From the NCBI GenBank assembly GCA_015067995.1, contig SVLJ01000002.1, positions 62,001 to 126,000 of the forward strand: a stretch of DNA of 64,000 bases, written 5' to 3'. Made by a program: the position numbers and the translations under genes. The notes beneath the pieces are model-generated. The model was given only the letters and a program-made list of their open reading frames with translations, was not told the DNA's origin and did no database searches. Below, piece by piece: positions 1-64,000 of this stretch. Positions within the stretch are counted from its first letter, which is position 1, and every line of letters starts with the position of its first letter. Origin of the DNA: Oscillospiraceae bacterium. Lineage in GTDB: Bacteria; Bacillota; Clostridia; Oscillospirales; Oscillospiraceae.

Positions 1-476
1 GTGCACAGCTCCAGAATACGCAGGTAATCGGAAAAGTCCGACACGTCAAAATATGCCGTGGGGATCTTGGCGGCCTCCAGCGTATCCATCCAGTCCAGAT
101 GCAGCTGGGTGTTGGCGCTGGCCAGAATAAAATCCGGCTGTGCTGCGAACAGAGCCTCCATGCTGAGACGCTTCGTCATTCCAAGGTTGACGGCGTCCTC
201 CGGCAGGGGGAGGGCAAGATCCTCCCAGGCATCGTCTGCCGAGGCTGCCACCGTGCCTCCGGCCAGACACCACACATCGGCAAAGCTGCCCAGCAGTGCC
301 GCGGTGCGCTGCGGATCTGATACCGTCACTTCCCGCCCCAGATCATCGATGAAGGTAAGTTCGGACATAGAACCGGCCTGTATCGGTTCTTTACTGCAGG
401 AACTGACGGTGATCAGCAGAAAAACCGTTATCAAGAGAGATACTATCTTGTGCTTTTTGTTGCATATATTGCGCAT
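1..476 (-). CDS. ABC transporter substrate-binding lipoprotein, N-terminal part (cut by window edge)
   Basis: This reading frame is open to the left edge, so only the first 158 codons are visible. It starts at ATG 476, five bases after a GGAG ribosome site. The N-terminus is a lipoprotein signal: basic residues, a hydrophobic run (VSLLITVFLLITV) and the lipobox VSSC with Cys at about residue 27. The mature part begins with LTFIDDLGREVTV, the usual opening of class III (BtuF/FhuD/FecB-type) binding proteins, followed by a segment on 'what has been tried and where' typical of the family (AALLGSFADVW, DFILASANTQ). The likely role is capture of an iron-siderophore, haem or cobalamin ligand at the outer face of the membrane for a partner permease and ATPase. 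The ligand cannot be told from this fragment, and the partner genes would lie outside the window. Confidence 0.8.
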   Translation of the reverse strand, partial: MRNICNKKHKIVSLLITVFLLITVSSCSKEPIQAGSMSELTFIDDLGREVTVSDPQRTAALLGSFADVWCLAGGTVAASADDAWEDLALPLPEDAVNLGMTKRLSMEALFAAQPDFILASANTQLHLDWMDTLEAAKIPTAYFDVSDFSDYLRILELC

Positions 477-656
477 AAATTCTCCAAATCAGAAGAGGAG
501 TGCAGTTGTCGGAGGGAAAAGGAGTGTGTCATCATTTGCAGAAAACACGAAGAGCAATCATACATCAGTGGTAAAAAAACAAAAAGGTTTCTTCAAAAAA
601 ACGCGATCAGATCCGTAGAAAATCTTAAAAAAACGATTAAATATGATTGCATAGAG

Positions 657-685
657 ATTATAGCATACCTTTCGACAGTTTACAA
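657..685 (-). promoter_or_regulatory. Sigma-A promoter for the binding-protein lipoprotein
   Basis: Read on the minus strand this is TTGTAA, a 17-base spacer and TATAAT. It implies a leader of about 170 bases before the lipoprotein start. I looked for a riboswitch in that AT-rich leader and saw none. Confidence 0.6.
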
Positions 686-739
686 GGAAAGGGGAGCAAA
701 TGCCGGCGTTAAGCCTGCGCTAATGAAGCGGAAGTTCGA

Positions 740-768
740 TTGACAATTTTAACCGTGAATTCTATAGT
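740..768 (+). promoter_or_regulatory. Sigma-A promoter for the cation ATPase
   Basis: TTGACA at 740-745 and TATAGT at 763-768 are separated by 17 bases. Transcription would begin near 775, giving a leader of about 170 bases before the ATPase start at 946. The 477-945 gap therefore holds two divergent promoters and no recognisable gene. Confidence 0.7.
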
Positions 769-945
769 ATACATGCATAGCAAGAAAAGCGGATATAGAT
801 ACAGAACTCTGCATAGGATATTCCATATGAGAGAGTATGTGTTCTGACACATGTCATTTTCCCGAACCGTTTGGGAATGGGGTTTGTAGACCGCTGTTTT
901 TGGTGTGGTATTCACAGGGATAAGGATGAAAAGGAGAAGTAACAG

Positions 946-3600
946 ATGAAGAAAACCTACACGCAATCCGCTGCAGAAGTCCTTCAGGAAATGGGCGTTG
1001 ACGCGGACGGCCTGACCAGTGCTCAGGCACAGGAGCGGCTGGCCAAGTTCGGCCCCAACAAGCTGAAGGAAGCGGAAAAGCCCACCATGCTTCAGCGCTT
1101 TCTGGCACAGCTGAAGGACCCCATGCTGATCATCCTGATGGCAGCCGCAGGCGTTTCCGCTCTGACCGGTATGCTGTCCGGTGAACCGGAATGGGCAGAA
1201 GTCATCATCATCCTGACCGTCGTTCTGCTGAACGCCATTCTGGGTGTCATCCAGGAGAGCAAGGCAGAGGCCGCCATCGAAGCTCTGCAGACCATGACTG
1301 CCGCCACCTGTAAAGTCATACGTGACGGCAAAATGGTCGTTCTGCACTCCACAGACCTGGTCCCCGGTGATGTTGTACTTCTGGAAGCCGGTGACGCTGT
1401 TCCCGCTGACGGCCGTATCATTGAGAACGCTTCTCTCCAGATCGAAGAAGCTGCTCTGACCGGTGAGTCTGTCCCTGTCAACAAGATGATCGACGTTCTG
1501 TACCTGAAGGACGAGAGCGCAGAGGTTCCTCTGGGCGACCGTAAGAACATGTGCTACATGGGCTCCACTGTGGTTTACGGCCGCGGCAAGGCTGTCATCA
1601 CCGACACCGGCATGGACACCGAAATGGGTAAGATCGCCGGCGCGCTGGCAGCTGCCGAAGAGGAGCAGACCCCACTGCAGCGCAAGCTGGATGATCTGAG
1701 CGTCCTGCTGTCCAAGCTGGTTCTGGGAATCTGTGTCTTCATCTTTGCATTCAACCTGATCACTACAGGTGATTTCCATCTGGAGGTCATTCTGGAGACC
1801 TTCATGGTGGCCGTTTCTCTGGCCGTTGCCGCCATTCCCGAGGGTCTGGCAACTGTCGTTACCGTGGTTCTTTCCATCGGCGTTACCAACATGTCCAAGC
1901 GCAACGCTGTTATCCGCAAGCTGACCGCTGTTGAGACTCTGGGCTGCACCCAGGTCATCTGCTCCGACAAGACCGGCACTCTGACCCAGAACAAGATGAC
2001 CGTCGTTGATCATATGGGTGAGACCAACCTGGTGGCCACCGCCATGGCTCTGTGCAATGATGCCAACCTGAACGAAGAGAACAAGGCTGAAGGCGAAGCC
2101 ACCGAGTGTGCTCTGGTCAACTTCGCTTACTCCCTGGGCATGAAGAAGCAGGATCTGGAGAAGGCCACTCCCCGTGTGGACGAGGCTCCCTTCGATTCCG
2201 GCCGTAAGATGATGTCCACCGTTCACGATCTGGGCGGTTCCTACGTTCAGTACACCAAGGGCGGCCCTGACGTGGTACTGTCCTGCTGCACCCGCTACTA
2301 CGAAAACGGCGAAGTCAAACCCATGACCGACACCAAGCGTGCAGAGATTCTGGCCTCCAACAAGGCCATGGCTGACCGTGCTCTGCGTGTTCTGGCTGCC
2401 GCCAAGCGTGACTGGGCAGAAAAGCCTGCCGACAACACCCCTGAGTTTCTGGAGCAGGATCTGATCTTCATCGGTCTCACCGGCATGATCGACCCCGTCC
2501 GTCCTGAGGTCAAGGCTGCCATTGAAGACTGCCATACCGCCGGCATCCGCGCCGTCATGATCACCGGCGACCATAAGGATACCGCTGTTGCCATCGCCAA
2601 GGAGCTGGGCATCATTCAGGATGCTTCCGAGGCGATCACCGGCGCGGAACTGAGCAAAATCCCCGACGATCAGATCTGCGAGGCTGTTAAGAAGTACGGC
2701 GTTTACGCCCGCGTCCAGCCCGAGCACAAGACCCGTATCGTTACCGCATGGAAGGCCAACGATGCCATTGCTGCGATGACCGGCGACGGCGTTAACGATG
2801 CTCCCTCCATCAAGGCTGCCGATATCGGTGTGGGCATGGGTATCACCGGTACCGACGTTACCAAGAATGTGGCCGACATGGTTCTGGCTGACGATAACTT
2901 CGCCACCATCGTTGCTGCCGTTGATGAAGGCCGCCGTATCTATGACAACATCCGCAAGGCCATTCAGTTCCTGCTGGCCTCCAATATGAGCGAGGTTCTG
3001 GGTGTGTTCTTCTCATCCCTGCTGGGCTTCATCCTGCTGAATCCTGTCCATCTGCTGTTCATCAACCTGGTCACCGACTGCTTCCCCGCTCTGGCACTGG
3101 GCATGGAAGAGGGCGAAGCGGACATTATGCGGCGTCCTCCAAGAGATTCCAAGGAAGGCATTTTCGCCGGTGGTCTGGCCTTTGATATTGCCTATCAGGG
3201 TATTCTGGTTACGATTCTTACCATTGCATCCTATATCATCGGCAGCCTGATGGACCCTGCGGTCGGCTCCTTTGCCGCTCTGCGTGCCGCAGGTGTGTCC
3301 GACCACGGTATGACCATGGCTTTCCTGACCATGAGTATGTGCGAGATCTTCCACAGCTTCAACATGCGCAGCCAGCGCAAGAGCGTGTTTACTCTGGGTA
3401 CCCACAACAAGGTCCTGTGGGCAGCTATGATCGGCAGCCTGGTGCTGACCACTCTGGTGCTGGAAGTTCCCTTCCTGGCCAACGCTTTCGGCTTTACTCC
3501 TATCGGCATCTTGGAGTATGGTTTGGCTATGCTGCTGGCCGCCATCGTCATCCCCGTCGTGGAAACCGTGAAGTTCATCCAGCGCAAGCTCAGCAAGTAA
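946..3600 (+). CDS. P-type (IIA) calcium-transporting ATPase
   Basis: An 884-residue P-type ATPase of the SERCA/PMCA-like IIA group, which exports Ca2+ across the cytoplasmic membrane at the expense of ATP. The parts appear in order: cation-ATPase N domain (1-70), actuator motif TGES at 172-175, the M4 cation-site motif PEGL, the phosphorylation motif CSDKTGTLTQ with the phosphorylated Asp at 341, MITGDHKDTA, and the hinge TGDGVNDAP at about 612-620. A C-terminal membrane block follows with the HLLFINLVTDCFPALALG segment typical of bacterial Ca2+ pumps. The length matches the family (about 880). The start is ATG 946 after AGGAG, with its own promoter upstream and a terminator just after the stop, so it is probably monocistronic. 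Mn2+ or another divalent cation cannot be excluded as substrate. Confidence 0.93.
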   Translation: MKKTYTQSAAEVLQEMGVDADGLTSAQAQERLAKFGPNKLKEAEKPTMLQRFLAQLKDPMLIILMAAAGVSALTGMLSGEPEWAEVIIILTVVLLNAILGVIQESKAEAAIEALQTMTAATCKVIRDGKMVVLHSTDLVPGDVVLLEAGDAVPADGRIIENASLQIEEAALTGESVPVNKMIDVLYLKDESAEVPLGDRKNMCYMGSTVVYGRGKAVITDTGMDTEMGKIAGALAAAEEEQTPLQRKLDDLSVLLSKLVLGICVFIFAFNLITTGDFHLEVILETFMVAVSLAVAAIPEGLATVVTVVLSIGVTNMSKRNAVIRKLTAVETLGCTQVICSDKTGTLTQNKMTVVDHMGETNLVATAMALCNDANLNEENKAEGEATECALVNFAYSLGMKKQDLEKATPRVDEAPFDSGRKMMSTVHDLGGSYVQYTKGGPDVVLSCCTRYYENGEVKPMTDTKRAEILASNKAMADRALRVLAAAKRDWAEKPADNTPEFLEQDLIFIGLTGMIDPVRPEVKAAIEDCHTAGIRAVMITGDHKDTAVAIAKELGIIQDASEAITGAELSKIPDDQICEAVKKYGVYARVQPEHKTRIVTAWKANDAIAAMTGDGVNDAPSIKAADIGVGMGITGTDVTKNVADMVLADDNFATIVAAVDEGRRIYDNIRKAIQFLLASNMSEVLGVFFSSLLGFILLNPVHLLFINLVTDCFPALALGMEEGEADIMRRPPRDSKEGIFAGGLAFDIAYQGILVTILTIASYIIGSLMDPAVGSFAALRAAGVSDHGMTMAFLTMSMCEIFHSFNMRSQRKSVFTLGTHNKVLWAAMIGSLVLTTLVLEVPFLANAFGFTPIGILEYGLAMLLAAIVIPVVETVKFIQRKLSK

Positions 3601-3613
3601 CATGTCCCCGTAA

Positions 3614-3647
3614 GGCACCGCGGCACAGATGTACCGCGGTGCCTTTT
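3614..3647 (+). terminator. Rho-independent terminator of the cation ATPase
   Basis: A 10-bp perfect stem (GGCACCGCGG/CCGCGGTGCC) followed by TTTT, 13 bases after the ATPase stop codon. Confidence 0.85.
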
Positions 3648-3729
3648 CGCGAAAAACTGCGGAAATCGTTGACTTACTCCCCGCTTCGGTGTATTCTGGA
3701 AAAAATTATGAAACATGAGGTGGCTTTTT

Positions 3730-4449
3730 ATGAAACCTGTTATCGGCCTTTGCTTTGCAGAAGCGCTCATCGCGGCTCCGGGCAAGCTGTGTGTCAATAT
3801 GTCCTATATCCGCGCTCTGGTGGATGCCGGTGCCACGCCGCTGCCGATTCCCGTGACGGATGATCCCGCCCGCGCGGCAGAGTACATCGATCTCATTGAC
3901 GGGCTGCTGATCCCCGGCGGTCAGGATATGGTTCCGGCGTTCTATGGCGAAGATCCACTGCCTCAGGTGACCTACATGCTGGAGGCGCAGGATCTCATGG
4001 AGATGGAGCTGCTGCGGCTTGCCGAGAAGAAGGGAATCCCCGTCTTCGGCATCTGCCGCGGTATGCAGCTGATGAATGTGACCTTCGGCGGCGGCATGAT
4101 TCAGGACATCTATGCCCAGAAGAAGGCTACCATCGGTCATAAGCAGGATTCTGCCATCCGTTCTCAGGCCACCCATGCCGCCACGCTGAAGGAAGGCTCT
4201 CTTATGGAGCAGCTGCTGGGCAAGGAACCTCTGGGTGTCAACAGCTATCACCATCAGGCGGTGAACGGTGTGGCTCCCGGCTTTGTGGCCTCTGCTGTGG
4301 CGGCAGACGGCATCATCGAGGCCATGGAAAACCGTGAGAAGAATCTCTATGCCGTCCAGTGGCATCCCGAGGAAATGTACATCCGCTATCCTCGTTTTGC
4401 CAACCTCTTCCGCTATCTGGTGGAGACTGCAGTAGCGTTGAAGAAGTAA
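3730..4449 (+). CDS. Gamma-glutamyl-gamma-aminobutyrate hydrolase family protein (peptidase C26)
   Basis: A class I glutamine amidotransferase-like hydrolase of 239 residues, the family of PuuD that cleaves gamma-glutamyl amides. The nucleophile elbow FGICRGMQ places the catalytic Cys at 109. The His-Glu pair is in QWHPEE at 212 and 214, and the early PGGQD loop is present. An in-frame ATG 15 bases upstream exists, but the GAGGTGG ribosome site is correctly spaced (six bases) only for 3730. It stands alone between two terminator-like hairpins, without putrescine-pathway genes. The substrate is therefore uncertain; it could be another gamma-glutamyl compound or a peptidoglycan-derived amide. 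Confidence 0.88.
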   Translation: MKPVIGLCFAEALIAAPGKLCVNMSYIRALVDAGATPLPIPVTDDPARAAEYIDLIDGLLIPGGQDMVPAFYGEDPLPQVTYMLEAQDLMEMELLRLAEKKGIPVFGICRGMQLMNVTFGGGMIQDIYAQKKATIGHKQDSAIRSQATHAATLKEGSLMEQLLGKEPLGVNSYHHQAVNGVAPGFVASAVAADGIIEAMENREKNLYAVQWHPEEMYIRYPRFANLFRYLVETAVALKK

Positions 4450-4462
4450 ATACCACGTGTGA

Positions 4463-4504
4463 CAGGGCGTTCCCCATCCGGGAGCGCCCTGCATTGCATT
4501 TTTC
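4463..4504 (+). terminator. Probable terminator after the C26 hydrolase
   Basis: AGGGCG...CGCCCT stem extended by TTCC/GGGA, then a T-rich tail that begins about ten bases after the stem. The delayed T-run lowers confidence. Confidence 0.6.
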
Positions 4505-4556
4505 GGGGAAAGGGAATATAATGAAACCAGCACAAGGGGAGAAGGAGGTGCCTGCC

Positions 4557-5888
4557 GTGATCGATCTGATGAATGTGGCGGCTTATCGGGAAAACAACCG
4601 CATCGAGGCGAAAAAGGCGTTGGGCGGTCTCCCCAAAAGCATCTGGGAGACATATTCTGCCTTTGCCAATGCGTTGGGCGGCGTGATCCTGCTGGGTGTT
4701 CAGGAACATAAGGATACCTCGCTCACGCCGGTGAATCTGCCGGATCCGGAAGGGATGGTGCGTCAGTTCTGGGAGCTGATGCGGGATGGCAAAACCGTCA
4801 GCGTCAATATTCTGACGGAGGAGAATGTCCGTATCGCGGAGGTGGATGGAAAGCGTATCATTGCCATCGAAGTTCCCCGTGCCCGGCGCAGTCTTCGTCC
4901 GGTGTATATTGGCGGCGATCCCATGACAGGTACGTACCGCCGCAACGGTGAGGGAGATTACCGCTGCAAGCGGGAAGAGGTACTGGAAATGCAGCGGGAC
5001 GCTGCCCGACAGACTGCGGATATGCGGATAGTGAAAGACGCGGGCATGGATGCCCTGGAGGATGCCAGCGTAGCGGCGTATCTCAACTGCGTTGATAGGG
5101 ATGCCTGTGATCATGGGGCGCTGGTTCGACTGGGCGCGGCAGGAGAGCTGGACGGCACATGCCATCCAACAGCTGCAGGCCTGCTGCTGTTGGGCAAAGA
5201 GGCGGAGATTCAACGTGTATTTCCCGCTTATTCCGTGGAATATCGGGATGAATCGTCTGCCAACAGCGCTTCCGGATGTAATGTATTTGACTTTTACAGC
5301 TGCGTTATGGAAAGGTTTCGCGGCGATTTTGAACCGGAGCTTCTTCCCGCGCTGCGGGAAGCCCTTGCCAACTGCCTGCTGAATGCGGACTATCACAGCG
5401 GCGGGGTGGAGGTGTGGCGGACAGCGGAGGCCATCACGTTTGCCAATGCCGGTCAATTCCGTGTGGATGTGGCTGCGGCTGTCAGCGGCGGCGTGTCAGA
5501 CCCTCGCAATCTGGCACTGTCACGCTTGTTTGCCCGGATGGGGGTAGGACAGGGCACCGGCAGCGGTCTTGCGGCCATCCATGCCCTTTGGCAGAACAGG
5601 GGCTGGGCACGGCCTGCCATTCGGGAGACCATTTCTCCGGCACAGGTCACGGTGCAGCTGCCTTTGGCAGCGGCAGGAGCGGCAGCTGAGCCCACGGGGA
5701 AGCTGCCCCATTCGCTGCAGAAAAGCGCGGTTCTGGCCTATATCACGGAGCGCATCCGTGCCAGCGAGACGGAAATCGCGGCACATTTGGGAGGCGACAG
5801 TGAGGCGGCGTCACGCTGTCTGGCAGAACTGCTGGCAGAGGATATCCTGACAGAGGAAACGCCGGGTATCTATCGGCTGAAGCGATAA
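4557..5888 (+). CDS. AlbA_2 (Schlafen-like) domain protein with C-terminal ATPase-like and winged-helix regions
   Basis: The protein has 443 residues from GTG 4557. This start follows AAGGAGGTG by six bases, a much better ribosome site than that of the ATG at 4521, which is the alternative. Residues about 10-120 match the AlbA_2/Schlafen fold (NNRIEAKKALGGLPKSIWET then SAFANALGGVILLGV), seen in nucleic-acid-binding regulators. The middle has an HATPase_c_4-like block (ANCLLNADYHSGG, then SDPRNLALSRLFARMGVGQGTGSG). The C-terminus resembles a winged helix (ILTEETPGIYRLKR). Proteins of this build are usually annotated as putative DNA-binding or RecG-like regulators; the biochemical role is unknown. 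No toxin, phage or restriction gene lies nearby, so a defence role is not supported by context. Confidence 0.75.
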   Translation: MIDLMNVAAYRENNRIEAKKALGGLPKSIWETYSAFANALGGVILLGVQEHKDTSLTPVNLPDPEGMVRQFWELMRDGKTVSVNILTEENVRIAEVDGKRIIAIEVPRARRSLRPVYIGGDPMTGTYRRNGEGDYRCKREEVLEMQRDAARQTADMRIVKDAGMDALEDASVAAYLNCVDRDACDHGALVRLGAAGELDGTCHPTAAGLLLLGKEAEIQRVFPAYSVEYRDESSANSASGCNVFDFYSCVMERFRGDFEPELLPALREALANCLLNADYHSGGVEVWRTAEAITFANAGQFRVDVAAAVSGGVSDPRNLALSRLFARMGVGQGTGSGLAAIHALWQNRGWARPAIRETISPAQVTVQLPLAAAGAAAEPTGKLPHSLQKSAVLAYITERIRASETEIAAHLGGDSEAASRCLAELLAEDILTEETPGIYRLKR

Positions 5889-5949
5889 ATGAATCAAAGG
5901 TTGGCCGGGAGAAAGCAGTAAGACAATAGAATTAGACAAGGAGGAGTAT

Positions 5950-6243
5950 ATGGAAACGATGACTCTTGGGTTCGCCGCATTCATATTCCTGATGAGCTCT
6001 ATTTGTTGTTTATACCATAAGAAACTTGTTTGGGGAATTGTCTGTAGTGCGGCTGCGATAGCTGGTACCTGTCTGACAGGGTATTCTTGGAAAGAAATGC
6101 TGATAGAGAGCGGCAAAGATACCACACTGCTGGGATTTCATCGTTATCCGGCAGCCCCCATGATTCTTACCACGCTTTTACTGATTGCGCTCATTCTTAT
6201 GGTTCTGAGCATCATGGGGATGGTAAAGCGGAAGAAAGCATAA
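5950..6243 (+). CDS. Small membrane protein, uncharacterised
   Basis: A 97-residue protein with a good AAGGAGGAG site just before ATG 5950. It is mostly hydrophobic: segments at about 5-20 (LGFAAFIFLMSSICCLY), 26-45 (LVWGIVCSAAAIAGTCLTGY) and 70-92 (PMILTTLLLIALILMVLSIMG), ending in KRKKA. This fits a three-helix inner-membrane protein with a cytoplasmic basic tail. I recognise no family. A terminator follows directly. Confidence 0.65.
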   Translation: METMTLGFAAFIFLMSSICCLYHKKLVWGIVCSAAAIAGTCLTGYSWKEMLIESGKDTTLLGFHRYPAAPMILTTLLLIALILMVLSIMGMVKRKKA

Positions 6244-6272
6244 AGCCACTTCCAAATCTGCGGGCAGTTCAA

Positions 6273-6306
6273 CGGACACTATCTGAGGAAGATGGTGTCC
6301 GTTTTT
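6273..6306 (+). terminator. Rho-independent terminator
   Basis: CGGACAC...GTGTCCG seven-base stem with a T5 tail, between the small membrane protein and the next operon. Confidence 0.75.
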
Positions 6307-6342
6307 GATATTTGGGTGGGGAATCATGTCGATTACAAAAGA

Positions 6343-6393
6343 TGTCAAATATACTTGACACGTGCCTTGGTAAATTGTAAACTATATTTGACA
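6343..6393 (+). promoter_or_regulatory. Promoter with two 18-bp operators for the membrane protein/XRE operon
   Basis: Two near-identical palindromes lie 33 bases apart, about three helical turns: TGTCAAATATACTTGACA at 6343-6360 and TGTAAACTATATTTGACA at 6376-6393. The right half of the first is also a consensus -35 (TTGACA). A TAAACT -10 at 6378-6383, 17 bases on, lies inside the second. A dimeric repressor on both sites would block the promoter. The XRE-type regulator encoded two genes downstream is the obvious candidate. Confidence 0.7.
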
Positions 6394-6415
6394 AAGTGAA
6401 AAGGAGGGCGTTGGA

Positions 6416-6958
6416 ATGGAGATGCTTGTGCTGCTGATGACGCTGCTGGGAACCATGGGAATATTGGTCTATTCCGTGCTGGCGGTATGGTATCAGAAGA
6501 AATATCCTCCCAGGGAATATGATGAACGGCAGGCGCTGGCGCAGGGAGAGGCGGCCAGACAGAGTATGTGGATTGGCACGATCTACTTTCTGGCTCTGTT
6601 TGCGTCCTACGGTTATCGCGGACTGGTCTATGACGCGGAGCTTCGTGCCATGGAGGTCGCTCTGGCCATCATGGTGGGCATGGAGGCGTCCCTTCTTGTG
6701 AATCACACCTATTGTCTGCTGAAGCACGCTGCGCTGCCCATGAACCAGAAACCCCGGGGGATGATGGTGAGCTATCTTGGTTTGGGTGTCGTGGACCTGC
6801 TGAACTACTATCTGCGCTGCTGGCTATACCCCGGAAAAGGAAACCAACTGGAGGGGTATCTGTATCTGATCATCGGTGTTGGTGCCAGCTGTCTTGGTGT
6901 TCTGTATCTCATTGAATGGCTGCGGCAGAGAAAAGAGGCCCGGTATGGGGAAGAATGA
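6416..6958 (+). CDS. Four- to five-helix membrane protein linked to an XRE regulator
   Basis: A 180-residue polytopic membrane protein starting at ATG 6416 after AAAGGAGGG. A first helix (LLMTLLGTMGILVYSVLAVWY) is followed by the cytoplasmic motif PREYDERQALAQGEAARQS. This motif resembles the YDERQ..ARG motif of small membrane proteins that are encoded next to XRE regulators in many Firmicutes. Three or four more helices follow and the tail is basic. The stop overlaps the start of the regulator gene by 14 bases, so translation is coupled. The function of this family is not established; roles in sensing or bacteriocin-like immunity have been suggested for relatives, but nothing here decides it. 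Confidence 0.7.
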   Translation: MEMLVLLMTLLGTMGILVYSVLAVWYQKKYPPREYDERQALAQGEAARQSMWIGTIYFLALFASYGYRGLVYDAELRAMEVALAIMVGMEASLLVNHTYCLLKHAALPMNQKPRGMMVSYLGLGVVDLLNYYLRCWLYPGKGNQLEGYLYLIIGVGASCLGVLYLIEWLRQRKEARYGEE

Positions 6959-7154
6959 AGCCATGCGGGAGGCCCGCCACAGAAAACGCATGTCGCAGCA
7001 GCAGCTGGCAGACGCTTTGGGGGTTTCCCGGCAGACCATCATTGCCATTGAAAGCGGAGATTATAACCCCACCATCCGTCTGTGTATCGGTATCTGCAAG
7101 AAGCTGGGAGTGACGCTGAATGACCTGTTCTGGGAGGAAGGAGGAAGGCTGTGA
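6945..7154 (+). CDS. XRE-family transcriptional regulator, short form
   Basis: A 69-residue DNA-binding protein made almost wholly of one helix-turn-helix: MREARHRKRMSQQQLADALGVS, then RQTIIAIESGDYNPTIRLCI. It ends in LNDLFWEEGGRL, the standard ending of the YozG-like short XRE family. The start is ATG 6945 inside the end of the preceding gene; ATG 6963 is the alternative. It probably binds the paired palindromes in its own promoter at 6343-6393 and so represses its operon. It has no effector domain, which suggests that the co-encoded membrane proteins or protein stability provide the signal. Confidence 0.85.
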   Translation: MGKNEAMREARHRKRMSQQQLADALGVSRQTIIAIESGDYNPTIRLCIGICKKLGVTLNDLFWEEGGRL

Positions 7155-7651
7155 AAACCTTTTTGAAGATTGCGGCGGTGGTATTTATCCTTCTGCTGGC
7201 ACTGCCCTTCACGCTGCAGCTGCGTATGCTCTCACCGGTGGAAGGGGAGCTCGAACTGCTCTATCTGCCGTTGAATGGTTATGGAACCGGGGGCTCGGTA
7301 GGGGTGGATCTGCGTGAACAGCTGCAGCAGGTCTATGGAGAAGAGAACGTTCCTGTGGAGACTGTCGGTCACTGGCGGGGGAAGCAGGTTATCATTTCGG
7401 ATACCCACGAATATGAGCTGGAGTACATGGGTGAGGCGCTGAACGGCTGGGCGGAGTATCTCGAATGCACGGTAGTGACAAACCGGAACATCCGGGATGC
7501 TGTAACCGGCGAGGCATTGGCTGGTGGGATGCGGATATCTACGATGCCTGCATGCAATGAATTCGGTAACGAGAAGCCGGTGTATATCCTTTGGGAAACG
7601 CTGAAGGAGTCGTTTTACGGTTCGGGTTTTGATGCCGTGCCCAACGCATAG
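7151..7651 (+). CDS. Membrane-anchored or exported protein, uncharacterised
   Basis: A 166-residue protein starting at GTG 7151, which overlaps the regulator's stop codon in the sequence GTGA. The first 25 residues form a signal-anchor (KTFLKIAAVVFILLLALPFTLQL). The rest is soluble and acidic, with no lipobox Cys. I recognise no domain. As third gene of the XRE operon, before a shared terminator, it is probably produced together with the membrane protein and may act with it at the outer face of the membrane. Confidence 0.65.
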   Translation: MKTFLKIAAVVFILLLALPFTLQLRMLSPVEGELELLYLPLNGYGTGGSVGVDLREQLQQVYGEENVPVETVGHWRGKQVIISDTHEYELEYMGEALNGWAEYLECTVVTNRNIRDAVTGEALAGGMRISTMPACNEFGNEKPVYILWETLKESFYGSGFDAVPNA

Positions 7652-7670
7652 GACACATAAAGCATAGGAA

Positions 7671-7703
7671 AAGGCGTCCCGGCTCAGCCGGGACGCCTTT
7701 TTG
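7671..7703. terminator. Bidirectional terminator between convergent operons
   Basis: A 13-bp perfect stem (AAGGCGTCCCGGC) with a three-base loop, T-runs on both strands. It ends the XRE operon on the plus strand and the hydroxyglutarate operon on the minus strand. Confidence 0.9.
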
Positions 7704-7719
7704 AACAGGCAGTATTCGA

Positions 7720-8865
7720 TTACAGGGCCACCACGTCGGCGAAAGCCTGAATGGCGGTACGGGCCTGACCGAAGTCGCGCATCTGCTGGTCGACGCCCAG
7801 CTTGATGTGGGGGATGCCGGCGGCATCCAGAGCCTTCTTCAGGTAGGGATACTCCATCTCCTCGGGGTCGCAGAACTGCTGCATGAACAGCACCAGACCC
7901 TGAGCGCCGGACTCCTTCACCAGGTTGGCAACGAACTCGCCGCGGCGATTCTCGTTGGACTTGGGATCGAACAGCAGGATGTCGTAATCCATGGCGGTGA
8001 ACTGCAGAGCCAGAGCACGGATGGGATCGGCCTCGTCCTCGGGAGCATCGGTGCGGAAGCTGCGGGTCTCGTGAGCAACGTCATCGGCAGCGATGGCAAT
8101 GTTGTTCTCCTCGAAGATCTGCAGCAGGGCGGGGTTGTCGCAGATGATGCCGCTGGTGACGATCTTGACGCCCTTCCAGTTGCACACGGGCAGAGCGGCC
8201 AGCTCGGCGTTCAGAGCGTTCAGCTTCTCGGTGTAGACGTCCTTCAGCATGAAGAAGCTTGCCTTCAGCACGGCGCTGCGCAGGGTGGGAGTCACCACGT
8301 CGCAGTGCTCGTTGGCCAGCTTGACGAACTCGCGGCGAGCGGCACGGCTGGCGTTGTAGACCTTGATGGCGTTCTGGATGGACTCGTTGCTGATCTCATG
8401 ACCGCAGATCTTCTCCAGATCCTTCTTCACGTTGTTGTACTGGTCAACGCAGAACTGGATGCCGAAGGGGGCAAAACGGTTCTGGGGATGAGCCAGGAAG
8501 ATGGTGGGGATCTTCTGACCGATGGACACGCGGAAGTTCTGGCTCATGGGGCGCAGAGTGTCGCAGATGGTGGGGGTAATCAGGCCGTCCAGCTCGTCCA
8601 TGGTGCCGTCCAGCAGCATCTCCAGAGCCAGCTGGGCGATGGTGCAGTAGAAGGTGGCACAGTACTCCTTGGCGCGGGAGATGGTCTTCTTGTTGCTGCC
8701 CCAGATGCCCATGGGCACCATGCCGGCGGCGTAGACCAGTTCTTCGGGAGCGTAGTAGGGCAGAACGCCGATGACCTTCTTGCCCTCAGCCTTGAAGGCA
8801 GCCAGCTGCTTCTTGGGGCTGTAAGCGATCTCCTGGAATTCTTTCAGCATGACTTCGATGCTCAT
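7720..8865 (-). CDS. hgdB: 2-hydroxyglutaryl-CoA dehydratase, beta subunit
   Basis: A 381-residue subunit of component D of (R)-2-hydroxyglutaryl-CoA dehydratase, which removes water by a radical mechanism to give glutaconyl-CoA. The sequence matches the HgdB/FldC-type family in length (about 380) and in its landmarks: YYAPEELVYAAGMVPMGIWG near the N-terminus, TICDTLRPM and FMQQFCDPEEMEYPYL. The cysteines in these segments (with Cys near AKEYCATFYC) are those expected to hold a [4Fe-4S] cluster. It is the last gene of the operon. Only three bases separate it from hgdA, and its ribosome site AAGGAGGG lies within the hgdA end. Confidence 0.93.
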   Translation of the reverse strand: MSIEVMLKEFQEIAYSPKKQLAAFKAEGKKVIGVLPYYAPEELVYAAGMVPMGIWGSNKKTISRAKEYCATFYCTIAQLALEMLLDGTMDELDGLITPTICDTLRPMSQNFRVSIGQKIPTIFLAHPQNRFAPFGIQFCVDQYNNVKKDLEKICGHEISNESIQNAIKVYNASRAARREFVKLANEHCDVVTPTLRSAVLKASFFMLKDVYTEKLNALNAELAALPVCNWKGVKIVTSGIICDNPALLQIFEENNIAIAADDVAHETRSFRTDAPEDEADPIRALALQFTAMDYDILLFDPKSNENRRGEFVANLVKESGAQGLVLFMQQFCDPEEMEYPYLKKALDAAGIPHIKLGVDQQMRDFGQARTAIQAFADVVAL

Positions 8866-8868
8866 CTC

Positions 8869-10308
8869 TTAGCCCTCCTTGTTCATGGCGTTCTGAGCCA
8901 TGGCTTCCACCAGGCCCTGGACGCGGGTCTCATACTGGGCAGCGTTGAAGTTGCGGGGGTCTGCCTGGTCACCGTCGAAGCCGGCGCAGGGGATGCCCAG
9001 GTCGGCAGTGAAGCGGCGCTGCATCTCGGCCATGTAGCCGGACCAGGGCTTGCAGGAACGGTTGTAGTGAACCAGCACGCCGTCAACCTTGTTGTCGCGG
9101 CAGATACCTTCACGCCAATCGACGCCCTGCTCGATACAGACGGAGTTGGGAGCCTTGTAGTAGGCGCGGGCCATGCCGTCCAGATCGTCATAGACGAAGC
9201 CGAAGGCGGGAGCGTACACGACTGCGGTGACGTTGACGCCGTTGGCCTTCAGGGGCTTGAACAGGTCAGGCAGCTTGGGCCAGCAGGGGATACCCTCGAA
9301 CATGACGCGATACTTCTCGGGGAAGGGAGTGGTGGTAGTGCCTTCTGCGATGGCCTTCTCCAGATCCTTCTCCAGCAGCTCGAAAGCCTCGGCTGCCTGC
9401 ACCTTGGCGCGGGCGGTGACGATATCGGCCATGTGGTTGAACAGGTCGAAGCCGGAGTAGGGAGCGGGCTTATACTGCAGATAGTCGCAAACACGCAGCC
9501 ATGCGCTGGCGGTGCGGTTGGCGTTGGCACAGGCCTGCTCGAACTTCTTCTCGTCGAACTTCTTGCCGGTGATCTCCTCCAGCTGCTTGATGGCAGCATC
9601 GAACTGACCACGGACATACGCCACGTTGGAGTCGTGGACCTCAACGGTGTTGTTGTAGGGAATGTCGATCATCACCAGGGGGATGTTGCACATACGGGCG
9701 ATGTTCTCATACCACTTGGTCATGCAGTTGCAGATGTTGTTGCAGCACAGCACGAAGTCGGGCTGGGGGATGCGCATCTGACGATAGGGCTTGATGGATT
9801 CCCAATACTTGTCCTTCAGGGGACCATCGGGCAGAGCCTCGATCTCGTGAATGTCAACGAGAACGGTGTAGGGCTGCTGGGTCTTGGGATCCTTCTTGGG
9901 CTTGCCTGTCTCGGGATCGATGACCACGTTGCCATCGGCGTCCTTCAGAGGCTTACCGCTCTTGGGGTCGATGATGTACTCCAGGGTCTCGGGGTCGAAC
10001 TTGCGGGCAGCGCGCTTGCCGGCGGCATAGGCCAGGCTGATACGGGCATAGCCGCAGATATCGTTATCATAGCCCAGATCCTCAGCAGCCTGGCACATGA
10101 TCTCGCCGTCACGGTTGGCGGCGATACCGGCAGCCTGGTTCTCGGGATACATAACATCCAGATCGAAGGCTGCGGCCAGCTCGCAGGGGAACTTGGAAGA
10201 GGACCAACCAACCAGCTTGCCTTCTGCCTTTGCCTTGCGGGCATCTGCGTGGACATCATCGACGACCTTACGCAGAGCAAGGACGCCGGGGCTTACTTCT
10301 TTAGCCAT
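8869..10308 (-). CDS. hgdA: 2-hydroxyglutaryl-CoA dehydratase, alpha subunit
   Basis: A 479-residue HgdA subunit (family about 477), the partner of the beta subunit in the iron-sulfur component D. Family landmarks include GWSSSKFPCELAAAFDLDVMYPENQAAG, CGYARISLAYAAG, DFVLCCNNICNCMTKWYENIA and the C-terminal GVLVHYNRSCKPWSGYMAEMQR, which carry the conserved cysteines. The start ATG 10308 has AAAAGGAGG seven bases upstream. It lies directly downstream of the activator gene hgdC, the usual order hgdC-hgdA-hgdB known from Acidaminococcus. Confidence 0.94.
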   Translation of the reverse strand: MAKEVSPGVLALRKVVDDVHADARKAKAEGKLVGWSSSKFPCELAAAFDLDVMYPENQAAGIAANRDGEIMCQAAEDLGYDNDICGYARISLAYAAGKRAARKFDPETLEYIIDPKSGKPLKDADGNVVIDPETGKPKKDPKTQQPYTVLVDIHEIEALPDGPLKDKYWESIKPYRQMRIPQPDFVLCCNNICNCMTKWYENIARMCNIPLVMIDIPYNNTVEVHDSNVAYVRGQFDAAIKQLEEITGKKFDEKKFEQACANANRTASAWLRVCDYLQYKPAPYSGFDLFNHMADIVTARAKVQAAEAFELLEKDLEKAIAEGTTTTPFPEKYRVMFEGIPCWPKLPDLFKPLKANGVNVTAVVYAPAFGFVYDDLDGMARAYYKAPNSVCIEQGVDWREGICRDNKVDGVLVHYNRSCKPWSGYMAEMQRRFTADLGIPCAGFDGDQADPRNFNAAQYETRVQGLVEAMAQNAMNKEG

Positions 10309-10350
10309 AGTAGTTTCCTCCTTTTAAATATTACATGGGGTAAAAGGCCA

Positions 10351-11148
10351 TCAGGCCTTGTTTTCCTTCTGGTACAGTCTGTAGGCGAAGACGGCTGCGC
10401 CGAGAGCGCCCACGTACTGGGTCAGGGGAGAGGTGAAGACTTCGTGCTCCAGCTGCTCCTCAAGAGCGCTGACAATGCCGGTGTTCTGTGCTACGCCGCC
10501 GGTCATAACCACCTTGTCCTGGATGCCCACGCGGTGGGCGAGGCCGGCTACGCGGCCGGCCACGGAGGTGTGGATGCCTTTGATGATGTCACGCTTGTCA
10601 GTGGCCTGAGCCAGCTGGCTGATGACCTCGCTCTCAGCAAAGACCGTGCAGGTGGAGCTGATGCCGACGTGCTTGGTGGACTGTGCGCTGAGAGCACCCA
10701 GATCCTCCACCTTGACCTCCAGAACGCGAGCCATCACGTCCAGGAAGCGGCCGGTACCGGCTGCACACTTGTCATTCATCTGGAAATTGATGAGGTTACC
10801 GTTTTCCACCCGGAGGATCTTGACGTCCTGACCGCCAATGTCGATGACGGTGCGAACGTCCGGGAACAGGAAATAGGCGCCCTGAGCGTGACAGCTCAGC
10901 TCACTCATCTGCTTGTCGGCCACGTGATCCAGAGAGTTGCGGCCGTAGCCGGTGGCCAGGACATAAGCCATATCGTCATGGGTCATGCCGGCGTTCTCCA
11001 GAACATCCTCAATGGCGCGCTGGGGACCGCTGGTACCGGCACCGACGCTGATGAGGGACTTGGCCGCGATCTCCGTGCCGTTTTTCAGGATCACGCACTT
11101 GGAGGCGGTGGAGCCGATGTCGATACCGAGGGTGTAAATATCCTTCAT
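10351..11148 (-). CDS. hgdC: 2-hydroxyglutaryl-CoA dehydratase activator (component A, archerase)
   Basis: A 265-residue ATPase of the BadF/BadG/HgdC family. It hydrolyses ATP to push a single electron into the dehydratase and is the oxygen-sensitive activator of the pathway. The ASKHA phosphate loop is [10 protein letters not shown] at 8-17 and a second one is DIGGQDVK. The two cysteines that bridge the homodimer [4Fe-4S] cluster are Cys128 ([13 protein letters not shown]) and Cys167 ([11 protein letters not shown]), matching the 127/166 pair known in the family. Start 11148 is preferred over an ATG 33 bases upstream because AAAGGAAC precedes it and the extension is unlike the family. Confidence 0.94.
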
Positions 11149-11175
11149 GTGGACAGTTCCTTTCGACGCTCTTCC

Positions 11176-11200
11176 GGGCACCGCCGGAAAGGCGGTGCCC
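11176..11200 (-). other. Intercistronic hairpin between gcdA and hgdC
   Basis: A 10-bp perfect stem (GGGCACCGCC/GGCGGTGCCC) with a five-base loop and no T-run on the minus strand. It is more likely an RNA processing or stability element than a terminator. Confidence 0.55.
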
Positions 11201-11214
11201 GAAAACGGAAAATA

Positions 11215-13005
11215 TTACTTCAGATTCAGGTTGTTGTAGTCGCGGATCACGCGGGGCAGCAGCATCTGATGGAAGGGGCAGATGCTCTTGGGATTCTGAT
11301 ATGCAGCATTGGCGAAAGCGACGATGTAGTTGCGCAGCTTGGGCATATCAACGACCTCGTCCACCATGCCGCTCTTGGCGCAGTAGGAGGGAACGGAGGT
11401 GTCGATGTAGTGCTGGATCAGCTTGTTCATCTTGTCGATGGTGCCCTGCAGATCCTTGCCCTCATCCTGCTCCTTTACCAGACGGCGGCTGTACATAGCG
11501 CCGGCTGCGGTCTTGCCGTACATAACGTTGATCTCGGTGGCAGCAGTGCCCAGAGAGAACACGTTGTTGTCATTGCCCTGGGGGCCACCCAGCACGTAGT
11601 GTGCAGCAGCAGTGCCCTTACGCAGGGTGATCTCCAGCATGGGCAGGCTGGTGGACTGGATGGAGTAGATCAGGCTCTGGCCCAGACCCAGCAGCTCGGC
11701 CTTCTCGGCCTCGTTGTCGACGTCGATACCGGTGGTATCCTGGATCCACAGCATGGGAACGCGGTCACGGTTACACAGGGTAACGAACTCGTTCATCTTG
11801 ATCAGGCCCTGACGATACAGCTTGCCGCCCATACCGATGGCTCCGGCACCGCGGTACTCGGGATAGTTGGGGAAGCCCTGCAGAGCCAGAACGCCCTGAC
11901 GGTTGGCAACCACGCCCACCAGCAGACCGTCGATCTTGGCAAGGCCGGTGATCATCTCGGGGCCATAGTTGGGCTTGTATTCCATGAACTCGCCGCCGTC
12001 CACCAGAGCCTTCAGCACGTTGTACATGTCGTAGGACTTACGGGTGTTGCGGGGAACGATATTGTACAGATCCTCGCCCTGCAGTGCGGGAGCCTTGGGA
12101 GTGTCAACACGGAAGAACTCCAGGTTGTAGCTGGGCAGGTAGTCCATGTACTTCTTGATGGCATCCAGAACGCCCAGCTCCTCGGCGTAGACCTCGCGGA
12201 AGAAGCCGGTCTCGTTGTAGTGGATGGAGACAGATCCGGGAGGATCGTTCTTCATCTTGCGGGTGGCGTCGATCATGCCCTGAGCGCCTTCGTCATCAAC
12301 GTAGGGCTTGGAGTCCATGCCGCCGACGATGCCGGCGCCGCCGACTGCCATGTTGCCGTCCTTGTGAGCCAGCAGGATGGTGGGGCTGATGGAGTGATAG
12401 CCGCCGCCGGCGGGGTTGGTGCCGTAGATGCCGACGATGACGGGCACGCCCATCTGGTTCAGCTCGGAGTTGCGATAGAAGGGAGTGCCGCCGCCGCGAC
12501 GGTTGGGATAGACCTTCTCCTGCTCGTCCAGCTTAACGCCGGAGCAGTTGAGGATGTACACCAGGGGGATGCCCAGCATCTTGGCGGTATCGCTGCCGCG
12601 CAGCAGGTTGTCAGCCTGACCGGCGACCCATGCGCCAGCCATCTTCTTGTTATCGGAAGCGATGATGACAGCCCACTTGCCGTTGATGCGGCCCAGGCCC
12701 TTCACCAGGCTGGTGCCCACGATGCCGATCTTCTCGTCCTTGTTGTCGGCGGGGTTGTACAGGGTGTTCAGGGGGCAGAAGCTGCCCTCGTCCACCAGAG
12801 ACAGCACGCGCTCCATGGCGGTGTACTGGCCCTTGGCATGGATCTTCTCATCAGGGACACCGGCGGACAGCATCTTGGCGACCTGCTCGTGCAGATCGGC
12901 CTCGATGCCCTTCAGCTCGGCGACGTTCTCAGCGTTGGGAGCGAAGGGAGAACCCTTCAGCACCTGCATGGACTGGAAATATCCAGGCATGGAATAATTG
13001 CCCAT
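11215..13005 (-). CDS. gcdA: Glutaconyl-CoA decarboxylase, alpha (carboxyltransferase) subunit
   Basis: A 596-residue carboxyltransferase (Acidaminococcus GcdA about 587) that moves the carboxyl group of glutaconyl-CoA to biotin on GcdC, leaving crotonyl-CoA. It has the two crotonase-like halves of the acyl-CoA carboxyltransferase fold. Visible landmarks are LVYILNCSGVKLDEQEKVYPNRRGGGTPF, GTNPAGGGYHS and GGAGIVGGMD in the first half, and RQGVLALQGFPNYPEYRGAGAIGMGGKLYRQG and WIQDTTGIDVD in the second. The start ATG 13005 follows AAAGGAG. Its position within the gct/hgd operon fixes the assignment over acetyl- or methylmalonyl-CoA carboxyltransferases. Confidence 0.94.
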   Translation of the reverse strand: MGNYSMPGYFQSMQVLKGSPFAPNAENVAELKGIEADLHEQVAKMLSAGVPDEKIHAKGQYTAMERVLSLVDEGSFCPLNTLYNPADNKDEKIGIVGTSLVKGLGRINGKWAVIIASDNKKMAGAWVAGQADNLLRGSDTAKMLGIPLVYILNCSGVKLDEQEKVYPNRRGGGTPFYRNSELNQMGVPVIVGIYGTNPAGGGYHSISPTILLAHKDGNMAVGGAGIVGGMDSKPYVDDEGAQGMIDATRKMKNDPPGSVSIHYNETGFFREVYAEELGVLDAIKKYMDYLPSYNLEFFRVDTPKAPALQGEDLYNIVPRNTRKSYDMYNVLKALVDGGEFMEYKPNYGPEMITGLAKIDGLLVGVVANRQGVLALQGFPNYPEYRGAGAIGMGGKLYRQGLIKMNEFVTLCNRDRVPMLWIQDTTGIDVDNEAEKAELLGLGQSLIYSIQSTSLPMLEITLRKGTAAAHYVLGGPQGNDNNVFSLGTAATEINVMYGKTAAGAMYSRRLVKEQDEGKDLQGTIDKMNKLIQHYIDTSVPSYCAKSGMVDEVVDMPKLRNYIVAFANAAYQNPKSICPFHQMLLPRVIRDYNNLNLK

Positions 13006-13057
13006 AGTTATAATCTCCTTTCAAATGTAGAGGGACGGCGTTATGCCGCGGGTAGAA

Positions 13058-13861
13058 TTAGTCCTTGGGAACCTTGATGAAGGCCTGGCCGGGGTCGATC
13101 TCTTCGCGGATGATCTTGATAATGTCGGGGGAGGGACCCTCGAACAGCTGGGCGCGGGAAATGTCCACTTCGAAACCGGTGTTCTCCTGAACCATCTCGG
13201 GAGAGGAGAACGGATAGTAGTATGCCAGATACATGCGCTTGGTCTCTTCGTCGAACTTCATGATACCCAGATCGGTAACGACCATCTGAGGACCACGGTT
13301 GCCGGGCAGGCCGACCTTCTCACGGCCGCCGGGGCCGTCCATCCAGCCGCAGGAGGTGATGTAGTCGATCTTCTCCATGAAGCGGCGCTTCTGATGCTGC
13401 ATCATGATGATGGTGTTGCAGTAGGTGGCAATGCCGTTGGCGCCGCCGGAACCGGTGAAACGGGTCTGAGGCTTGACATAGTCGCCCTTGCCATAGATGC
13501 AGGTGGAGTTGACGTTGCCGTAGGGGTCGATCTGGGCACCGCCGATGAAGGCGATCAGACGATCCTCGTTGTGCAGCCACTCGTTGGCCTCGAAGCCGAT
13601 GAAGCGGACGTTGGGCCACTGCACTGCGCAGTGAGCCATGAAGCGGTTGTCACCGACGGAGCGGGGAACCTCCACGGGGTCGCAGTCCATCAGGCCGCTC
13701 TCCACGATGGGATGGCAGGAAGGGCACACAACAGCCTTGGCCAGAGAAGCGCCGATCAGGGGCAGACCGGTACCGACGATAACGATCTGGTTTTCCTTGA
13801 TGTTCTTGGCGATGGCGTAAGCCTGCATTTCCTGTTTAGTATACTTGGTATAATCAGCCAT
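13058..13861 (-). CDS. gctB: Glutaconate CoA-transferase, subunit B
   Basis: A 267-residue subunit (family 266) of the family I CoA-transferase that loads CoA from acetyl-CoA or glutaconyl-CoA onto (R)-2-hydroxyglutarate. Landmarks are YAIAKNIKENQIVIVGTGLPLIGASLAKAV at the N-terminus, QIDPYGNVNSTCIYGKGDYVKPQTRFTGSGGANGIAT in the core, and a C-terminal YYPFSSPEMVQENTGF. In the Acidaminococcus enzyme the catalytic glutamate lies in subunit B. The gene follows gctA by 21 bases with its own GGGAGGT site, as expected for a stoichiometric pair. Confidence 0.93.
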   Translation of the reverse strand: MADYTKYTKQEMQAYAIAKNIKENQIVIVGTGLPLIGASLAKAVVCPSCHPIVESGLMDCDPVEVPRSVGDNRFMAHCAVQWPNVRFIGFEANEWLHNEDRLIAFIGGAQIDPYGNVNSTCIYGKGDYVKPQTRFTGSGGANGIATYCNTIIMMQHQKRRFMEKIDYITSCGWMDGPGGREKVGLPGNRGPQMVVTDLGIMKFDEETKRMYLAYYYPFSSPEMVQENTGFEVDISRAQLFEGPSPDIIKIIREEIDPGQAFIKVPKD

Positions 13862-13882
13862 TTCTAAATACCTCCCTGACTC

Positions 13883-14989
13883 TTACTTCTTCAGATGAGT
13901 GTTGGAATAGCCCAGATGGGGAGCGTTCTTCAGGCTCATCAGACGGGCGCCGCCGATCTTGTTCAGCATATCCTGATGATCCTTCACAGAGTAGACCCAC
14001 TTCTCCAGATAATCCTCGAAGGTCTGGGGGACAGCGGTGCCATCCTCGGCAGCCTTGGCAGCGGCAGCGGCCTTTTCGGCAGCCTCGGCCAGCTTGGCGT
14101 TGTCGGGAGCGGCGGCAGCAGCCTTGGCAGCCTTGGCAGCGGCCTTGGTCAGCTTGGCCACAGCGTCGGCAGCGTCGGCGTAGTTGGAGGCGCGGTCATA
14201 CTCACGCAGAGCGTTGGGGTCGTTGTCGTACAGGCCGTAGCACTGAGAGGGCCATGCACCGTAGGGAGCGTGGACAACAGCGCTGACGCACTCGCCGAAG
14301 ATACGGGTCAGAGTGGGATCGCGGCGGATGTACTCGTCGCTGACCAGTTCGTCGCAGGTGACGATGACCTTGCGGGCGGCAACAGCGATGTCAACATCGT
14401 GGAACTCATCGCCCAGGATGATGCAGGTGCCGTCGGGAGAGGCCTGCTGCACATGGATGATGGCGGTGTCCAGACGGGGAACGGGAACGGCCACGACCTT
14501 CTCACCGGGCTTGAAGGGGTTCTCCACCTCGACACACTTCAGGTTGTCCAGAGCGGGATCGGCAGCGCGCTGCTCCTCGCTGATGCCCCAGTACTTCATC
14601 AGACCGGAACCCTGCATCAGGCGGACGGGCAGATAGGGCAGACCCAGAGATGCGGCATGGAGCTGCAGCATCAGAACGTCCTGAGAATAGTCCTCATAGA
14701 TCAGCTTGCCCTCCTCGATGGCAGCGCGGAAGCGGCGGGAGACGTTGGTGTAGCCGGAGTTGGCGGTGTAGCAGTTAATGTAGTTCTTGACGCGGCCTGC
14801 GCCGATGAGCATATCCCAGTCGCCACCGGCGGGACCGGCCCAGACGGTGAAGTCCTTCTGACCCTGACGCAGGATCTCGCCCACAGCTGCGTAAGGCTTG
14901 CGGTTGGTGGTAAAGCCACCGAAGCAGATGGTGTCGCCGTTTTCGACATACTTTGCAACGGCGTCGTGCAGACTCATTACTTTGTTCAC
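13883..14989 (-). CDS. gctA: Glutaconate CoA-transferase, subunit A, with an Ala/Lys-rich insert
   Basis: Subunit A of glutaconate CoA-transferase. It starts at GTG 14989 behind AGGAGG. The first 270 residues follow the family closely (GDTICFGGFTTNRKPYAAVGEILRQG, GGDWDMLIGAGRVKNYINCYTANSG, PYGAWPSQCYGLYDNDP). The C-terminus also matches (DYLEKWVYSVKDHQDMLNKIGGARL). It has 368 residues against about 320 in Acidaminococcus. The excess is a low-complexity stretch at about 275-322, built of A, K, D and E in AKAAAKAAKAAAA-like runs, inserted just before the last conserved block. This could be a surface helix or an expanded loop, and its effect is unknown. The frame is intact and the partner gctB is normal. 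Confidence 0.92.
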   Translation of the reverse strand: MNKVMSLHDAVAKYVENGDTICFGGFTTNRKPYAAVGEILRQGQKDFTVWAGPAGGDWDMLIGAGRVKNYINCYTANSGYTNVSRRFRAAIEEGKLIYEDYSQDVLMLQLHAASLGLPYLPVRLMQGSGLMKYWGISEEQRAADPALDNLKCVEVENPFKPGEKVVAVPVPRLDTAIIHVQQASPDGTCIILGDEFHDVDIAVAARKVIVTCDELVSDEYIRRDPTLTRIFGECVSAVVHAPYGAWPSQCYGLYDNDPNALREYDRASNYADAADAVAKLTKAAAKAAKAAAAAPDNAKLAEAAEKAAAAAKAAEDGTAVPQTFEDYLEKWVYSVKDHQDMLNKIGGARLMSLKNAPHLGYSNTHLKK

Positions 14990-15055
14990 GTGAAAGCCTC
15001 CTGTAAAGTTTTACATTTTGTGCTTTTGGTTGACGGGGTTATAAACGACCAACAC

Positions 15056-15084
15056 CCGAGAGGGGCTTTTCTTGCCCCTCTCGG
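15056..15084 (-). other. Intercistronic hairpin between gcdB and gctA
   Basis: An 11-bp perfect stem (CCGAGAGGGGC/GCCCCTCTCGG) with a seven-base loop but no T-run on the minus strand. It separates the pump genes (gcdD, gcdC, gcdB) from the CoA-transferase/dehydratase genes and could tune their relative mRNA levels. Confidence 0.55.
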
Positions 15085-15098
15085 ATGGTAATCACAGT

Positions 15099-16286
15099 TT
15101 AGCCGAAGAAGATCAGGAAGAAACCTGCCGCCACGGCAGAGCCGATGACGCCGGCCACGTTGGGACCCATGGCGTGCATCAGCAGGAAGTTGGTGCGGTC
15201 ATACTGTGCGCCCACAGTCTGGGCGACACGTGCGGCCATGGGAACGGCAGACACGCCGGCAGAACCGATGAGGGGGTTGATCTTGCCCTTGGTGACGAAG
15301 CACAGGATCTTGCCGATGAGCAGGCCGCCAACGGTGGCGAAGCAGAAGGCGAACAGGCCCAGGGCGATGATGGCCAGGGTCTGGGGCTTCAGGAAGATCT
15401 CGCCGCGGGCGGTGGCACCAACGGACAGACCCAGCATGATGGTGCAGATGTTGCAGAATGCGTTCTGGGCAACGTCGGAGAGACGATCCACAACGCCGCA
15501 CTCGCGCATCAGGTTGCCCAGCATCAGCATGCCGATGAGGGGAGCGGTATCAGGCAGCAGCAGGGCGCAGACAGTGGCAACCACAACGGGGAAGACCACC
15601 TTCTCGGTCTTGCTGACGGGGCGCAGCTGCTGCATTTTGATCTTGCGCTCTTTCTCGGTGGTCAGGAGCTTCATGATGGGGGGCTGCACCAGGGGGATCA
15701 GGGCCATGTAGCTGTAAGCTGCCACGGCGATGGGAGCCACCAGATCGGGAGCCAGCTGGTTGGCGGTGTAGATAGCAGTGGGGCCGTCAGCGCCGCCGAT
15801 GACGCCGATGGCTGCGGCCTGCTGGGGAGTGAACAGATGCTCACCGCCGATGGTGATCATGTTGGCAACCATAAAGGCGATGTAGATGCCGAACTGAGCG
15901 CCTGCGCCCATCAGCAGAGAGATGGGGTTGGCGATCAGGGGACCGAAGTCCGTCATGGCGCCGACTGCCAGGAACATGATGCAGGGGAAGAAGCTGGACT
16001 TGACACCCATGTACATAACGCCCAGGATGCCGGCTTCATACCAGTGATCGATTTCATAGAAGTATTCGAAGGTGCCGCCCAGAGGCAGATTGGAAAGGAA
16101 GATGCCGAAGGCGATGGGCAGCAGCAGCAGGGGTTCAAACTTCTTGACGATGGCCATGTACAGCAGAACAAAGGAGATGAGGATCATCACGCCGTTCTGC
16201 CACATGGGAGCCTCGAGGCCGACGCCCAGCAGAGCTGCAAAGCCGGATTGGCTCAGCAACTGGCCTAAGATTTCCAGGAAATTCAA
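15099..16286 (-). CDS. gcdB: Glutaconyl-CoA decarboxylase, beta subunit (Na+-pumping carboxybiotin decarboxylase)
   Basis: A 395-residue membrane protein of the OadB/GcdB family. It decarboxylates carboxybiotin on GcdC and couples this to export of Na+. Landmarks are [33 protein letters not shown] in the first half, with the conserved Asp of the ion pathway, then [18 protein letters not shown] and [16 protein letters not shown] at the C-terminus. About nine to eleven membrane segments are visible. The start is TTG 16286, supported by AAGGAGGG nine bases upstream. It follows the biotin carrier gene directly, as in other decarboxylase pumps. Confidence 0.93.
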
Positions 16287-16300
16287 GGTACAGTCCCTCC

Positions 16301-16741
16301 TTAGCCGATGACGGCGAGAGCCTGACCGGTGGTGACGGCGTCACCCTTCTTGACGTTGATGGCCTTGACGGTGCCGGCCACGTCGGCGACGACCTCGACT
16401 TCCATCTTCATGGCTTCCAGCATGATGATGCACTGACCGGCGGTCACAGCGGTGCCAACGGGAGCCTTGACATCCAGCACGGTGCCGGGCATGGGAGCGG
16501 TGACGGAAGACTCACCGGCAGCGGGGGCAGCAACGGGAGCAGCAGCGGGAGCAGGAGCGGCAACGGGGGCGGGAGCAGCAACGGGAGCGGCAGCGGGGGC
16601 AGCCACTACGGGAGCGGCAACGGGAGCGGGGGCTGCCACATAACCGCCGGCGATCTCTTCGCGGGTCATCTGATGGAAGGGAGAAACGCGCTCCACATCG
16701 ACTTCGTACTTCTTGCCGTTAACGGTAACATTGTATTTCAT
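16301..16741 (-). CDS. gcdC: Glutaconyl-CoA decarboxylase, gamma subunit (biotin carrier)
   Basis: A 146-residue biotin carrier protein. The N-terminal 35 residues ([18 protein letters not shown]) are typical of decarboxylase carriers. An Ala-Pro-Val linker at about 36-76, made of repeated APVAAP units, gives the swinging arm. The C-terminal lipoyl/biotinyl domain holds the biotin site EAMKM with the target Lys at 112. Carboxyl groups picked up at GcdA are carried to GcdB in the membrane. The linker length varies among species, so the repeat is not itself an anomaly. Confidence 0.94.
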
Positions 16742-16825
16742 GACACAAATCCTCCTGAATTTTTCACACTTTTTAATAATTTTAATGTGTTTCCTTTTGA
16801 TTACTGAACCGCAGAGCGGCAGCGC

Positions 16826-17110
16826 TCACACCTCGCGGATACCGGAGATGCTCAGCTCGCTGGGATCGGCGCCCAGCTCCTCACAAATGACGGACGTGAC
16901 GATAGCCACGATCTCGCTGTCATCCTTTTCGGGAACAGCGGGAGCGGCGGGAGCGGGAGCGGCCTTTTGCTTGCCGGCTGCTGCGCCCAGGGTCTTGGCA
17001 AAGACGGTAATGACCAGAGCCAGGAATACCAGGACCAGGAAAACGATCATGAATCCCATGGCAGATGCCAACAGAGCTTCACCCATTGTCATAGAGTTAC
17101 TTGTCCACAC
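16826..17110 (-). CDS. gcdD: Glutaconyl-CoA decarboxylase, delta subunit (OadG-like membrane anchor)
   Basis: A 94-residue OadG-type small subunit and first gene of the operon. It has a single N-terminal membrane helix (EALLASAMGFMIVFLVLVFLALVITVFA), an Ala-Pro linker and an acidic C-terminal tail ending ELSISGIREV. Such subunits hold the carboxyltransferase and carrier at the membrane-bound beta subunit. GTG 17110 is chosen because AAGGAGGT stands eight bases upstream; ATG 17092 is the alternative and would lie further from that site. Confidence 0.85.
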   Translation of the reverse strand: MWTSNSMTMGEALLASAMGFMIVFLVLVFLALVITVFAKTLGAAAGKQKAAPAPAAPAVPEKDDSEIVAIVTSVICEELGADPSELSISGIREV

Positions 17111-17189
17111 AGAGTCTCACCTCCTTGAAGTTCCGTGAATCGCCGGATCATTGCCAGTTGATTCAGCGTAACATACTCATACAGTTAAA

Positions 17190-17217
17190 AGTATACCATA
17201 CAATTCTCACATTGAAA
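17190..17217 (-). promoter_or_regulatory. Extended -10 promoter of the hydroxyglutarate operon
   Basis: On the minus strand TGGTATACT gives an extended -10 (TATACT at 17195-17190), with a weak TTTCAA -35 sixteen bases upstream. It would start an mRNA of about 9.5 kb with a leader near 75 bases. The 17111-17481 gap holds this, the divergent AraC-gene promoter, and no gene. Confidence 0.5.
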
Positions 17218-17395
17218 GTTCGCAAATTGCCTTTTTCTTTGCATATATTGTCGAAATCAAATATGAAGTTTTTTGCAGAAAATTTTCGCGTAAATTCTTA
17301 TGAAAAATGCCGAAATACGAGGCTGTTTTTTTAGGGAGATACCCGGCGACGGAGGGTAAAAAAAGAAAAAAGTTGCTCAGCAAAAAAAGAAAATC

Positions 17396-17424
17396 TTGAC
17401 GAATCTTGCTTTTTGTTGCAAAAT
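17396..17424 (+). promoter_or_regulatory. Weak promoter of the AraC-type regulator gene
   Basis: TTGACG and CAAAAT separated by 17 bases, about 58 bases before the regulator's start. The -10 matches only four of six positions. Confidence 0.35.
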
Positions 17425-17481
17425 ATAACAAGATAAGATGAAAAAAACGCAATTTCGGATATCGCCGAAAGAGGAGGATCC

Positions 17482-18324
17482 ATGAACAGGGAGAAATTTT
17501 CCATCAGTCTGAATCAGGATGCCACATGGCGGATGGACAAGCTGCATTTTCACGAGAGCGTTGAGGTTTTGCTCTCACTGTCGGAGGGCGGTGACTTTTT
17601 TATCGGACAGGAGATGTATCCCATCCGGAAGAATACGCTGTTCCTGCTGGATTCCGCGGTGCTGCACCGGACGGTTCATGAGAAGCAGGAAACGCCGTAC
17701 CGCCGCTATATTATGCATATTCTGCCGTCCACGCTGGAAAGTCTGTCCACACCCCAAACGGATTTCGCCCGCAGCTTTCGCTGCGCCAAGACCTGTACCG
17801 TTCTCAATGAGCGCCAGCGCACCGGACTGATGAGCCTGTTCAACCAGCTGGAGGAAGGACCGGGCAGCGGCTTCGGCGACGATGTACGGTACAATGTTCG
17901 GCTGCAGGAACTGCTGCTGCAGCTGTGCGGCGTGTGGGAGGCATCCGCGACGGAGCTGGGCTCGGTGAATCCGGACTATGAAAAGGTTCTGCCGGTGCTG
18001 CAGTATATCCAGAACCACTTTACGGAAACCTTTACGCTGGATGATCTGGCCAGAAACTTCTCCATCAGCAAGTATCACCTGTGCCATGTGTTCAAGAATG
18101 TAACGGGTTTCAGTGTTATGGAATATGTGATTCAGCGCCGGATTATTCTTGCCCGTGAGCTGCTGCGGGAGCCGATCTCCGTGCAGGAGGCGGGCGAGCG
18201 CGCGGGTTTCCAGACCAATTCCCACTTCATCCGCACCTTCAGCGCCTATACCGGCATGTCTCCAAAGCGCTATGCCCGCCAGTATCTTCAGAGCGACAAG
18301 TGCGGCACACTGGTGGAAAAATAA
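17482..18324 (+). CDS. AraC-family transcriptional regulator with cupin sensor domain
   Basis: A 280-residue regulator. Residues 1-100 form a cupin-like effector pocket (LHFHESVEVLLSLSEGGDFFIG, RKNTLFLLDSAVLHR). The last 100 residues hold the two AraC helix-turn-helices: DDLARNFSISKYHLCHVFKNVTG, then ISVQEAGERAGFQTNSHFIRTFSAYTGMSPKRYA. It is transcribed away from the hydroxyglutarate operon, sharing the 371-base gap. It could therefore regulate that operon, or the uronide genes to its right. The N-terminal pocket suggests a small sugar-like or carboxylate effector, but the ligand cannot be named from sequence. Confidence 0.88.
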   Translation: MNREKFSISLNQDATWRMDKLHFHESVEVLLSLSEGGDFFIGQEMYPIRKNTLFLLDSAVLHRTVHEKQETPYRRYIMHILPSTLESLSTPQTDFARSFRCAKTCTVLNERQRTGLMSLFNQLEEGPGSGFGDDVRYNVRLQELLLQLCGVWEASATELGSVNPDYEKVLPVLQYIQNHFTETFTLDDLARNFSISKYHLCHVFKNVTGFSVMEYVIQRRIILARELLREPISVQEAGERAGFQTNSHFIRTFSAYTGMSPKRYARQYLQSDKCGTLVEK

Positions 18325-18341
18325 AAGAGTTTGCCATGCTG

Positions 18342-18371
18342 ACGGCGCCGTGGAACACCACGGCGCCGTTT
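18342..18371. terminator. Shared terminator between convergent AraC genes
   Basis: A 12-base near-perfect stem (ACGGCGCCGTGG/CCACGGCGCCGT) with loop AACA and a short T-stretch, between the stops of two convergent genes. Confidence 0.7.
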
Positions 18372-18375
18372 CATA

Positions 18376-19608
18376 TCACAGATTGCTGTCCATGCGGGTA
18401 CGATACTCCACAGGGGTCATGCCGGTGTGCTTTTTGAAAAGCTTGGAGAAATAATTTGCATCGGAGATGCCGCAGTGCTGTGCGATGCTCTGCACCTGCA
18501 GGCGCGTGGCCTGCAGCAGATAGGCCGCATGCTCCATACGCTTGATATTGATATGGTCGGTGACCGTCTGGCCGGTCTCTTTTTTGAAAAGGGTAGACAG
18601 ATAGCTGGCATTGATGTTCTGGAGCTGCGCCAGCGTCTGCAGCCGCAGATCCGCAGAGAGATCGGAATCGATATAGGCGATGGTGCGCTGCACCATGGCG
18701 GAATACTGGCGGGTGGAATGCTTTTTCACCAGACGGCAGTAGGAACGGATCATCTCGGCCAGCATCTCCTGTCCGCTCCGGACAGAGCGCACAGCCTCAA
18801 TGCGGTGGGCGAAGTCACTGGATACGCTGTCCAGATATACCGGATGGACGCCGCCCTGCTCTGCGGCCTTGCGGAGAATGGTGTTGCAGATGATGCTGTA
18901 GTTTTTGATATTGCGGACGGGATCGCCCATGCGCTGTTCAAAGCTCATCTGTGAGAAATTGGACACCATCTGTTCCGCGCGATGGACCAGCCCCTGAGAC
19001 ACAGTGCGGATCAGTTCGTTTTCAAAGGCATAGCGCTGCTCCATCACCTGCATGTTCATCAGAAGTTCCGCCGGAGAATCTCTGACGGCGTTGGGGAGAG
19101 GTACGAAAGGATCGGACAGCTCCTGATTGATGTCTACGATCTCGTAGGCGGTGCCGCTGCCCCAGATCCGTTCCGCAAAGGTGTTGAGGATGGAAAAGAG
19201 AACGCTCTCATCCGTCATCACCGGAACGTTGCTGTAGTATTTTTCCAGCTGTGAAAAATCTCTGGGAGGAATGCTCAGCCTCTCTGCTGCCTCCAGAAGC
19301 TGTCCGCGGTCCGGAATTTCTGAAGTGTACGGACCGATTATCAGGGCTGTAGGCCCGGGGGTATCCGGCAGCAGAAGGGAAATATAGCTGCAGCCGTAAT
19401 TGTCCGTCGTTTTGCAGATGGTATTGGGACGGCACCAGTGGGAAAAATGCTCCAGAGCAAGACGGTATTCGTCACTGCGGCCCAGAAAGGCGCGAAGGCC
19501 GAAGTCCAGAGGATGTTCCGGCTGCGTTTCCGGTGTCAGAAGCTGTGCCTGCAGATGAAGCTTGTGCAGGATGGAGAGCAAAAAATCCAGTTCTGCCTGA
19601 TAGAACAT
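18376..19608 (-). CDS. AraC-family transcriptional regulator, large form
   Basis: A 410-residue regulator with a long, PocR-like or uncharacterised sensor region (1-300) and an AraC DNA-binding domain at the C-terminus: LRLQTLAQLQNINASYLSTLFKKETGQTVTDHI, then LQVQSIAQHCGISDANYFSKLFKKHTGMTPVEYR. There is no receiver domain or membrane segment, so it senses a cytoplasmic signal. It is transcribed divergently from the GPH sugar symporter gene across 238 bases, which makes it the likely regulator of the symporter and GH2 genes. That gap is AT-rich with repeated TTACT/AGTAA motifs near 19725-19735, possible binding half-sites. Confidence 0.86.
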   Translation of the reverse strand: MFYQAELDFLLSILHKLHLQAQLLTPETQPEHPLDFGLRAFLGRSDEYRLALEHFSHWCRPNTICKTTDNYGCSYISLLLPDTPGPTALIIGPYTSEIPDRGQLLEAAERLSIPPRDFSQLEKYYSNVPVMTDESVLFSILNTFAERIWGSGTAYEIVDINQELSDPFVPLPNAVRDSPAELLMNMQVMEQRYAFENELIRTVSQGLVHRAEQMVSNFSQMSFEQRMGDPVRNIKNYSIICNTILRKAAEQGGVHPVYLDSVSSDFAHRIEAVRSVRSGQEMLAEMIRSYCRLVKKHSTRQYSAMVQRTIAYIDSDLSADLRLQTLAQLQNINASYLSTLFKKETGQTVTDHINIKRMEHAAYLLQATRLQVQSIAQHCGISDANYFSKLFKKHTGMTPVEYRTRMDSNL

Positions 19609-19846
19609 AAAAAGCCTCCATTTTATACATGCTGTACAAACGACTGAAAGGTTCTTCTCTCTATTATCATATAACTCTGACAGTTTTTCAACCGGGAAAA
19701 CAAAAAATATTACTATAAAAGAGTAAAAAATTACTCACATGTTTCGTGTGGTTCTTGCTAATATTTTTTAAAGAACGTCCTTTTTGCGTCAGCATGCCCG
19801 AAAGTGACGAAACAAAACGAAAAATGTGATAAGTGAGGGAAAAAAC

Positions 19847-21259
19847 ATGGCAAAGAAACCTGTCCAGCTGGACGCAAACGGCCATCGCAGATTCAGCATC
19901 CGCGACAGCGTGGCCTATGCCGCCGGCGATTTCGGCTGCAACATGAGCTTCGCTCTGAAGAGCACAATGGCGATTTTCTGGACCCAGTTCATGCAGTTGG
20001 ATCTGTACTACGCCGCTCTGCTGGTGGTGGTCCAGGTCTGGGACGCCATCAACGACCCCCTGATCGGCTCCATCGTGGACTCTGACAAGCGTCAGTATAA
20101 GCGCAACAAGTTCCTGCAGTACATCTGGATTGGCTCCATCGGCCTCATCGTGGGCGGCGCCTGCTGCTTCCTGCCCTTCCCCAATGCACCCGTTGCCGCC
20201 AAGATGATCATCTTCATCGCCGGCTATGTGGTGTGGGATGCCTTCTACACAGTGGCTAACGTGCCCTATGGCTCTCTGCTGTCCCTGATCTCCACCGAGC
20301 CTGCTGACCGCGCTTCTCTGTCCGCATGGCGCTCTGTTGGTTCTCTGGTGGGCAATATGGTTCCCATGATCATCCTGCCCTTCATCATTTATGATGACAA
20401 TCAGAACCTGATCGGCGAGCGTGTGTTCATTGCCGCTCTCATCATGGGCTTCCTGGGCTTCCTGTGCTTCCAGTTCATGATCAAGAACACCACTATCCGT
20501 GTGGAGACCGATATCACCCTGAAAGAAGATGCTCCCAAGTTCAATGTTTTCAAGGCTATGGGCAACTTCTGCAAGAACCGTCCTGCCGTTGGTGCCACTC
20601 TGGCTGCCTGCGGTATGTTCATCGGTATGCAGGGGGCTGCCACCGCTGTCACCGTTCTGTTCCAGTCCTACTTCAAGAACATTGATGCTTCCGGCATCGT
20701 GTCCGCTTTCTCCATGATCCCCATCATTGCCTTTACACCTCTGGCACGTAAGATGGTCACCAAGTACGGCAAGAAAGAGCTGGCCAAGTTTGGCGCCATC
20801 TGCTCCATGATTGCCACCATTGCTATGCTGATCCTGCCGATCACTCCGGACAATACCGGCATGCTCATTTACATCGTCTGCCAGCTGGTCAACTCTCTGG
20901 GTATGGGCATCTATTCCACCGTGTCCTGGGGCATGATGGGTGACGCCATCGACTACAACGAGTGGAAGTTCGGCACCCGCGAGGAGGGCACCGTCTACGC
21001 TCTGCACAGCTTCTTCCGTAAGCTGGCTCAGGGCTGCGGCCCCGCTCTGGCTCTGGTCATCATGGTGGCTCTGGGCTATGTTGGCGCCAACGAGGGCAAC
21101 CAGACTGCCGAAGTCGCTCTGCGCATGCGTTATCTGGTGGCTGCTCTGTACTTCGTCAGCGCTGCCATGCAGTTCATCGGCCTGGGCCTGGTCTACAATC
21201 TGGATAAGAAGACCACCGCACAGATGCAGGCTGACCTGGAGGCTCGCAAGGCCGGCTGA
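19847..21259 (+). CDS. GPH-family (MelB/GusB-type) glycoside or uronide:cation symporter
   Basis: A 470-residue, 12-helix MFS transporter of the glycoside-pentoside-hexuronide (GPH) family. Family marks are RDSVAYAAGDFGCNMSF near the N-terminus, QVWDAINDPLIGSIVD with the conserved Asp residues of the cation site, and FRKLAQGCGPALALVIM near the C-terminus. Substrates in this family are glycosides or hexuronides moved with Na+ or H+. ATG 19847 is preferred over GTG 19826 because GTGAGGG lies seven bases before it. Followed by a GH2 glycosidase and, after a divergent regulator, by uxaC, it most likely imports glucuronides or a related uronate conjugate. Confidence 0.88.
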   Translation: MAKKPVQLDANGHRRFSIRDSVAYAAGDFGCNMSFALKSTMAIFWTQFMQLDLYYAALLVVVQVWDAINDPLIGSIVDSDKRQYKRNKFLQYIWIGSIGLIVGGACCFLPFPNAPVAAKMIIFIAGYVVWDAFYTVANVPYGSLLSLISTEPADRASLSAWRSVGSLVGNMVPMIILPFIIYDDNQNLIGERVFIAALIMGFLGFLCFQFMIKNTTIRVETDITLKEDAPKFNVFKAMGNFCKNRPAVGATLAACGMFIGMQGAATAVTVLFQSYFKNIDASGIVSAFSMIPIIAFTPLARKMVTKYGKKELAKFGAICSMIATIAMLILPITPDNTGMLIYIVCQLVNSLGMGIYSTVSWGMMGDAIDYNEWKFGTREEGTVYALHSFFRKLAQGCGPALALVIMVALGYVGANEGNQTAEVALRMRYLVAALYFVSAAMQFIGLGLVYNLDKKTTAQMQADLEARKAG

Positions 21260-21295
21260 GTCAAGTCATACCTGAAATAGGAAGCAAAAATCGAT

Positions 21296-21323
21296 GCCCG
21301 GCAGACTTTACAAGCTGCCGGGC
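21296..21323 (+). other. Intercistronic hairpin between symporter and GH2 gene
   Basis: A 9-bp perfect stem (GCCCGGCAG/CTGCCGGGC) without a T-run, in the 111-base gap between the two genes. It may stabilise or separate the two messages. Confidence 0.5.
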
Positions 21324-21370
21324 GTCCGATATGATAACAGCAAGTAAATCTGATAAGGAGGATGATTCCC

Positions 21371-23632
21371 TTGAGAACTGTAGTGAATTTCAATGCCAAG
21401 TGGGCTTTCACCAAGCAGAACGATTCCGTGCCTGCCGTGCTGCCCATGAACTGGAACTGGGTCAACCTGCCCCACTGCTGGAACGCCATTGACGGTCAGG
21501 ACGGTGACAACGACTACTACCGCGGCACCTGTTGGTATGCCAAGAGCTTCAACAAGGCTGATCTGCCTGCCGCAGACCGCTATTATCTGGAGCTGCAGGG
21601 CGCCAACTCATCTGCCGATGTGTACCTCAACGGCAAGAAGCTGGCTCACCATGACGGCGGCTACTCCACTTGGCGCGTGGATATGACCGACGCTCTGGAG
21701 GGCGTCAACCTGCTGGCGGTTGCCGTGGACAACGCTGCCAACGACACCGTCTATCCCCAGATGGCCGACTTCACCTTCTACGGCGGCATCTATCGTGATG
21801 TGAACATCATCTGTGTCAGCGAGTCCCACTTCGATCTGGACTACTACGGCGGCCCCGGCATGATGATCACCCCCGAGGTGGACGGCAAGGACGCCAAGGT
21901 CACTGTGGAGACCTTCGTTACCAATGCAAAGGCTGGTCAGAAGCTCCGCTATGCCATTTATGACGCTGATGAGAACGAGCTGCAGAGCATCGTCAGCAAC
22001 GAGACAAAGGTCTGCTTCACCATCGAGAATGTCCACCTCTGGAACGGCCGCAAGGACCCGTATCTGTATTGCTGTGAAGTGGAACTCCTTGACGGTAATG
22101 AGGTCATCGATAATGTCTGCAGCCGCTTTGGCTGCCGCACCTTCCAGATCGATCCCGAGCGCGGCTTCATCCTTAACGGCGAGGAGTATCCTCTCCGCGG
22201 TGTGTCCCGCCATCAGGACCGCTGGGGCAAGGGCAATGCCCTGAGCCACGAGGATCATATCGAGGACATGGATCTCATCTGCGAGGTTGGCTGCACCACC
22301 ATCCGTCTGGCTCACTATCAGCATGACCAGTTTTTCTATGACCTGTGCGACGAGCGCGGCCTTGTGATCTGGGCGGAGATCCCCTATATCTCCAAGCACA
22401 TGCCCAGCGGTCGTGAAAATACCATCAGCCAGATGAAGGAACTGATCACTCAGAACTACAACCATCCCTCCATCGTGGTCTGGGGTCTCTCCAACGAGAT
22501 CTCCATTGGCGGCTCCGACGAGGATCTGCTGGAGAATCACCGCATCCTCAACGACCTGTGCCATGAGATGGACAAGACCCGCCTGACCACCATCGCAGCC
22601 GTGTCCATGTGCAAGATGGACGATCCCTATCTCCAGATTCCTGATGTGGTTTCCTACAACCACTATTTCGGCTGGTACGGCGGCGAGACCTCTATGAACG
22701 GCCCCTGGTTCGATAAGTTCCATGAGACTCATCCCAACATCCCCATCGGCTGCTCCGAGTATGGCTGCGAGGCTCTCAACTGGCACACCTCCGATCCCAG
22801 ACAGGGCGACTACACCGAGGAGTATCAGGCCTATTACCATGAGGAGCTCATCAAGCAGCTCTTCCCCCGGAAGTTCATGTGGGCCACTCATGTGTGGAAC
22901 ATGTTCGACTTCGGCGCCGACGCCCGCAACGAGGGCGGCGAGAACGGCCAGAATCACAAGGGTCTGGTGACCTTCGACCGTAAGTATAAGAAGGACTCCT
23001 TCTATGCTTACAAGGCATGGCTCAGCGACGAGCCCTTCGTCCACCTGTGCGGCAAGCGCTATGTGGACCGCGTGGAGGATGTTACCCGCGTTACCGTTTA
23101 CTCCAACCAGCCTGAAGTGGAGCTGTTTGCAAACGGCGTGTCTCTGGGCAAAAAGACCGCTGCCGATCATTTCTTCTATTTCGATGTGCCCAATACCGGC
23201 AAGACCACACTGACGGCCGTGGCTGGAGAACTGAAGGATGAGAGCGTCATCCATAAGGTGGCTGAGCCTAATCCCGCCTATCGTCTGGTGGAGAAGGGCG
23301 CCATCCTCAACTGGTTCGACATTGAAGCTCCCGAGGGCTATTTCTCCCTTAATGACAAGATGGGCGACGTCATTGCTACCGTTCAGGGTAAGATGCTGTT
23401 CATGGGTCTTATGGGCAAGATGATGGGCGGCAACAAAGGCAAGGACGGCGAGGCTCCCAAGATGGAGGCCATGGGCTTTGAGATCAATGCCGACATGATG
23501 AGCATGATGAACGGCTTCACTGTGCTGCGTCTGTTCACCCTTATGGGTGGCATGATGGACGTCAAGTTCACCAAGGAGCAGCTGCTGGAGATCAACGCCA
23601 AGCTCAACAAGATCAAGAAGCCTGCCAAGTAA
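21371..23632 (+). CDS. Glycoside hydrolase family 2 (beta-glucuronidase or beta-galactosidase)
   Basis: A 753-residue GH2 enzyme. The AAGGAGG at 21355-21361 touches the ATG at 21362 but is nine bases from TTG 21371, so TTG is the better start. The sugar-binding jelly roll, immunoglobulin-like and TIM-barrel domains lie in order. The acid/base is Glu376 in GLSNEIS and the nucleophile Glu463 in IGCSEYGCEA. NHK at 528-530 fits the N-x-K motif used to recognise glucuronidases, but similar NDK segments occur in GH2 galactosidases, so it is not decisive. Context (GPH symporter, uxaC operon) favours a uronide substrate. Residues about 640-753 form an extra Met-rich C-terminal domain of unknown role. 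There is no signal peptide, so it acts in the cytoplasm. Confidence 0.88.
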   Translation: MRTVVNFNAKWAFTKQNDSVPAVLPMNWNWVNLPHCWNAIDGQDGDNDYYRGTCWYAKSFNKADLPAADRYYLELQGANSSADVYLNGKKLAHHDGGYSTWRVDMTDALEGVNLLAVAVDNAANDTVYPQMADFTFYGGIYRDVNIICVSESHFDLDYYGGPGMMITPEVDGKDAKVTVETFVTNAKAGQKLRYAIYDADENELQSIVSNETKVCFTIENVHLWNGRKDPYLYCCEVELLDGNEVIDNVCSRFGCRTFQIDPERGFILNGEEYPLRGVSRHQDRWGKGNALSHEDHIEDMDLICEVGCTTIRLAHYQHDQFFYDLCDERGLVIWAEIPYISKHMPSGRENTISQMKELITQNYNHPSIVVWGLSNEISIGGSDEDLLENHRILNDLCHEMDKTRLTTIAAVSMCKMDDPYLQIPDVVSYNHYFGWYGGETSMNGPWFDKFHETHPNIPIGCSEYGCEALNWHTSDPRQGDYTEEYQAYYHEELIKQLFPRKFMWATHVWNMFDFGADARNEGGENGQNHKGLVTFDRKYKKDSFYAYKAWLSDEPFVHLCGKRYVDRVEDVTRVTVYSNQPEVELFANGVSLGKKTAADHFFYFDVPNTGKTTLTAVAGELKDESVIHKVAEPNPAYRLVEKGAILNWFDIEAPEGYFSLNDKMGDVIATVQGKMLFMGLMGKMMGGNKGKDGEAPKMEAMGFEINADMMSMMNGFTVLRLFTLMGGMMDVKFTKEQLLEINAKLNKIKKPAK

Positions 23633-23651
23633 TTTCGCTTTACTGCATATG

Positions 23652-23689
23652 AAAGCAAGGGTGTGCCGGAAGGCGCACCCTTGCTTTTG
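23652..23689 (+). terminator. Terminator of the symporter/GH2 operon
   Basis: A 16-base stem (AAAGCAAGGGTGTGCC with its complement, one mismatch) and a TTTT tail between convergent genes. Confidence 0.85.
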
Positions 23690-23709
23690 TGGTCTGAGAT
23701 CGTGAGAAG

Positions 23710-24579
23710 TTACCGCTGACCGCCCCGGGGCAGAAGCTGCCGCGGAGAAACATTGTACCGTTCCTTGAAGGCACGGTAAAAGACGGAATAGTCGCCGTAG
23801 CCGCACATGCGGTAAACGTCGGAAGGGGAGTGTCCGTCGTAGAGCAGCTGCCGGGCACGGAATAGTCGCCGCTGGCTGATGTAGCTGTGGGGCGTGATGC
23901 CCATGTGTCGGCGGAACACACGGGAAAGGTAGAATTTGCTGATGAAGAAGTGATCAGCAATAAAATCCAGCGTCAGATCGAGACTCAGGTTTTCGTCGAT
24001 GAAGGCCACCACCTGTTGCACCAGCTTCTGGGAGGCGGAATCGCTGCTGCCGCTGCCGTCCGCAGCGGGCGCCATGCGGCTGATGAGGATCAGCAGCCGG
24101 GTCACCAGCAGAGTGGTCATGGTGTCGCCGAAGGGGCGCTGATAACTGAACTCCTCGGCGATGGACATGGCACATTCCATAATGGGGTCGCCGTCAGAAG
24201 CCCGGAAGCGGTAGAGCCGCCCCTGGGTGCTTTCCGCCTTTTCCAGCGCCAGAGCCTCCGCCAGCTTCTCGCCCTGTGGAAGGGAACGGACAAAGTCTGC
24301 GGTGAGCCACAGCACTACGCGGCGATACCGGGCGGTGCCGCTGAAAACCGGGTGATGGGGCGTACTGCTGGGGATGATGAGCAGATCGCCGCTGACCAGC
24401 TTGTAGGCTGTTTCGCCGATCATGTAGGTGACGTCACCCTCCATAAAGAACAGAAGCTCGCAGAAATCATGCCGGTGGGGAGCAACTGCCTTCAGATCTT
24501 CGTCGGAATAATAAAACGCTTCGAAATCGCTGCGCAGCATATACTGCCGGGACTCAAAGCTTTTGGGTTGCTGCCGCAT
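23710..24579 (-). CDS. AraC-family regulator with cupin domain, divergent from uxaC
   Basis: A 289-residue regulator. The N-terminal cupin (PHRHDFCELLFFMEGDVTYMIGE, SGDLLIIPSSTPHHPVF) would bind a small ligand. The C-terminal AraC domain reads LDFIADHFFISKFYLSRVFRRHMGITPHSYI, then SPSDVYRMCGYGDYSVFYRAFKERYNVSPRQL. ATG 24579 is chosen because GGAGGT lies five bases upstream; the frame extends 51 bases further without a ribosome site. It is transcribed divergently from the uxaC operon, which makes it the likely uronate-responsive regulator. Confidence 0.88.
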   Translation of the reverse strand: MRQQPKSFESRQYMLRSDFEAFYYSDEDLKAVAPHRHDFCELLFFMEGDVTYMIGETAYKLVSGDLLIIPSSTPHHPVFSGTARYRRVVLWLTADFVRSLPQGEKLAEALALEKAESTQGRLYRFRASDGDPIMECAMSIAEEFSYQRPFGDTMTTLLVTRLLILISRMAPAADGSGSSDSASQKLVQQVVAFIDENLSLDLTLDFIADHFFISKFYLSRVFRRHMGITPHSYISQRRLFRARQLLYDGHSPSDVYRMCGYGDYSVFYRAFKERYNVSPRQLLPRGGQR

Positions 24580-24883
24580 AAGATACCTCCGCACTTTTTG
24601 CAATTTTGACCACACGAAAAGGCAATGCATTCGTCAGTGAAACAGCAGAGTTTCCACTGCCGGAAGTTCTGCTGCTGGATGCAATATTAGAAAAGGTATA
24701 GAAAGACGTTGGAATCTCTGCAAAAAACCTTGCTGCATCAGTCAGTGATGAAATTATATCACATTAGGCAAGATTTGCAATGTTTTTCTTGCAGTCGGCA
24801 ACAAAAGCAAGCGTTGGACATGATACATTAACCATATAGGAAACAATACGCGCAACGAAATCTGAAAGTGGAGGGATGGCCCA
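24580..24883. other. Divergent control region of the AraC regulator and uxaC operon
   Basis: A 304-base gap without a gene. On the minus strand there is a strong extended -10 promoter: TGATATAAT with TATAAT at 24758-24753 and TTGCAA sixteen bases upstream (24775-24780). Several GCAAG/CTTGC/TTGCA motifs cluster at 24768-24815 (GCAAGATTTGCAATG, TTCTTGCAG, AGCAAGCG), plausible AraC half-sites. On the plus strand a weak TTGGAC...TATAGG pair lies near 24813-24840 with a short spacer, so the uxaC promoter probably needs an activator. Confidence 0.5.
24753..24780 (-). promoter_or_regulatory. Promoter of the divergent AraC regulator gene
   Basis: Extended -10 TGATATAAT and TTGCAA -35 with a 16-base spacer, read on the minus strand; the implied leader is about 165 bases. 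Confidence 0.6.
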
Positions 24884-26290
24884 GTGAATTTCTTTGGCAG
24901 CGACCGTTTTGTGCTGACAACCGACAGCGCAAGAGAGCTCTATCAGAACAGCAGAGCTCTGCCTGTGTTCGATTTCCATAACCACCTGTCTCCCCGGTTC
25001 CTGTATGAGAATCCCCATTATGAGAGCATGACTCAGTTCTGGCTGGGCGGCGATCATTACATCTGGCGCGCCATGCGGCTGGCCGGTGTGGATGAGGAAC
25101 TCATCACCGGCAAGGCGCCGGATGAGGAGAAGTTCCTGGCCTGGGCCAAGACGCTGGACGGTCTTGTGGGCTGTCCTCTGTATGTCTGGATTCAGATGCA
25201 GATGTCCTTCCTCTTTGATGAGGCGCCTCTCACCGCAGCCAACGCCGCGGACATTTACCGCCGCTGCAATGAGAAGCTGAAGAGTGATGACTTCACGCCC
25301 CGTGCACTGCTGAAGCGTTTCAACGTCACTGCTCTGTGCACCACCGATGAGCCTTTCGACACGCTGGAGTGGCACGCAAAGCTGCAGGCGGAGGTGAAGG
25401 ATCTGCTGGTGCTGCCTGCCTATCGCCCCGACAAGCTGCTGGCCGCCTCCAAGGATATCTGGCTGGAGAGCGTGAAGAAGCTGGAGATCAGCGAGGGCAT
25501 GTCCATCCGTACGCTGGATGACCTGAAGGCGGCTCTGGTGCATTCGCTGGAACGCTTCGCCGCTCTGGGCTGCCGCACTGCCGACCACGGCTATGAGGGT
25601 CTGAAGTATATCGATCCCGCCGGTGCCGATGAGGCCTTCCTGCGTGCCATGAAGGCCGGCATTGCCACACAGGCTGACGCCGATCTCATCAGCTCCGAGC
25701 TGCTGCGGTTCCTGGGTGAGAAGTATGCCGAACTGGACATGGTGATGCAGCTCCACAGCGGTGCGCTGCGCAACGGCAATACCCGCCGCTATCAGGCACT
25801 GGGCGCCGACTGCGGCGTGGACAGTGTGGATACCGCGCCCGGCGTGCGATCCATCTCCGGCCTGCTGGATACTCTGGAAATGGCCGGAAAGCTGCCCAAG
25901 ACCATTCTCTACTGTCTGGATGAGGGGGAATATGCCGGTCTTGCCACGCTGGCCGCCAGCTTTGCCTGCGGCGGCATCCGGGATAAAGTACAGGTGGGCT
26001 CCGCATGGTGGTTCAACGACCATGAGCGCGGAATGCGCAATCACCTGACCGTCCTGATGGAGAACGCCATGCTGGCCGGTTTCGTGGGTATGCTCACGGA
26101 CTCCCGCAGCATTGGCACCTTCGTCCGCCACGACTACTTCCGCCGCATCCTGTGCGATGTGGTGGGCGAGAAGGTGGACAAGGGCGAGTTCCCCCCGGCA
26201 CTGGCTCAGAAGATCGTCAATGATATCTGTTACGGAAACTCCGTCGCCTACTTTGGCGGCGAAACGCTCACCGCACATTGCGGAATTTAA
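24884..26290 (+). CDS. uxaC: Glucuronate isomerase
   Basis: A 468-residue uronate isomerase that converts D-glucuronate to D-fructuronate (and galacturonate to tagaturonate). Length and landmarks match the amidohydrolase-fold UxaC family: VFDFHNHLSPRFLYENP with the metal-site His residues, ALCTTDEPFDTLEWH, VLPAYRPDKLL, MVMQLHSGALRNGN, LGADCGVDSVD and GFVGMLTDSRSIGTFVRHDYFRRILCDVVG near the C-terminus. The start is GTG 24884 behind GTGGAGGG. It is the first of five genes with gaps of 11-23 bases, so the operon is tight and the downstream enzymes are expected to use its product. Confidence 0.95.
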   Translation: MNFFGSDRFVLTTDSARELYQNSRALPVFDFHNHLSPRFLYENPHYESMTQFWLGGDHYIWRAMRLAGVDEELITGKAPDEEKFLAWAKTLDGLVGCPLYVWIQMQMSFLFDEAPLTAANAADIYRRCNEKLKSDDFTPRALLKRFNVTALCTTDEPFDTLEWHAKLQAEVKDLLVLPAYRPDKLLAASKDIWLESVKKLEISEGMSIRTLDDLKAALVHSLERFAALGCRTADHGYEGLKYIDPAGADEAFLRAMKAGIATQADADLISSELLRFLGEKYAELDMVMQLHSGALRNGNTRRYQALGADCGVDSVDTAPGVRSISGLLDTLEMAGKLPKTILYCLDEGEYAGLATLAASFACGGIRDKVQVGSAWWFNDHERGMRNHLTVLMENAMLAGFVGMLTDSRSIGTFVRHDYFRRILCDVVGEKVDKGEFPPALAQKIVNDICYGNSVAYFGGETLTAHCGI

Positions 26291-26303
26291 GGAGGAGAAC
26301 AAC

Positions 26304-27377
26304 ATGGAATTCAGAAAGAATTGTGCCTACGCAATGGCCACTGTGTCCAGCATGGGTGTCCGCATCACTCCCGCTGACCGTCAGCCCGTCCACACCAGCC
26401 GTATGTTCGAGATGCAGGCTACCAGCGCCGAGACCAACGTGCTGAACGTTGCTTCATCCCTGGGCGCAAAGACCAAGGTGCTGACCCGCTTCGTCAAGGA
26501 CAGCGCCATCGCTTCCTTCATCAAGAGCGAACTGCGCCGCCGCGGCATCGACTATGAGGGCAAGGAGATCGAGCAGGGCGATCCCTGGGGTTACCGCCAC
26601 CAGTTCAACATCGCCGACAGCGGCTTTGGTCTGCGGGGTCCCCGGGTGCTCAACGACCGTGCCGGTGAGGTGGGCCGCACCATGACTGCTGAGGATTTTG
26701 ATCTGGACCGCATCTTCGGTCAGGAGGGCGTCGGTATCCTGCACCTGTCAGGTCTCATTGCCGCCCTGTCTCCCGAGACCACCCGCTGCTGTGTGGCCGT
26801 GGCCCGCAAGGCCAAGGAATACGGCACCCGCATCTCCTTCGACCTGAACTACCGTGCCAGCTTCTGGGAAGGCCGTGAGGAAGAGCTGCGCCGCGACTTC
26901 CGTGAGATCGCCGCACTGGCGGACATCCTCATCGGCAACGAAGAGGACTTCCAGCTGGCACTGGGCATCGAGGGTCCCGAGGCTGGCGGCAAGGGCATCA
27001 CTGCAAAGATCGAAGGCTTCAAGGGCATGATCGAGCGTGTGCAGGCTGCCTACCCCAATGTCTCCGTGTTTGCCACCACCCTCCGTGAGGTCTTCAATGC
27101 AAACTGCCACAACTGGGGCGGCATCATGCTGGCCGACGGTCAGTGGTATGTGGAGGAGCCCCGTGAGATTCAGGTGATGGACCGCATTGGCGGCGGCGAC
27201 GGCTTCGTGGGCGGCTTCCTGTACGGCCTGATCCGCGGCTGGGAAAACGAGAAGTGCCTGCAGTTCGGCTGGGCCACCGGCGCACTGGCTGCCACCATGC
27301 TCACTGACTATGCAACTCCCGCTGACGAGGATCAGGTGTGGAGCATCTATAAGGGCAATGCCCGCGTAAAGCGCTGA
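26304..27377 (+). CDS. PfkB-family sugar (acid) kinase
   Basis: A 357-residue ribokinase-fold kinase starting at ATG 26304 behind AAGGAGG. The C-terminal anion-hole/catalytic motif is [18 protein letters not shown] with the catalytic Asp in GGGDGF. The [10 protein letters not shown] segment resembles that of 2-keto-3-deoxygluconate (KDG) kinases. Such genes are usually annotated kdgK. Here, however, no mannonate dehydratase or KDPG aldolase accompanies it, while 6-phosphogluconate dehydrogenase is the very next gene. The kinase may therefore phosphorylate gluconate to 6-phosphogluconate. The sequence supports a sugar-acid kinase; the exact substrate is inferred from context. Confidence 0.85.
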
Positions 27378-27400
27378 GAAGCGATAAGGAGGCGTACATC

Positions 27401-28852
27401 ATGAAAAAGTGTGATATCGGCCTGGTGGGTCTGGCCGTCATGGGCGAAAATCTGGTGATGAACATGGAGTCCAAGGGCTTCCGGGTTGCCGTATACAACC
27501 GCACCATCGAAAAGGTGAAGAGCTTTGTGGAGGGCCGTGCCGCCGACAAGAACATCGTCGGCTGCTATTCCATTGAGGAGCTGGTGGCCAATCTGGCCAA
27601 GCCCCGCAAGGTCTTTATGATGGTGAAGGCCGGCGCTCCCGTGGATCAGCTCATTGAGCAGCTGATCCCTCATCTGGAGGAGGGAGACATCCTCATCGAT
27701 GGCGGCAACTCTCATTTCCCTGACACTGTTCGCCGCACCGAGTATGTGGAGAGCAAGGGGCTGCTGTATGTGGGCTGCGGCGTCTCCGGCGGCGAAGAGG
27801 GCGCCCTCAACGGTCCGTCCATGATGCCCGGCGGCTCTCCCGCTGCATGGGAGTATGTAAAGCCTATCTTCCAGGGTATCTGCGCCAAGGTGGAAGACGG
27901 CGCTGCCTGCTGTGACTGGGTGGGCGAGAATGGTGCCGGCCATTTTGTGAAGATGGTTCACAACGGCATTGAGTACGGCGACATGCAGCTCATCTGTGAG
28001 GCCTATCAGCTGATGCGTGACGGTCTGGGCATGACTCCCGCCGAAATGCATGACGTTTTCGCCGCATGGAATAAGACCGAGCTGGACAGCTATCTCATCG
28101 AGATCACCCGCGACATTCTGGGCTACAAGGATGAGAAGGGTGAGACCACCGTCAATTACATTCTGGACACCGCCGGTCAGAAGGGCACCGGCAAGTGGAC
28201 TGCCATCTCCGCTCTGGACGAGGGCGTGCCCCTGACCCTCATCGGCGAGGCTGTGTTTGCCCGGTGCCTCTCTGCCCAGAAGCCTGAGCGCGTCACCGCC
28301 TCCAAGGTCTTCCCCAAGGAGATCCCCGCCTTCGAGGGCGACAAGGCTGCCTTCATCGAGGCTATCCGCAAGGCGCTGTATGCCTCCAAGATCATCTCCT
28401 ACGCCCAGGGCTACACCCTGATGCGCACCGCCGCCAAGACCTACAACTGGAACCTGAACTACGGCGGCATTGCTCTCATGTGGCGCGGCGGCTGCATCAT
28501 CCGCAGCGTCTTCCTTGGTAAGATCAAGGAAGCCTACGACAAGAACCCCGCTCTGGAGAACCTGCTGCTGGACGACTACTTCGCCGAGACCATGAAGACT
28601 CTGGTGTCCTCCTGGCGCGAGGTGGTGGCCTATGCTGTCAAGGCCGGCATCCCCATGCCCGCTTTCTCCTCCGCTCTGAGCTATTTCGACGGCTATACCA
28701 CCGCCTGCCTGCCTGCAAATCTGCTGCAGGCTCAGCGTGACTACTTCGGCGCCCATACCTATGAGCGCATCGATCAGCCCCGCGGCCAGTTCTTCCACAC
28801 CAACTGGACCGGTCACGGCGGCAGCACCGCTTCCTCCACCTACAACGCATAA
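27401..28852 (+). CDS. gnd: 6-phosphogluconate dehydrogenase, decarboxylating
   Basis: A full-length (483 residues) 6-phosphogluconate dehydrogenase, which yields ribulose 5-phosphate, CO2 and reduced cofactor. The Rossmann motif is [13 protein letters not shown] at 7-19. The second strand ends in NRT, the pattern that binds the 2'-phosphate of NADP. Substrate and catalytic segments are [21 protein letters not shown] and [17 protein letters not shown] with the catalytic Lys, plus RGGCIIRS near the C-terminus. ATG 27401 has AAGGAGG eight bases upstream. Its location between a sugar-acid kinase and a LarA-type epimerase inside a uronate operon is unusual and is the key to the proposed pathway. 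Confidence 0.93.
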
Positions 28853-28863
28853 GGGCGGGCGGT

Positions 28864-30138
28864 ATGAAGGATCTGTACCTGTATCCTGCCGAGGGCGTGG
28901 CCGCCCTCAGCAGTGAAGAGATCAGGAAGGCGGTGGCGGAGTCTGTCAGCGAGTACGTTGACAGCGGCAAAAAGGTGCTGCTCATCGTCCCGGACTATAC
29001 CCGCTACCACTCCAATGCCGGTCTCATCGCCAACACCATCTACCACACCCTCACCGGCTGCGAGGTGGAGCTCATCGAGGCACTGGGCACGCATTTCCCC
29101 ATGACGGAATGGGAATGCTCCGATATGTACGGTGACATCCCCTTTGAGAAGTTCATTCCCCACGACTGGCGCAGCGACGTGGTGAAGCTGGGCGAAGTCC
29201 CGGCCGAATTTGTTGCCGAGGTCAGCGAGGGTCTGATGACCAACGCCATCGATGTGGAGGTCAACCGCCGTCTGGTGGAGGGCGGTTACGATCTGATCAT
29301 CTCCATGGGTCAGGTGGTGCCCCATGAGGTGGTGGGCATGGCCAACCACTCCAAGAATATCTTCGTGGGCATCGGCGGCGCTGCCATGATCAATTCTTCC
29401 CATTCTCTGGGTGCTTTCTATGGCATGGAGCGCATGATGGGTCGGGACAAGACGCCTGTCCGCATGGTGTTCGACTATGCGCTGGAGCATTATCTCAGCC
29501 ACCTGCCCCTGCACTTTATCCAGACCGTCTGCACCGCTCCCGGCGGTGTCATCAACACCCACGGCCTGTTTATCAGCGCCGACCGCAGCTGCTTTGAAAA
29601 GGCTGTGGAGCTGGCTCAGAAGACCAACCTGATCCTTGTGGATGCCCCCATGGACAAGGTGGTGGTGTATCTGAATCCCGAGGAGTTCAAGAGCACATGG
29701 CTGGGCAACAAGTCCGTCTACCGCACCCGCATGGCCATCGCCGACGGCGGCGAGCTCATTGTGCTTGCTCCCGGTGTAGAGACCTTCGGCGAAGATCCGG
29801 AGATCGATCGGCTCATCCGTAAGTACGGCTACTGCGGCCGTGAGAAGGTCATCCAGCTGTGCGCCACGCAGGAGGATCTGAAGGCCAACATGTCCGCTGC
29901 CGCCCACATGATCCACGGCAGCAGCGACGGCCGCTTCTCCATCACCTACTGCACCGAGAAGGTCAGCAGGGAAGATGTGGAGGGCGTGTGCTTCGGTTAC
30001 ATTCCCTATGCCGAGGCTGTGAAGCAGTACGATCCCGCTGTCCTGACAGACGGCTGGCATACCGGCGCTGACGGTAAGCCTTTCTTCTATATCAGCAACC
30101 CCGCCCTGGGTCTCTGGGCGGACAAAGCCAAATTCTAA
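28864..30138 (+). CDS. LarA-family nickel-pincer hydroxyacid epimerase (probable mannonate/gluconate 2-epimerase)
   Basis: A 424-residue member of the LarA (DUF2088) superfamily, whose members use the nickel-pincer nucleotide to epimerise alpha-hydroxyacids. In lactate racemase of L. plantarum the key residues are His108, His174, Lys184 (covalently tethered cofactor) and His200 (Ni ligand). Here His77 lies in ALGTHFPMTE. His154, Lys164 and His180 lie in VVPHEVVG, NHSKNIF and NSSHSLG, with the same 10- and 16-residue spacings as 174/184/200. PDYTRYHS replaces PDHTRP. The family is known to include D-gluconate 2-epimerases, and mannonate is the C2 epimer of gluconate. The operon delivers mannonate and consumes 6-phosphogluconate, so this assignment is favoured. 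The cofactor genes larB, larC and larE are not in the window. Confidence 0.8.
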   Translation: MKDLYLYPAEGVAALSSEEIRKAVAESVSEYVDSGKKVLLIVPDYTRYHSNAGLIANTIYHTLTGCEVELIEALGTHFPMTEWECSDMYGDIPFEKFIPHDWRSDVVKLGEVPAEFVAEVSEGLMTNAIDVEVNRRLVEGGYDLIISMGQVVPHEVVGMANHSKNIFVGIGGAAMINSSHSLGAFYGMERMMGRDKTPVRMVFDYALEHYLSHLPLHFIQTVCTAPGGVINTHGLFISADRSCFEKAVELAQKTNLILVDAPMDKVVVYLNPEEFKSTWLGNKSVYRTRMAIADGGELIVLAPGVETFGEDPEIDRLIRKYGYCGREKVIQLCATQEDLKANMSAAAHMIHGSSDGRFSITYCTEKVSREDVEGVCFGYIPYAEAVKQYDPAVLTDGWHTGADGKPFFYISNPALGLWADKAKF

Positions 30139-30150
30139 GGAGGATTCATT

Positions 30151-30996
30151 GTGAAACTGCCTTTTCAGATTGACCTGACCGGTAAGGTCGCTGTGGTCAC
30201 CGGTGGCGGCGGCGTGCTGTGCGGTGAGATGGCCAAGGCTCTGGCTGCCTGCGGCGCCAAGGTAGCACTCATCGGCCGTACCCTCAGCTCTCTGGAGACT
30301 GTGGCCAATGAGATCAATGGCGAGGGCGGCTGTGCCCGCTGCTATCCTGCCAACGTGCTGGACCGCGCTGCCATGGAGTCTGCCGCTGAGAAGATCCACG
30401 AGGAGCTGGGCCTCTGCGCCATCCTCATCAACGGCGCTGGCGGCAACAACCCCAGAACCACCACCGACAAGGAATACTACGAGCCCGGCGACATTGACGC
30501 CGAGACCAAGAGCTTCTTCGATCTGGATCAGGAGAGCGTGCAGTTCGTGTTCAACCTGAACTTCACCGGCACGCTGATCCCCACGCAGGTCTTTGCCAGA
30601 GATATGGTGGAGGGCGGCGGCAATATCATCAATGTCTCATCCATGAACGCCTTCACACCCCTGACCAAGATCCCTGCCTATTCCGGCGCCAAGGCTGCCA
30701 TCAGCAACTTCACTCAGTGGCTGGCAGTCCACTTCAGCCGTGTGGGCATCCGGGTCAACGCCATCGCACCCGGTTTCTTCTCCACTACCCAGAACGCAAA
30801 GCTCCTGTGGAACGAGGACGGCACTCCCACTGCCCGTACCGGCAAGATTCTGGCCGCTACCCCCATGGGTCGCTTCGGCACTCCCGACGAGCTCATCGGC
30901 GCGCTGCTGTATCTGGTGTGCGACGAGGCCTCCGGCTTTGTCACCGGCACCGTGATGGCTGTGGACGGTGGCTTCTCGGCATATTCCGGCGTATAA
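30151..30996 (+). CDS. uxuB: SDR-family fructuronate reductase / D-mannonate oxidoreductase
   Basis: A 281-residue short-chain dehydrogenase like B. subtilis YjmF, which reduces D-fructuronate to D-mannonate with NAD(P)H. The cofactor motif is VTGGGGVLCGEMA at about 16-28, followed by NGAGGN. The catalytic Ser-Tyr-Lys triad is in INVSSMNAFT and AYSGAKAA. The long DKEYYEPGDIDAETKSFFDLD loop is typical of the mannonate-type SDRs. The start is GTG 30151 with AAGGAGG seven bases upstream. It is the last gene of the uxaC operon, before a strong terminator. Symbol uxuB is used by function; the classic E. coli UxuB belongs to a different dehydrogenase family. Confidence 0.88.
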   Translation: MKLPFQIDLTGKVAVVTGGGGVLCGEMAKALAACGAKVALIGRTLSSLETVANEINGEGGCARCYPANVLDRAAMESAAEKIHEELGLCAILINGAGGNNPRTTTDKEYYEPGDIDAETKSFFDLDQESVQFVFNLNFTGTLIPTQVFARDMVEGGGNIINVSSMNAFTPLTKIPAYSGAKAAISNFTQWLAVHFSRVGIRVNAIAPGFFSTTQNAKLLWNEDGTPTARTGKILAATPMGRFGTPDELIGALLYLVCDEASGFVTGTVMAVDGGFSAYSGV

Positions 30997-31012
30997 CCCC
31001 GCTTGCTTTTGG

Positions 31013-31046
31013 CCGCCTGACGCATCTGCGTCAGGCGGATTTTTTG
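31013..31046 (+). terminator. Terminator of the uxaC operon
   Basis: A 12-base perfect stem (CCGCCTGACGCA/TGCGTCAGGCGG) with a two-base loop and a T6 tail. Confidence 0.92.
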
Positions 31047-31082
31047 TCCCGTAAAAAAGGTGAAAAATTTCCCAAAAATCTC

Positions 31083-31135
31083 TTGACAAACTGTGGGAGG
31101 AGGCGTATATTGTCAGTTGGTTAGATGAGACTAAC
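31083..31135 (+). promoter_or_regulatory. feoA promoter with a DtxR/MntR-like operator
   Basis: TTGACA (31083-31088), a 17-base spacer and TATATT (31106-31111) form a near-consensus promoter. The palindrome GTTAGATGAGACTAAC at 31120-31135 lies right over the start point, the place for a repressor. A second copy precedes feoB. Sites of this form suit a DtxR-family metal repressor, so repression by iron is likely. Confidence 0.75.
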
Positions 31136-31164
31136 TTCGAATGATCGAAAGGCGGAGAATCGAT

Positions 31165-31383
31165 ATGAACCTGACCAATGCACAGGAGGGAAAGGAATAT
31201 ATCATCCGCGCCATCGAGACAGATGACGAGGAACTGGATGCATTCCTGTTTTCTCTGGGCTGCTACAGCGGCGAGCCTATCACAGTGATCGCGCATAAAA
31301 AGGGCGGCTGTGTCGTTTCCATCAAGGACGGCCGTTATACCATCGACAATCAGCTGGCAGCTGCCATTCTGATCGATGCGTGA
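31165..31383 (+). CDS. feoA: Ferrous iron transport protein A
   Basis: A 72-residue FeoA, a small SH3-like cytoplasmic protein that helps the ferrous iron channel FeoB. The family pattern is visible: LTNAQEGKEYIIRAIE, a Gly-rich turn (LGCYSGEPITVIAHKKGG) and the closing IDNQLAAAILIDA. ATG 31165 has GGCGGAG eight bases upstream; an earlier in-frame ATG (31141) overlaps the operator and has no ribosome site. A hairpin and a second operator separate it from feoB, so the two genes can be expressed in different amounts. Confidence 0.9.
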   Translation: MNLTNAQEGKEYIIRAIETDDEELDAFLFSLGCYSGEPITVIAHKKGGCVVSIKDGRYTIDNQLAAAILIDA

Positions 31384-31391
31384 CCGAATGT

Positions 31392-31426
31392 AAATAACGG
31401 ATGCTGCCAAGCGGCCGTTATTTTTT
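31392..31426 (+). terminator. Terminator or attenuator between feoA and feoB
   Basis: A TAACGG...CCGTTA stem with flanking A/T pairs and a T6 tail, just after feoA. Read-through or the second operator region must supply feoB. Confidence 0.7.
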
Positions 31427-31434
31427 GCAGAATG

Positions 31435-31450
31435 GTTAGTGGATGCTAAC
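31435..31450 (+). promoter_or_regulatory. Second DtxR/MntR-like operator, before feoB
   Basis: GTTAGTGGATGCTAAC has the same arms and spacing as the operator at 31120-31135, and the match extends one G to the left and TT to the right. TTGCAG at 31425-31430 could be a -35, but I see no clear -10. Confidence 0.65.
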
Positions 31451-31508
31451 TTCTGTGTAGAACGTAATCTATCACGGCATGTGTTGTAAAAGTATAGGAG
31501 GAGTCCAC

Positions 31509-33497
31509 ATGAGAATCGCATTTGCGGGTAACCCCAACAGCGGCAAGACGACCATGTACAATGCCCTGACCGGCCGCAACGAAAAGGTAGGCAACTGGGC
31601 GGGTGTTACCGTCGACAAGAAGGAAGCGCCCATGAAGAAGGCGTATGCAGGGGAGGCGGAGGTCATTGCCGTGGACCTGCCTGGCGCATACTCCATGTCT
31701 CCCTTCACTTCGGAGGAGAGCATCACCAGCAGCTATGTCAAAAATGAGCGGCCCGATGCCATCATCAACATTGTGGACGCCACCAATCTCAGCCGCAGCC
31801 TGTTCTTTACCACGCAGCTGCTGGAGCTGGGCATTCCCGTGGTGGTGGCGCTCAACAAGAGCGACATCAACGAGAAGAAGGAGACCAAGATCGACATTGC
31901 CGCCTTGTCTGCCAAGCTGGGCTGCCCGGTGCTGGAGACCGTTTCCACTTCCTCCGAAGGTCTTGCCGAGGTGGTGAAGACCGCTGTCGGTCTGCAGGGC
32001 AGGGTGCAGAAGGCTCCCTATTCGCAGGGCGATGTTGATCTCACCGACAAGGCCGCCGTACAGGCTGCTGACCGCAAGCGCTTTGCGTTTGTCAACAGGA
32101 TCGTTTCTCAGGTGGAGAAGCGCAAGGTACAGACCAACCAGAAGAACTTCCAGGATCAGATCGACGATATTCTCACCAACAAGTGGTTTGGTATCCCCAT
32201 CTTCGCTGTGATCATGTTCCTGGTGTTTGACATTTCCCAGTCCACGCTGGGCCCCTGGATCGCTGATACGCTGGTGGCCTGGCTGGAGGGCTTCCAGGGC
32301 ATGATCGGCGAATTGGTGTCCGGCGCTGCTCCTATCCTGCAGGCTCTGCTGGTGGACGGCATCATCGGTGGTGTCATCGCAGTCATTGGCTTCCTGCCGC
32401 TGGTAATGGTGATGTACTTCCTCATCGCTCTGCTGGAGGATTGCGGCTATATGGCCCGTGCCACCATCGTGCTGGACCCCATTTTTAAGAAGGTGGGTCT
32501 CTCCGGCAAGTCTGTGATCCCCTTCGTCATCGGCACCGGCTGTGCCATCCCCGGCGTCATGGCCTGCCGTACCATCCGCAACGAGCGTGAGCGCAGAGCC
32601 ACCGCTATGCTGGCTCCCTTCATGCCCTGCGGTGCCAAGCTGCCTGTCATCGCTCTGTTTGCCGGTGCATTCTTCGAGGATGCCTCCTGGGTGGGCACGC
32701 TGATGTATTTCGCCGGTATTCTGCTGATCCTGCTGGGTGCTCTGCTGGTGAACCGCATCACCGGCAACAGCAAGAAGAAGTCCTTCTTCATCATGGAACT
32801 GCCTGAGTATAAGATCCCCTCTCTGAAGCGTGCTTTCACTGCCATGTGTTCCCGCGGCTGGGCCTTTATCGTCAAGGCGTTCACCATCATCCTGCTGTGC
32901 AACACCGTTGTGCAGATCATGCAGACCTTTAACTGGAGCTTCCAGGAGGCTGAGACTGCCGGTGATTCCATTCTGGCTTCCATCGCCGGACCCTTCGCGT
33001 ATTTGCTGGTGCCCATCGTGGGTGTGGTTTCCTGGCAGCTGGCTGCCGCAGCCGTTACCGGCTTCATTGCCAAGGAGAATGTTGTGGGCACTCTGGCCGT
33101 CTGCTATGTGGGTCTGGAGAACCTCATCGACACGGAGGCTTTGGAGCTGATGGAAGGCGCAGGCGCTGAGGCTGCCGGCGTGTTCGCCATCACCAGGGTG
33201 GCCGCTCTGGCTTACCTGATGTTCAACCTGTTCACCCCGCCCTGCTTTGCTGCTCTGGGCGCTATGCGTTCCGAGCTCAACGACCGCAAGTGGTTCTGGG
33301 GCGGCGTAGGCCTCCAGTTTGCCACCGGCTATACCGTGGCGTTCCTGGTCTATCAGATCGGCACTCTCGTTGTGGAAGGCACTCCTGGCAAGGGTTTTGT
33401 TCCCGGCCTGATCGCTGTGGCAGTCATCGCTGCCGTGATCGTGCACATGATCCGCAGGACGGACAATGCCGTGAAAGCGGAGGCTGCCAAGAAATAA
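31509..33497 (+). CDS. feoB: Ferrous iron transport protein B
   Basis: A 662-residue GTPase-permease that imports Fe2+ across the cytoplasmic membrane. The G domain has GNPNSGKT at 7-14, DLPGAYS (G3) near 56-62 and LNKSD (G4). The membrane part has the two Gate-type core blocks, VIGFLPLVMVMYFLIALLEDCGYMARA with the conserved Cys and GTGCAIPGVMACRTI followed by FMPCGAKLPV. It ends in RRTDNAVKAEAAKK. ATG 31509 has AGGAGG behind it. The Cys-rich peptide gene follows after 26 bases. Confidence 0.95.
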   Translation: MRIAFAGNPNSGKTTMYNALTGRNEKVGNWAGVTVDKKEAPMKKAYAGEAEVIAVDLPGAYSMSPFTSEESITSSYVKNERPDAIINIVDATNLSRSLFFTTQLLELGIPVVVALNKSDINEKKETKIDIAALSAKLGCPVLETVSTSSEGLAEVVKTAVGLQGRVQKAPYSQGDVDLTDKAAVQAADRKRFAFVNRIVSQVEKRKVQTNQKNFQDQIDDILTNKWFGIPIFAVIMFLVFDISQSTLGPWIADTLVAWLEGFQGMIGELVSGAAPILQALLVDGIIGGVIAVIGFLPLVMVMYFLIALLEDCGYMARATIVLDPIFKKVGLSGKSVIPFVIGTGCAIPGVMACRTIRNERERRATAMLAPFMPCGAKLPVIALFAGAFFEDASWVGTLMYFAGILLILLGALLVNRITGNSKKKSFFIMELPEYKIPSLKRAFTAMCSRGWAFIVKAFTIILLCNTVVQIMQTFNWSFQEAETAGDSILASIAGPFAYLLVPIVGVVSWQLAAAAVTGFIAKENVVGTLAVCYVGLENLIDTEALELMEGAGAEAAGVFAITRVAALAYLMFNLFTPPCFAALGAMRSELNDRKWFWGGVGLQFATGYTVAFLVYQIGTLVVEGTPGKGFVPGLIAVAVIAAVIVHMIRRTDNAVKAEAAKK

Positions 33498-33523
33498 GCA
33501 TTCACTGGAAAGGAGTTTTCGGT

Positions 33524-33688
33524 ATGACGAATTTAATCATCATTGCTGTTGTTGCCGCCATCGTGGCTGCGGCGGCAGGGTATGTATACAGAGAAAAAAA
33601 GAACGGTGCCAAGTGTATTGGTTGTCCCAGCGGCGGCTGCGCTTCCTGCAGCTGTGGCTGCAGCGGGCGGAATACCAGGGACTCCTGA
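33524..33688 (+). CDS. FeoB-associated Cys-rich membrane peptide
   Basis: A 54-residue peptide that starts at ATG 33524, seven bases after AAGGAG. One membrane helix (TNLIIIAVVAAIVAAAAGYVYR) is followed by KKNGAKCIGCPSGGCASC, then SCGCSG, with six cysteines in all. This is the pattern of the FeoB-associated Cys-rich family found after feoB in Firmicutes. It may bind Fe2+ or an iron-sulfur cluster near the FeoB pore, in the role that FeoC plays elsewhere; this is inferred, not shown. Confidence 0.85.
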   Translation: MTNLIIIAVVAAIVAAAAGYVYREKKNGAKCIGCPSGGCASCSCGCSGRNTRDS

Positions 33689-33739
33689 TGCCATTAACTT
33701 GTGATTTACTCTCTTTACTTCCATATAAACACACAGAAA

Positions 33740-33775
33740 CAGTAACACCGCCGGTATGCACCGGCGGTGTTACTG
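33740..33775. terminator. Terminator between the feo operon and a convergent gene
   Basis: A 15-bp perfect stem (CAGTAACACCGCCGG and complement) with a six-base loop; the T-run is weak (TTATTT). Confidence 0.75.
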
Positions 33776-34564
33776 TTATTTGTCCTTGTTGAACAGATTG
33801 TTTCCCTTTAGCCGCAGATATTCCCGGTTGCGGCGCAGGAAGCGCTGTAGCTGTTTCTTATGGTGGCACAGCTTTTCCGGGCAGCTGGCACAGGAGAGGC
33901 ATCGGTTGGTGGATTCTGAGAAACGCTCCGGATACTTATGCAGCAGATATTCCCACTCAATGAGCAGAGCCAGCGCGATGCCCAGCAGACTCCATGTGTA
34001 GAAGTGAGGCACAAACAGAAGCGGCGTGAACATCATGGCGAAATCCCAGTTGTAGATCCGACAGGTGGCGCAGCAGCGGTTCTTCATAAACCATGTCTGG
34101 AAGGGGCAGAAGAACAGGATGCAGATCATATCGCACACGGAATAGGCCAGCGCAATGAGCATCAGGATGCCCTTGTCGATGATCCCGGCAAAATACAGTG
34201 CGCCGATAGCACCGTTGAGAGCGAACCATGCGGCAGCTACGGATGCGGTGGTTTTGGCGGACTGCAGGACAGGCTTGGCGTCCTTGCTGCTGACGGGCTT
34301 GTAGTTCCGGGCAAACTGCTTCTGACATCCCATGCTTTCCAGATTGGAAGGGAAGAAGCGGAGAATCATCTCCACCACAAACACTACCCAGATGATGTCG
34401 AACAGCACCGGCCAGCGGGAAATATCGTCATAGAGCGGATTGTCGTACTGCGGGTGATCCAGAAGATATACCACTGCAGCCGCCAGAAACAGGAAGCCAC
34501 GGAAGAACAGCTTGCAATAGTGCATGGCGGAGATACGGGAAATTCGTCGTTTTTGGGTAGACAT
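33776..34564 (-). CDS. Membrane protein with two Cys clusters, uncharacterised
   Basis: A 262-residue membrane protein with about five helices. Near residue 175 it has NRCCATCRIYNWD, and near the C-terminus NRCLSCASCPEKLCHHKK. The second cluster (C-x2-C-x2-C-x4-C) could hold an iron-sulfur cluster or zinc at the cytoplasmic face. ATG 34564 is used because AGGAG is eight bases away; the ATG six bases earlier is too close. It follows the MATE gene by 32 bases on the same strand and is probably cotranscribed. I do not recognise a characterised family. Confidence 0.7.
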   Translation of the reverse strand: MSTQKRRISRISAMHYCKLFFRGFLFLAAAVVYLLDHPQYDNPLYDDISRWPVLFDIIWVVFVVEMILRFFPSNLESMGCQKQFARNYKPVSSKDAKPVLQSAKTTASVAAAWFALNGAIGALYFAGIIDKGILMLIALAYSVCDMICILFFCPFQTWFMKNRCCATCRIYNWDFAMMFTPLLFVPHFYTWSLLGIALALLIEWEYLLHKYPERFSESTNRCLSCASCPEKLCHHKKQLQRFLRRNREYLRLKGNNLFNKDK

Positions 34565-34596
34565 GAGCATTACTCCTGTTTACAGTATTGACTGTT

Positions 34597-35973
34597 TCAG
34601 CTTTTTACGCCATGAATGCGCTTGAGCCACTTGCCGCTGCGCAGGCGATAGTAGCACCAGATGCACTTGATGATCTGGTCGATTTTCAGGAAGGTGTAGA
34701 TCCAGAAGGAGGACATGTGCAGCACAAGCCCGGCCAGTGCGCCCAGAGGAATGGAGGCGACCCAAAGGAACAGAATGTCGCCGGCCATAAGGAATTTGGT
34801 ATCGCCGCCGGCGCGAAGTACGCCCTTGGTAAGGATGGAGTTCATGGCCTGGAACACGATGATGAAGGTGATGGCATTCATCAGATCACCGGCAATGAGC
34901 TTGGCCTCAGTGGACACCTGATAGTAATTGATGATGGGGTTTTTCAGCACGGTGATGACCAACGCGGCAAAGCAGCCGATGAAGAAGCCCATGCCCAGGA
35001 AGGCGTAGCCATCCTTCTGTGCCTTTTCGTAGTTGCCCTCGCCCATGGTGTGGCCGGTGATGATGCCGCTGGCATTGGAGATACCGGTGGTGAGGACGCT
35101 GCTGAGCTGCTGTACCACAGTGGTGACGGAGTTGGCTGCCACAAAGGCCGGGCCGATGCGTCCCATGACCATGGCCACTGCACTGTTGCCCAGCGCCAGC
35201 AGAGAGTCGCTGATGAGCACGGGGATGCTGATGCGGATATATTCACCCAGCAGATCGCCGCAGCGCATGAGGACGTTCTGGATGCGGTAGCCGATGCGCT
35301 TATCAAGGAAGAAGAAATAGCCGCAGATGACAAACAGTTCGAAAATGCGGGCGATCAGAGTGCCCAGAGCGGCGCCGGCGATCTCCATCCGGGGCGCACC
35401 CAGCTTGCCGAAGATGAATACCCAGTTGCAGAATACATTGACGAAAAACGCTGCAATGGAGGTGAACAGCGGCACCCGAACCTGTCCTACGCTGCGCAGT
35501 ACCAGTGTGCAGGTCAGGGAGAAACCCATGCAGAAGTAGGTGGGGATCAGCCAGCGCAGATAGATCACGCCGTAGTCAATGATCTCCCGGTCCGGTGTAT
35601 AGATGCGCATAATGCCTGCGGGCACCAGCACGGTGACCAGAGTAAAGACTGTGCTGAACACGAAGCAGAACCGCAGCATGATGGTAATGGCTTTTTTCAG
35701 GGAGTGTCTGTCCTGCATGCCCCAGAAGCGGGAGGTGAGGACGGAGGCACCCATGCCCATGCCCATGCAGCAGATCTGAAAGAGGGTAATAAAGTTGCCG
35801 GCCAGCGTACTGGCGGACAGCTGTGCGTCACCCATGCTGCTGAGCATGATGGTGTCCATCAGGTTGATGCCTACGGTGATGAGGGACTGCATGGAAACGG
35901 GAATGGCGATCTTGGCCATCTTGATATACAGATCCCGGCTGCCAATGTAATCACGGAATGATGCCTTGCTCAC
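34597..35973 (-). CDS. MATE-family efflux transporter
   Basis: A 458-residue, 12-helix multidrug and toxic compound extrusion protein. The two homologous halves begin with KIAIPVSMQSLITVGINLMDTIMLSSMGD and RISIPVLISDSLLALGNSAVAMVMGRIG. Family patterns such as LTSRFWGMQDRHSLKKAI are present. It exports organic cations or flavin-type compounds in exchange for Na+ or H+; the substrate is not predictable. It is transcribed away from the ECF sigma gene, with about 200 bases between them. Confidence 0.88.
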   Translation of the reverse strand: MSKASFRDYIGSRDLYIKMAKIAIPVSMQSLITVGINLMDTIMLSSMGDAQLSASTLAGNFITLFQICCMGMGMGASVLTSRFWGMQDRHSLKKAITIMLRFCFVFSTVFTLVTVLVPAGIMRIYTPDREIIDYGVIYLRWLIPTYFCMGFSLTCTLVLRSVGQVRVPLFTSIAAFFVNVFCNWVFIFGKLGAPRMEIAGAALGTLIARIFELFVICGYFFFLDKRIGYRIQNVLMRCGDLLGEYIRISIPVLISDSLLALGNSAVAMVMGRIGPAFVAANSVTTVVQQLSSVLTTGISNASGIITGHTMGEGNYEKAQKDGYAFLGMGFFIGCFAALVITVLKNPIINYYQVSTEAKLIAGDLMNAITFIIVFQAMNSILTKGVLRAGGDTKFLMAGDILFLWVASIPLGALAGLVLHMSSFWIYTFLKIDQIIKCIWCYYRLRSGKWLKRIHGVKS

Positions 35974-36030
35974 AGTATTCTTCCTTTCCGGTCAATTGCG
36001 AATGATCATACCATTCTATGAAACTCCAAA

Positions 36031-36075
36031 AATCGAAAAATGTCAAATGCAAATCGAAAAATGCTGTGGTACAAT
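36031..36075 (+). promoter_or_regulatory. Direct repeat and -10 element upstream of the ECF sigma gene
   Basis: AATCGAAAAATG occurs twice, at 36031-36042 and 36052-36063, 21 bases apart. TACAAT at 36070-36075 can serve as a -10 but has no good -35. Repeats two helical turns apart suggest an activator or an alternative sigma signal. Confidence 0.4.
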
Positions 36076-36177
36076 AGAAAATAAAACAGAAACTTTGCGG
36101 TGACACCCATATTTTTCCGCGGTTTGCGACTGTATAGATGAAAGGCTCTTTGTAACAAGAAGAAAGGGGGATGCCTT

Positions 36178-36735
36178 ATGGAGGATCAGAAGATCATTGC
36201 GCTGTACCATGGCCGGGATGAAACGGCCATTGCGGAGACGGATCGGAAATATGGTTCCTTCTGCCGCGCCATTGCCCTGAACATTCTCAGCATCCGGGAG
36301 GACGCAGAGGAATGTGTCAACGATACCTGGCACGCCGCCTGGACAAAGATGCCCCCGGAGCGTCCAAGGTCGCTGAAAGCGTTTTTGGGATGCATTACCC
36401 GAAATCTCTCCATCAGCCGCTTCCGTGCCAACCGCGCGCAGAAACGGTATAACGGGCTGGAGCTGATGCTTTCAGAGCTGGAGGAGTGCGTACCGTCCTC
36501 CACCAGTGTGGAGAAGGCCGTGGAGCAGAGGGAGCTGGGGGAGCATATCAGCGACTGGCTGGAGACACTGGAGGAGACTGACCGTGCTTTGTTTATCCGC
36601 CGTTACTGGTATGGCGAAGCGGCGAAGACGCTGGCGGCGGAGCGGAACTGCACGGAAAATCAGCTCGCCCAGCGGATGCGCTGGATGCGCGGGCGACTGA
36701 AGACCTATCTGGAATGGAAAGGAGTGCCTCTATGA
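36178..36735 (+). CDS. ECF-type RNA polymerase sigma factor
   Basis: A 185-residue sigma-70 family protein of the extracytoplasmic-function type. Region 2 holds SIREDAEECVNDTWHAAWTKMPPERP and region 4 the helix-turn-helix GEAAKTLAAERNCTENQLAQRMRWMRGRL. It resembles the clostridial group whose downstream gene encodes a DUF4179-type anti-sigma factor. Here the next gene instead encodes a membrane-anchored serpin, and its start overlaps the sigma stop codon by four bases (ATGA). Translation of the two is therefore coupled and the products are probably made in fixed ratio. Confidence 0.9.
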   Translation: MEDQKIIALYHGRDETAIAETDRKYGSFCRAIALNILSIREDAEECVNDTWHAAWTKMPPERPRSLKAFLGCITRNLSISRFRANRAQKRYNGLELMLSELEECVPSSTSVEKAVEQRELGEHISDWLETLEETDRALFIRRYWYGEAAKTLAAERNCTENQLAQRMRWMRGRLKTYLEWKGVPL

Positions 36736-38099
36736 GCGAAAGAAGTGAAAAGCTGTATGACGGCATCACCAACATCCGGGCGGAGCTGGTGGAGCAGGCT
36801 GAAAGAAAAAAGAAACCGGCGTGGAATCGCTGGGGACTGCGGGCTGCGGCGGCGGTACTGGCGCTGGTGTTCGTGCTGGGTGTGCTGCTGAATCCTGCCG
36901 GAGGGGGAGGCACAGTGGCGTCCGCCTATGCCATCGCCGAGGCGAAGTATCCGAAGTCTGCGGAGATTCAGAATCCGCCGAAGGGCTATGCTGATGGTTT
37001 GGATGGATATTTCGCATCCAGCATCCGACAATTTCTGTCCGGTGCGGAAACCGCAAACAAGGTCTATTCTCCTGTCAATGTTTACATGGCGCTTGCTATG
37101 CTGGCAGAGGTGACGGGAGGCGATAGCCGTCAGCAGATTCTCGACTTGCTGGGAAGTGACAGTATTGGGGCACTGCGTACACAGGCGGCCACCGTGTGGA
37201 ACGCGCAGTATCGGGATGGTGATGCGGTAACAAGCATTCTGGCCAGTTCCCTGTGGCTCAATGAAGACGTGGACTTCGTACCCTCCACCATGGACACGCT
37301 GGCGAATACCTATTATGCATCCTCCTACCGGGGCGAGATGGGGTCTGATGGGTTTAACCGTGCGCTGCAGTCGTGGCTCAATGAGCAGACCCGTGGGCTG
37401 CTCACCGAACAGGCGGGGCAGATCGAACTGTCCGCTGATACCATTCTGGCCATCGCTGCTGCCATATACTACAAGGCTCCCTGGAACAATGATTTCAACA
37501 AGGAACGGACTACGCAGGATGTGTTCCATGCTGTGGGCGGAGATGTGACCTGTGATTTTATGCATCAGACCGTCACCGGTACCTATTATTGGGGTGAGCG
37601 GTTTTCTGCTGTGCGCCGCAGTATGGCGGCTGATGGCGGCGCGATGTGGTTCATCCTGCCGGATGAGGGGTATACGCCTGCGGATCTGCTGGTGGATGAG
37701 CAAGCCATGACGTTTATGCTGGACAGAGGTGACTGGGAGAACAACAAGTACCTTATGGTCAACCAGTCTATCCCCAAGTTTGATGTTACTTCCCAGATCG
37801 ACCTGCGGGCAGGCCTGCAGGCGCTGGGTGTCACCGATGTGTTTGACCCCGGTCTGTCGGACTACACGCCCATGACCACGGAGCGCAGCGATATCTTCCT
37901 CTCCAAAGCGCAGCATGATGCACGGGTCATCATCGATGAAGAGGGCGTGGAGGCTGCCGCCTACACGGTGCTGGCAAATCCAGGTGCGGGTATGCCGCCG
38001 CAGGAGGAGATCGACTTCGTGGTGGATCGCCCCTTCCTGTTCCTCATCACCGGCGCAGATTCTCTGCCCCTGTTTGCCGGTGTGGTGAATCAGCCCTGA
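36732..38099 (+). CDS. Membrane-anchored serpin with an anti-sigma-like N-terminal tail
   Basis: A 455-residue protein. Residues 1-35 (MSERSEKLYDGITNIRAELV, then EQAERKKKPAW) are charged and cytoplasmic, like the start of clostridial anti-sigma proteins. One membrane helix spans about 37-55 (LRAAAAVLALVFVLGVLL). From about 80 on it is a serine protease inhibitor (serpin): VYSPVNVYMALAMLAEVTGG, SSLWLNEDV, AAIYYKAPWNNDF and the C-terminal VDRPFLFLIT. The reactive-loop hinge EEGVEAAA at 403-410 fits inhibitory serpins. Counting from it puts P1 at Ala419 and P1' at Gly420, which would suit elastase-like proteases. It starts at 36732, where ATGA couples it to the sigma gene. It would act at the outer cell surface. 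Confidence 0.88.
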   Translation: MSERSEKLYDGITNIRAELVEQAERKKKPAWNRWGLRAAAAVLALVFVLGVLLNPAGGGGTVASAYAIAEAKYPKSAEIQNPPKGYADGLDGYFASSIRQFLSGAETANKVYSPVNVYMALAMLAEVTGGDSRQQILDLLGSDSIGALRTQAATVWNAQYRDGDAVTSILASSLWLNEDVDFVPSTMDTLANTYYASSYRGEMGSDGFNRALQSWLNEQTRGLLTEQAGQIELSADTILAIAAAIYYKAPWNNDFNKERTTQDVFHAVGGDVTCDFMHQTVTGTYYWGERFSAVRRSMAADGGAMWFILPDEGYTPADLLVDEQAMTFMLDRGDWENNKYLMVNQSIPKFDVTSQIDLRAGLQALGVTDVFDPGLSDYTPMTTERSDIFLSKAQHDARVIIDEEGVEAAAYTVLANPGAGMPPQEEIDFVVDRPFLFLITGADSLPLFAGVVNQP

Positions 38100-38117
38100 A
38101 AGATACCTGAAACGCAG

Positions 38118-38151
38118 AAGGACGCGGCTCGTGCGAGCCGCGTCCTTTCTT
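38118..38151. terminator. Terminator after the sigma/serpin operon
   Basis: A 13-bp perfect stem (AAGGACGCGGCTC and complement) with loop GTGC and a short T-tail, between convergent genes. Confidence 0.85.
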
Positions 38152-38161
38152 GATGCTGGGG

Positions 38162-38758
38162 TCATTTTACAAACTCCACCCGGATGGGTGTGTCCTGGCT
38201 GAAGACCTTGCCCATCTGCATTTCCACCATAATGTGCCACTCCGCCATGTCATCGGTGCCTACCTCCGGTACGATGCGCCGGATGCTGACCACCCATTCC
38301 GTGCCGTTATACCGGACATCCGTTACCTTGTGGCGAATAGACCCGCTGCCTTCCTCCAGAAGGATGAACAGCACGTCCCGTTCTGCAAAGTAAGCGTCGT
38401 CATACTTGTCGCACGCATCCGGAAAGCCGATGGTGGTGTCAGCGTATACTTTATCCTTCCGTTCCAGATCGTAGCGTTCCCGGTTTGCCTCAAAGTAGGC
38501 GTCCAGTTCTGCACGGGAGCGAATCACCACGATGTGGGGATATACAGCATCCTCATGGTAGCCGTTGGTGCGAATGTACTGGGCGTCAAAGGCATAGCTC
38601 TCCGGCTCGGCTGGGAGGGCGAGTACCTCCGGCGCGGCGGGGATACCCGGTATACCTGCCGTGGAAGATGTGGCAGGTGTGTCCGATGCGATTTGCCCGC
38701 ATGTCGGCAAAAGCAGCAGAAGAGCGAGGGAGAGAATCAACAGGAATAATTTTTTCAT
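38162..38758 (-). CDS. Exported lipoprotein-like protein, uncharacterised
   Basis: A 198-residue protein with a signal peptide (KKLFLLILSLALLLLLPTCGQ). Cys20 is a likely lipid attachment site, though LPTC is a poor lipobox because Thr precedes the Cys. A Ser/Thr/Pro-rich linker (about 22-50) leads to a soluble domain with HIVVIRSRAELDAYFE, RDVLFILLEEGSGSIRHKV and a closing MVEMQMGKVF. The pattern vaguely resembles PrcB-type C-terminal domains, but I do not assign it. ATG 38758 has GAGGAGG nine bases upstream. Confidence 0.65.
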   Translation of the reverse strand: MKKLFLLILSLALLLLLPTCGQIASDTPATSSTAGIPGIPAAPEVLALPAEPESYAFDAQYIRTNGYHEDAVYPHIVVIRSRAELDAYFEANRERYDLERKDKVYADTTIGFPDACDKYDDAYFAERDVLFILLEEGSGSIRHKVTDVRYNGTEWVVSIRRIVPEVGTDDMAEWHIMVEMQMGKVFSQDTPIRVEFVK

Positions 38759-38829
38759 GTGCGTGTCCTCCTCTTGTGTTCTTATGTATTTTGACGGGGG
38801 TGCAGAGGAAAATGTTCCCTGAGCGTGGT

Positions 38830-38866
38830 AAAATAAGACCGCCGCAGGCATTTGCCTGCGGCGGTC
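38830..38866 (-). terminator. Terminator of the tRNA-Arg gene
   Basis: A 15-base stem (AGACCGCCGCAGGCA and complement) that begins at the 3' end of the tRNA, with TTATTTT after it on the minus strand. Confidence 0.75.
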
Positions 38867-38943
38867 TGGCACCCTGAACTGGATTCGAACCAGCGACCTT
38901 CCGCTTAGGAGGCGGATGCTCTATCCTGCTGAGCTATCAGGGC
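38867..38943 (-). tRNA. tRNA-Arg (anticodon CCT)
   Basis: A 77-base tRNA with acceptor arms GCCCTGA/TCAGGGT, anticodon loop CTCCTAA, T-arm GGTTCGAATCC and encoded CCA end. It reads the AGG codon. Confidence 0.95.
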
Positions 38944-39011
38944 GAGTGATGACTTCCGGCGGTGCTAACAGCGAATCCTATTGTAACCGTTTTTCTGCCG
39001 TCTGTCAATGC

Positions 39012-39039
39012 AAAAGGCGCTGCCGAAGCAGCGCCTTTT
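39012..39039 (-). terminator. Terminator of serA
   Basis: A 12-bp perfect stem (AAAAGGCGCTGC/GCAGCGCCTTTT) with loop CGAA, five bases after the serA stop; the T-run lies within the stem on the minus strand. Confidence 0.8.
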
Positions 39040-39044
39040 GGACT

Positions 39045-40211
39045 TCATTCGATGACCCGGACGCGGATCACATTGGGGAGCTTTTTCACATCCTCGATGA
39101 CCTTTTCATCCACGCGTGTGCCCAGGTCCACCAGTGTATAGGCATAGGGCCCCTTGGACTTGTTGCTGAGGTTTTCCACATTGACGCCATCTGTGCTCAG
39201 CAGGGAGGTGATGCTGGCCAGCATGGCGGGCACGTTGCGGTGTATGATGCACATGCGCATCACGCCGCTGCGCTCCAGATACACATTGGGCAGGTTGACG
39301 GCATTGCGGATGTTGCCGTTTTCCAGATAGTCCCGCAGCTGCTCCACCGCCATGATGGCGCAGTTCTGCTCGCTTTCCGGGGTGGATGCGCCCATGTGGG
39401 GCATGCCCAGCACGTGGGGGGCCTGCAGGAGCTTGTTGTTGGGGAAGTCGGTAACGTAGACGGATACCCGGCCGTTGTCCAGCGCCGCCAGCATAGCGTC
39501 ATCATCCACAATTTCGCCGCGGGCCAAATTGATGAACCGGACGCCCCGCTTCATGGAGGCAATGGCCTTTTCATTGATCATGCCCCGGGTTTGTTCGTTG
39601 AAGTGAATGTGAATGGTAATATAGTCGGCGCGCTTATAGAGGTCTTCGATGTCCTTTACCACATGGATGTGCCGATCCAGCTGCAAAGCGGTGTCCACGG
39701 AGAGATAGGGGTCATAGCCGTAGACATCCATGCCCAGCTTCACCGCCATATTGGCCACCAGAGAGCCGATGGCGCCCAGTCCGATGATACCCAGCGTCTT
39801 CTTGTAGATCTCCGGACCCACAAATGCGGCCTTTCCCTTTTCCACCACCGTGGTCACATCCACACCGGCGGAAGCCTGATCCCGTACCCAGCGGATAGAG
39901 CCGTCCACATCCCGGGAGGCGATGAGCATGGCACACAGCACCAGCTCCTTGACGGCGTTGGCGTTGGCACCGGGAGTGCTGAAAACGGCGATACCGGCCT
40001 CAGAGCAACGGTCAACGGGGATGTTGTTGAAGCCTACACCGGCGCGGGCGATACCCAGCAGGTCGGAAGGGAACGCGTAGTCCAGCAGCTTGGCGGAGCG
40101 AACCACGATGCCGTGGGGATTTTCCACGTCTTCGCCAACACAGTAATGCTCTGCGTCGAAACGGTTCAGGCCGATGGGGGAAATGCGGTTGAAGGTTTTG
40201 ATCTGATACAT
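39045..40211 (-). CDS. serA: D-3-phosphoglycerate dehydrogenase with ACT domain
   Basis: A 388-residue enzyme that oxidises 3-phosphoglycerate to 3-phosphohydroxypyruvate, the first step of serine synthesis. The NAD domain has LGIIGLGAIGSLVANMA. Other family marks are FINLARGEIVDDDAMLAAL and PHMGASTPESE with the catalytic His. The last 70 residues form an ACT domain (NVPAMLASITSLLSTDGVNVENL), the usual site of serine feedback control. ATG 40211 follows AAGGAGG. The gene stands alone between its promoter and terminator; serB and serC are not in the window. Confidence 0.93.
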   Translation of the reverse strand: MYQIKTFNRISPIGLNRFDAEHYCVGEDVENPHGIVVRSAKLLDYAFPSDLLGIARAGVGFNNIPVDRCSEAGIAVFSTPGANANAVKELVLCAMLIASRDVDGSIRWVRDQASAGVDVTTVVEKGKAAFVGPEIYKKTLGIIGLGAIGSLVANMAVKLGMDVYGYDPYLSVDTALQLDRHIHVVKDIEDLYKRADYITIHIHFNEQTRGMINEKAIASMKRGVRFINLARGEIVDDDAMLAALDNGRVSVYVTDFPNNKLLQAPHVLGMPHMGASTPESEQNCAIMAVEQLRDYLENGNIRNAVNLPNVYLERSGVMRMCIIHRNVPAMLASITSLLSTDGVNVENLSNKSKGPYAYTLVDLGTRVDEKVIEDVKKLPNVIRVRVIE

Positions 40212-40298
40212 AGGGGGTGCCTCCTTGGGCGGCTCAGTTAGCCGCGTTACTTGCGGCGGAACGTGCGGCGCTGGCGCCGCTTCCGTCACAGCACCCTC

Positions 40299-40327
40299 AT
40301 TATAGGGAAGTCGTTGGAGACGAACAA
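40299..40327 (-). promoter_or_regulatory. serA promoter
   Basis: On the minus strand TTGTTC (40327-40322), a 17-base spacer and TATAAT (40304-40299). The leader of about 80 bases contains a strong hairpin (GCGGCGCC..GGCGCCGC type) around 40264-40281. The 40212-40532 gap also holds the typA promoter and no gene. Confidence 0.7.
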
Positions 40328-40461
40328 TGGACGAAAAGGAGAAAAAACCAGCAAAAAGTCGGAAATCTTTGTTGGAAAAACATGCGTCTTTCTGACGGGG
40401 ACAAAAAGAAAGGTAATGTTCGCGAGAATTTCGAAAAAGTTGAAAAAAGTGCGGGATAATC

Positions 40462-40490
40462 TTGAAATACCGTAAAAAGCGGAATATAAT
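40462..40490 (+). promoter_or_regulatory. typA promoter
   Basis: TTGAAA (40462-40467) and TATAAT (40485-40490) with a 17-base spacer, 43 bases before the typA start. Confidence 0.8.
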
Positions 40491-40532
40491 TACAGATTAT
40501 GTGTAAAACTGTAGCAGAAAGGGGCCCTTCCT

Positions 40533-42362
40533 TTGCAGAACGAAAAATTGAGAAATGTAGCTATCATCGCCCACGTTGACCACGGCAAAACCACGCTGGT
40601 GGATCAGATGCTTAAGCAGGGCGGTGCTTACCGTGAAAATCAGGCCACCGTGGATCGCGTCATGGACTCCAACGATCTGGAGCGTGAGCGCGGCATTACC
40701 ATTCTGGCCAAGAATACCGCTGTCCGCTACAAGGACACCAAGATTAACATTGTGGATACTCCCGGCCACGCCGACTTCGGCGGCGAGGTGGAGCGTATTC
40801 TGAAAATGGTCAACGGAGTCATTCTGCTGGTGGACGCCGCTGAAGGTCCCATGCCCCAGACCCGCTTCGTGCTTTCCAAGGCGCTGGAGCTGGGACATCG
40901 GGTCATCGTGGTGGTCAACAAGATCGATCGTCCCGACCAGCGCATCCATGAGGTCATGGACGAGGTGCTGGAGCTGCTGATGGATCTGGACGCCACTGAG
41001 GAGCAGTTTGACTCTCCCACACTGTTCTGCTCCGGTCGTCAGGGCACGGCCTCCTATTCCCCCGATACCGCCGGCACGGATCTTACGCCGCTGTTTGAGA
41101 CCATTCTGGAGTACATTCCTGCCCCCGAGGCGGACAAGGAAGCACCCTTCCAGATGCTGGTCAGCTCCATTGACTACAACGAGTTCGTGGGTCGTATCGC
41201 CATCGGCCGTATTGAGCGGGGCAGCATCCGTCAGAATCAGGAGATTGCCGTGTGCAACTATCACGAGCCGGACAAGAGCCGCAAGGCCAAGGCAGTGAGC
41301 CTGTATACCTTTGATGGTCTGGGCCGCACTGCTGTTACCGAGGCGGAGGCCGGTGAGATCGTAGCCATGAGCGGCATGGGCGAAATCACTATCGGTGATA
41401 CGATCTGTTCCACCGCCGCTGTGGAGCCCATCGAGTTTGTGAAGATCTCCGCACCCACCATGGAGATGACCTTCTCCATCAACGATTCTCCCTACGCCGG
41501 TCGTGAGGGCAAGTTCGTTACCTCCCGCCAGATCCGCGACCGTCTGTACCGCGAGACGCTGAAGGACGTGTCCCTCCGTGTCACCGATACCGGACTGGAT
41601 ACGGCATTCAACGTGGCCGGCCGCGGTGAGATGTCCCTTTCCATCCTCATTGAGACCATGCGCCGTGAGGGCTATGAGTTCCAGGTGTCTCCCCCCCGTG
41701 TGCTGTATCAGGAGATCGACGGCAAGAAGTGCGAGCCTATTGAGCGCCTGGTGGTGGATGTCCCCGGCGACTGTGTGGGCAGCGTCATTGAGAAGCTGGG
41801 TCAGCGCAAGGCGGACATTCTGGAGATGAACCCTGTGGGCGACCGTATGAAGGTGGAATTCCTGATTCCCGCCCGCGGCCTTTTCGGTTACCGCAACGAT
41901 TTCCTCACCGATACCCGCGGAGAGGGTATCATGGCCTCTATCTTTGATTCTTATGCACCCTATAAGGGCGAGATCCAGCGCCGCGGCATGGGCAGCCTGA
42001 TCTCCACGGAGACCGGTGAGTCCGTCACCTACGGCCTGTTTAACGCACAGGAGCGCGGCTCTCTGTTCATCGGCGCGGGCGTCCCTGTTTACGAGGGTAT
42101 GATCATCGGCATTGCCAACCGCGGCGAGGATATCGTGGTGAACGCCTGCCGCAAAAAACAGCTGACCAACACCCGTGCCTCCGGTTCTGATGAGGCACTG
42201 CGTCTGGTACCGCCCCGTCAGATGAGTCTGGAGCAGTGTCTGGAGTTCCTGGCAGACGATGAGCTGCTGGAGGTCACCCCCAAGTCTCTGCGTATGCGCA
42301 AGCAGATCCTCAACCATGAGATGCGCATGAAAGCGCTCAAGGGCAAGAAGACCACTACCTGA
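40533..42362 (+). CDS. typA: Ribosome-associated translational GTPase TypA/BipA
   Basis: A 609-residue EF-G-like GTPase that binds ribosomes and supports assembly and stress growth. G motifs are AHVDHGKT at 13-20, [19 protein letters not shown] and NKIDRP. They are followed by the beta-barrel, EF-G-like domains and the TypA C-terminal domain ([21 protein letters not shown]-like segment, [17 protein letters not shown]). The start codon is TTG 40533 with AAAGGGG seven bases upstream; no other in-frame start fits the conserved N-terminus. It has its own promoter and terminator. Confidence 0.95.
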
Positions 42363-42375
42363 TAGAAATATAAAG

Positions 42376-42406
42376 GAGCCGCTGCAGAGCTTTCTGCGGC
42401 GGCTCT
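42376..42406 (+). terminator. Probable typA terminator
   Basis: A 13-base stem (GAGCCGCTGCAGA with its complement, one G-T pair) soon after the stop; the downstream T content is low. Confidence 0.55.
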
Positions 42407-42477
42407 CATCCTGTGAATCATCTGAACAGACTTTTTACACAGAGCAAGATGGAAATACATGATAAGGAGGATCATTT

Positions 42478-43713
42478 ATGAAAAAGCGAATATCCTTGGC
42501 CGGACAGATATTCATTGCACTGATTCTGGCAATCGCTGTGGGACTTCTGATGCAAAGTCATGTGGGTATTGCCGCTGCTTACATCAAGCCCTTTGGAACC
42601 ATTTTCCTGAATCTTCTGAAATTCGTCATCTGTCCCATCGTTCTTCTGTCCATCATGTGCGGTATTTTGTCCATGAAGGACATTAAAAAGGTGGGTTCCA
42701 TTGGCTGGAAGACACTGCTGTACTTCCTGTGCACCACCGCCATGGCCATTTCCATCGGCTTGTGGGTTGCTTCCTTGACGAAGGGATGGTTCCCCAGTCT
42801 CGCCGAAGTAGAGGTTACGGGGCATACAGTAGCTGCAAATACGGCTGCCGTTTCTCTGATGGATACTCTGGTGAACATGTTTCCTTCCAACTTTATTGCG
42901 CCGTTCCTGAATGCTGAAATGCTGCAGGTGATTGTCATTGCGCTGATTCTCGGTTTCTCTATTGTGCTGTTGGGAGAACATGCCGCGCCGGTTTCCCGTG
43001 GTGTTGAGCTTCTCAATGATGTGTTCGTCAAAGCAATGGACATGATCCTGAAGCTTTCTCCTGTGGGCGTTTTCTGCCTGCTGTGTCCCGTGGTTGCGGA
43101 AAACGGTGCTGAGATCGTCGGCTCCCTGGCTAAGGTGCTGCTGGCGGCCTATATTTGCTACATTTTGCAGTGTCTGCTGGTCTACTGCACCACAGTCCAT
43201 GCCATGGGCGGTGTCACTGCCTTCCAGTTTCTCAAAGGCATGGCTCCAGCTATGATTTTTGCTTTCTCCAGCGCCTCCTCGGTGGGTACACTTCCCATCA
43301 ACACCGAATGCTGTGAAAAAATCGGCGCGGACAAAGAAGTGACATCCTTTGTTCTGCCGTTGGGCGCTACCATCAACATGGGCGGTACAGCCATCTATCA
43401 GGGTGTGTGCGCAGTGTTCATCGCAACCTGCTACGGCATTGACCTGTCTCTGGGAGATATGGCTAAAATCGTTGTCACCGGAACTTTGGCCGCCGTGGGT
43501 ACTGCCGGTGTTCCCGGTGCGGGACCGGTTATGCTGGCGATGGTGCTGCAGTCCGTGGGTCTGCCGGTGGATGGTATTGCTTTGGTTATGGGCGTGGACC
43601 GGATTTTCGATATGGGCCGCACCGTACTGAACATCACCGGTGATGCTGCCTGTGCCGTCATCGTCTCCAATCTGGAACGCAAAAAAGAGGCGCGTAAGGC
43701 AGGTAATGCATAA
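42478..43713 (+). CDS. Dicarboxylate/amino acid:cation symporter (DAACS family)
   Basis: A 411-residue symporter of the GltP/DctA/SstT fold. The first serine-rich hairpin is AFSSASSVGTLPINTE and the second hairpin reads AAVGTAGVPGAGP. The helix-8 motif DMGRTVLNITGD has Asp378, Arg381, Thr382 and Asn385. These correspond to the residues of the archaeal GltPh transporter, where the Arg binds the side-chain carboxylate. An acidic substrate (glutamate, aspartate or a C4-dicarboxylate) is therefore favoured over serine. The helix-7 motif reads NMGGT at 300-304 instead of NMDGT; the missing Asp is a Na+ ligand in GltPh, so ion coupling may differ. ATG 42478 has AAGGAGG seven bases upstream. Confidence 0.88.
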   Translation: MKKRISLAGQIFIALILAIAVGLLMQSHVGIAAAYIKPFGTIFLNLLKFVICPIVLLSIMCGILSMKDIKKVGSIGWKTLLYFLCTTAMAISIGLWVASLTKGWFPSLAEVEVTGHTVAANTAAVSLMDTLVNMFPSNFIAPFLNAEMLQVIVIALILGFSIVLLGEHAAPVSRGVELLNDVFVKAMDMILKLSPVGVFCLLCPVVAENGAEIVGSLAKVLLAAYICYILQCLLVYCTTVHAMGGVTAFQFLKGMAPAMIFAFSSASSVGTLPINTECCEKIGADKEVTSFVLPLGATINMGGTAIYQGVCAVFIATCYGIDLSLGDMAKIVVTGTLAAVGTAGVPGAGPVMLAMVLQSVGLPVDGIALVMGVDRIFDMGRTVLNITGDAACAVIVSNLERKKEARKAGNA

Positions 43714-43744
43714 TTCGCTTTTCAGCGTGAACATTTACGAATCA

Positions 43745-43790
43745 AAAAAGTGTGGAGAATTGCCCGGATTGGCAATTCTCCACACTTTTT
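43745..43790. terminator. Long bidirectional terminator
   Basis: A 20-bp perfect stem with A5/T5 ends and a six-base loop, between the symporter and the convergent rlmA. Confidence 0.92.
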
Positions 43791-44613
43791 ATGCTTTTCG
43801 AAATACATGGATGTGGAAGGAAATGCGTGTGGTCAGCTGATCCAGTGCCGCCAGCCGCTCCGCACCTTCTTTTGACGTTTTCCAGTAATAGGGGGTCATC
43901 TGGAACAGGTTGTGGATATCTTCCCGATTCTCCAGTGTGATGGCGGCGTCCACCGGCACCACCTGCTCATAGCGGAAACCATCGTAGGGAGTCAGCTTTT
44001 CCTCGTTGCGATAGGGGTTGTCGTAGAGTACCTGCTTCATTTCCCACAGATGTTCCGCCGCCGGCACCACATATAGGAAGACGCCGCCGGGCTTCAGGAT
44101 ACGGCGGAACTCATCCAGCGCCAGAGGGGAGAAGCAGTTGAGCAGCAGATCGATGCTCTCGTCCGCCGCCGGAAGCTGATAGGAGGAGGCCACTGCAAAC
44201 TCAATCTCCCGGCAGCGTTTGGCGGCGCTGCGAAGAATAAATTTGGAGATGTCAATGCCGGCGGTGCGGGGGGTCTTGCCAACGCGCTCCAATGCCTGAT
44301 GAATGCCTGCAGTGTAATATCCTTCGCCGCAGCCTGCATCCAGAAGGGTGGGGGCAGCTTCCGTCATGGAGACGGCCAGCGTGCACAGAGTGTCCAGCAG
44401 CGGCTGATAGTAGCCCTTGGAAAGGAAGGCTTTCCGGGCGGCTGCCATGCCCTTGTCATCCCCGGGGGCGGAGGAATGCTTCCGGTTGACTGGCAGGAGG
44501 TAGGTGTAGCCTTCCCTGGAGATATCGTAGCTGTGGCGGTTGGGACAGCGGTAGGTATGGTCATCCCGTGTCAGGGCTGCCCCGCACAGGGGGCAGCGGA
44601 AAAGGCTTGTCAT
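43789..44613 (-). CDS. rlmA: 23S rRNA (guanine-N1)-methyltransferase
   Basis: A 274-residue methyltransferase of the RlmA/RrmA/TlrB group, which methylates N1 of a guanine in helix 35 of 23S rRNA (G745 or G748). The N-terminal zinc finger has Cys7, Cys10, Cys23 and His27 (FRCPLCGAAL, YRCPNRHSYD). HSSAPGDDKGMAAARKAFLSKGYY is the family's conserved linker. The SAM motif is LLDAGCGEGYYTAG. The stop lies in the terminator stem. Its start is two bases from the stop of the upstream MATE gene, so the two are cotranscribed; some members of this family give macrolide resistance, which makes the pairing with an efflux pump noteworthy. Confidence 0.9.
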   Translation of the reverse strand: MTSLFRCPLCGAALTRDDHTYRCPNRHSYDISREGYTYLLPVNRKHSSAPGDDKGMAAARKAFLSKGYYQPLLDTLCTLAVSMTEAAPTLLDAGCGEGYYTAGIHQALERVGKTPRTAGIDISKFILRSAAKRCREIEFAVASSYQLPAADESIDLLLNCFSPLALDEFRRILKPGGVFLYVVPAAEHLWEMKQVLYDNPYRNEEKLTPYDGFRYEQVVPVDAAITLENREDIHNLFQMTPYYWKTSKEGAERLAALDQLTTRISFHIHVFRKA

Positions 44614-44614
44614 G

Positions 44615-46000
44615 TCAGTCCCTCCGAAGGGTCACATTGTTGATCCATTTGCGGCTGCGCAGGCGGATGATGCCGGCCGGTGCCTTGATAAAGCTTTCAA
44701 ACTGGGTGGCGGCGCAGACCAGAAATACAGGGGCGTCCAGCACCAGACCGAACAGGGCGGCCAGAGGAATGGCAAAGAGCCACACGGGGAAAATATCCAG
44801 CACGGCAGCCATGCGGGTATCGCCGCCGGCACGCATCAGGCCGATGATGTTGGTGATGTCGAAGGAGCGCAGCGGCATGGAGACCAGATAAACGACACAC
44901 AGGGTGATGGCTGCGGTGGTAGCGGTCTCCGAAAGCTGGAACAGGGGATAGAGGACAGGGATGAAAACCGTAGGCAGCAGAATGGCCAGTGCTGCGGAGA
45001 CAAAGAACCCTACCAGAAGTGCTACCACCAGCAGACAGAGACCCAGCTGGTAGACGTCCTCTTTTCCCGCGCCTTCGCCGATGCGCTTGCCCACCAGTAC
45101 AGAGGCCGCACCTGCCAGACCGAAGCAGGCAACGGTGGAGAATTTGTCGATGTTGCCCATGATGGCGTGGGCGGCCAGCATATCGGCGGAAATGGTCATG
45201 TGTCCCATGATGGAGGTCAGGGTGGACGCCCCCAGCCCCCACATGAATTCGTTGATCATCACCGGGCCGGAATACTTCAGGGTGCTGCGCAGAACAGAGA
45301 AGCCGGGGCATAGCAGCGCCTTGGGAAGCAGCGGGATCCGGTGATTGCGCAGAGCGTAGACCAATGCAATGCAAAATTCCAGAATCCGGGAAATCAGTGT
45401 GGCAATGGCGGCACCGGTAATGCCAAGGGCGGGGAAGCCCAGCTTGCCGAAAATCAGAATATAGTTAAGGATGGTGTTGACCAGCATGGAGGAGCCGAAC
45501 ACCAGCATACCGAAGATGGGGTTTTCCGTGCTGCGCTGCATGCTGACATATACGGAGCTGATGGCGTTGAATACATAGCTGACGCCCACGATACGCAGAT
45601 AGGGCGCGCCCAGCTCAATGAGCAGCGGATTGTCGGTGACAATGCCCATTACCTGCGTGGGAAAGATCAGCAGTGCGGCGGCTGCTGCCGAGGACATGGC
45701 CAGTCCCAGATACATGACCACGCCCATACACCGGTTGATGGACTCCACGTCGTGTTGCCCCCAGTACTGGCTGACCAGTACCGTAAGGCCGCTCATCAGG
45801 CCGAAAATGGTCACCTGCAGCAGAAAAATGGGCGTGTTGGCTGCGGTAACGGCGGAAAGCTCGTTGCTGCCAATGAGTCCCACCATGAAGGTGTCTACAA
45901 AGCCAAGAGCAGTGGTAATGAGATTCTGCAGGATCAGCGGCAGCGCCAGAGCCAGCAGCCTGCGGTAGAAGCCGGGTTCCCGGCGAAGTGATTTCAGCAT
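44615..46000 (-). CDS. MATE-family efflux transporter
   Basis: A 461-residue MATE transporter with both six-helix halves: LLALALPLILQNLITTALGFVDTFMVGLIG at the start and STLKYSGPVMINEFMWGLGASTLTSIMGHM in the middle. It ends PAGIIRLRSRKWINNVTLRRD. ATG 46000 has GAGG nine bases upstream. It overlaps the end of an internally deleted MATE copy just upstream and is followed within two bases by rlmA. It probably exports cationic drugs or metabolites. Confidence 0.9.
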   Translation of the reverse strand: MLKSLRREPGFYRRLLALALPLILQNLITTALGFVDTFMVGLIGSNELSAVTAANTPIFLLQVTIFGLMSGLTVLVSQYWGQHDVESINRCMGVVMYLGLAMSSAAAAALLIFPTQVMGIVTDNPLLIELGAPYLRIVGVSYVFNAISSVYVSMQRSTENPIFGMLVFGSSMLVNTILNYILIFGKLGFPALGITGAAIATLISRILEFCIALVYALRNHRIPLLPKALLCPGFSVLRSTLKYSGPVMINEFMWGLGASTLTSIMGHMTISADMLAAHAIMGNIDKFSTVACFGLAGAASVLVGKRIGEGAGKEDVYQLGLCLLVVALLVGFFVSAALAILLPTVFIPVLYPLFQLSETATTAAITLCVVYLVSMPLRSFDITNIIGLMRAGGDTRMAAVLDIFPVWLFAIPLAALFGLVLDAPVFLVCAATQFESFIKAPAGIIRLRSRKWINNVTLRRD

Positions 46001-46203
46001 ATTGTTTTCCTCGCAATTGAGAAGCAGAGTTGTTTTCCGATGACAGTGACATTGTTGATGCATTTGCGGCTGCCTACCAGACCCACCATGAAGGTGTCCG
46101 CAAAGCCCAGAGAGGTGGTGATGAGGTTCTGCAGCACCATGGGCAGAGCCAGAAGAAACAATCGCTTATAGAAGCCGGGCTCCTGGCAAAACAGATTCCG
46201 CAT
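45994..46203 (-). pseudogene. Remnant of a second MATE gene, internally deleted
   Basis: An open frame of 69 codons with a sound start (ATG 46203 behind AAAGGAG). Its first 40 codons, PGFYKRLFLLALPMVLQNLI then TTSLGFADTFMVGLVG, match the start of the intact MATE gene next door. They are joined directly to SRKCINNVT, which matches the last residues of the same gene (SRKWINNVT). About 400 codons of the middle are missing. The frame then runs on to a stop that overlaps the neighbour's start. It looks like a tandem MATE copy that lost its middle by recombination. It may still be translated and couple translation of the next gene. Confidence 0.8.
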
Positions 46204-46246
46204 AAAAACTCCTTTATGGGGTGTGGCGGCAGACAGTTCCGCCGGA

Positions 46247-47377
46247 TCAGAGCATGGCCATGCGCTTGTGCCGTTCCGCAAGGGCGGCTGCACAGGCGTC
46301 AATATCTTCCTTGGTGGTTTCCGGGCCGAAGCTGACGCGGATCACACCGGCGGCGGTTTTCTTGGGCAGATTCAGTGCAGCCACCACATGGCTGGGCTTG
46401 CCCTGATGACAAGCGGAGCCTGCGGAGATGCAGATACCCAGCCGGGACAGCTCGTTGACGGTGGTCTGGCTGGGATAGCCCACCATGGACAGCGCCAGAA
46501 TGTGGGGAGCGGTGCCGCAGCCTATGACCTCCACGTCGGGGATGGCGGTGAGCGTTTCCACGGCATAGGCCTTCAGCTGCTGCATGGCAGCCAGCTTGTC
46601 CGCCAGATTCCGGCTGCGCAGTTCCACAGCCTTGGCAAAGCCGGCGATCTGCGCGGTGGCTTCCGTACCGGAGCGCAGGCCGCTTTCCTGACCGCCGCCG
46701 GGGAGCAGCGGGCGGGGATTGCGCACCCGGTCACCGATGAACAGTGCGCCGATGCCCTTGGGACCGCCGACCTTATGGGCGGAAACGGAGATAAAGTCCG
46801 CACCCAGTGTTTTTGCGGAGAAGGGGAGCTTCAGAAAGCCCTGAATGGCATCGGTGTGCAGCAGCGTCTGGCTGCTGCGGAGCTTCAGACCCCTGGCGAT
46901 CTCCTGAATGGGAAAAACGCAGCCGGTCTCATTGTTCACCATCATCACGGAAACCAGCGCCGTGTCGGGACGGACGGCCTCCAGTACCTGTTGTGCCGTG
47001 ATCATGCCTGCGGCATCGGGGACGATGCGGGTGATCTCGTAGCCTTCCATCTCCAGCCAGCGGCAGGGCTCCAGAATGGCGCTGTGCTCCACGGCGGTGG
47101 TGACGATGTGCTTGCCTACCCGGCGGTTCTGCCACAGGGCGGCCCGGATGGCCCAGTTGTTGGATTCCGTGCCGCAGGAGGTGAAGTGCAGCTGCCGCGG
47201 ATCGCAGCCAAGAGCCTCAGCCACGGTTTTCCGCCATCGGGCAATATTCTGTTTCATGGTCAGTCCGGCGTCATACTGAGCGCTGGGATTGGCGTATTCC
47301 TCTGACAGAACCTGATACATGGCGTCAGCCACCTCTCTGGGAATGGGGGTGGTGGCAGCGTGATCCAGATAAATCAT
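46247..47377 (-). CDS. Cysteine desulfurase family protein
   Basis: A 376-residue PLP enzyme of the NifS/IscS fold that takes sulfur from cysteine for iron-sulfur clusters or tRNA thiolation. The PLP lysine is Lys202 in SVSAHKVGGPKG. Others are IYLDHAATTP at the start, HFTSCGTESNN, VNNETGC and RSGTEA. The catalytic Cys is in SAGSACHQGKPSH. ATG 47377 has GGAGGT five bases upstream; the longer frame upstream lacks family similarity. It is divergent from mtaB, a tRNA methylthiotransferase that needs iron-sulfur clusters, which hints at a shared role in tRNA sulfur modification. No iscU or mnmA is adjacent. Confidence 0.9.
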   Translation of the reverse strand: MIYLDHAATTPIPREVADAMYQVLSEEYANPSAQYDAGLTMKQNIARWRKTVAEALGCDPRQLHFTSCGTESNNWAIRAALWQNRRVGKHIVTTAVEHSAILEPCRWLEMEGYEITRIVPDAAGMITAQQVLEAVRPDTALVSVMMVNNETGCVFPIQEIARGLKLRSSQTLLHTDAIQGFLKLPFSAKTLGADFISVSAHKVGGPKGIGALFIGDRVRNPRPLLPGGGQESGLRSGTEATAQIAGFAKAVELRSRNLADKLAAMQQLKAYAVETLTAIPDVEVIGCGTAPHILALSMVGYPSQTTVNELSRLGICISAGSACHQGKPSHVVAALNLPKKTAAGVIRVSFGPETTKEDIDACAAALAERHKRMAML

Positions 47378-47446
47378 AGTGACCTCCGTGAATATAGTCC
47401 CTTGCGGCAGGGAAGAAAATTCCTGCTGCGGCAGTTTGTCCGCCTC

Positions 47447-47475
47447 TTGTGCCGAAAGCGGAAATTGAGTATAAT
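47447..47475 (+). promoter_or_regulatory. mtaB promoter
   Basis: TTGTGC (47447-47452), 17-base spacer, TATAAT (47470-47475). Confidence 0.65.
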
Positions 47476-47568
47476 AAGGAAAATAACCGCAGGATATGGC
47501 AGAATCATTCCTGTCACTGCAAAACACCATTATAAAACACAATGGCGGGAATAGCAAGGAGAGACCCC

Positions 47569-48852
47569 ATGAAAGTTGCGATCTACACCCTTGGCTGCAA
47601 AGTCAATCAATATGAAACACAGGCAATGGAGCAGGAACTGCGCCGCCGCGGACATGAGGTGGTGCCTTTTTCCGGTGATGCGGATGCCTACGTGGTCAAC
47701 AGCTGCTCGGTTACCGCTGTCAGCGACCAGAAATCCCGTCAGGTGGTCCATCGTGTACGTCGGGAGCATCCGGATGCCGTGACGGCCATCTGCGGCTGCT
47801 ATTCCCAGACCCATCTGGAGGATGTGCGGAAGCTGGGCGTGGATCTCATTGCCGGTACCGGTGACCGCGGTCGCTTTGCAGAGCTGCTGGAGCAGGCTGC
47901 GGCGGAGCGTCAGCCGGTGGAATGGGTGGACGATTCTCTGAAGCGCCGTCAGTTTGAGGTTCTACCTGCCGGTGGCATGGAGAGCCGTACCCGTGCCATG
48001 CTGAAGGTAGAGGACGGCTGCGTTAACTTCTGTACCTACTGCATTATCCCCTATGCCCGCGGGCCGGTGCGGTCTGAGCCGCTGGAGGACGCCGTGGCGC
48101 AGACGAAGCAGCTGGCGGCGGATGGCTACCGGGAGATCGTCATCACCGGCATTGAAATTTCCTCCTGGGGCAAGGAACTGAAAAACGGGCAGAGTCTCAT
48201 TGATTTGCTGGAGGCTCTGTGTGCCGCTGCGCCGCAGGTGCGGTTCCGCCTTGGCTCTCTGGAGCCCCGTACCATTACGGAGGAGTTTTGCCGCCGTGCG
48301 TCGGTGCTGGAGAACCTGTGTCCCCAGTTCCACCTGTCTCTCCAGAGTGGCTGCGACGCCACGCTGAAGCGGATGAACCGCAAATACGATACCGCCCGGT
48401 ATCTGCAGTCTGTGGAACTGCTGCGGAAGTGGTTTGACCGGCCTGCCATCACCACCGATCTCATCACCGGCTTCCCGGAGGAGACGGAGGAGGAGTTTTC
48501 CGAGACGCTGGCGTTTATCCGCCGCTGCGGTTTCACTCAGATGCATATTTTCCCCTACTCCATCCGCCCCGGTACTCCTGCGGCGAAGATGACCCAGATC
48601 CATAAGAGTATCAAGGAGGAGCGGGCCCGCCGTGCCGCCAACCTGGCGGCGCAGATGCAGCGGGAATATCTGGACGGCTGCGTGGGACAGGAGTATACCG
48701 TCCTCTTCGAGCAGCCCCGGGACGGCCTGTTTGCCGGACATGCCCCCAACTACACGGAGGTGCGTGTTCGGAACGGGGAACTGCACAATCAGCTGCGCCG
48801 TGTCCGGATCACCGGCGTGGAGGGCGAGACGCTGCTGGGTGAGCTGAAATGA
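47569..48852 (+). CDS. mtaB: tRNA (t6A37) C2-methylthiotransferase
   Basis: A 427-residue radical SAM methylthiotransferase that turns t6A at position 37 of ANN-decoding tRNAs into ms2t6A. The UPF0004 domain has three cluster cysteines in TLGCKVNQYE, NSCSVTAVSDQKSRQ and ICGCYSQ. The radical SAM triad is in NFCTYCIIPYARG, and a TRAM domain closes the protein. KVNQYE and the short length mark MtaB rather than MiaB or RimO. ATG 47569 follows AAGGAG by seven bases. Confidence 0.92.
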   Translation: MKVAIYTLGCKVNQYETQAMEQELRRRGHEVVPFSGDADAYVVNSCSVTAVSDQKSRQVVHRVRREHPDAVTAICGCYSQTHLEDVRKLGVDLIAGTGDRGRFAELLEQAAAERQPVEWVDDSLKRRQFEVLPAGGMESRTRAMLKVEDGCVNFCTYCIIPYARGPVRSEPLEDAVAQTKQLAADGYREIVITGIEISSWGKELKNGQSLIDLLEALCAAAPQVRFRLGSLEPRTITEEFCRRASVLENLCPQFHLSLQSGCDATLKRMNRKYDTARYLQSVELLRKWFDRPAITTDLITGFPEETEEEFSETLAFIRRCGFTQMHIFPYSIRPGTPAAKMTQIHKSIKEERARRAANLAAQMQREYLDGCVGQEYTVLFEQPRDGLFAGHAPNYTEVRVRNGELHNQLRRVRITGVEGETLLGELK

Positions 48853-48945
48853 AGCAATCGGAGCCCCGGAAACGGGGCTCCGGATTTGGACAGATTGGAT
48901 AGACTTTTCCAGTGAAAAATCATGATATCTGTTGACAAGTATCTG

Positions 48946-48974
48946 TTGACAAGAGGACTGGATTTCGATAAAAT
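48946..48974 (+). promoter_or_regulatory. pyr operon promoter
   Basis: TTGACA (48946-48951), 17-base spacer, TAAAAT (48969-48974). TTGACAAG is also present 14 bases earlier at 48932, making a direct repeat. The start point near 48981 excludes the ATG at 48977 as start for pyrC. I saw no PyrR-type anti-terminator in the short leader. Confidence 0.8.
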
Positions 48975-49009
48975 TAATGGTTGAAAAGAGAGGAAAGAGA
49001 GGAAAAAGC

Positions 49010-50299
49010 ATGGATATGTTGCTGACCGGCGGTAAGGTATATCAGGGCGGGACCTTCGTTTCCGCTGATGTTGCCGTTTCTGATGGACGCATTGTTTCCG
49101 TTTCCCCCAGCCTTCCCCGTGACGGTTATTCCATTGTTGAAGTAAATGATTGTTGGATTGTTCCAGGTTTCGTTGATGTGCATGTTCATCTTCGGGAGCC
49201 TGGTTTTTCTTATAAAGAGACGGTGGAAACCGGCACGGCGGCGGCAGCCGCCGGCGGCTATACCACCGTGTGTGCCATGCCCAACCTGAATCCCGTGCCG
49301 GACAGTGCTGAGCATCTGCGTGAGCAGCTGGACATCATCCAGCGGGATGCGAAGATCTGGGTCATCCCCTACGGCGCCATTACGGTAGGCGAGAAGGGCG
49401 AGCGGATGGCCGATCTGGAGGCCATGGCTCCCGATGTGGCAGGCTTCTCCGATGACGGACGCGGCGTGCAGTCCGATGATATGGCACGCACCGCCATGGA
49501 GCTGGCAAAAAAGCTGGAGCGTCCCTATGTGGCCCATTGTGAGGTCAACGATCTGCTGATCCCCGGTGGCTGCATCCACGCAGGCAAGTGGGCTGCCGAG
49601 CACGGCATCCCCGGCATTTCCTCCGAGAGCGAGTGGAAGATGGTGGAGCGTGACATCGGATTGGTGCGGGAAACCGGCTGCCAGTATCATGTGTGCCATA
49701 TTTCCACCAAAGAAAGCGTGGAGCTGATCCGTCAGGCCAAAGCAGAGGGACTGCCTGTCACCTGCGAGACCGGCCCTCACTATCTGGTGCTGTGTGATGA
49801 GGATCTGCAGGATGAGGGACGCTTCAAGATGAATCCGCCCCTGCGCTCCGCAGAGGATCGGGAGGCGCTGATCGCAGGTCTGCTGGACGGCACCATTGAC
49901 TGCATTGCCACCGACCACGCACCCCACAGTGCGGAGGAGAAAAGCCGCGGCCTGCGGAACAGTGCATTCGGCATCGTGGGTCTGGAAACGGCCTTCCCGG
50001 TGCTGTATACCCGCCTTGTGGAACCGGGCATCGTACCGCTGGAGGTGATTCTGGATCGCCTCTGCACCCGCCCCAGAGAGATTTTCCGTCTGCCGAAGGT
50101 GACGGTGGAGGCAGGTTCCGACGCCGATCTGACGGTGATCGATCCCAACCGTTCCTATGTGATCCGTGGTGAGGAATTCCTCTCCATGGGCAAGGCTATG
50201 CCCTTTGAGGGCTGGCAGGTATCCGCCGGGGTGGCGGCCACCATCTGCGGCGGAGAGCTGGTTTATGATGCACGAAGCAAGGGAGGCGCTGCCGAATGA
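49010..50299 (+). CDS. pyrC: Dihydroorotase
   Basis: A 429-residue type I dihydroorotase that cyclises carbamoyl aspartate to dihydroorotate. Zinc-site motifs are FVDVHVHLREPG (His-x-His) and, further on, HCEVNDL, HVCHIST and CIATDHAPHS. ATG 49010 behind GAGAGGAAAAA is chosen because transcription begins near 48981. It is first of seven genes covering five of the six de novo UMP steps; carbamoyl-phosphate synthase is not in the window. Confidence 0.94.
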   Translation: MDMLLTGGKVYQGGTFVSADVAVSDGRIVSVSPSLPRDGYSIVEVNDCWIVPGFVDVHVHLREPGFSYKETVETGTAAAAAGGYTTVCAMPNLNPVPDSAEHLREQLDIIQRDAKIWVIPYGAITVGEKGERMADLEAMAPDVAGFSDDGRGVQSDDMARTAMELAKKLERPYVAHCEVNDLLIPGGCIHAGKWAAEHGIPGISSESEWKMVERDIGLVRETGCQYHVCHISTKESVELIRQAKAEGLPVTCETGPHYLVLCDEDLQDEGRFKMNPPLRSAEDREALIAGLLDGTIDCIATDHAPHSAEEKSRGLRNSAFGIVGLETAFPVLYTRLVEPGIVPLEVILDRLCTRPREIFRLPKVTVEAGSDADLTVIDPNRSYVIRGEEFLSMGKAMPFEGWQVSAGVAATICGGELVYDARSKGGAAE

Positions 50300-51036
50300 G
50301 AAAAGAGAGATTGTTTACGCTGGAGCGCACCCGTCAACTGACGGCCGACGTCTATGAGATGCTATTCTCCGGCGATATGAGTGATATTACCGCACCCGGT
50401 CAGTTTGTGGATCTGGAGCTGCCCGGCCGTTTCCTGCGCCGTCCCATCTCCATCTGCAACTGGACACGTGACGGACTGCTCCTTCTGGTGCGCGTGGCCG
50501 GCGATGGCACCCGTGAGCTGGTGCGCTCTGTGCCCGGTACGGAGTTTCCCGTCCTGTCCGGCCTTGGTAATGGCTTCGATGTGAAGGCGTGTGTGGGCAG
50601 GAAGCCCATCCTCATGGGCGGCGGCATCGGTACCGCGCCTCTGTACGGTCTTGCCCAGCGTCTGCTGGCGGAGGGCATCACCCCCACCGTGGCTTTGGGC
50701 TTCCGCAATGAGAAGGATTCTTTCTACATTGATGAGTTTGTGGCTCTGGGCTGCCCCGTCTTCGTGGCTACTGAGGATGGCTCTCTGGGCACAAAGGGCT
50801 TTGTCACCGATCTGGTAGCCAAGAGCGGCTGCGACTTCTGCTATGTCTGCGGCCCCACGCCTATGCTGAAGGCGGTGTATGCCGTTCCGCAGCTGACGGC
50901 GGGTCAGTTCAGCTTTGAGGCTCGCATGGCCTGCGGCTTCGGCGCCTGTGTGGGATGCACCATCCAGACCGCCGGCGGCCCCAAGCGGGTCTGCAAGGAT
51001 GGCCCTGTGTTCGCAAAGGAGGAGATCATATGGTGA
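50296..51036 (+). CDS. pyrK: Dihydroorotate dehydrogenase electron-transfer subunit
   Basis: A 246-residue FAD/[2Fe-2S] protein that passes electrons from PyrD to NAD+. FAD-binding RRPISICNW is near residue 50, the NAD-binding loop MGGGIGTAPLYGLAQ near 110, and the cluster cysteines are in CGFGACVGC and RVCKDGPVF plus YVCGPTPML. Its ATG overlaps the pyrC stop (ATGA) and its end overlaps pyrD by seven bases. PyrK and PyrD thus form the type 1B heterotetramer. Confidence 0.94.
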   Translation: MRKERLFTLERTRQLTADVYEMLFSGDMSDITAPGQFVDLELPGRFLRRPISICNWTRDGLLLLVRVAGDGTRELVRSVPGTEFPVLSGLGNGFDVKACVGRKPILMGGGIGTAPLYGLAQRLLAEGITPTVALGFRNEKDSFYIDEFVALGCPVFVATEDGSLGTKGFVTDLVAKSGCDFCYVCGPTPMLKAVYAVPQLTAGQFSFEARMACGFGACVGCTIQTAGGPKRVCKDGPVFAKEEIIW

Positions 51037-51941
51037 ATCTGCAGGTGAAGCTGGCTGGCGTCAGTCTGAAAAACCCCATCATTCCCGCATCCGGTACTTT
51101 CGGCTTCGGCCGTGAATTCGCGGAGTTCTATGATCTCAACCAGCTGGGCTCCATCTCCTTTAAGGGAACCACCGGCGATGCCCGGTTCGGCAATCCCCAG
51201 CCCCGCATTGCGGAGACTCCCTCCGGTATGCTCAACGCCGTGGGCCTGCAGAATCCCGGCGTGGATGCTGTCATCGCTGAGGAACTGCCTCATATGGCGC
51301 AGATTTATCAGGGGCCGCTGATCGCCAATGTGGGCGGCTTCTCTCTGAAGGAGTATGCCGAGAACTGCCGCAAGCTGGATGCCTGTGAGCAGGTATCCAT
51401 TCTGGAGGTGAATATCTCCTGCCCCAACGTACATGCCGGCGGAAAGAACTTTGGCTGCGATCCCGCCGCTGCCGCGGAGGTGACCCGTGCCGTCAAGGCA
51501 GTCACCACCAAGCCGGTGTTCATGAAGCTGACCCCCAACGTGACGGACATTGCCGAGATCGCCCGTGCCTGCGAGGAGGCAGGCGCCGACGGCCTGTGCC
51601 TCATCAATACCCTGCTGGGTATGCGTATTGATCTGAAGAGCAGGCGGCCGCTGCTGGCAAACCGCACCGGCGGTCTTTCCGGCCCTGCTGTGTTCCCTGT
51701 GGCGCTGCGAATGGTCTGGGATGTGTATGAGGCAGTGAAGATTCCCATCATCGGCTGCGGCGGCGTGACCCGCGCCGAAGATGCTGTGGAGATGATGCTG
51801 GCCGGTGCTGCCGCTGTGGAGGTGGGCGCTGCCAACCTGCGCAACCCCTACGCCTGCCCGGAGATCATCAACCGCCTGCCTGAGGTCTGTGAGAAGATGG
51901 GCGTGACGGACATTGCCGCCCTGACCGGCGCGGCTCACTGA
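51030..51941 (+). CDS. pyrD: Dihydroorotate dehydrogenase, type 1B catalytic subunit
   Basis: A 303-residue FMN enzyme that oxidises dihydroorotate to orotate. Landmarks are [37 protein letters not shown] and NISCPNV with the active-site Cys131, which is the base in type 1 enzymes. The FMN phosphate region is [28 protein letters not shown] 51030 has AAGGAGGAG just upstream inside pyrK. Confidence 0.95.
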
Positions 51942-51970
51942 GTGAAATAACAGAAAGGACTGTACAAAAT

Positions 51971-52678
51971 ATGAGCGCGAAAGACGTCATCATTGCACTG
52001 GATTTTCCCACCGGCGAGGCTACGCTGAATTTCCTGGATCAGTTCCCCGCTGATAAGAAGCCCTTCGTGAAGATCGGCATGGAGCTGTTCTACGCCGAAG
52101 GACCCGCCATCGTGAAGGCTATGAAGGAGCGCGGCCATAAGATCTTCCTGGATCTGAAGCTCCACGACATTCCCAACACCGTCAAGAGCGCCATGCGCGT
52201 GCTCAGCCGTCTGGATGTGGACATGGTGAACCTCCATGCCGCCGGTGCAGGCGAGATGATGCGCGGCGCGCTGGAGGGGCTGACCCGACCCGACGGCACC
52301 CGTCCCATTCTCATCGCTGTGACCCAGCTGACATCCACCGATGCTGCTGCTCTGAAGAATGAACTGCTCATTGATGTCCCCATGGCTGAAACGGTCCTGT
52401 CTTATGCCAAGAACGCCGCCGACTGCGGTCTGGACGGTGTGGTCTGCTCTCCGCTGGAGGCTGCTCTGGTGAAGGAACGCTGCGGCGAGGACTTCATGAC
52501 CATCACCCCCGGTATCCGCTTTGCGGACAGCGCCGTGGGCGATCAGAAGCGCATCATGACCCCGGAGAAGGCCGGCAAGTCCGGCTGCGACTACATCGTG
52601 GTGGGGCGTCCCATCACCCAGGCTGCCGATCCCGTGGCCGCTTATGAGCGCGCCTGCAGGGACTTCCTGGGTCAGTAA
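51971..52678 (+). CDS. pyrF: Orotidine 5'-phosphate decarboxylase
   Basis: A 235-residue barrel enzyme that converts OMP to UMP. The catalytic [10 protein letters not shown] has Asp61, Lys63 and Asp66. ITPGIR and [12 protein letters not shown] form the phosphate grip. Its length is that of the short bacterial type. The gap to pyrD is 29 bases with GAAAGGA upstream. Confidence 0.94.
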
Positions 52679-52709
52679 ATCAGGAATTAACTTCTAAGGA
52701 GGAATACAT

Positions 52710-53348
52710 ATGAGCATTGAACGTACCATTGCACACGATCTGCTGAGTATCGGCGCGGTATTCTTACGTCCCGATGACCCTTTTACCTGGGCGTCCGGCA
52801 TCAAGAGTCCCATCTACTGCGATAATCGGCTGACCCTCACCGCTCCTGAGGTACGCACCCACGTGGAGACCGGTCTTGTGGATCTGATCTGCAAGCATTA
52901 TCCCAACGTGGAAGTCCTGATGGGCACCTCCACTGCAGGCATTGCCCATGCTGCCATCGTGGGTCACATGATGGGATTGCCCATGGGTTATGTCCGTTCC
53001 GGCAACAAGGATCACGGCCGTCAGAACCGTATCGAGGGCAAGCTGCTCCCCGGTCAGAAGGTAGTCGTGGTGGAGGATCTGATCTCCACCGGCGGCAGCT
53101 GTATCGAGGTGGTGGAGGCACTCCGTGAGGCCGGCGCCGAGGTGCTGGGCATCGTTTCCATTTTCACCTACGGTCTGCAGAAGGGTATCGACCGTCTGGC
53201 AGCCGCCAACGTGCTGAACTACTCCCTCAGCAACTTTGACGCTGTGTGTGAAGTGGCTGCTGAGGAAGGCAAGATCCGCACGGAGGATATCGAGCGTCTG
53301 AAAAAGTTCCGTGCCAATCCCTCTGACGAAAGCTGGATCACAGGCTGA
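52710..53348 (+). CDS. pyrE: Orotate phosphoribosyltransferase
   Basis: A 212-residue type I phosphoribosyltransferase that makes OMP from orotate and PRPP. The PRPP loop is [13 protein letters not shown] at about 118-130. The orotate-side segments are [16 protein letters not shown] and [16 protein letters not shown], with the latter containing the conserved Lys. AAGGAGG precedes ATG 52710. Confidence 0.94.
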
Positions 53349-53384
53349 GATTAAACACCCTTTGGGGAAAAGGAGAAGATAAAT

Positions 53385-54308
53385 ATGAACATCAGACACC
53401 TCATTGACATCACCGATTTCACCACTGCTGAGATCGATGCCCTCATCGCCACCGCAGAGGACATCATCGAAAACCCCGCAAAGTATCAGGATGCCTGCAG
53501 TCATAAGCAGCTGGCTACCCTCTTCTTTGAGCCCTCTACCCGTACCCGTCTGAGCTTTGAATCTGCCATGCTGGCACTGGGCGGCACTGTTCTGGGCTTC
53601 TCTGAGGCAGCCTCCAGCTCCACCGCCAAGGGCGAGACTGTAATGGATACCATCCATACTGTCAGTTGCTATGCAGACATCATCGCAATGCGTCATCCCA
53701 AGGAAGGCGCACCCTTCGCCGCTTCCTTCAGCAGCGAGGTGCCCATCATCAACGCTGGTGACGGCAGCCACAACCATCCCACCCAGACCCTGACCGACCT
53801 GCTGACCATCCACCGTGAGCGCGGCAGCCTGGATAACTTCACCATTGGCTTCTGCGGCGACCTGAAGTTTGGCCGTACCGTTCACTCTCTGGCCAATGCT
53901 CTGAGCCGCCAGACCGGCATCCACTTTGTGTTCATCTCTCCCGATGAACTGAAGATGCCGGATCACATCAAGCACCATGTGCTGGAGGCGAGGGGCTTCA
54001 GCTATGAGGAGACCACCTCTCTGGAGGAGGCCATGCCCAAGCTGGACGTGCTGTACATGACCCGCGTTCAGAAGGAACGCTTCTTCAACGAGGCAGATTA
54101 TATCCGTCTGAAGGATACCTATATTCTGGATCCGGAAAAGCTGGTGGCAGCCAAGAAGGAACTGTGCATCCTGCATCCGCTGCCCCGTGTCAATGAGATT
54201 GCCGTGGCGGTAGACGCCGATCCCCGTGCCTGCTATTGGAAGCAGGTAAAGAACGGCAAGTACATCCGCATGGCGCTGATCCTGAAGCTGCTGGGTATTG
54301 AGGTTTGA
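53385..54308 (+). CDS. pyrB: Aspartate carbamoyltransferase, catalytic subunit
   Basis: A 307-residue catalytic chain that joins carbamoyl phosphate and aspartate. The carbamoyl-phosphate motif STRTR is at 51-55 in [23 protein letters not shown]-like SSSTAKGET follows, and [14 protein letters not shown] and HPLPR are the other family marks. It is paired with pyrI, so it forms the class B, allosteric dodecamer. Confidence 0.94.
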
Positions 54309-54326
54309 GAAAGGAGTCTATAAGAT

Positions 54327-54752
54327 ATGAATATTGATAGCATTCAGAACGGTGTGGTGCTGGATCACATCCAGGCTGGTAAGTGCATGGATATTTACAA
54401 GTATCTGCATCTGGACGAGCTGGACTGCAGCGTAGCCATTATCAAGAACGTTCGCAGCGGCCGTATGGGCAAGAAGGACATCATCAAGATCGACTCTCCC
54501 ATGGAAGTGGATCTGGATGTTCTGGGCTATGTGGATCCTGACATTACCGTCAATATTATTCGCAACGGTGAGCTGGTTGAGAAAAAGCATCTGGCACTGC
54601 CGGAGCGTTTGGTGAATGTCACCCACTGCAAGAACCCCCGCTGCATCACCGTGGCAGAGCCCCAGCTGGACGCCATCTTCCTGCTGAACGACCGGGAGAA
54701 GCGCACCTATCGCTGTGCCTACTGCGACACCGAGAAGCAAAGAAAGATCTGA
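54327..54752 (+). CDS. pyrI: Aspartate carbamoyltransferase, regulatory subunit
   Basis: A 141-residue regulatory chain that binds nucleotide effectors and zinc. The N-terminal allosteric domain has QNGVVLDHIQAGK. The zinc site is HCKNPRCIT and YRCAYCDTEK, giving four cysteines. The gene follows pyrB by 18 bases. PyrI is absent from Bacillus but found in many clostridia, so its presence fits the host. Confidence 0.94.
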   Translation: MNIDSIQNGVVLDHIQAGKCMDIYKYLHLDELDCSVAIIKNVRSGRMGKKDIIKIDSPMEVDLDVLGYVDPDITVNIIRNGELVEKKHLALPERLVNVTHCKNPRCITVAEPQLDAIFLLNDREKRTYRCAYCDTEKQRKI

Positions 54753-54756
54753 TCAA

Positions 54757-54796
54757 AACACGATGCCCCCTGCCGTATGGCAGGGGGCATCGTGTT
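54757..54796. terminator. Terminator between pyr operon and convergent gene
   Basis: An 18-bp perfect stem with loop GTAT. The T-run is clear only on the minus strand (TTTTGATC), so it best serves the radical SAM gene. Confidence 0.85.
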
Positions 54797-54799
54797 GTA

Positions 54800-55669
54800 T
54801 TATAGTGCGCGCCAGCCTTCCGGCTTCAGTGAGGAGAGATCCTGTTCCGCCCGGCGGATGGTGGCCAACATGGCCTCCTGATCGCCGTTGAGGGTGCCTC
54901 GCAAAGACAGATAGTTGGAGGCGTGATTCATGCGGAACACGCTGCCGGGACTGTCCAGCGCCTGTACCAGCAGCTCCGTTTCCTGCAGCACCTGTGCCGG
55001 AGTCAGCAGCTGGAAGCTGCCGTCCTTCACCCAGTCAAACAGGGGCGTGCCCGGTTCGACCATCAGCGTCAGCATGCCGATATACTCGGGATTCATGTCG
55101 TTGAAGGCGGCTGCGGTATCCCAGGCGTGACGCTCCAGCAGCTCCGGACCGCCCAGACCGGTGATGGCCGTGACAGAGAGGGCGATGCCGTTTTTCCGAA
55201 CCTTCTGTCCCATGGAGACAATTTCTTCAGCGCGGTGTCCCTTGCGCATCCGGGCCAGAATCTCGTCACAGCCGGATTCCAGTCCCATGTAAACCATGGT
55301 GAGACCCTTGGCACGGAGCATCTGCAGCTCCTCATCCGTGCGAATGCGGATGGAGGAGGGGGAGGCGTAGCAGGTAACGCGCTTACACTCGGGAAACAGC
55401 TCCCGGACAGTGTCCAGAATGATCTCCAGTTCAGCCGCCTTGCGCACCAGCGCATCGCCGTCTGCCAGAAAGACCTTCTCCACATGGGAGTAGTACTTCC
55501 GAGCCATGCGGAAATCCTCCAGAATTTCTTCCAGAGGCCGCAGAGCGAATTTCTTGGCCTTGTACATGCTGCAGAAGGCGCAGGTGTTGTGACTGCAGCC
55601 GTAGGTCACCTGTATAATGAGACTGCGGGCTTCGGAAGGGGGACGGTAAACGTCGCCGAAGTATCTCAT
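54800..55669 (-). CDS. Radical SAM protein, function unknown
   Basis: A 289-residue radical SAM enzyme with the Elp3-like barrel. The cluster motif is VTYGCSHNTCAFCSMYKAKKF (C-x4-C-x2-C, not C-x3-C-x2-C), followed by VFLADGDALV and VYMGLESGCDEIL. Members of this family are annotated only as radical SAM proteins. ATG 55669 overlaps the stop of the aminotransferase gene as ATGA, so the two are translationally coupled. Its substrate is unknown. Confidence 0.85.
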   Translation of the reverse strand: MRYFGDVYRPPSEARSLIIQVTYGCSHNTCAFCSMYKAKKFALRPLEEILEDFRMARKYYSHVEKVFLADGDALVRKAAELEIILDTVRELFPECKRVTCYASPSSIRIRTDEELQMLRAKGLTMVYMGLESGCDEILARMRKGHRAEEIVSMGQKVRKNGIALSVTAITGLGGPELLERHAWDTAAAFNDMNPEYIGMLTLMVEPGTPLFDWVKDGSFQLLTPAQVLQETELLVQALDSPGSVFRMNHASNYLSLRGTLNGDQEAMLATIRRAEQDLSSLKPEGWRAL

Positions 55670-56940
55670 CCCAGCAGCTTCTCCAGAGCGGCCAGCTTCA
55701 GGCAGGTGCAGAACACGGCGATAGCCTGCTCCAGCTCGGACACGGGGGGCAGGGAGGGAGCGATGCGGATGTTGGAGTCGGCGGGATCCTTGCCGTAGGG
55801 GAAGGTGGCGCCTGCGCCGGTCATGGTGACGCCGGCCTCCTTGCACAGAGCCAGAGCACGCTTGGCGGTGCCGGGCATGGCATCCACAGACACGAAGTAG
55901 CCACCCTTGGGATGGTTCCAGCTGGCAATTTCCAGAGGAGCGATCTCGGCGTCCAGCGCGTCGGTGACGGCGCGGAACTTGGGAGCCATGATGGCGGAGT
56001 GACGCTTCATCAGCTCCAGAGTATTGGCCTTGTCCTTCAGGAAGCGGACGTGGCGCAGCTGGTTGACCTTGTCGAAGCTGATGACCTGAATGTCCATGAG
56101 CTTGGTCATGTAGGCCAGATTGGCCTCGGAGCAGGCAAAGCAGGCGATGCCGGCGCCGGGGAGGGTGACCTTGGAGGTGGAGGCGAACTCAAATACCATA
56201 TCGGCGTTACCGTACTTCTCACACTCGCTGAGGATCTCCACGAAGGGAACGAACTCACCCTCGAACTCATGGATGCAGTATGCGTTGTCCCACATCAGCA
56301 GGAAGTCGGGGGCAGCGGGCTTCATGGAAGCCAGACGGCGAATGGTCTCATCGGAATAGGTGATGCCCTGCGGATTGGAATACTTGGGCACGTTCCACAT
56401 GCCCTTGACAGCGGGATCCTTGATAGCCTCTTCCACGGCGTCCATGTCGGGGCCGTTCTCGGTCATGGCGATGGTGATCAGCTCGAAGCCGAAGGATTCC
56501 GTCACCTTGAAATGACGGTCATAACCGGGAGCGGGGCACAGCCACTTGATCTTCTCCTCTTTGCACCAGGGACGTGCGGAGTGGAGCATGCCGTGGGTAT
56601 AGGCCTTGGAAACGGTGTCATACATCAGCTGGAGGCTGGAGTTGCCGCCGGCAAAGACCTGCTGGGGCTTGCAGCCCAGGATCTCGGCAAACAGACGGCG
56701 GGCGGCGGGCAGGCCGGTGAGCTCGCCGTAGTTGCGGGCGTCAAAGCCGTCAATGGTGAAGTCCTCGGCGGTGAGCTTGATATCGAAAATGTCGCTGACC
56801 AGATCCAGCTGTGCCTTGCCGGGCTTGCCGCGTGCCATGTTCAGATTCAGGCCCTGTGCCTTCAGATCGTCAAACTTCTTCTGCTCGGCAGCGTAAGCGG
56901 CCTGCAGCTCTTCACGGGTCATCTTGGAATATGCAGTCAT
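55666..56940 (-). CDS. Aminotransferase class I/II, probable aspartate aminotransferase (type Ic)
   Basis: A 424-residue PLP enzyme of the PF12897-type aminotransferases. Its N-terminus (LKAQGLNLNMARGKPGKAQLD) and FAGGNSSLQLMYDTV are typical of the Ic aspartate aminotransferases. The PLP lysine is in FASTSKVTLPGAG, and the carboxylate-binding Arg in SNIRIAPSLPP. It likely interconverts aspartate and oxaloacetate with glutamate. It has its own promoter and carries the radical SAM gene behind it. Confidence 0.85.
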   Translation of the reverse strand: MTAYSKMTREELQAAYAAEQKKFDDLKAQGLNLNMARGKPGKAQLDLVSDIFDIKLTAEDFTIDGFDARNYGELTGLPAARRLFAEILGCKPQQVFAGGNSSLQLMYDTVSKAYTHGMLHSARPWCKEEKIKWLCPAPGYDRHFKVTESFGFELITIAMTENGPDMDAVEEAIKDPAVKGMWNVPKYSNPQGITYSDETIRRLASMKPAAPDFLLMWDNAYCIHEFEGEFVPFVEILSECEKYGNADMVFEFASTSKVTLPGAGIACFACSEANLAYMTKLMDIQVISFDKVNQLRHVRFLKDKANTLELMKRHSAIMAPKFRAVTDALDAEIAPLEIASWNHPKGGYFVSVDAMPGTAKRALALCKEAGVTMTGAGATFPYGKDPADSNIRIAPSLPPVSELEQAIAVFCTCLKLAALEKLLG

Positions 56941-57000
56941 AGGAGTATCGTCCTTTCTATTATTGTCATGCTGACTATGAAAAGGTCACATTAGGATTAT

Positions 57001-57029
57001 AGTATACTGTGATTTTGGCTCTGCGGCAA
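57001..57029 (-). promoter_or_regulatory. Promoter of the aminotransferase gene
   Basis: On the minus strand TTGCCG (57029-57024), 17-base spacer and TATACT (57006-57001); a TATAAT also overlaps a few bases downstream. Confidence 0.6.
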
Positions 57030-57080
57030 CATATTTTTTTCGATATCCGGTATGAGTTATCTGCATGACGTCTGACAGTG

Positions 57081-57112
57081 CATGGGAACTGCGGAATTCC
57101 GCAGTTCCCATG
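57081..57112. repeat. Perfect 32-bp palindrome
   Basis: A continuous inverted repeat with no loop, centred on GAATTC, ten bases past the stop of the Cys-rich gene. There is no T-run on either side. It may act as a terminator-like stem or as a binding site. Confidence 0.8.
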
Positions 57113-57121
57113 GAAGAAGCT

Positions 57122-57433
57122 TCAGCAGCCGCAGGAAGCTGTGCCGTCGGCGCAGGCGATGACGGGGGTACCGGGGGCAATTTCCACGCCGTAGCTGACG
57201 GGTATGGAGATACAGACCCGCTGCGTCAGGGTCAGGGTACAGCTAACACCGTCAGGGGCGGTAACGCATGTGATGGTGGGCATTCCGGGGCAGGAGGATA
57301 CTACCGTGCCCAGGGATGTCGTGGGAGTCAGAACCACCGGTTGGCTGATGTCCACGCACTGTGTGCCGGTTTTGCCGATGCAGCTGGCGGACGGCATGGA
57401 GGCACACTCATTTCTGCCACGAGAATTGTCCAT
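57122..57433 (-). CDS. Cys-rich protein, uncharacterised
   Basis: A 103-residue protein with ten cysteines spread over its length, ending in ADGTASCGC. It has alternating beta-like segments (ISQPVVLTPTTSLGTVVSSC, VSCTLTLTQRVCISIPVSYGVEI). ATG 57433 has AAAAGGAG ten bases upstream. There is no signal peptide or membrane segment. The evenly spaced Cys and Val/Thr strands recall spore-coat or surface-layer small proteins, but I do not recognise the family. Confidence 0.6.
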   Translation of the reverse strand: MDNSRGRNECASMPSASCIGKTGTQCVDISQPVVLTPTTSLGTVVSSCPGMPTITCVTAPDGVSCTLTLTQRVCISIPVSYGVEIAPGTPVIACADGTASCGC

Positions 57434-57522
57434 ATGGATAAAACTCCTTTTATGAAAGGATTTGCCCGGCGGTCTCTGCCGGGCCTATCGCATTTTATGC
57501 GCGATCAGAGCAGCAGGTGCGC

Positions 57523-57551
57523 TTGCGATTTCAGAGCAAATGTGGTATCTT
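57523..57551 (+). promoter_or_regulatory. Possible promoter directly abutting a start codon
   Basis: TTGCGA (57523-57528), 17-base spacer, TATCTT (57546-57551). Transcription would begin near 57558, at the second ATG of the next gene, giving a leaderless message. Confidence 0.4.
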
Positions 57552-58073
57552 ATGAGCATGATGAACTATGAATTGATTCGTTCCAGCCGCCGTACAGTGT
57601 CGCTGGAGGTGACAAAAGAATGTGTTGTGCGGGTGCGAGCCCCCTTGCGGATGCCGAAGGGCGAGATTGACACGTTTGTGGCTTCCCACCGGACATGGGT
57701 GGAGCGGCAGCTGACAAAACGCCGTGCTGTCCCTGTGCGCCCGGAACCCACGGCAGGGGAGATTGCGGAGCTGAAAGCGCGGACGCGCCGACTGGTGGAG
57801 CCTGCGGTGGCACGATATGCGGCGCATATGCAGCTGCAGCCTTCCGGCATCCGCATTACCACCGCGCGCACCCGTTACGGAAGCTGCAGCGGAACCAACG
57901 GACTGTGCTTTTCTTGTTTTTTGGCGGAATGTCCTGCTGAGGCAGTGGAGCTGGTGGTGGTGCATGAGCTGTGCCATATCGTACACAAAAATCATGGCGA
58001 GAAGTTCTACGCACTGCTGGAATCCGTTCTGCCGGACTGGCGTGAACGGAAAAAACTCCTGACTATGCGCTGA
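57552..58073 (+). CDS. YgjP-like (SprT/M48-type) metallopeptidase domain protein
   Basis: A 173-residue protein of the DUF45/YgjP family. The zincin motif is VVVHELCHIVHKNHGEKFY, with the third ligand expected downstream near the C-terminus. ARTRYGSCSGTNGLCFSCFL is the other hallmark. Its substrates are not established. Starts at 57552, 57558 and 57561 are all possible, and none has a good ribosome site. If the abutting promoter is real, 57558 is used without a leader. Confidence 0.8.
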   Translation: MSMMNYELIRSSRRTVSLEVTKECVVRVRAPLRMPKGEIDTFVASHRTWVERQLTKRRAVPVRPEPTAGEIAELKARTRRLVEPAVARYAAHMQLQPSGIRITTARTRYGSCSGTNGLCFSCFLAECPAEAVELVVVHELCHIVHKNHGEKFYALLESVLPDWRERKKLLTMR

Positions 58074-58077
58074 AGAA

Positions 58078-58104
58078 ACTCCCGGAAGCATCGCTTCCGG
58101 GAGT
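58078..58104. terminator. Terminator between convergent genes
   Basis: A 12-bp perfect stem (ACTCCCGGAAGC/GCTTCCGGGAGT) with loop ATC; short T-content downstream. Confidence 0.65.
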
Positions 58105-58108
58105 CTGC

Positions 58109-58504
58109 TCAGTTGGGTGACAGTGCGGCCAGGAACGCGGCTCTTTCCTCACCCACCGGCTCCGGGCCAAATACAGCACTGGGGCAATGTTCCTGCAGGA
58201 TATCCATGGCTTTTTGTGCGTTGACCCGCTTTTCAAAGGTCAGCGTCTGATAGTAGTTGCCCTTGTAGCGAATCCGCATAACGGTGACGGGTATCGCTTT
58301 GCCGCAGGTTCCGGTCAGGGGCAGCAGGGAATCCTGAATCCATGCCTGACGCACCGCCAGAAAGGGGAGGTATTTGGCGGAAGGCCAGGCTGCAAAATAG
58401 GCGGCATGGCTGCTGAAACGATATTGCTCAATGCGCAGAGAACTGCTGTAATCGGTTTTGGGATCTTCGAGGGTAATGTCCGGACAGATGGAATGCATAG
58501 CCAT
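58109..58504 (-). CDS. Hypothetical protein under a Fur-family box
   Basis: A 131-residue soluble protein. ATG 58504 follows AAGGAGG by eight bases. I recognise no domain. It has aromatic clusters (HAAYFAAWPSAKYLPFLAVRQAW) and a C-terminal helix (EERAAFLAALSPN). The operator at 58530-58548 sits between its -10 and its ribosome site, so a metal- or peroxide-responsive repressor of the Fur family probably controls it. This links it to iron or oxidative stress by inference only. Confidence 0.65.
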   Translation of the reverse strand: MAMHSICPDITLEDPKTDYSSSLRIEQYRFSSHAAYFAAWPSAKYLPFLAVRQAWIQDSLLPLTGTCGKAIPVTVMRIRYKGNYYQTLTFEKRVNAQKAMDILQEHCPSAVFGPEPVGEERAAFLAALSPN

Positions 58505-58529
58505 GGAAGGATCCTCCTTAGAAGTTATT

Positions 58530-58548
58530 AATAATTATTATCATTATA
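58530..58548 (-). promoter_or_regulatory. Fur/PerR-like operator with -10 element
   Basis: On the minus strand TATAATGATAATAATTATT matches 16 of 19 positions of the Fur consensus GATAATGATAATCATTATC. It also fits 12 of 14 fixed positions of the PerR box TTATAATnATTATAA when shifted by one base. The left TATAAT doubles as a -10 element, so binding would block transcription. Confidence 0.65.
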
Positions 58549-58685
58549 CAGTTTTGTTTGTCATTTACCAGATGCATGTGCAACAGTTTGCGGAAAATAC
58601 AATAGAAAGGGGGAACGACTTTTTCTGTGGAAGGACTGCAGGAACAAGAAATTTCTGTTCCGGCCAAAAAATTTTGGTAAGATGC

Positions 58686-58714
58686 TTGACAGGCATAGGA
58701 TTCCATGTTAATAT
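58686..58714 (+). promoter_or_regulatory. Promoter of the five-tRNA cluster
   Basis: TTGACA (58686-58691), 17-base spacer, TAATAT (58709-58714), about 35 bases before the first tRNA. Confidence 0.8.
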
Positions 58715-58747
58715 GTTCAAGCTGACGATTTCCTTCGGAGGGCGCAT

Positions 58748-58822
58748 GCAGGTGTAGCACAATGGTCAGGGCACCAGCCTTCCAAGCTGGGGATGCGAGT
58801 TCGATTCTCGTCACCTGCTCCA
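58748..58822 (+). tRNA. tRNA-Gly (anticodon TCC)
   Basis: A 75-base tRNA with acceptor arms GCAGGTG/CACCTGC, anticodon loop CTTCCAA and encoded CCA. Confidence 0.95.
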
Positions 58823-58828
58823 ATATTC

Positions 58829-58905
<77 letters not shown>

Positions 58906-58959
58906 ACGCTCTTTGGGGCGATTATTGTCAGAGATTCCCTGTGTGGAAACAGCCAATGT

Positions 58960-59035
58960 GGTGGGTGTAGTTCAATGGCAGAGCACCGGATTGTGGTTCC
59001 GGGCGTTGTGGGTTCGAGTCCCATCACCCACCCCA
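58960..59035 (+). tRNA. tRNA-His (anticodon GTG)
   Basis: A 76-base tRNA with acceptor arms GTGGGTG/CACCCAC, anticodon loop TTGTGGT and encoded CCA. The G at 58960 opposite discriminator C is the expected extra G-1. Confidence 0.95.
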
Positions 59036-59046
59036 GAAAAGAACGA

Positions 59047-59069
59047 GGGGATCGGGCTTGCCGATCCCC
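59047..59069 (+). other. Hairpin between tRNA-His and tRNA-Gln
   Basis: A 9-bp stem (GGGGATCGG/CCGATCCCC) with a five-base loop and only TT after it; likely a processing or partial termination site inside the cluster. Confidence 0.45.
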
Positions 59070-59082
59070 TTGCTCATTCCAT

Positions 59083-59157
59083 TGGGGCGTCGCCAAGTGG
59101 TAAGGCAAGGGACTTTGACTCCCTCACCCGCTGGTTCGAATCCAGCCGTCCCAGCCA
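59083..59157 (+). tRNA. tRNA-Gln (anticodon TTG)
   Basis: A 75-base tRNA with acceptor arms TGGGGCG/CGTCCCA, anticodon loop CTTTGAC and encoded CCA. Confidence 0.95.
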
Positions 59158-59196
59158 AAAATAAGCGCATCTGCGCATTACGATAGATGCCAATAT

Positions 59197-59272
59197 GACT
59201 CGGTAGCTCAGTAGGCAGAGCAACTGCCTTTTAAGCAGTGGGTCCGGGGTTCGAATCCCCGCCGAGTCACCA
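59197..59272 (+). tRNA. tRNA-Lys (anticodon TTT)
   Basis: A 76-base tRNA with acceptor arms GACTCGG/CCGAGTC, anticodon loop CTTTTAA and encoded CCA. Confidence 0.95.
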
Positions 59273-59273
59273 C

Positions 59274-59312
59274 GTCGGAGCAAGCTATATATAGCTTGCT
59301 CCGACTTATTTT
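59274..59312 (+). terminator. Terminator of the tRNA cluster
   Basis: A 16-bp perfect inverted repeat (GTCGGAGCAAGCTATA and complement) followed by TTATTTTA, one base after the last CCA. Confidence 0.85.
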
Positions 59313-59612
59313 ATAAGTCAGAGCGCGCTCATGCCGCTGCTCCTCCTTTCCAAATCGAACCCGCTTCGCTGGGCTTCGATTTGGTTTTTGCAAGTCCTTT
59401 GGTTCACGACATCTATAGTGTTGGGTTATCACAAGCCCAAAAGCACCGCCGAATGGCGGTGCTTTTGGCGTATATGTAATGTTTATTCCACGGTGAATAC
59501 ATCGCTGTGGGTGGTGTATCTGCCGAAGCCGATTTCAGCAACCAGCGTCACACATATTGGCCGGGAGACAGCGCACAATCCATGGCGGTGCAGCGACAGC
59601 AGGGAGGAAAGC
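59306..59612. other. Gene-free stretch with two hairpins
   Basis: Besides the end of the tRNA terminator it holds a second terminator-like stem at 59350-59389 (CCAAATCGAA/TTCGATTTGG, T5 tail, plus strand) and the alr terminator at 59437-59468. On the minus strand a frame of about 45 codons (VFICELSSLLSLHRHGLCAV, then SRPICVTLVAEIGFGRYTTH to ...FTVE) is open from about 59632 to 59485. It lacks a start and may be a gene remnant. I name no gene. Confidence 0.5.
59437..59468 (-). terminator. Terminator downstream of alr
   Basis: A 14-bp perfect stem (CCAAAAGCACCGCC and complement) with a four-base loop; the T4 run lies in the stem. It works in either direction but best suits alr. Confidence 0.65.
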
Positions 59613-60776
59613 TCACAGATAAAGACGCCTTTCTATGACGCTGCCGTTTTCCAGATAGATTCTGGGGATGCGGCGGGACACGGCGCACATCAGCTCATAG
59701 GGAATGGTGCCGGCCATGGCTGCCAGATCGTTGACAGACTGGTTGTCGCCGAAAATCTCCACTGTATCGCCGACCTGCACCTGATCCAGTGTTGTCAGAT
59801 CCACAATGCACATATCCATGCAGATGCGGCCCAGTACGGGGGCAGGGCCCTGTACAGTCATGACGGACATGCGATTGGAGAGGCAGCGGAACAGACCGTC
59901 CGCATAGCCGATAGGCAACACACCGGTGCGGGTGGGCGCAGTGGTGCGGAAGGTACGGCCGTAGCTGACAGAGCTGTCGGCGGCAATGTGGCGGGTGCTG
60001 TATACGGTGGTTTTCAGCCGCATAACAGGCTTCAGACCCAGCTGTGCCGCCAGATCACCGGCACCGTACAAAACCAGTCCGGGACGCACCATATCCAGCG
60101 CCATTTCGGGGTACATGGCGGTAGCGCCGCTGTTGGCGCAGTGGTGGATGGCGAAATGGCAATCTTTCTTTTCAAGAGCATCGATGGTGGCGGTGAACAG
60201 AGCAAACTGCTCACGGGTATATGTTTCACTGTCCGCATCCGGCTCATCGGAGACAGCCATGTGGGTGAAGATACCCTCAGCCTCCAGATTGGGCAGTGCA
60301 CAGGTGCGGGCGATGGCCTCCACGCTGCCGCAGAAAAAGTCACCACGGACAGAGAAGCCGAGGCGGGTCATACCGGTATCCACATTAATGTGGATCTTCA
60401 GTGTGCCGCCGCAGGCAGCGGCCTGATGGCTGTATTCTGCAGCGTCTGCTTCTGAGGAGACAGACTGGGTAACGTCGTAGCGAATCAGCTGTGGGGTCAT
60501 CTCCGGAGGCGTATAGCCGAGAATCAGAATGGGCAGGGAAATGCCTGCGTCCCGCAGCTCACGTACCTCGTCCAGACAGGCGACGGCCAGATAATCGGCG
60601 CCCACTTCCTCCAGCTTTCGCGCTACCTGGATGGCACCGCAGCCATATGCGTTGGCCTTGACAACGCCAAGAAAACGGGCGGAATCTCCTGCGCAGCGAC
60701 GCAGGATGCGATAGTTATGGGCAATGCGATCCAGATCGATCTCAGCCCATGTTCTCTGCAGAAATTCTTCTGCCAT
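59613..60776 (-). CDS. alr: Alanine racemase
   Basis: A 387-residue PLP enzyme that makes D-alanine for peptidoglycan. The N-terminal barrel has RTWAEIDLDRIAHNYRIL and the PLP lysine Lys40 in VVKANAYGCGA. The second catalytic residue is the Tyr in SVSYGRTF. The C-terminal beta domain has GRICMDMCIVDLT and IPYELMCAVSRRIPRIYLENG. ATG 60776 is preferred because the longer frame begins before the ribosome site GGAAGGG. It has its own promoter and is downstream, on the same strand, of a terminated ABC operon. Confidence 0.93.
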   Translation of the reverse strand: MAEEFLQRTWAEIDLDRIAHNYRILRRCAGDSARFLGVVKANAYGCGAIQVARKLEEVGADYLAVACLDEVRELRDAGISLPILILGYTPPEMTPQLIRYDVTQSVSSEADAAEYSHQAAACGGTLKIHINVDTGMTRLGFSVRGDFFCGSVEAIARTCALPNLEAEGIFTHMAVSDEPDADSETYTREQFALFTATIDALEKKDCHFAIHHCANSGATAMYPEMALDMVRPGLVLYGAGDLAAQLGLKPVMRLKTTVYSTRHIAADSSVSYGRTFRTTAPTRTGVLPIGYADGLFRCLSNRMSVMTVQGPAPVLGRICMDMCIVDLTTLDQVQVGDTVEIFGDNQSVNDLAAMAGTIPYELMCAVSRRIPRIYLENGSVIERRLYL

Positions 60777-60833
60777 GCTTAGGACATCCCTTCCGAATAA
60801 ATTTGTCATTCACATGCAGCAGCACGCAAGTTA

Positions 60834-60862
60834 AATATAATTTAATTTCTGGAGGATGTCAA
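60834..60862 (-). promoter_or_regulatory. alr promoter
   Basis: On the minus strand TTGACA (60862-60857), 17-base spacer, TATATT (60839-60834). Confidence 0.8.
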
Positions 60863-60893
60863 GTGGCGTGCCGCTTGTCCTGAAAAATTGTTG

Positions 60894-60929
60894 TCAAAAA
60901 GCGGCTGCCTGTTTGCGCAGGCAGCCGCT
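60894..60929 (-). terminator. Terminator of the ABC exporter operon
   Basis: A 12-bp perfect stem (AGCGGCTGCCTG/CAGGCAGCCGCT) with a six-base loop and a T5 tail on the minus strand. Confidence 0.85.
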
Positions 60930-60939
60930 GTAAGACGGA

Positions 60940-62784
60940 TCAGGATACGGAGTCAAACTGAGATTCATAGAGCCGGCGGTAGAATCCACCTGCCGCCATC
61001 AGGGATTCGTGGGTGCCCTGCTCCACGACCTTGCCGCCGTCCAGCACCAGAATATGATCTGCCGAACGGATGGTGGAGAGACGATGGGCGATGACGAAAC
61101 AAGTTTTGTCCTTCATCAGGTTGCGCATGGCTGCCTGAATCTGCTGCTCGGTACGGGTGTCCACGTTGGAGGTGGCCTCGTCCAGAATCAGCATGTGAGC
61201 GTCCAGCAGCATGGCGCGGGCGATGGTCAGCAGCTGCTTTTGTCCCTTGGAGATGGAGGAACCGTTATCGGAGAGAACGGTATCATATCCCTTGGGGAGA
61301 CGGGCGATGTAGGAATGGATATGCGCTGCCTTGGCGGCACGAATCACATCCTCCATGGTGGCATCGGGCTTTCCATAGGCAATGTTGTCAAAGATGGTGC
61401 CGTGGAAGAGCCATGTATCTTGCAGCACCATGGTATATGCCTTCCGCAGGGAGGAACGGGTCAGCTGGCGGATATCGTGACCATCCACATAGATGGTGCC
61501 GCTCTGCACATCATAAAACCGCATCAGCAGATTGATGATGGTGGTTTTGCCTGCGCCGGTGGGACCAACGATGGCTGTCAGGCTGCCGGGTCTGGCATGG
61601 AGATTCAGGTCCTTGATGATGGGCTGTCCCTCCACATAGGAGAAGTCCACATTTTCCAGACGGACATCGCCGCGGACATCTGTGAGAACAACGGCGTCTT
61701 CCGCATCGGCGGACTCAGACTCGGCGTCGATGAGCATGAACACGCGCTCGGCGGCAGCAAAGGCGCTCTGCAGCTCCGCGATGATGTTGGCCAGCTCGTT
61801 GATAGGGCCGGAGAACTTGCGGGAGTACTGGACAAAGCTGCTGAGGTCGCCCAGCAGGATATCCCCCCGGAGGAACAGCACGGAGCCGAACAGACACACC
61901 AGTGCCATGGAGGTGCTGTTGATAAACATGACGGAGGGACCGGTGATGGTACCGAAAGCCTCAGCGGTGGTGTAAGCGTCCACTGCGGCGTTGTTCTTTG
62001 CGTCGAAGCGATTCAGAACTTCCTCTTCGCGTCCATAGGCCCGGATGCTTTTCTGGCCGGAGAGCATTTCCTCCACAAAACCATTGAGCTCGCCCAGCTT
62101 GGCGCTGCGGCGGCGGAAGAGGGGGCGTACCTTTCTGGTGATCCAGCGGGTAAAGAGAATGGTCATGGGGATGGTGACGCAGAAGATCAGCGTCAGCTTC
62201 GGCGCAATGGAGAGCATCATGCCGAAGGATACCACCACAGTGACGATGCTCTGGAGGAACTGCAGGACGTCCGAAGAAAGAGACTGGTTTACGGTGTCCA
62301 CATCGTAGGTAATGATGCTGATGATGTCGCCGGTCTGATACTTGTCAAAGAAGCCCACCGGCAGGGTGGTGAGGTTTTCAAAGATATCGTGACGCATCTG
62401 TTTGGAGATGGATCGTGACATGCGGATGACCACCACGTTGAGAAGGTAGGTCAGGGCGGAGGAGGCCACGTAGAAGATGCCCATCAGAGCCGCGCAGCGG
62501 AACACGATGCTGAAATCCACATTGCCGGGGCCCACAATGGCGTTGATGGCCTTGCCGGAGAGCTTGGGGCCGTACAGAGCCAGCAGGCTGGAGGTCAGGG
62601 ACAGGCACAGTGCCAGCAGCAGAAGTCCGCGGTTGCGGCCCATGTATTTCCACAGGCGCAGCAGCAGTGCGCGGGTATTCAGCTTCTTGTGCTCAAATTT
62701 GCGTCGGTCGCCGCTCATCTCGTCCCGGGCCATGCGGCGCATCATGCCGCCGCCGCCACCGATCAGGTTGGGATTGTTTGCCAT
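60940..62784 (-). CDS. ABC exporter half-transporter, subunit with catalytic Walker B
   Basis: A 614-residue half-transporter with six membrane helices (about 45-340) and a C-terminal ATPase domain. Walker A is GPTGAGKTT at 407-415. Walker B is MLILDEATS with catalytic Glu536, and the switch His567 is in IAHRLST. Its signature is ISKGQ at 511-515 instead of LSGGQ. This departure is paired with departures in the partner, so the two halves form a heterodimer with one good and one poor ATP site. The start ATG 62784 shares a base with the partner's stop (TGATG) and follows AAAGGAGG. The N-terminus has a Gly-rich stretch (IGGGGGMMRRM). It probably exports drugs or peptides. Confidence 0.9.
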   Translation of the reverse strand: MANNPNLIGGGGGMMRRMARDEMSGDRRKFEHKKLNTRALLLRLWKYMGRNRGLLLLALCLSLTSSLLALYGPKLSGKAINAIVGPGNVDFSIVFRCAALMGIFYVASSALTYLLNVVVIRMSRSISKQMRHDIFENLTTLPVGFFDKYQTGDIISIITYDVDTVNQSLSSDVLQFLQSIVTVVVSFGMMLSIAPKLTLIFCVTIPMTILFTRWITRKVRPLFRRRSAKLGELNGFVEEMLSGQKSIRAYGREEEVLNRFDAKNNAAVDAYTTAEAFGTITGPSVMFINSTSMALVCLFGSVLFLRGDILLGDLSSFVQYSRKFSGPINELANIIAELQSAFAAAERVFMLIDAESESADAEDAVVLTDVRGDVRLENVDFSYVEGQPIIKDLNLHARPGSLTAIVGPTGAGKTTIINLLMRFYDVQSGTIYVDGHDIRQLTRSSLRKAYTMVLQDTWLFHGTIFDNIAYGKPDATMEDVIRAAKAAHIHSYIARLPKGYDTVLSDNGSSISKGQKQLLTIARAMLLDAHMLILDEATSNVDTRTEQQIQAAMRNLMKDKTCFVIAHRLSTIRSADHILVLDGGKVVEQGTHESLMAAGGFYRRLYESQFDSVS

Positions 62785-64000
62785 CAGACCGCCTCCTTTC
62801 CTTCGCCCATCTGGGTCTCGGCGATGATCCGGTACTCCTCGCAGGAGCGCATCAGTTCATCGTGATTGCCGGCGCCGATAACCTGACTGTCGGAGATCAC
62901 CAGGATCAGGTCGGCGTGACGCAGGGAGCTGATCCGCTGTGCCACCACGACAGTGGTGGTGTCGCGGTAGTTTTTCCGCAGTGCCTGACGCAGGCGGGAG
63001 TCTGTCTGGTAATCCAGTGCGGAGGAGGCATCGTCCAGAATCAGGATCTCGGGATTGGCTGCCAGCGCACGGGCAATGAGCAGACGCTGCTTCTGACCGC
63101 CGGAAAGGTTGTTGCCGCGGATGACCACTTCCGCATCCATGCCGCCTTCCTTTTCGGCGATGAATTCTGCCTGTGCGTCTTCTGCGGCGCGGGCGAGGTC
63201 TTCATCGGTGAGTTCGCGGAAAAAGCGGATGTTGCCTGCGATGGTGCCTTCCGTTACGAAGTCGTTCTGGAACACCACACCGAATTTCTTCCGGAAGGTA
63301 TCATAGGGGATGGTGCGGATGTCCTGCCCGTCAATGAGGACGGTGCCGGAATCCGGATCATACAGCCGCAGCAGCAGATTGAGAATGGTGGATTTGCCGG
63401 AGCCGGTGGGGCCGAGAATGCCAAGGGTCTGGCCGTGCTCCAGACGGAAGCTGAGATCATCGATATTCCTGCCGATGCCGGTATAGGAGAAGCTGACATT
63501 CCGGAACTCAATGTGAGGCGCGTTGGCCTCCGCTTCCTCGGCGGGCCGGATCACCAGATCCTCCGGCAGATCCATCACCTCGGAGATCCGTCTGGCGCTG
63601 GCAGCGCCCTTGAACCACATGACGAACATGCGGGTGATGGCCAGTGTGGAGTTGAGGATCATGGTGAAATACTGCAGGAATGCCACGATGACGCCGTTTT
63701 CGATGGCACCGCTGTTGACGCGGAAAGCACCGATGAGAACCACCAATGTCAAACCCAGATTCAGCGTCAGGGAGGTGCTGGGATTGGTGATGGCGGTGAT
63801 GACGCCGGCCTTCTGATCCACGGCGGTGTATTCACCGTTGACGGCGTGGAAGCGCTGCTTTTCGTATTCCGTCTTGCTGAGGGCCTTGATGACCCGGATG
63901 CCGGTGATGTTTTCCTGCACGGTGCGTACCACGCGGTCCAGAATCGTCTGCTGCTTGGTGTACAGCGGCATGCTGGCTTTGGTGACCATGAATACCACGG
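62784..64000 (-). CDS. ABC exporter half-transporter, degenerate-site subunit (cut by window edge)
   Basis: The C-terminal 405 residues of a second half-transporter; its start lies beyond the right edge. The visible part holds the last membrane helices and the full ATPase domain. Walker A is GPTGSGKST and the signature is LSGGQKQRL. Walker B reads ILILDDASS, with Asp in place of the catalytic Glu, and the switch reads VVVAQRISS, with Gln in place of His. These changes inactivate the ATP site formed by its own Walker motifs and the partner's signature, as in BmrC/BmrD-like heterodimers. It is translationally coupled to the downstream subunit. Confidence 0.9.
   Translation of the reverse strand, partial: VVFMVTKASMPLYTKQQTILDRVVRTVQENITGIRVIKALSKTEYEKQRFHAVNGEYTAVDQKAGVITAITNPSTSLTLNLGLTLVVLIGAFRVNSGAIENGVIVAFLQYFTMILNSTLAITRMFVMWFKGAASARRISEVMDLPEDLVIRPAEEAEANAPHIEFRNVSFSYTGIGRNIDDLSFRLEHGQTLGILGPTGSGKSTILNLLLRLYDPDSGTVLIDGQDIRTIPYDTFRKKFGVVFQNDFVTEGTIAGNIRFFRELTDEDLARAAEDAQAEFIAEKEGGMDAEVVIRGNNLSGGQKQRLLIARALAANPEILILDDASSALDYQTDSRLRQALRKNYRDTTTVVVAQRISSLRHADLILVISDSQVIGAGNHDELMRSCEEYRIIAETQMGEGKEAV

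Follow-up and report, generated by a model that had tools for sequence, protein, structure and literature searches.

A putative larA-pfkB-gnd module in place of the classic lower half of hexuronate catabolism in gut Clostridia

How is mannonate processed further in a bacterium whose uronate operon encodes glucuronate isomerase and a mannonate-type reductase next to a LarA-family protein, a PfkB kinase and 6-phosphogluconate dehydrogenase? This question is raised by a locus on contig SVLJ01000002.1 of an Oscillospiraceae bacterium (assembly GCA_015067995.1, 92% complete, labelled G000 here), within a window of 64,000 nt, that is, the whole stretch of DNA that was analysed. The locus was compared across 150 genomes of the same family, G000 among them (G numbers), and with 41 loci elsewhere that carry larA of group 18, termed larA18 below (among the L numbers).

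Operon and genomic surroundings

Five genes (uxaC, pfkB, gnd, larA-like and SDR), all on the plus strand, occupy positions 24884-30996. An earlier note on this DNA had described a tight operon with gaps of 11-23 bases; all five genes were confirmed by profile matches, and the gaps measure 13, 23, 11 and 12 bases. The features of the region are:

19826..21259, plus strand: GPH-family symporter (TIGR00792 221.5 bits, cut-off 231; PF13347 201 bits)
21362..23632, plus strand: GH2 enzyme (PF02836 106 bits; NF050095, beta-glucuronidase LacZ4, 565 bits, below the cut-off of 950)
23710..24630, minus strand: divergent AraC-family regulator with cupin N-terminus (PF12833 78 bits)
24884..26290, plus strand: uxaC, glucuronate isomerase, glucuronate to fructuronate (PF02614 509 bits; NF002794 479 bits, cut-off 387)
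26304..27377, plus strand: pfkB-family kinase with ATG start, proposed hexonate 6-kinase for gluconate or mannonate (PF00294 84 bits)
27401..28852, plus strand: gnd, decarboxylating 6-phosphogluconate dehydrogenase (TIGR00873 763 bits, cut-off 427)
28864..30138, plus strand: larA-like, LarA superfamily group 18, proposed hexonate 2-epimerase (NF052594 "putative hexonate epimerase" 620 bits, curated cut-off 500)
30151..30996, plus strand: SDR, fructuronate reductase / D-mannonate oxidoreductase of PRK08277 type (NF006132 420 bits, cut-off 281)
31013..31038, plus strand: intrinsic-terminator-like site 3' of the SDR gene (11-bp stem, loop of 4, T-run)

The symporter probably serves glucuronide uptake, the GH2 enzyme is probably a beta-glucuronidase, and the position of the AraC-family gene makes it the probable regulator of the operon. 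Symporter genes of 80-81% identity adjoin the module in L056 and uxaC-SDR in L075, and GH2 homologues are found next to both kinds of operon (L057, L075, L091). Terminator-like sites number eight in 7 kb versus 4.4 expected, and the one at 31013-31038 has the longest stem.

Proposed route

We propose, with a probability of roughly 0.6, that the genes of the operon take the place of the usual lower half of hexuronate breakdown, with the epimerase acting before the kinase; substrates, direction and this order are what we infer. Glucuronides would presumably be taken up by the symporter and cleaved by the GH2 enzyme, UxaC would convert glucuronate to fructuronate, and the SDR would turn fructuronate into D-mannonate. 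LarA18, with nickel-pincer nucleotide (NPN), would then invert C2 to give D-gluconate, which PfkB would phosphorylate to 6-phosphogluconate. Gnd would decarboxylate the latter to ribulose-5-phosphate and thereby regenerate the reducing equivalent that the SDR had consumed. In this way larA18-pfkB-gnd would stand in for uxuA-kdgK-eda. The flow from mannonate via 6-phosphogluconate to ribulose-5-phosphate, which the earlier note had suggested, is supported by genome comparison, as are its suggestions that the kinase may not be of KDG type and that the epimerase may be of the mannonate/gluconate kind.

Co-occurrence of larA18, gnd and the kinase

Among the 150 genomes, gnd was found in 19 and larA18 in 17 over the cut-off plus two with incomplete genes. 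Both occur together in 17 genomes, called trio genomes here (two of them with incomplete larA; Fisher p 2.6e-18), or in 15 when those two are left aside (p 3.1e-15), p-values that ignore shared ancestry. The PfkB of the window (at least 61% identity) is present in 16 of the 17. In 33 of the 41 other loci, gnd and larA18 are no more than 10 kb apart, so the linkage is not due to chance; a mannonate-type SDR or UxuB-type gene is equally close to larA18 in 26. The gnd of the operon is the only copy found in its own assembly (single PF00393 match). Since zwf, detected in 1/150 genomes, is absent from all 17 trio genomes, 6-phosphogluconate is unlikely to be derived from glucose-6-phosphate. An Edd-type fate of 6-phosphogluconate was rejected because no Edd scored over the cut-off in the 19 genomes searched; the Edd-profile match in G000 (269 bits, cut-off 708) is, by inference, probably IlvD.

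A uxaC match is missing in five of the 17 trio genomes (G031, G082, G094, G138, G148), and fructuronate may therefore not be the sole entry to the route. G031 is a weak member, with a larA18 piece of 148 aa that is internal to its contig and does not neighbour its gnd. Two further larA18 genomes, G046 and G143, contain uxuA and no gnd.

Exchange with the uxuA-kdgK-eda half

The absence of uxuA claimed in the earlier note is borne out, with no match in the 92% complete assembly in a search that covered PF03786 only and was positive in 5/14 controls. The same claim for KDPG aldolase holds for the operon and had to be given up for the genome, where two PF01081 genes were found on contig 25, away from the uronate genes and near hydroxyacid dehydrogenases. 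Across the 150 genomes, trio and uxuA are mutually exclusive: uxuA occurs in 0/17 trio genomes, and of 38 genomes with uxaC, 20 contain uxuA, 12 the trio and none both (p 6.9e-6). The remaining six have neither route, one of them (G149) with the kinase and a cut gnd. Similarly, eda is present in 3/17 trio genomes versus 19/20 genomes with uxaC and uxuA.

Like the Ashwell route (uxaC-uxuB-uxuA-kdgK-eda), the operon has UxaC and a mannonate-forming reductase, with larA18, pfkB and gnd instead of uxuA, kdgK and eda. This is a module swap: relatives share the uxaC/SDR/GH2 frame, and uxuA-eda-kdgK is exchanged for pfkB-gnd-larA, as seen from the gene order GH2-uxaC-uxuA-SDR-eda-kdgK in L091 versus GH2, uxaC-pfkB-gnd-larA-SDR in the window. 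L034, which lies outside the 150-genome set, is an exception to the exclusion with both modules in one genome.

The putative group 18 epimerase

LarA18 keeps the NPN-binding and catalytic residues of LarA (R75, K184, H200; D72, H108, H174, K298), which are present in 40-41 of 43 alignment rows, the remaining rows being gaps. The predicted model (pLDDT 92.3) has the LarA fold (TM 0.83 to 4nar). Groups 18-20 have a common substrate signature, and groups 19 and 20 act on free mannonate (PMC7583248). All covering rows carry this signature, namely E155 V156 (EV/S after the catalytic His) and W279 (helix 11). We propose on the basis of the profile score, these residues and the fold that LarA18 is a nickel-pincer-dependent hexonate 2-epimerase of the mannonate/gluconate kind. 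LarA18 also has conserved basic residues, from which neither a free nor a phosphorylated substrate follows.

Group 18 genes also occur in other settings. A 44% identical paralogue in the same genome is found among acyl-CoA-type genes, and those of G143 and G046 adjoin a Zn-dehydrogenase and an IlvD/Edd-type dehydratase, with no gnd beside them. In L068 and L069, larA18 is accompanied by a GntP-type permease; the kinase types searched for were not found at these loci. For the L068 cluster, a reversed flow, from gluconate over mannonate to UxuA, is only one possibility among others, because an IlvD/Edd-type dehydratase and a Zn-dehydrogenase adjoin larA18 there.

The PfkB kinase

The predicted model of the kinase is closest to the KDG kinase structure 2afb. 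In the kinase tree, the 24 kinases linked to gnd cluster together (100/100), apart from the 14 KDG kinases linked to eda (97/93), with bootstrap values not fully settled; sequences interrupted by in-frame stops (L079, L084) were left out, as were those that matched over 250 aligned residues or fewer. Compared to KDG kinases, several columns are changed; for example, GGG is replaced by TSA at 42-44, and Asn stands in place of Tyr at positions 104 and 119, the GG pair and both tyrosines being positions that we take to be KDG contacts. L034 encodes uxuA, eda and a KDG-type kinase in addition to this pfkB-gnd-larA, and the PfkB there is therefore not needed as KDG kinase. On the grounds of the separate tree group and of L034, a KDG kinase function was rejected, and the protein is proposed, from sequence comparison, to be a gluconate or mannonate kinase distinct from KDG kinases. 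To our knowledge no PfkB-family gluconate or mannonate kinase has been described.

Within 10 kb, a kinase of at least 60% identity (query 26298-27377, two codons longer than the called gene) is absent from 14 of the 33 loci with gnd near larA18, several of which are cut by contig ends. Of these 14, L054 has, in the position of PfkB, an FGGY gluconokinase-like gene that is truncated at the contig end and scores 423 bits against a cut-off of 648, L053 has a kinase of 37% identity, and the kinase of L065 is on another contig. In L060 a transketolase pair adjoins pfkB.

Comparison with described routes

In Thermotoga maritima hexuronate clusters, a LarA-superfamily epimerase is likewise linked to gnd and hexuronate genes, as in the window operon and, for gnd, the 33 loci mentioned above. 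The epimerase there is GntE2 of group 20, that of the window belongs to group 18 (24% identity in the model-4nar alignment), and T. maritima, a control in the profile searches, is positive for uxuA and zwf, which are absent here. The kinase also differs, being PfkB here and of FGGY type in the Thermotoga branch. The sequence of intermediates is alike: a branch from mannonate via gluconate to 6-phosphogluconate and on to pentose phosphates, by GntE-GntK-Gnd, was proposed for T. maritima by Rodionova 2012, as cited in PMC7583248 and PMC6978723. D-mannonate to D-gluconate epimerisation is carried out by GntE1 and GntE2 of LarA groups 19 and 20 (Desguin 2020, PMC7583248). For Lactobacillus suebicus, Valk 2020 (PMC6978723) showed a redox-neutral flow from mannonate to 6-phosphogluconate and ribulose-5-phosphate. 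It is alike in using 6-phosphogluconate dehydrogenase and leaving the lower isomerase half unused; it differs in that the kinase comes first, that galacturonate feeds the route and that activities were measured in extracts with the genes left open, whereas here the route is read from genes.

The route is thus not the new one that the earlier note had suggested, having been proposed and partly shown in other bacteria. New here are the group 18 epimerase, the putative PfkB hexonate kinase, the module swap in gut Clostridia and the puzzle of missing larB, larC and larE. For gut and rumen Clostridia, the operon offers candidate genes of a redox-neutral path from uronates to pentoses, a type of route that Valk 2020 (PMC6978723) considers useful for fermenting pectin-rich feedstocks. 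A gluconate or mannonate kinase of the PfkB family and a function for LarA group 18 are predicted from it.

Alternative readings

The same flow might run in the reversed order, with PfkB as mannonate kinase and LarA18 as 6-phosphomannonate 2-epimerase, and the operon would then hold genes for the two kinds of activity measured in L. suebicus. The kinase-first order in those extracts, the difference of group 18 from the tested groups 19 and 20, and the joint inheritance of kinase and epimerase favour this; we nevertheless regard it as rather unlikely, given the signature shared with enzymes that act on free mannonate and the permease subgroup without a sought kinase, the two observations on which the epimerase-first order is based. 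Moreover, the candidate kinases of Valk 2020 (PMC6978723) are described as homologues of gluconate kinase and not PfkB.

That LarA18 acts on another hexonate (e.g. altronate or an L-hexonate), with gnd and pfkB serving gluconate of other origin, appears improbable. The five trio genomes without uxaC, the neighbours of larA18 in G143 and G046 and the paralogue among acyl-CoA-type genes would fit such a substrate, and the frequent SDR/UxuB-type and gnd genes near larA18 and the exclusion between trio and uxuA argue against it. Very improbable, finally, is a classic Ashwell route in which PfkB would be the KDG kinase, a mannonate dehydratase would have escaped recognition and either of the two eda genes would act from elsewhere. 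The kinase does resemble KDG kinase in sequence and predicted fold, and eda is available in the genome. Against this stand the lack of uxuA in the PF03786 search, the absence of eda from 14/17 trio genomes, the separate kinase group with its changed columns, and the fact that gnd and the epimerase would be left without a role.

Supply of the nickel-pincer cofactor

The cofactor of LarA-type epimerases is made by larB, larC and larE. None of the three was found over the cut-off in G000, and all three are missing at that threshold in 7/17 trio genomes, G000 included, which makes cofactor supply a puzzle. NPN synthesis in the host is something that the enzyme needs and does not define the family, and the cofactor might be taken up; the word "uptake" does not occur in the passages of PMC11796402 that were searched. 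It is conceivable, at slightly less than even odds, that an NPN-dependent epimerase has been kept under purifying selection as a key uronate step while larB, larC and larE were lost, with NPN or a precursor coming from neighbours or from unknown enzymes. The absent genes raise the question of NPN sharing among gut bacteria, and if the foregoing is true, NPN would be a traded, vitamin-like cofactor in this community.

Structure of the operon and nature of the proposed route

The five genes lie on the plus strand with intergenic gaps of 13, 23, 11 and 12 bases, as expected from the tight operon described in the earlier note. The operon is real and well supported as a probable entry of uronate carbon into the pentose phosphate pathway. 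The features are listed below (profile scores with cut-offs in brackets).

5′ of the operon, divergent: AraC regulator
5′ of the operon: GH2 enzyme of the beta-glucuronidase kind, under its NCBIfam cut-off
5′ of the operon: GPH symporter, under its NCBIfam cut-off
24884-30996, plus strand: operon, in the order
uxaC: NF002794, 479 (387)
PfkB kinase: start at 26304 (searches run from 26298, two extra codons)
gnd: TIGR00873, 763 (427)
LarA-type gene (larA18): NF052594 "nickel-dependent putative hexonate epimerase", 620 (500)
mannonate-type SDR: PRK08277, 420 (281)
31013-31038: terminator-like site, 3′ of the operon

The region 31083-31521 holds a strong sigma-70-like promoter (11 of 12) and a repeated GTTAG...CTAACTTC motif; the gene at 31479, 3′ of this promoter, is probably FeoB-like, going by its translation.

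The earlier note had proposed a new route, which the literature shows to be known in kind. GntE1 and GntE2 epimerise D-mannonate to D-gluconate, and GntE2 probably lets mannonate into the pentose phosphate pathway (PMC7583248, the latter citing Rodionova 2012). In L. suebicus, mannonate kinase and 6-phosphomannonate epimerase activities were measured in extracts and a redox-neutral route to ribulose-5-phosphate was described, with no genes assigned (PMC6978723, the only source in the literature searched that uses the term "mannonate kinase"); further background is found in PMC11770544 and PMC11796402. What is new are the enzymes and their setting; either the epimerase or the kinase may act first.

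Co-occurrence of the module in related genomes

One set of 150 same-family genomes was searched with several families. We found gnd in 19 genomes and zwf in one, while uxuA, uxaC and eda passed their cut-offs in 25, 38 and 41. NF052594 did so in 17. Two further copies were incomplete: that of G142 lies at a contig end, and that of G031 is a 148-aa frame located within a contig, away from the gnd of that genome. Kinases at least 61% identical to the window PfkB occurred in 17 of the 19 genomes matched at E 1e-40. Seventeen genomes encoded both gnd and larA18 (15 without the two incomplete copies), and 16 of these had the kinase, the exception being G031 with a 35% kinase near gnd. The sole kinase genome outside these 17 trio genomes was G149, where the kinase adjoins a gnd interrupted by a contig end. 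Only G078, the sole zwf genome, and G016, with a gnd fragment at a contig end, had gnd without larA18; G046 and G143 had larA18 without gnd, both with uxuA.

None of the 17 trio genomes encoded uxuA. The 38 uxaC genomes comprised 20 with uxuA, 12 with the trio, none with both and six with neither (G149 among them), an exclusion with p 6.9e-6, uncorrected for ancestry; by genus (n=30), 15 showed uxuA only, eight the trio only, two neither only, and five were mixed. Genes for eda were present in 19 of 20 uxaC and uxuA genomes versus three of 17 trio genomes. Counting against the uronate-route reading, five trio genomes (G031, G082, G094, G138, G148) gave no UxaC match.

The genome of the window itself (G000; 2.31 Mb in 40 contigs, completeness 92%, contamination 3.9%) agrees with the earlier note in that a profile search of its contigs found no uxuA. 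The note's missing eda is valid for the operon only, because two eda-type genes lie on contig 25, each close to a hydroxyacid dehydrogenase gene and one also adjoining a further gene for an NPN enzyme, this one of group 22. The assembly contains no zwf and no Edd match over cut-off, and its single gnd is the operon gene. The contig 25 cluster at L073:8088-11350, with hydroxyacid dehydrogenase, eda and group-22 NPN-dependent isomerase (472, cut-off 400 bits), is perhaps another sugar-acid route.

Gene neighbourhoods of group-18 larA

Within 10 kb of larA18, the 41 group-18 loci besides the window carried gnd in 33, the mannonate-type SDR in 24, a kinase at least 60% identical to the window PfkB in 19, uxaC in nine, tagaturonate epimerase UxaE in five and mannitol-dehydrogenase-type UxuB in two, so that the linkage with gnd suggested for checking recurs across genomes. 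Fourteen of the 33 gnd-bearing loci had no such kinase nearby, several of them being interrupted by contig ends. In uxuA relatives the same operon frame carries the alternative module, as in L091 (GH2-uxaC-uxuA-SDR-eda-kdgK, with a GH2 73% identical to that of the window); L034 has both modules and its own KDG-type kinase.

At L054 an FGGY gluconokinase-like gene takes the place of PfkB. No PfkB was found at L046 and L052, where a PPi-type phosphofructokinase relative and a HAD protein occur with SDR, gnd and larA18 (L046:5736-10416, L052:4565-11704); this is possibly a case of another kinase. In L060 a split transketolase lies immediately 5′ of pfkB and scores under the equivalog cut-offs, which are set for the whole enzyme. 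A Cof-type HAD phosphatase is found in or beside the operon of some relatives (L057:11631-12623, L058:11944-12948, L063:10349-11158), and G148, without a UxaC match, retains both GH2 and GPH alongside the module. At L068:3088-12635 and L069:1340-9092, group-18 larA is flanked by genes for a Zn-dehydrogenase and an IlvD/Edd-type dehydratase and accompanied by a GntP-type permease and a GntR-type regulator (L068 also with uxuA and SDR nearby). In these genomes, which have no gnd, the epimerase would serve another purpose.

The kinase and the putative epimerase

The window PfkB is best matched, in sequence and fold, by the T. maritima KDG kinase 2afb (model TM 0.84). Kinases were grouped by at least 60% identity to the window PfkB, which adjoin gnd, or at least 55% to the L034 KDG-type kinase, which adjoin eda. 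In a tree of 49 kinases, 24 gnd-linked kinases fell on one side of a branch (support 100/100) and 14 eda-linked kinases grouped together (97/93), with the bootstrap unsettled and some long branches meeting (program warning). Arg121, Arg186 and Asp301 are common to both groups. In gnd-linked kinases the GGG motif at 42-44 is replaced by TSA, and Tyr104 and Tyr119 by Asn; the two tyrosines and the GG pair we take to be KDG-contacting residues of KDG kinases. We read the window enzyme as a KDG-type kinase that may have shifted to a fully hydroxylated hexonate.

The larA18 model (pLDDT 92.3) best matches 4nar, T. maritima GntE2 (TM 0.83). The NPN-binding and catalytic residues named in PMC7583248 are kept in every alignment row covering them. 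The window protein also carries the EV and W signature shared by groups 18-20. PMC7583248 offers hexonate epimerase as a guess at the function of group 18 and does not include it among the enzymes in its Table 1, and the term "group 18" does not occur in PMC11770544.

Cofactor biosynthesis

The most surprising part of the operon finding is the missing genes for the nickel-pincer nucleotide (NPN). Seven of the 17 trio genomes (G000, G005, G008, G038, G061, G073, G123) gave no match over cut-off to LarB, LarC or LarE, and all seven carry NPN-dependent enzyme genes; four are 94-98% complete, G000 92%, G073 84% and G123 81%. Seven other trio genomes have the complete set of larB, larC and larE, which sit together there, and therefore one gap in an assembly could conceal the whole set. 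LarC matches were no more frequent among the trio genomes (9/17) than in the rest (68/133). The larA18 gene looks conserved in genomes without larBCE, judging from dN/dS of 0.14 between G000 and G005 (represented by L032, a contig equal in length to that of G005) and of 0.04 for the pair G061 and G073, whose dS is nearly saturated. The single-contig genome G128 has no LarC or LarE over cut-off and encodes a LarAH10-like protein that scores 494 bits against a cut-off of 540.

Besides its group-22 gene, G000 has the C-terminal part of another group-18 gene, interrupted by the end of contig 7 (L055:8335-8778) and 44% identical to the window larA18; after it come genes resembling those for 3-hydroxyacyl-CoA dehydrogenase and butyryl-CoA:acetate CoA-transferase.
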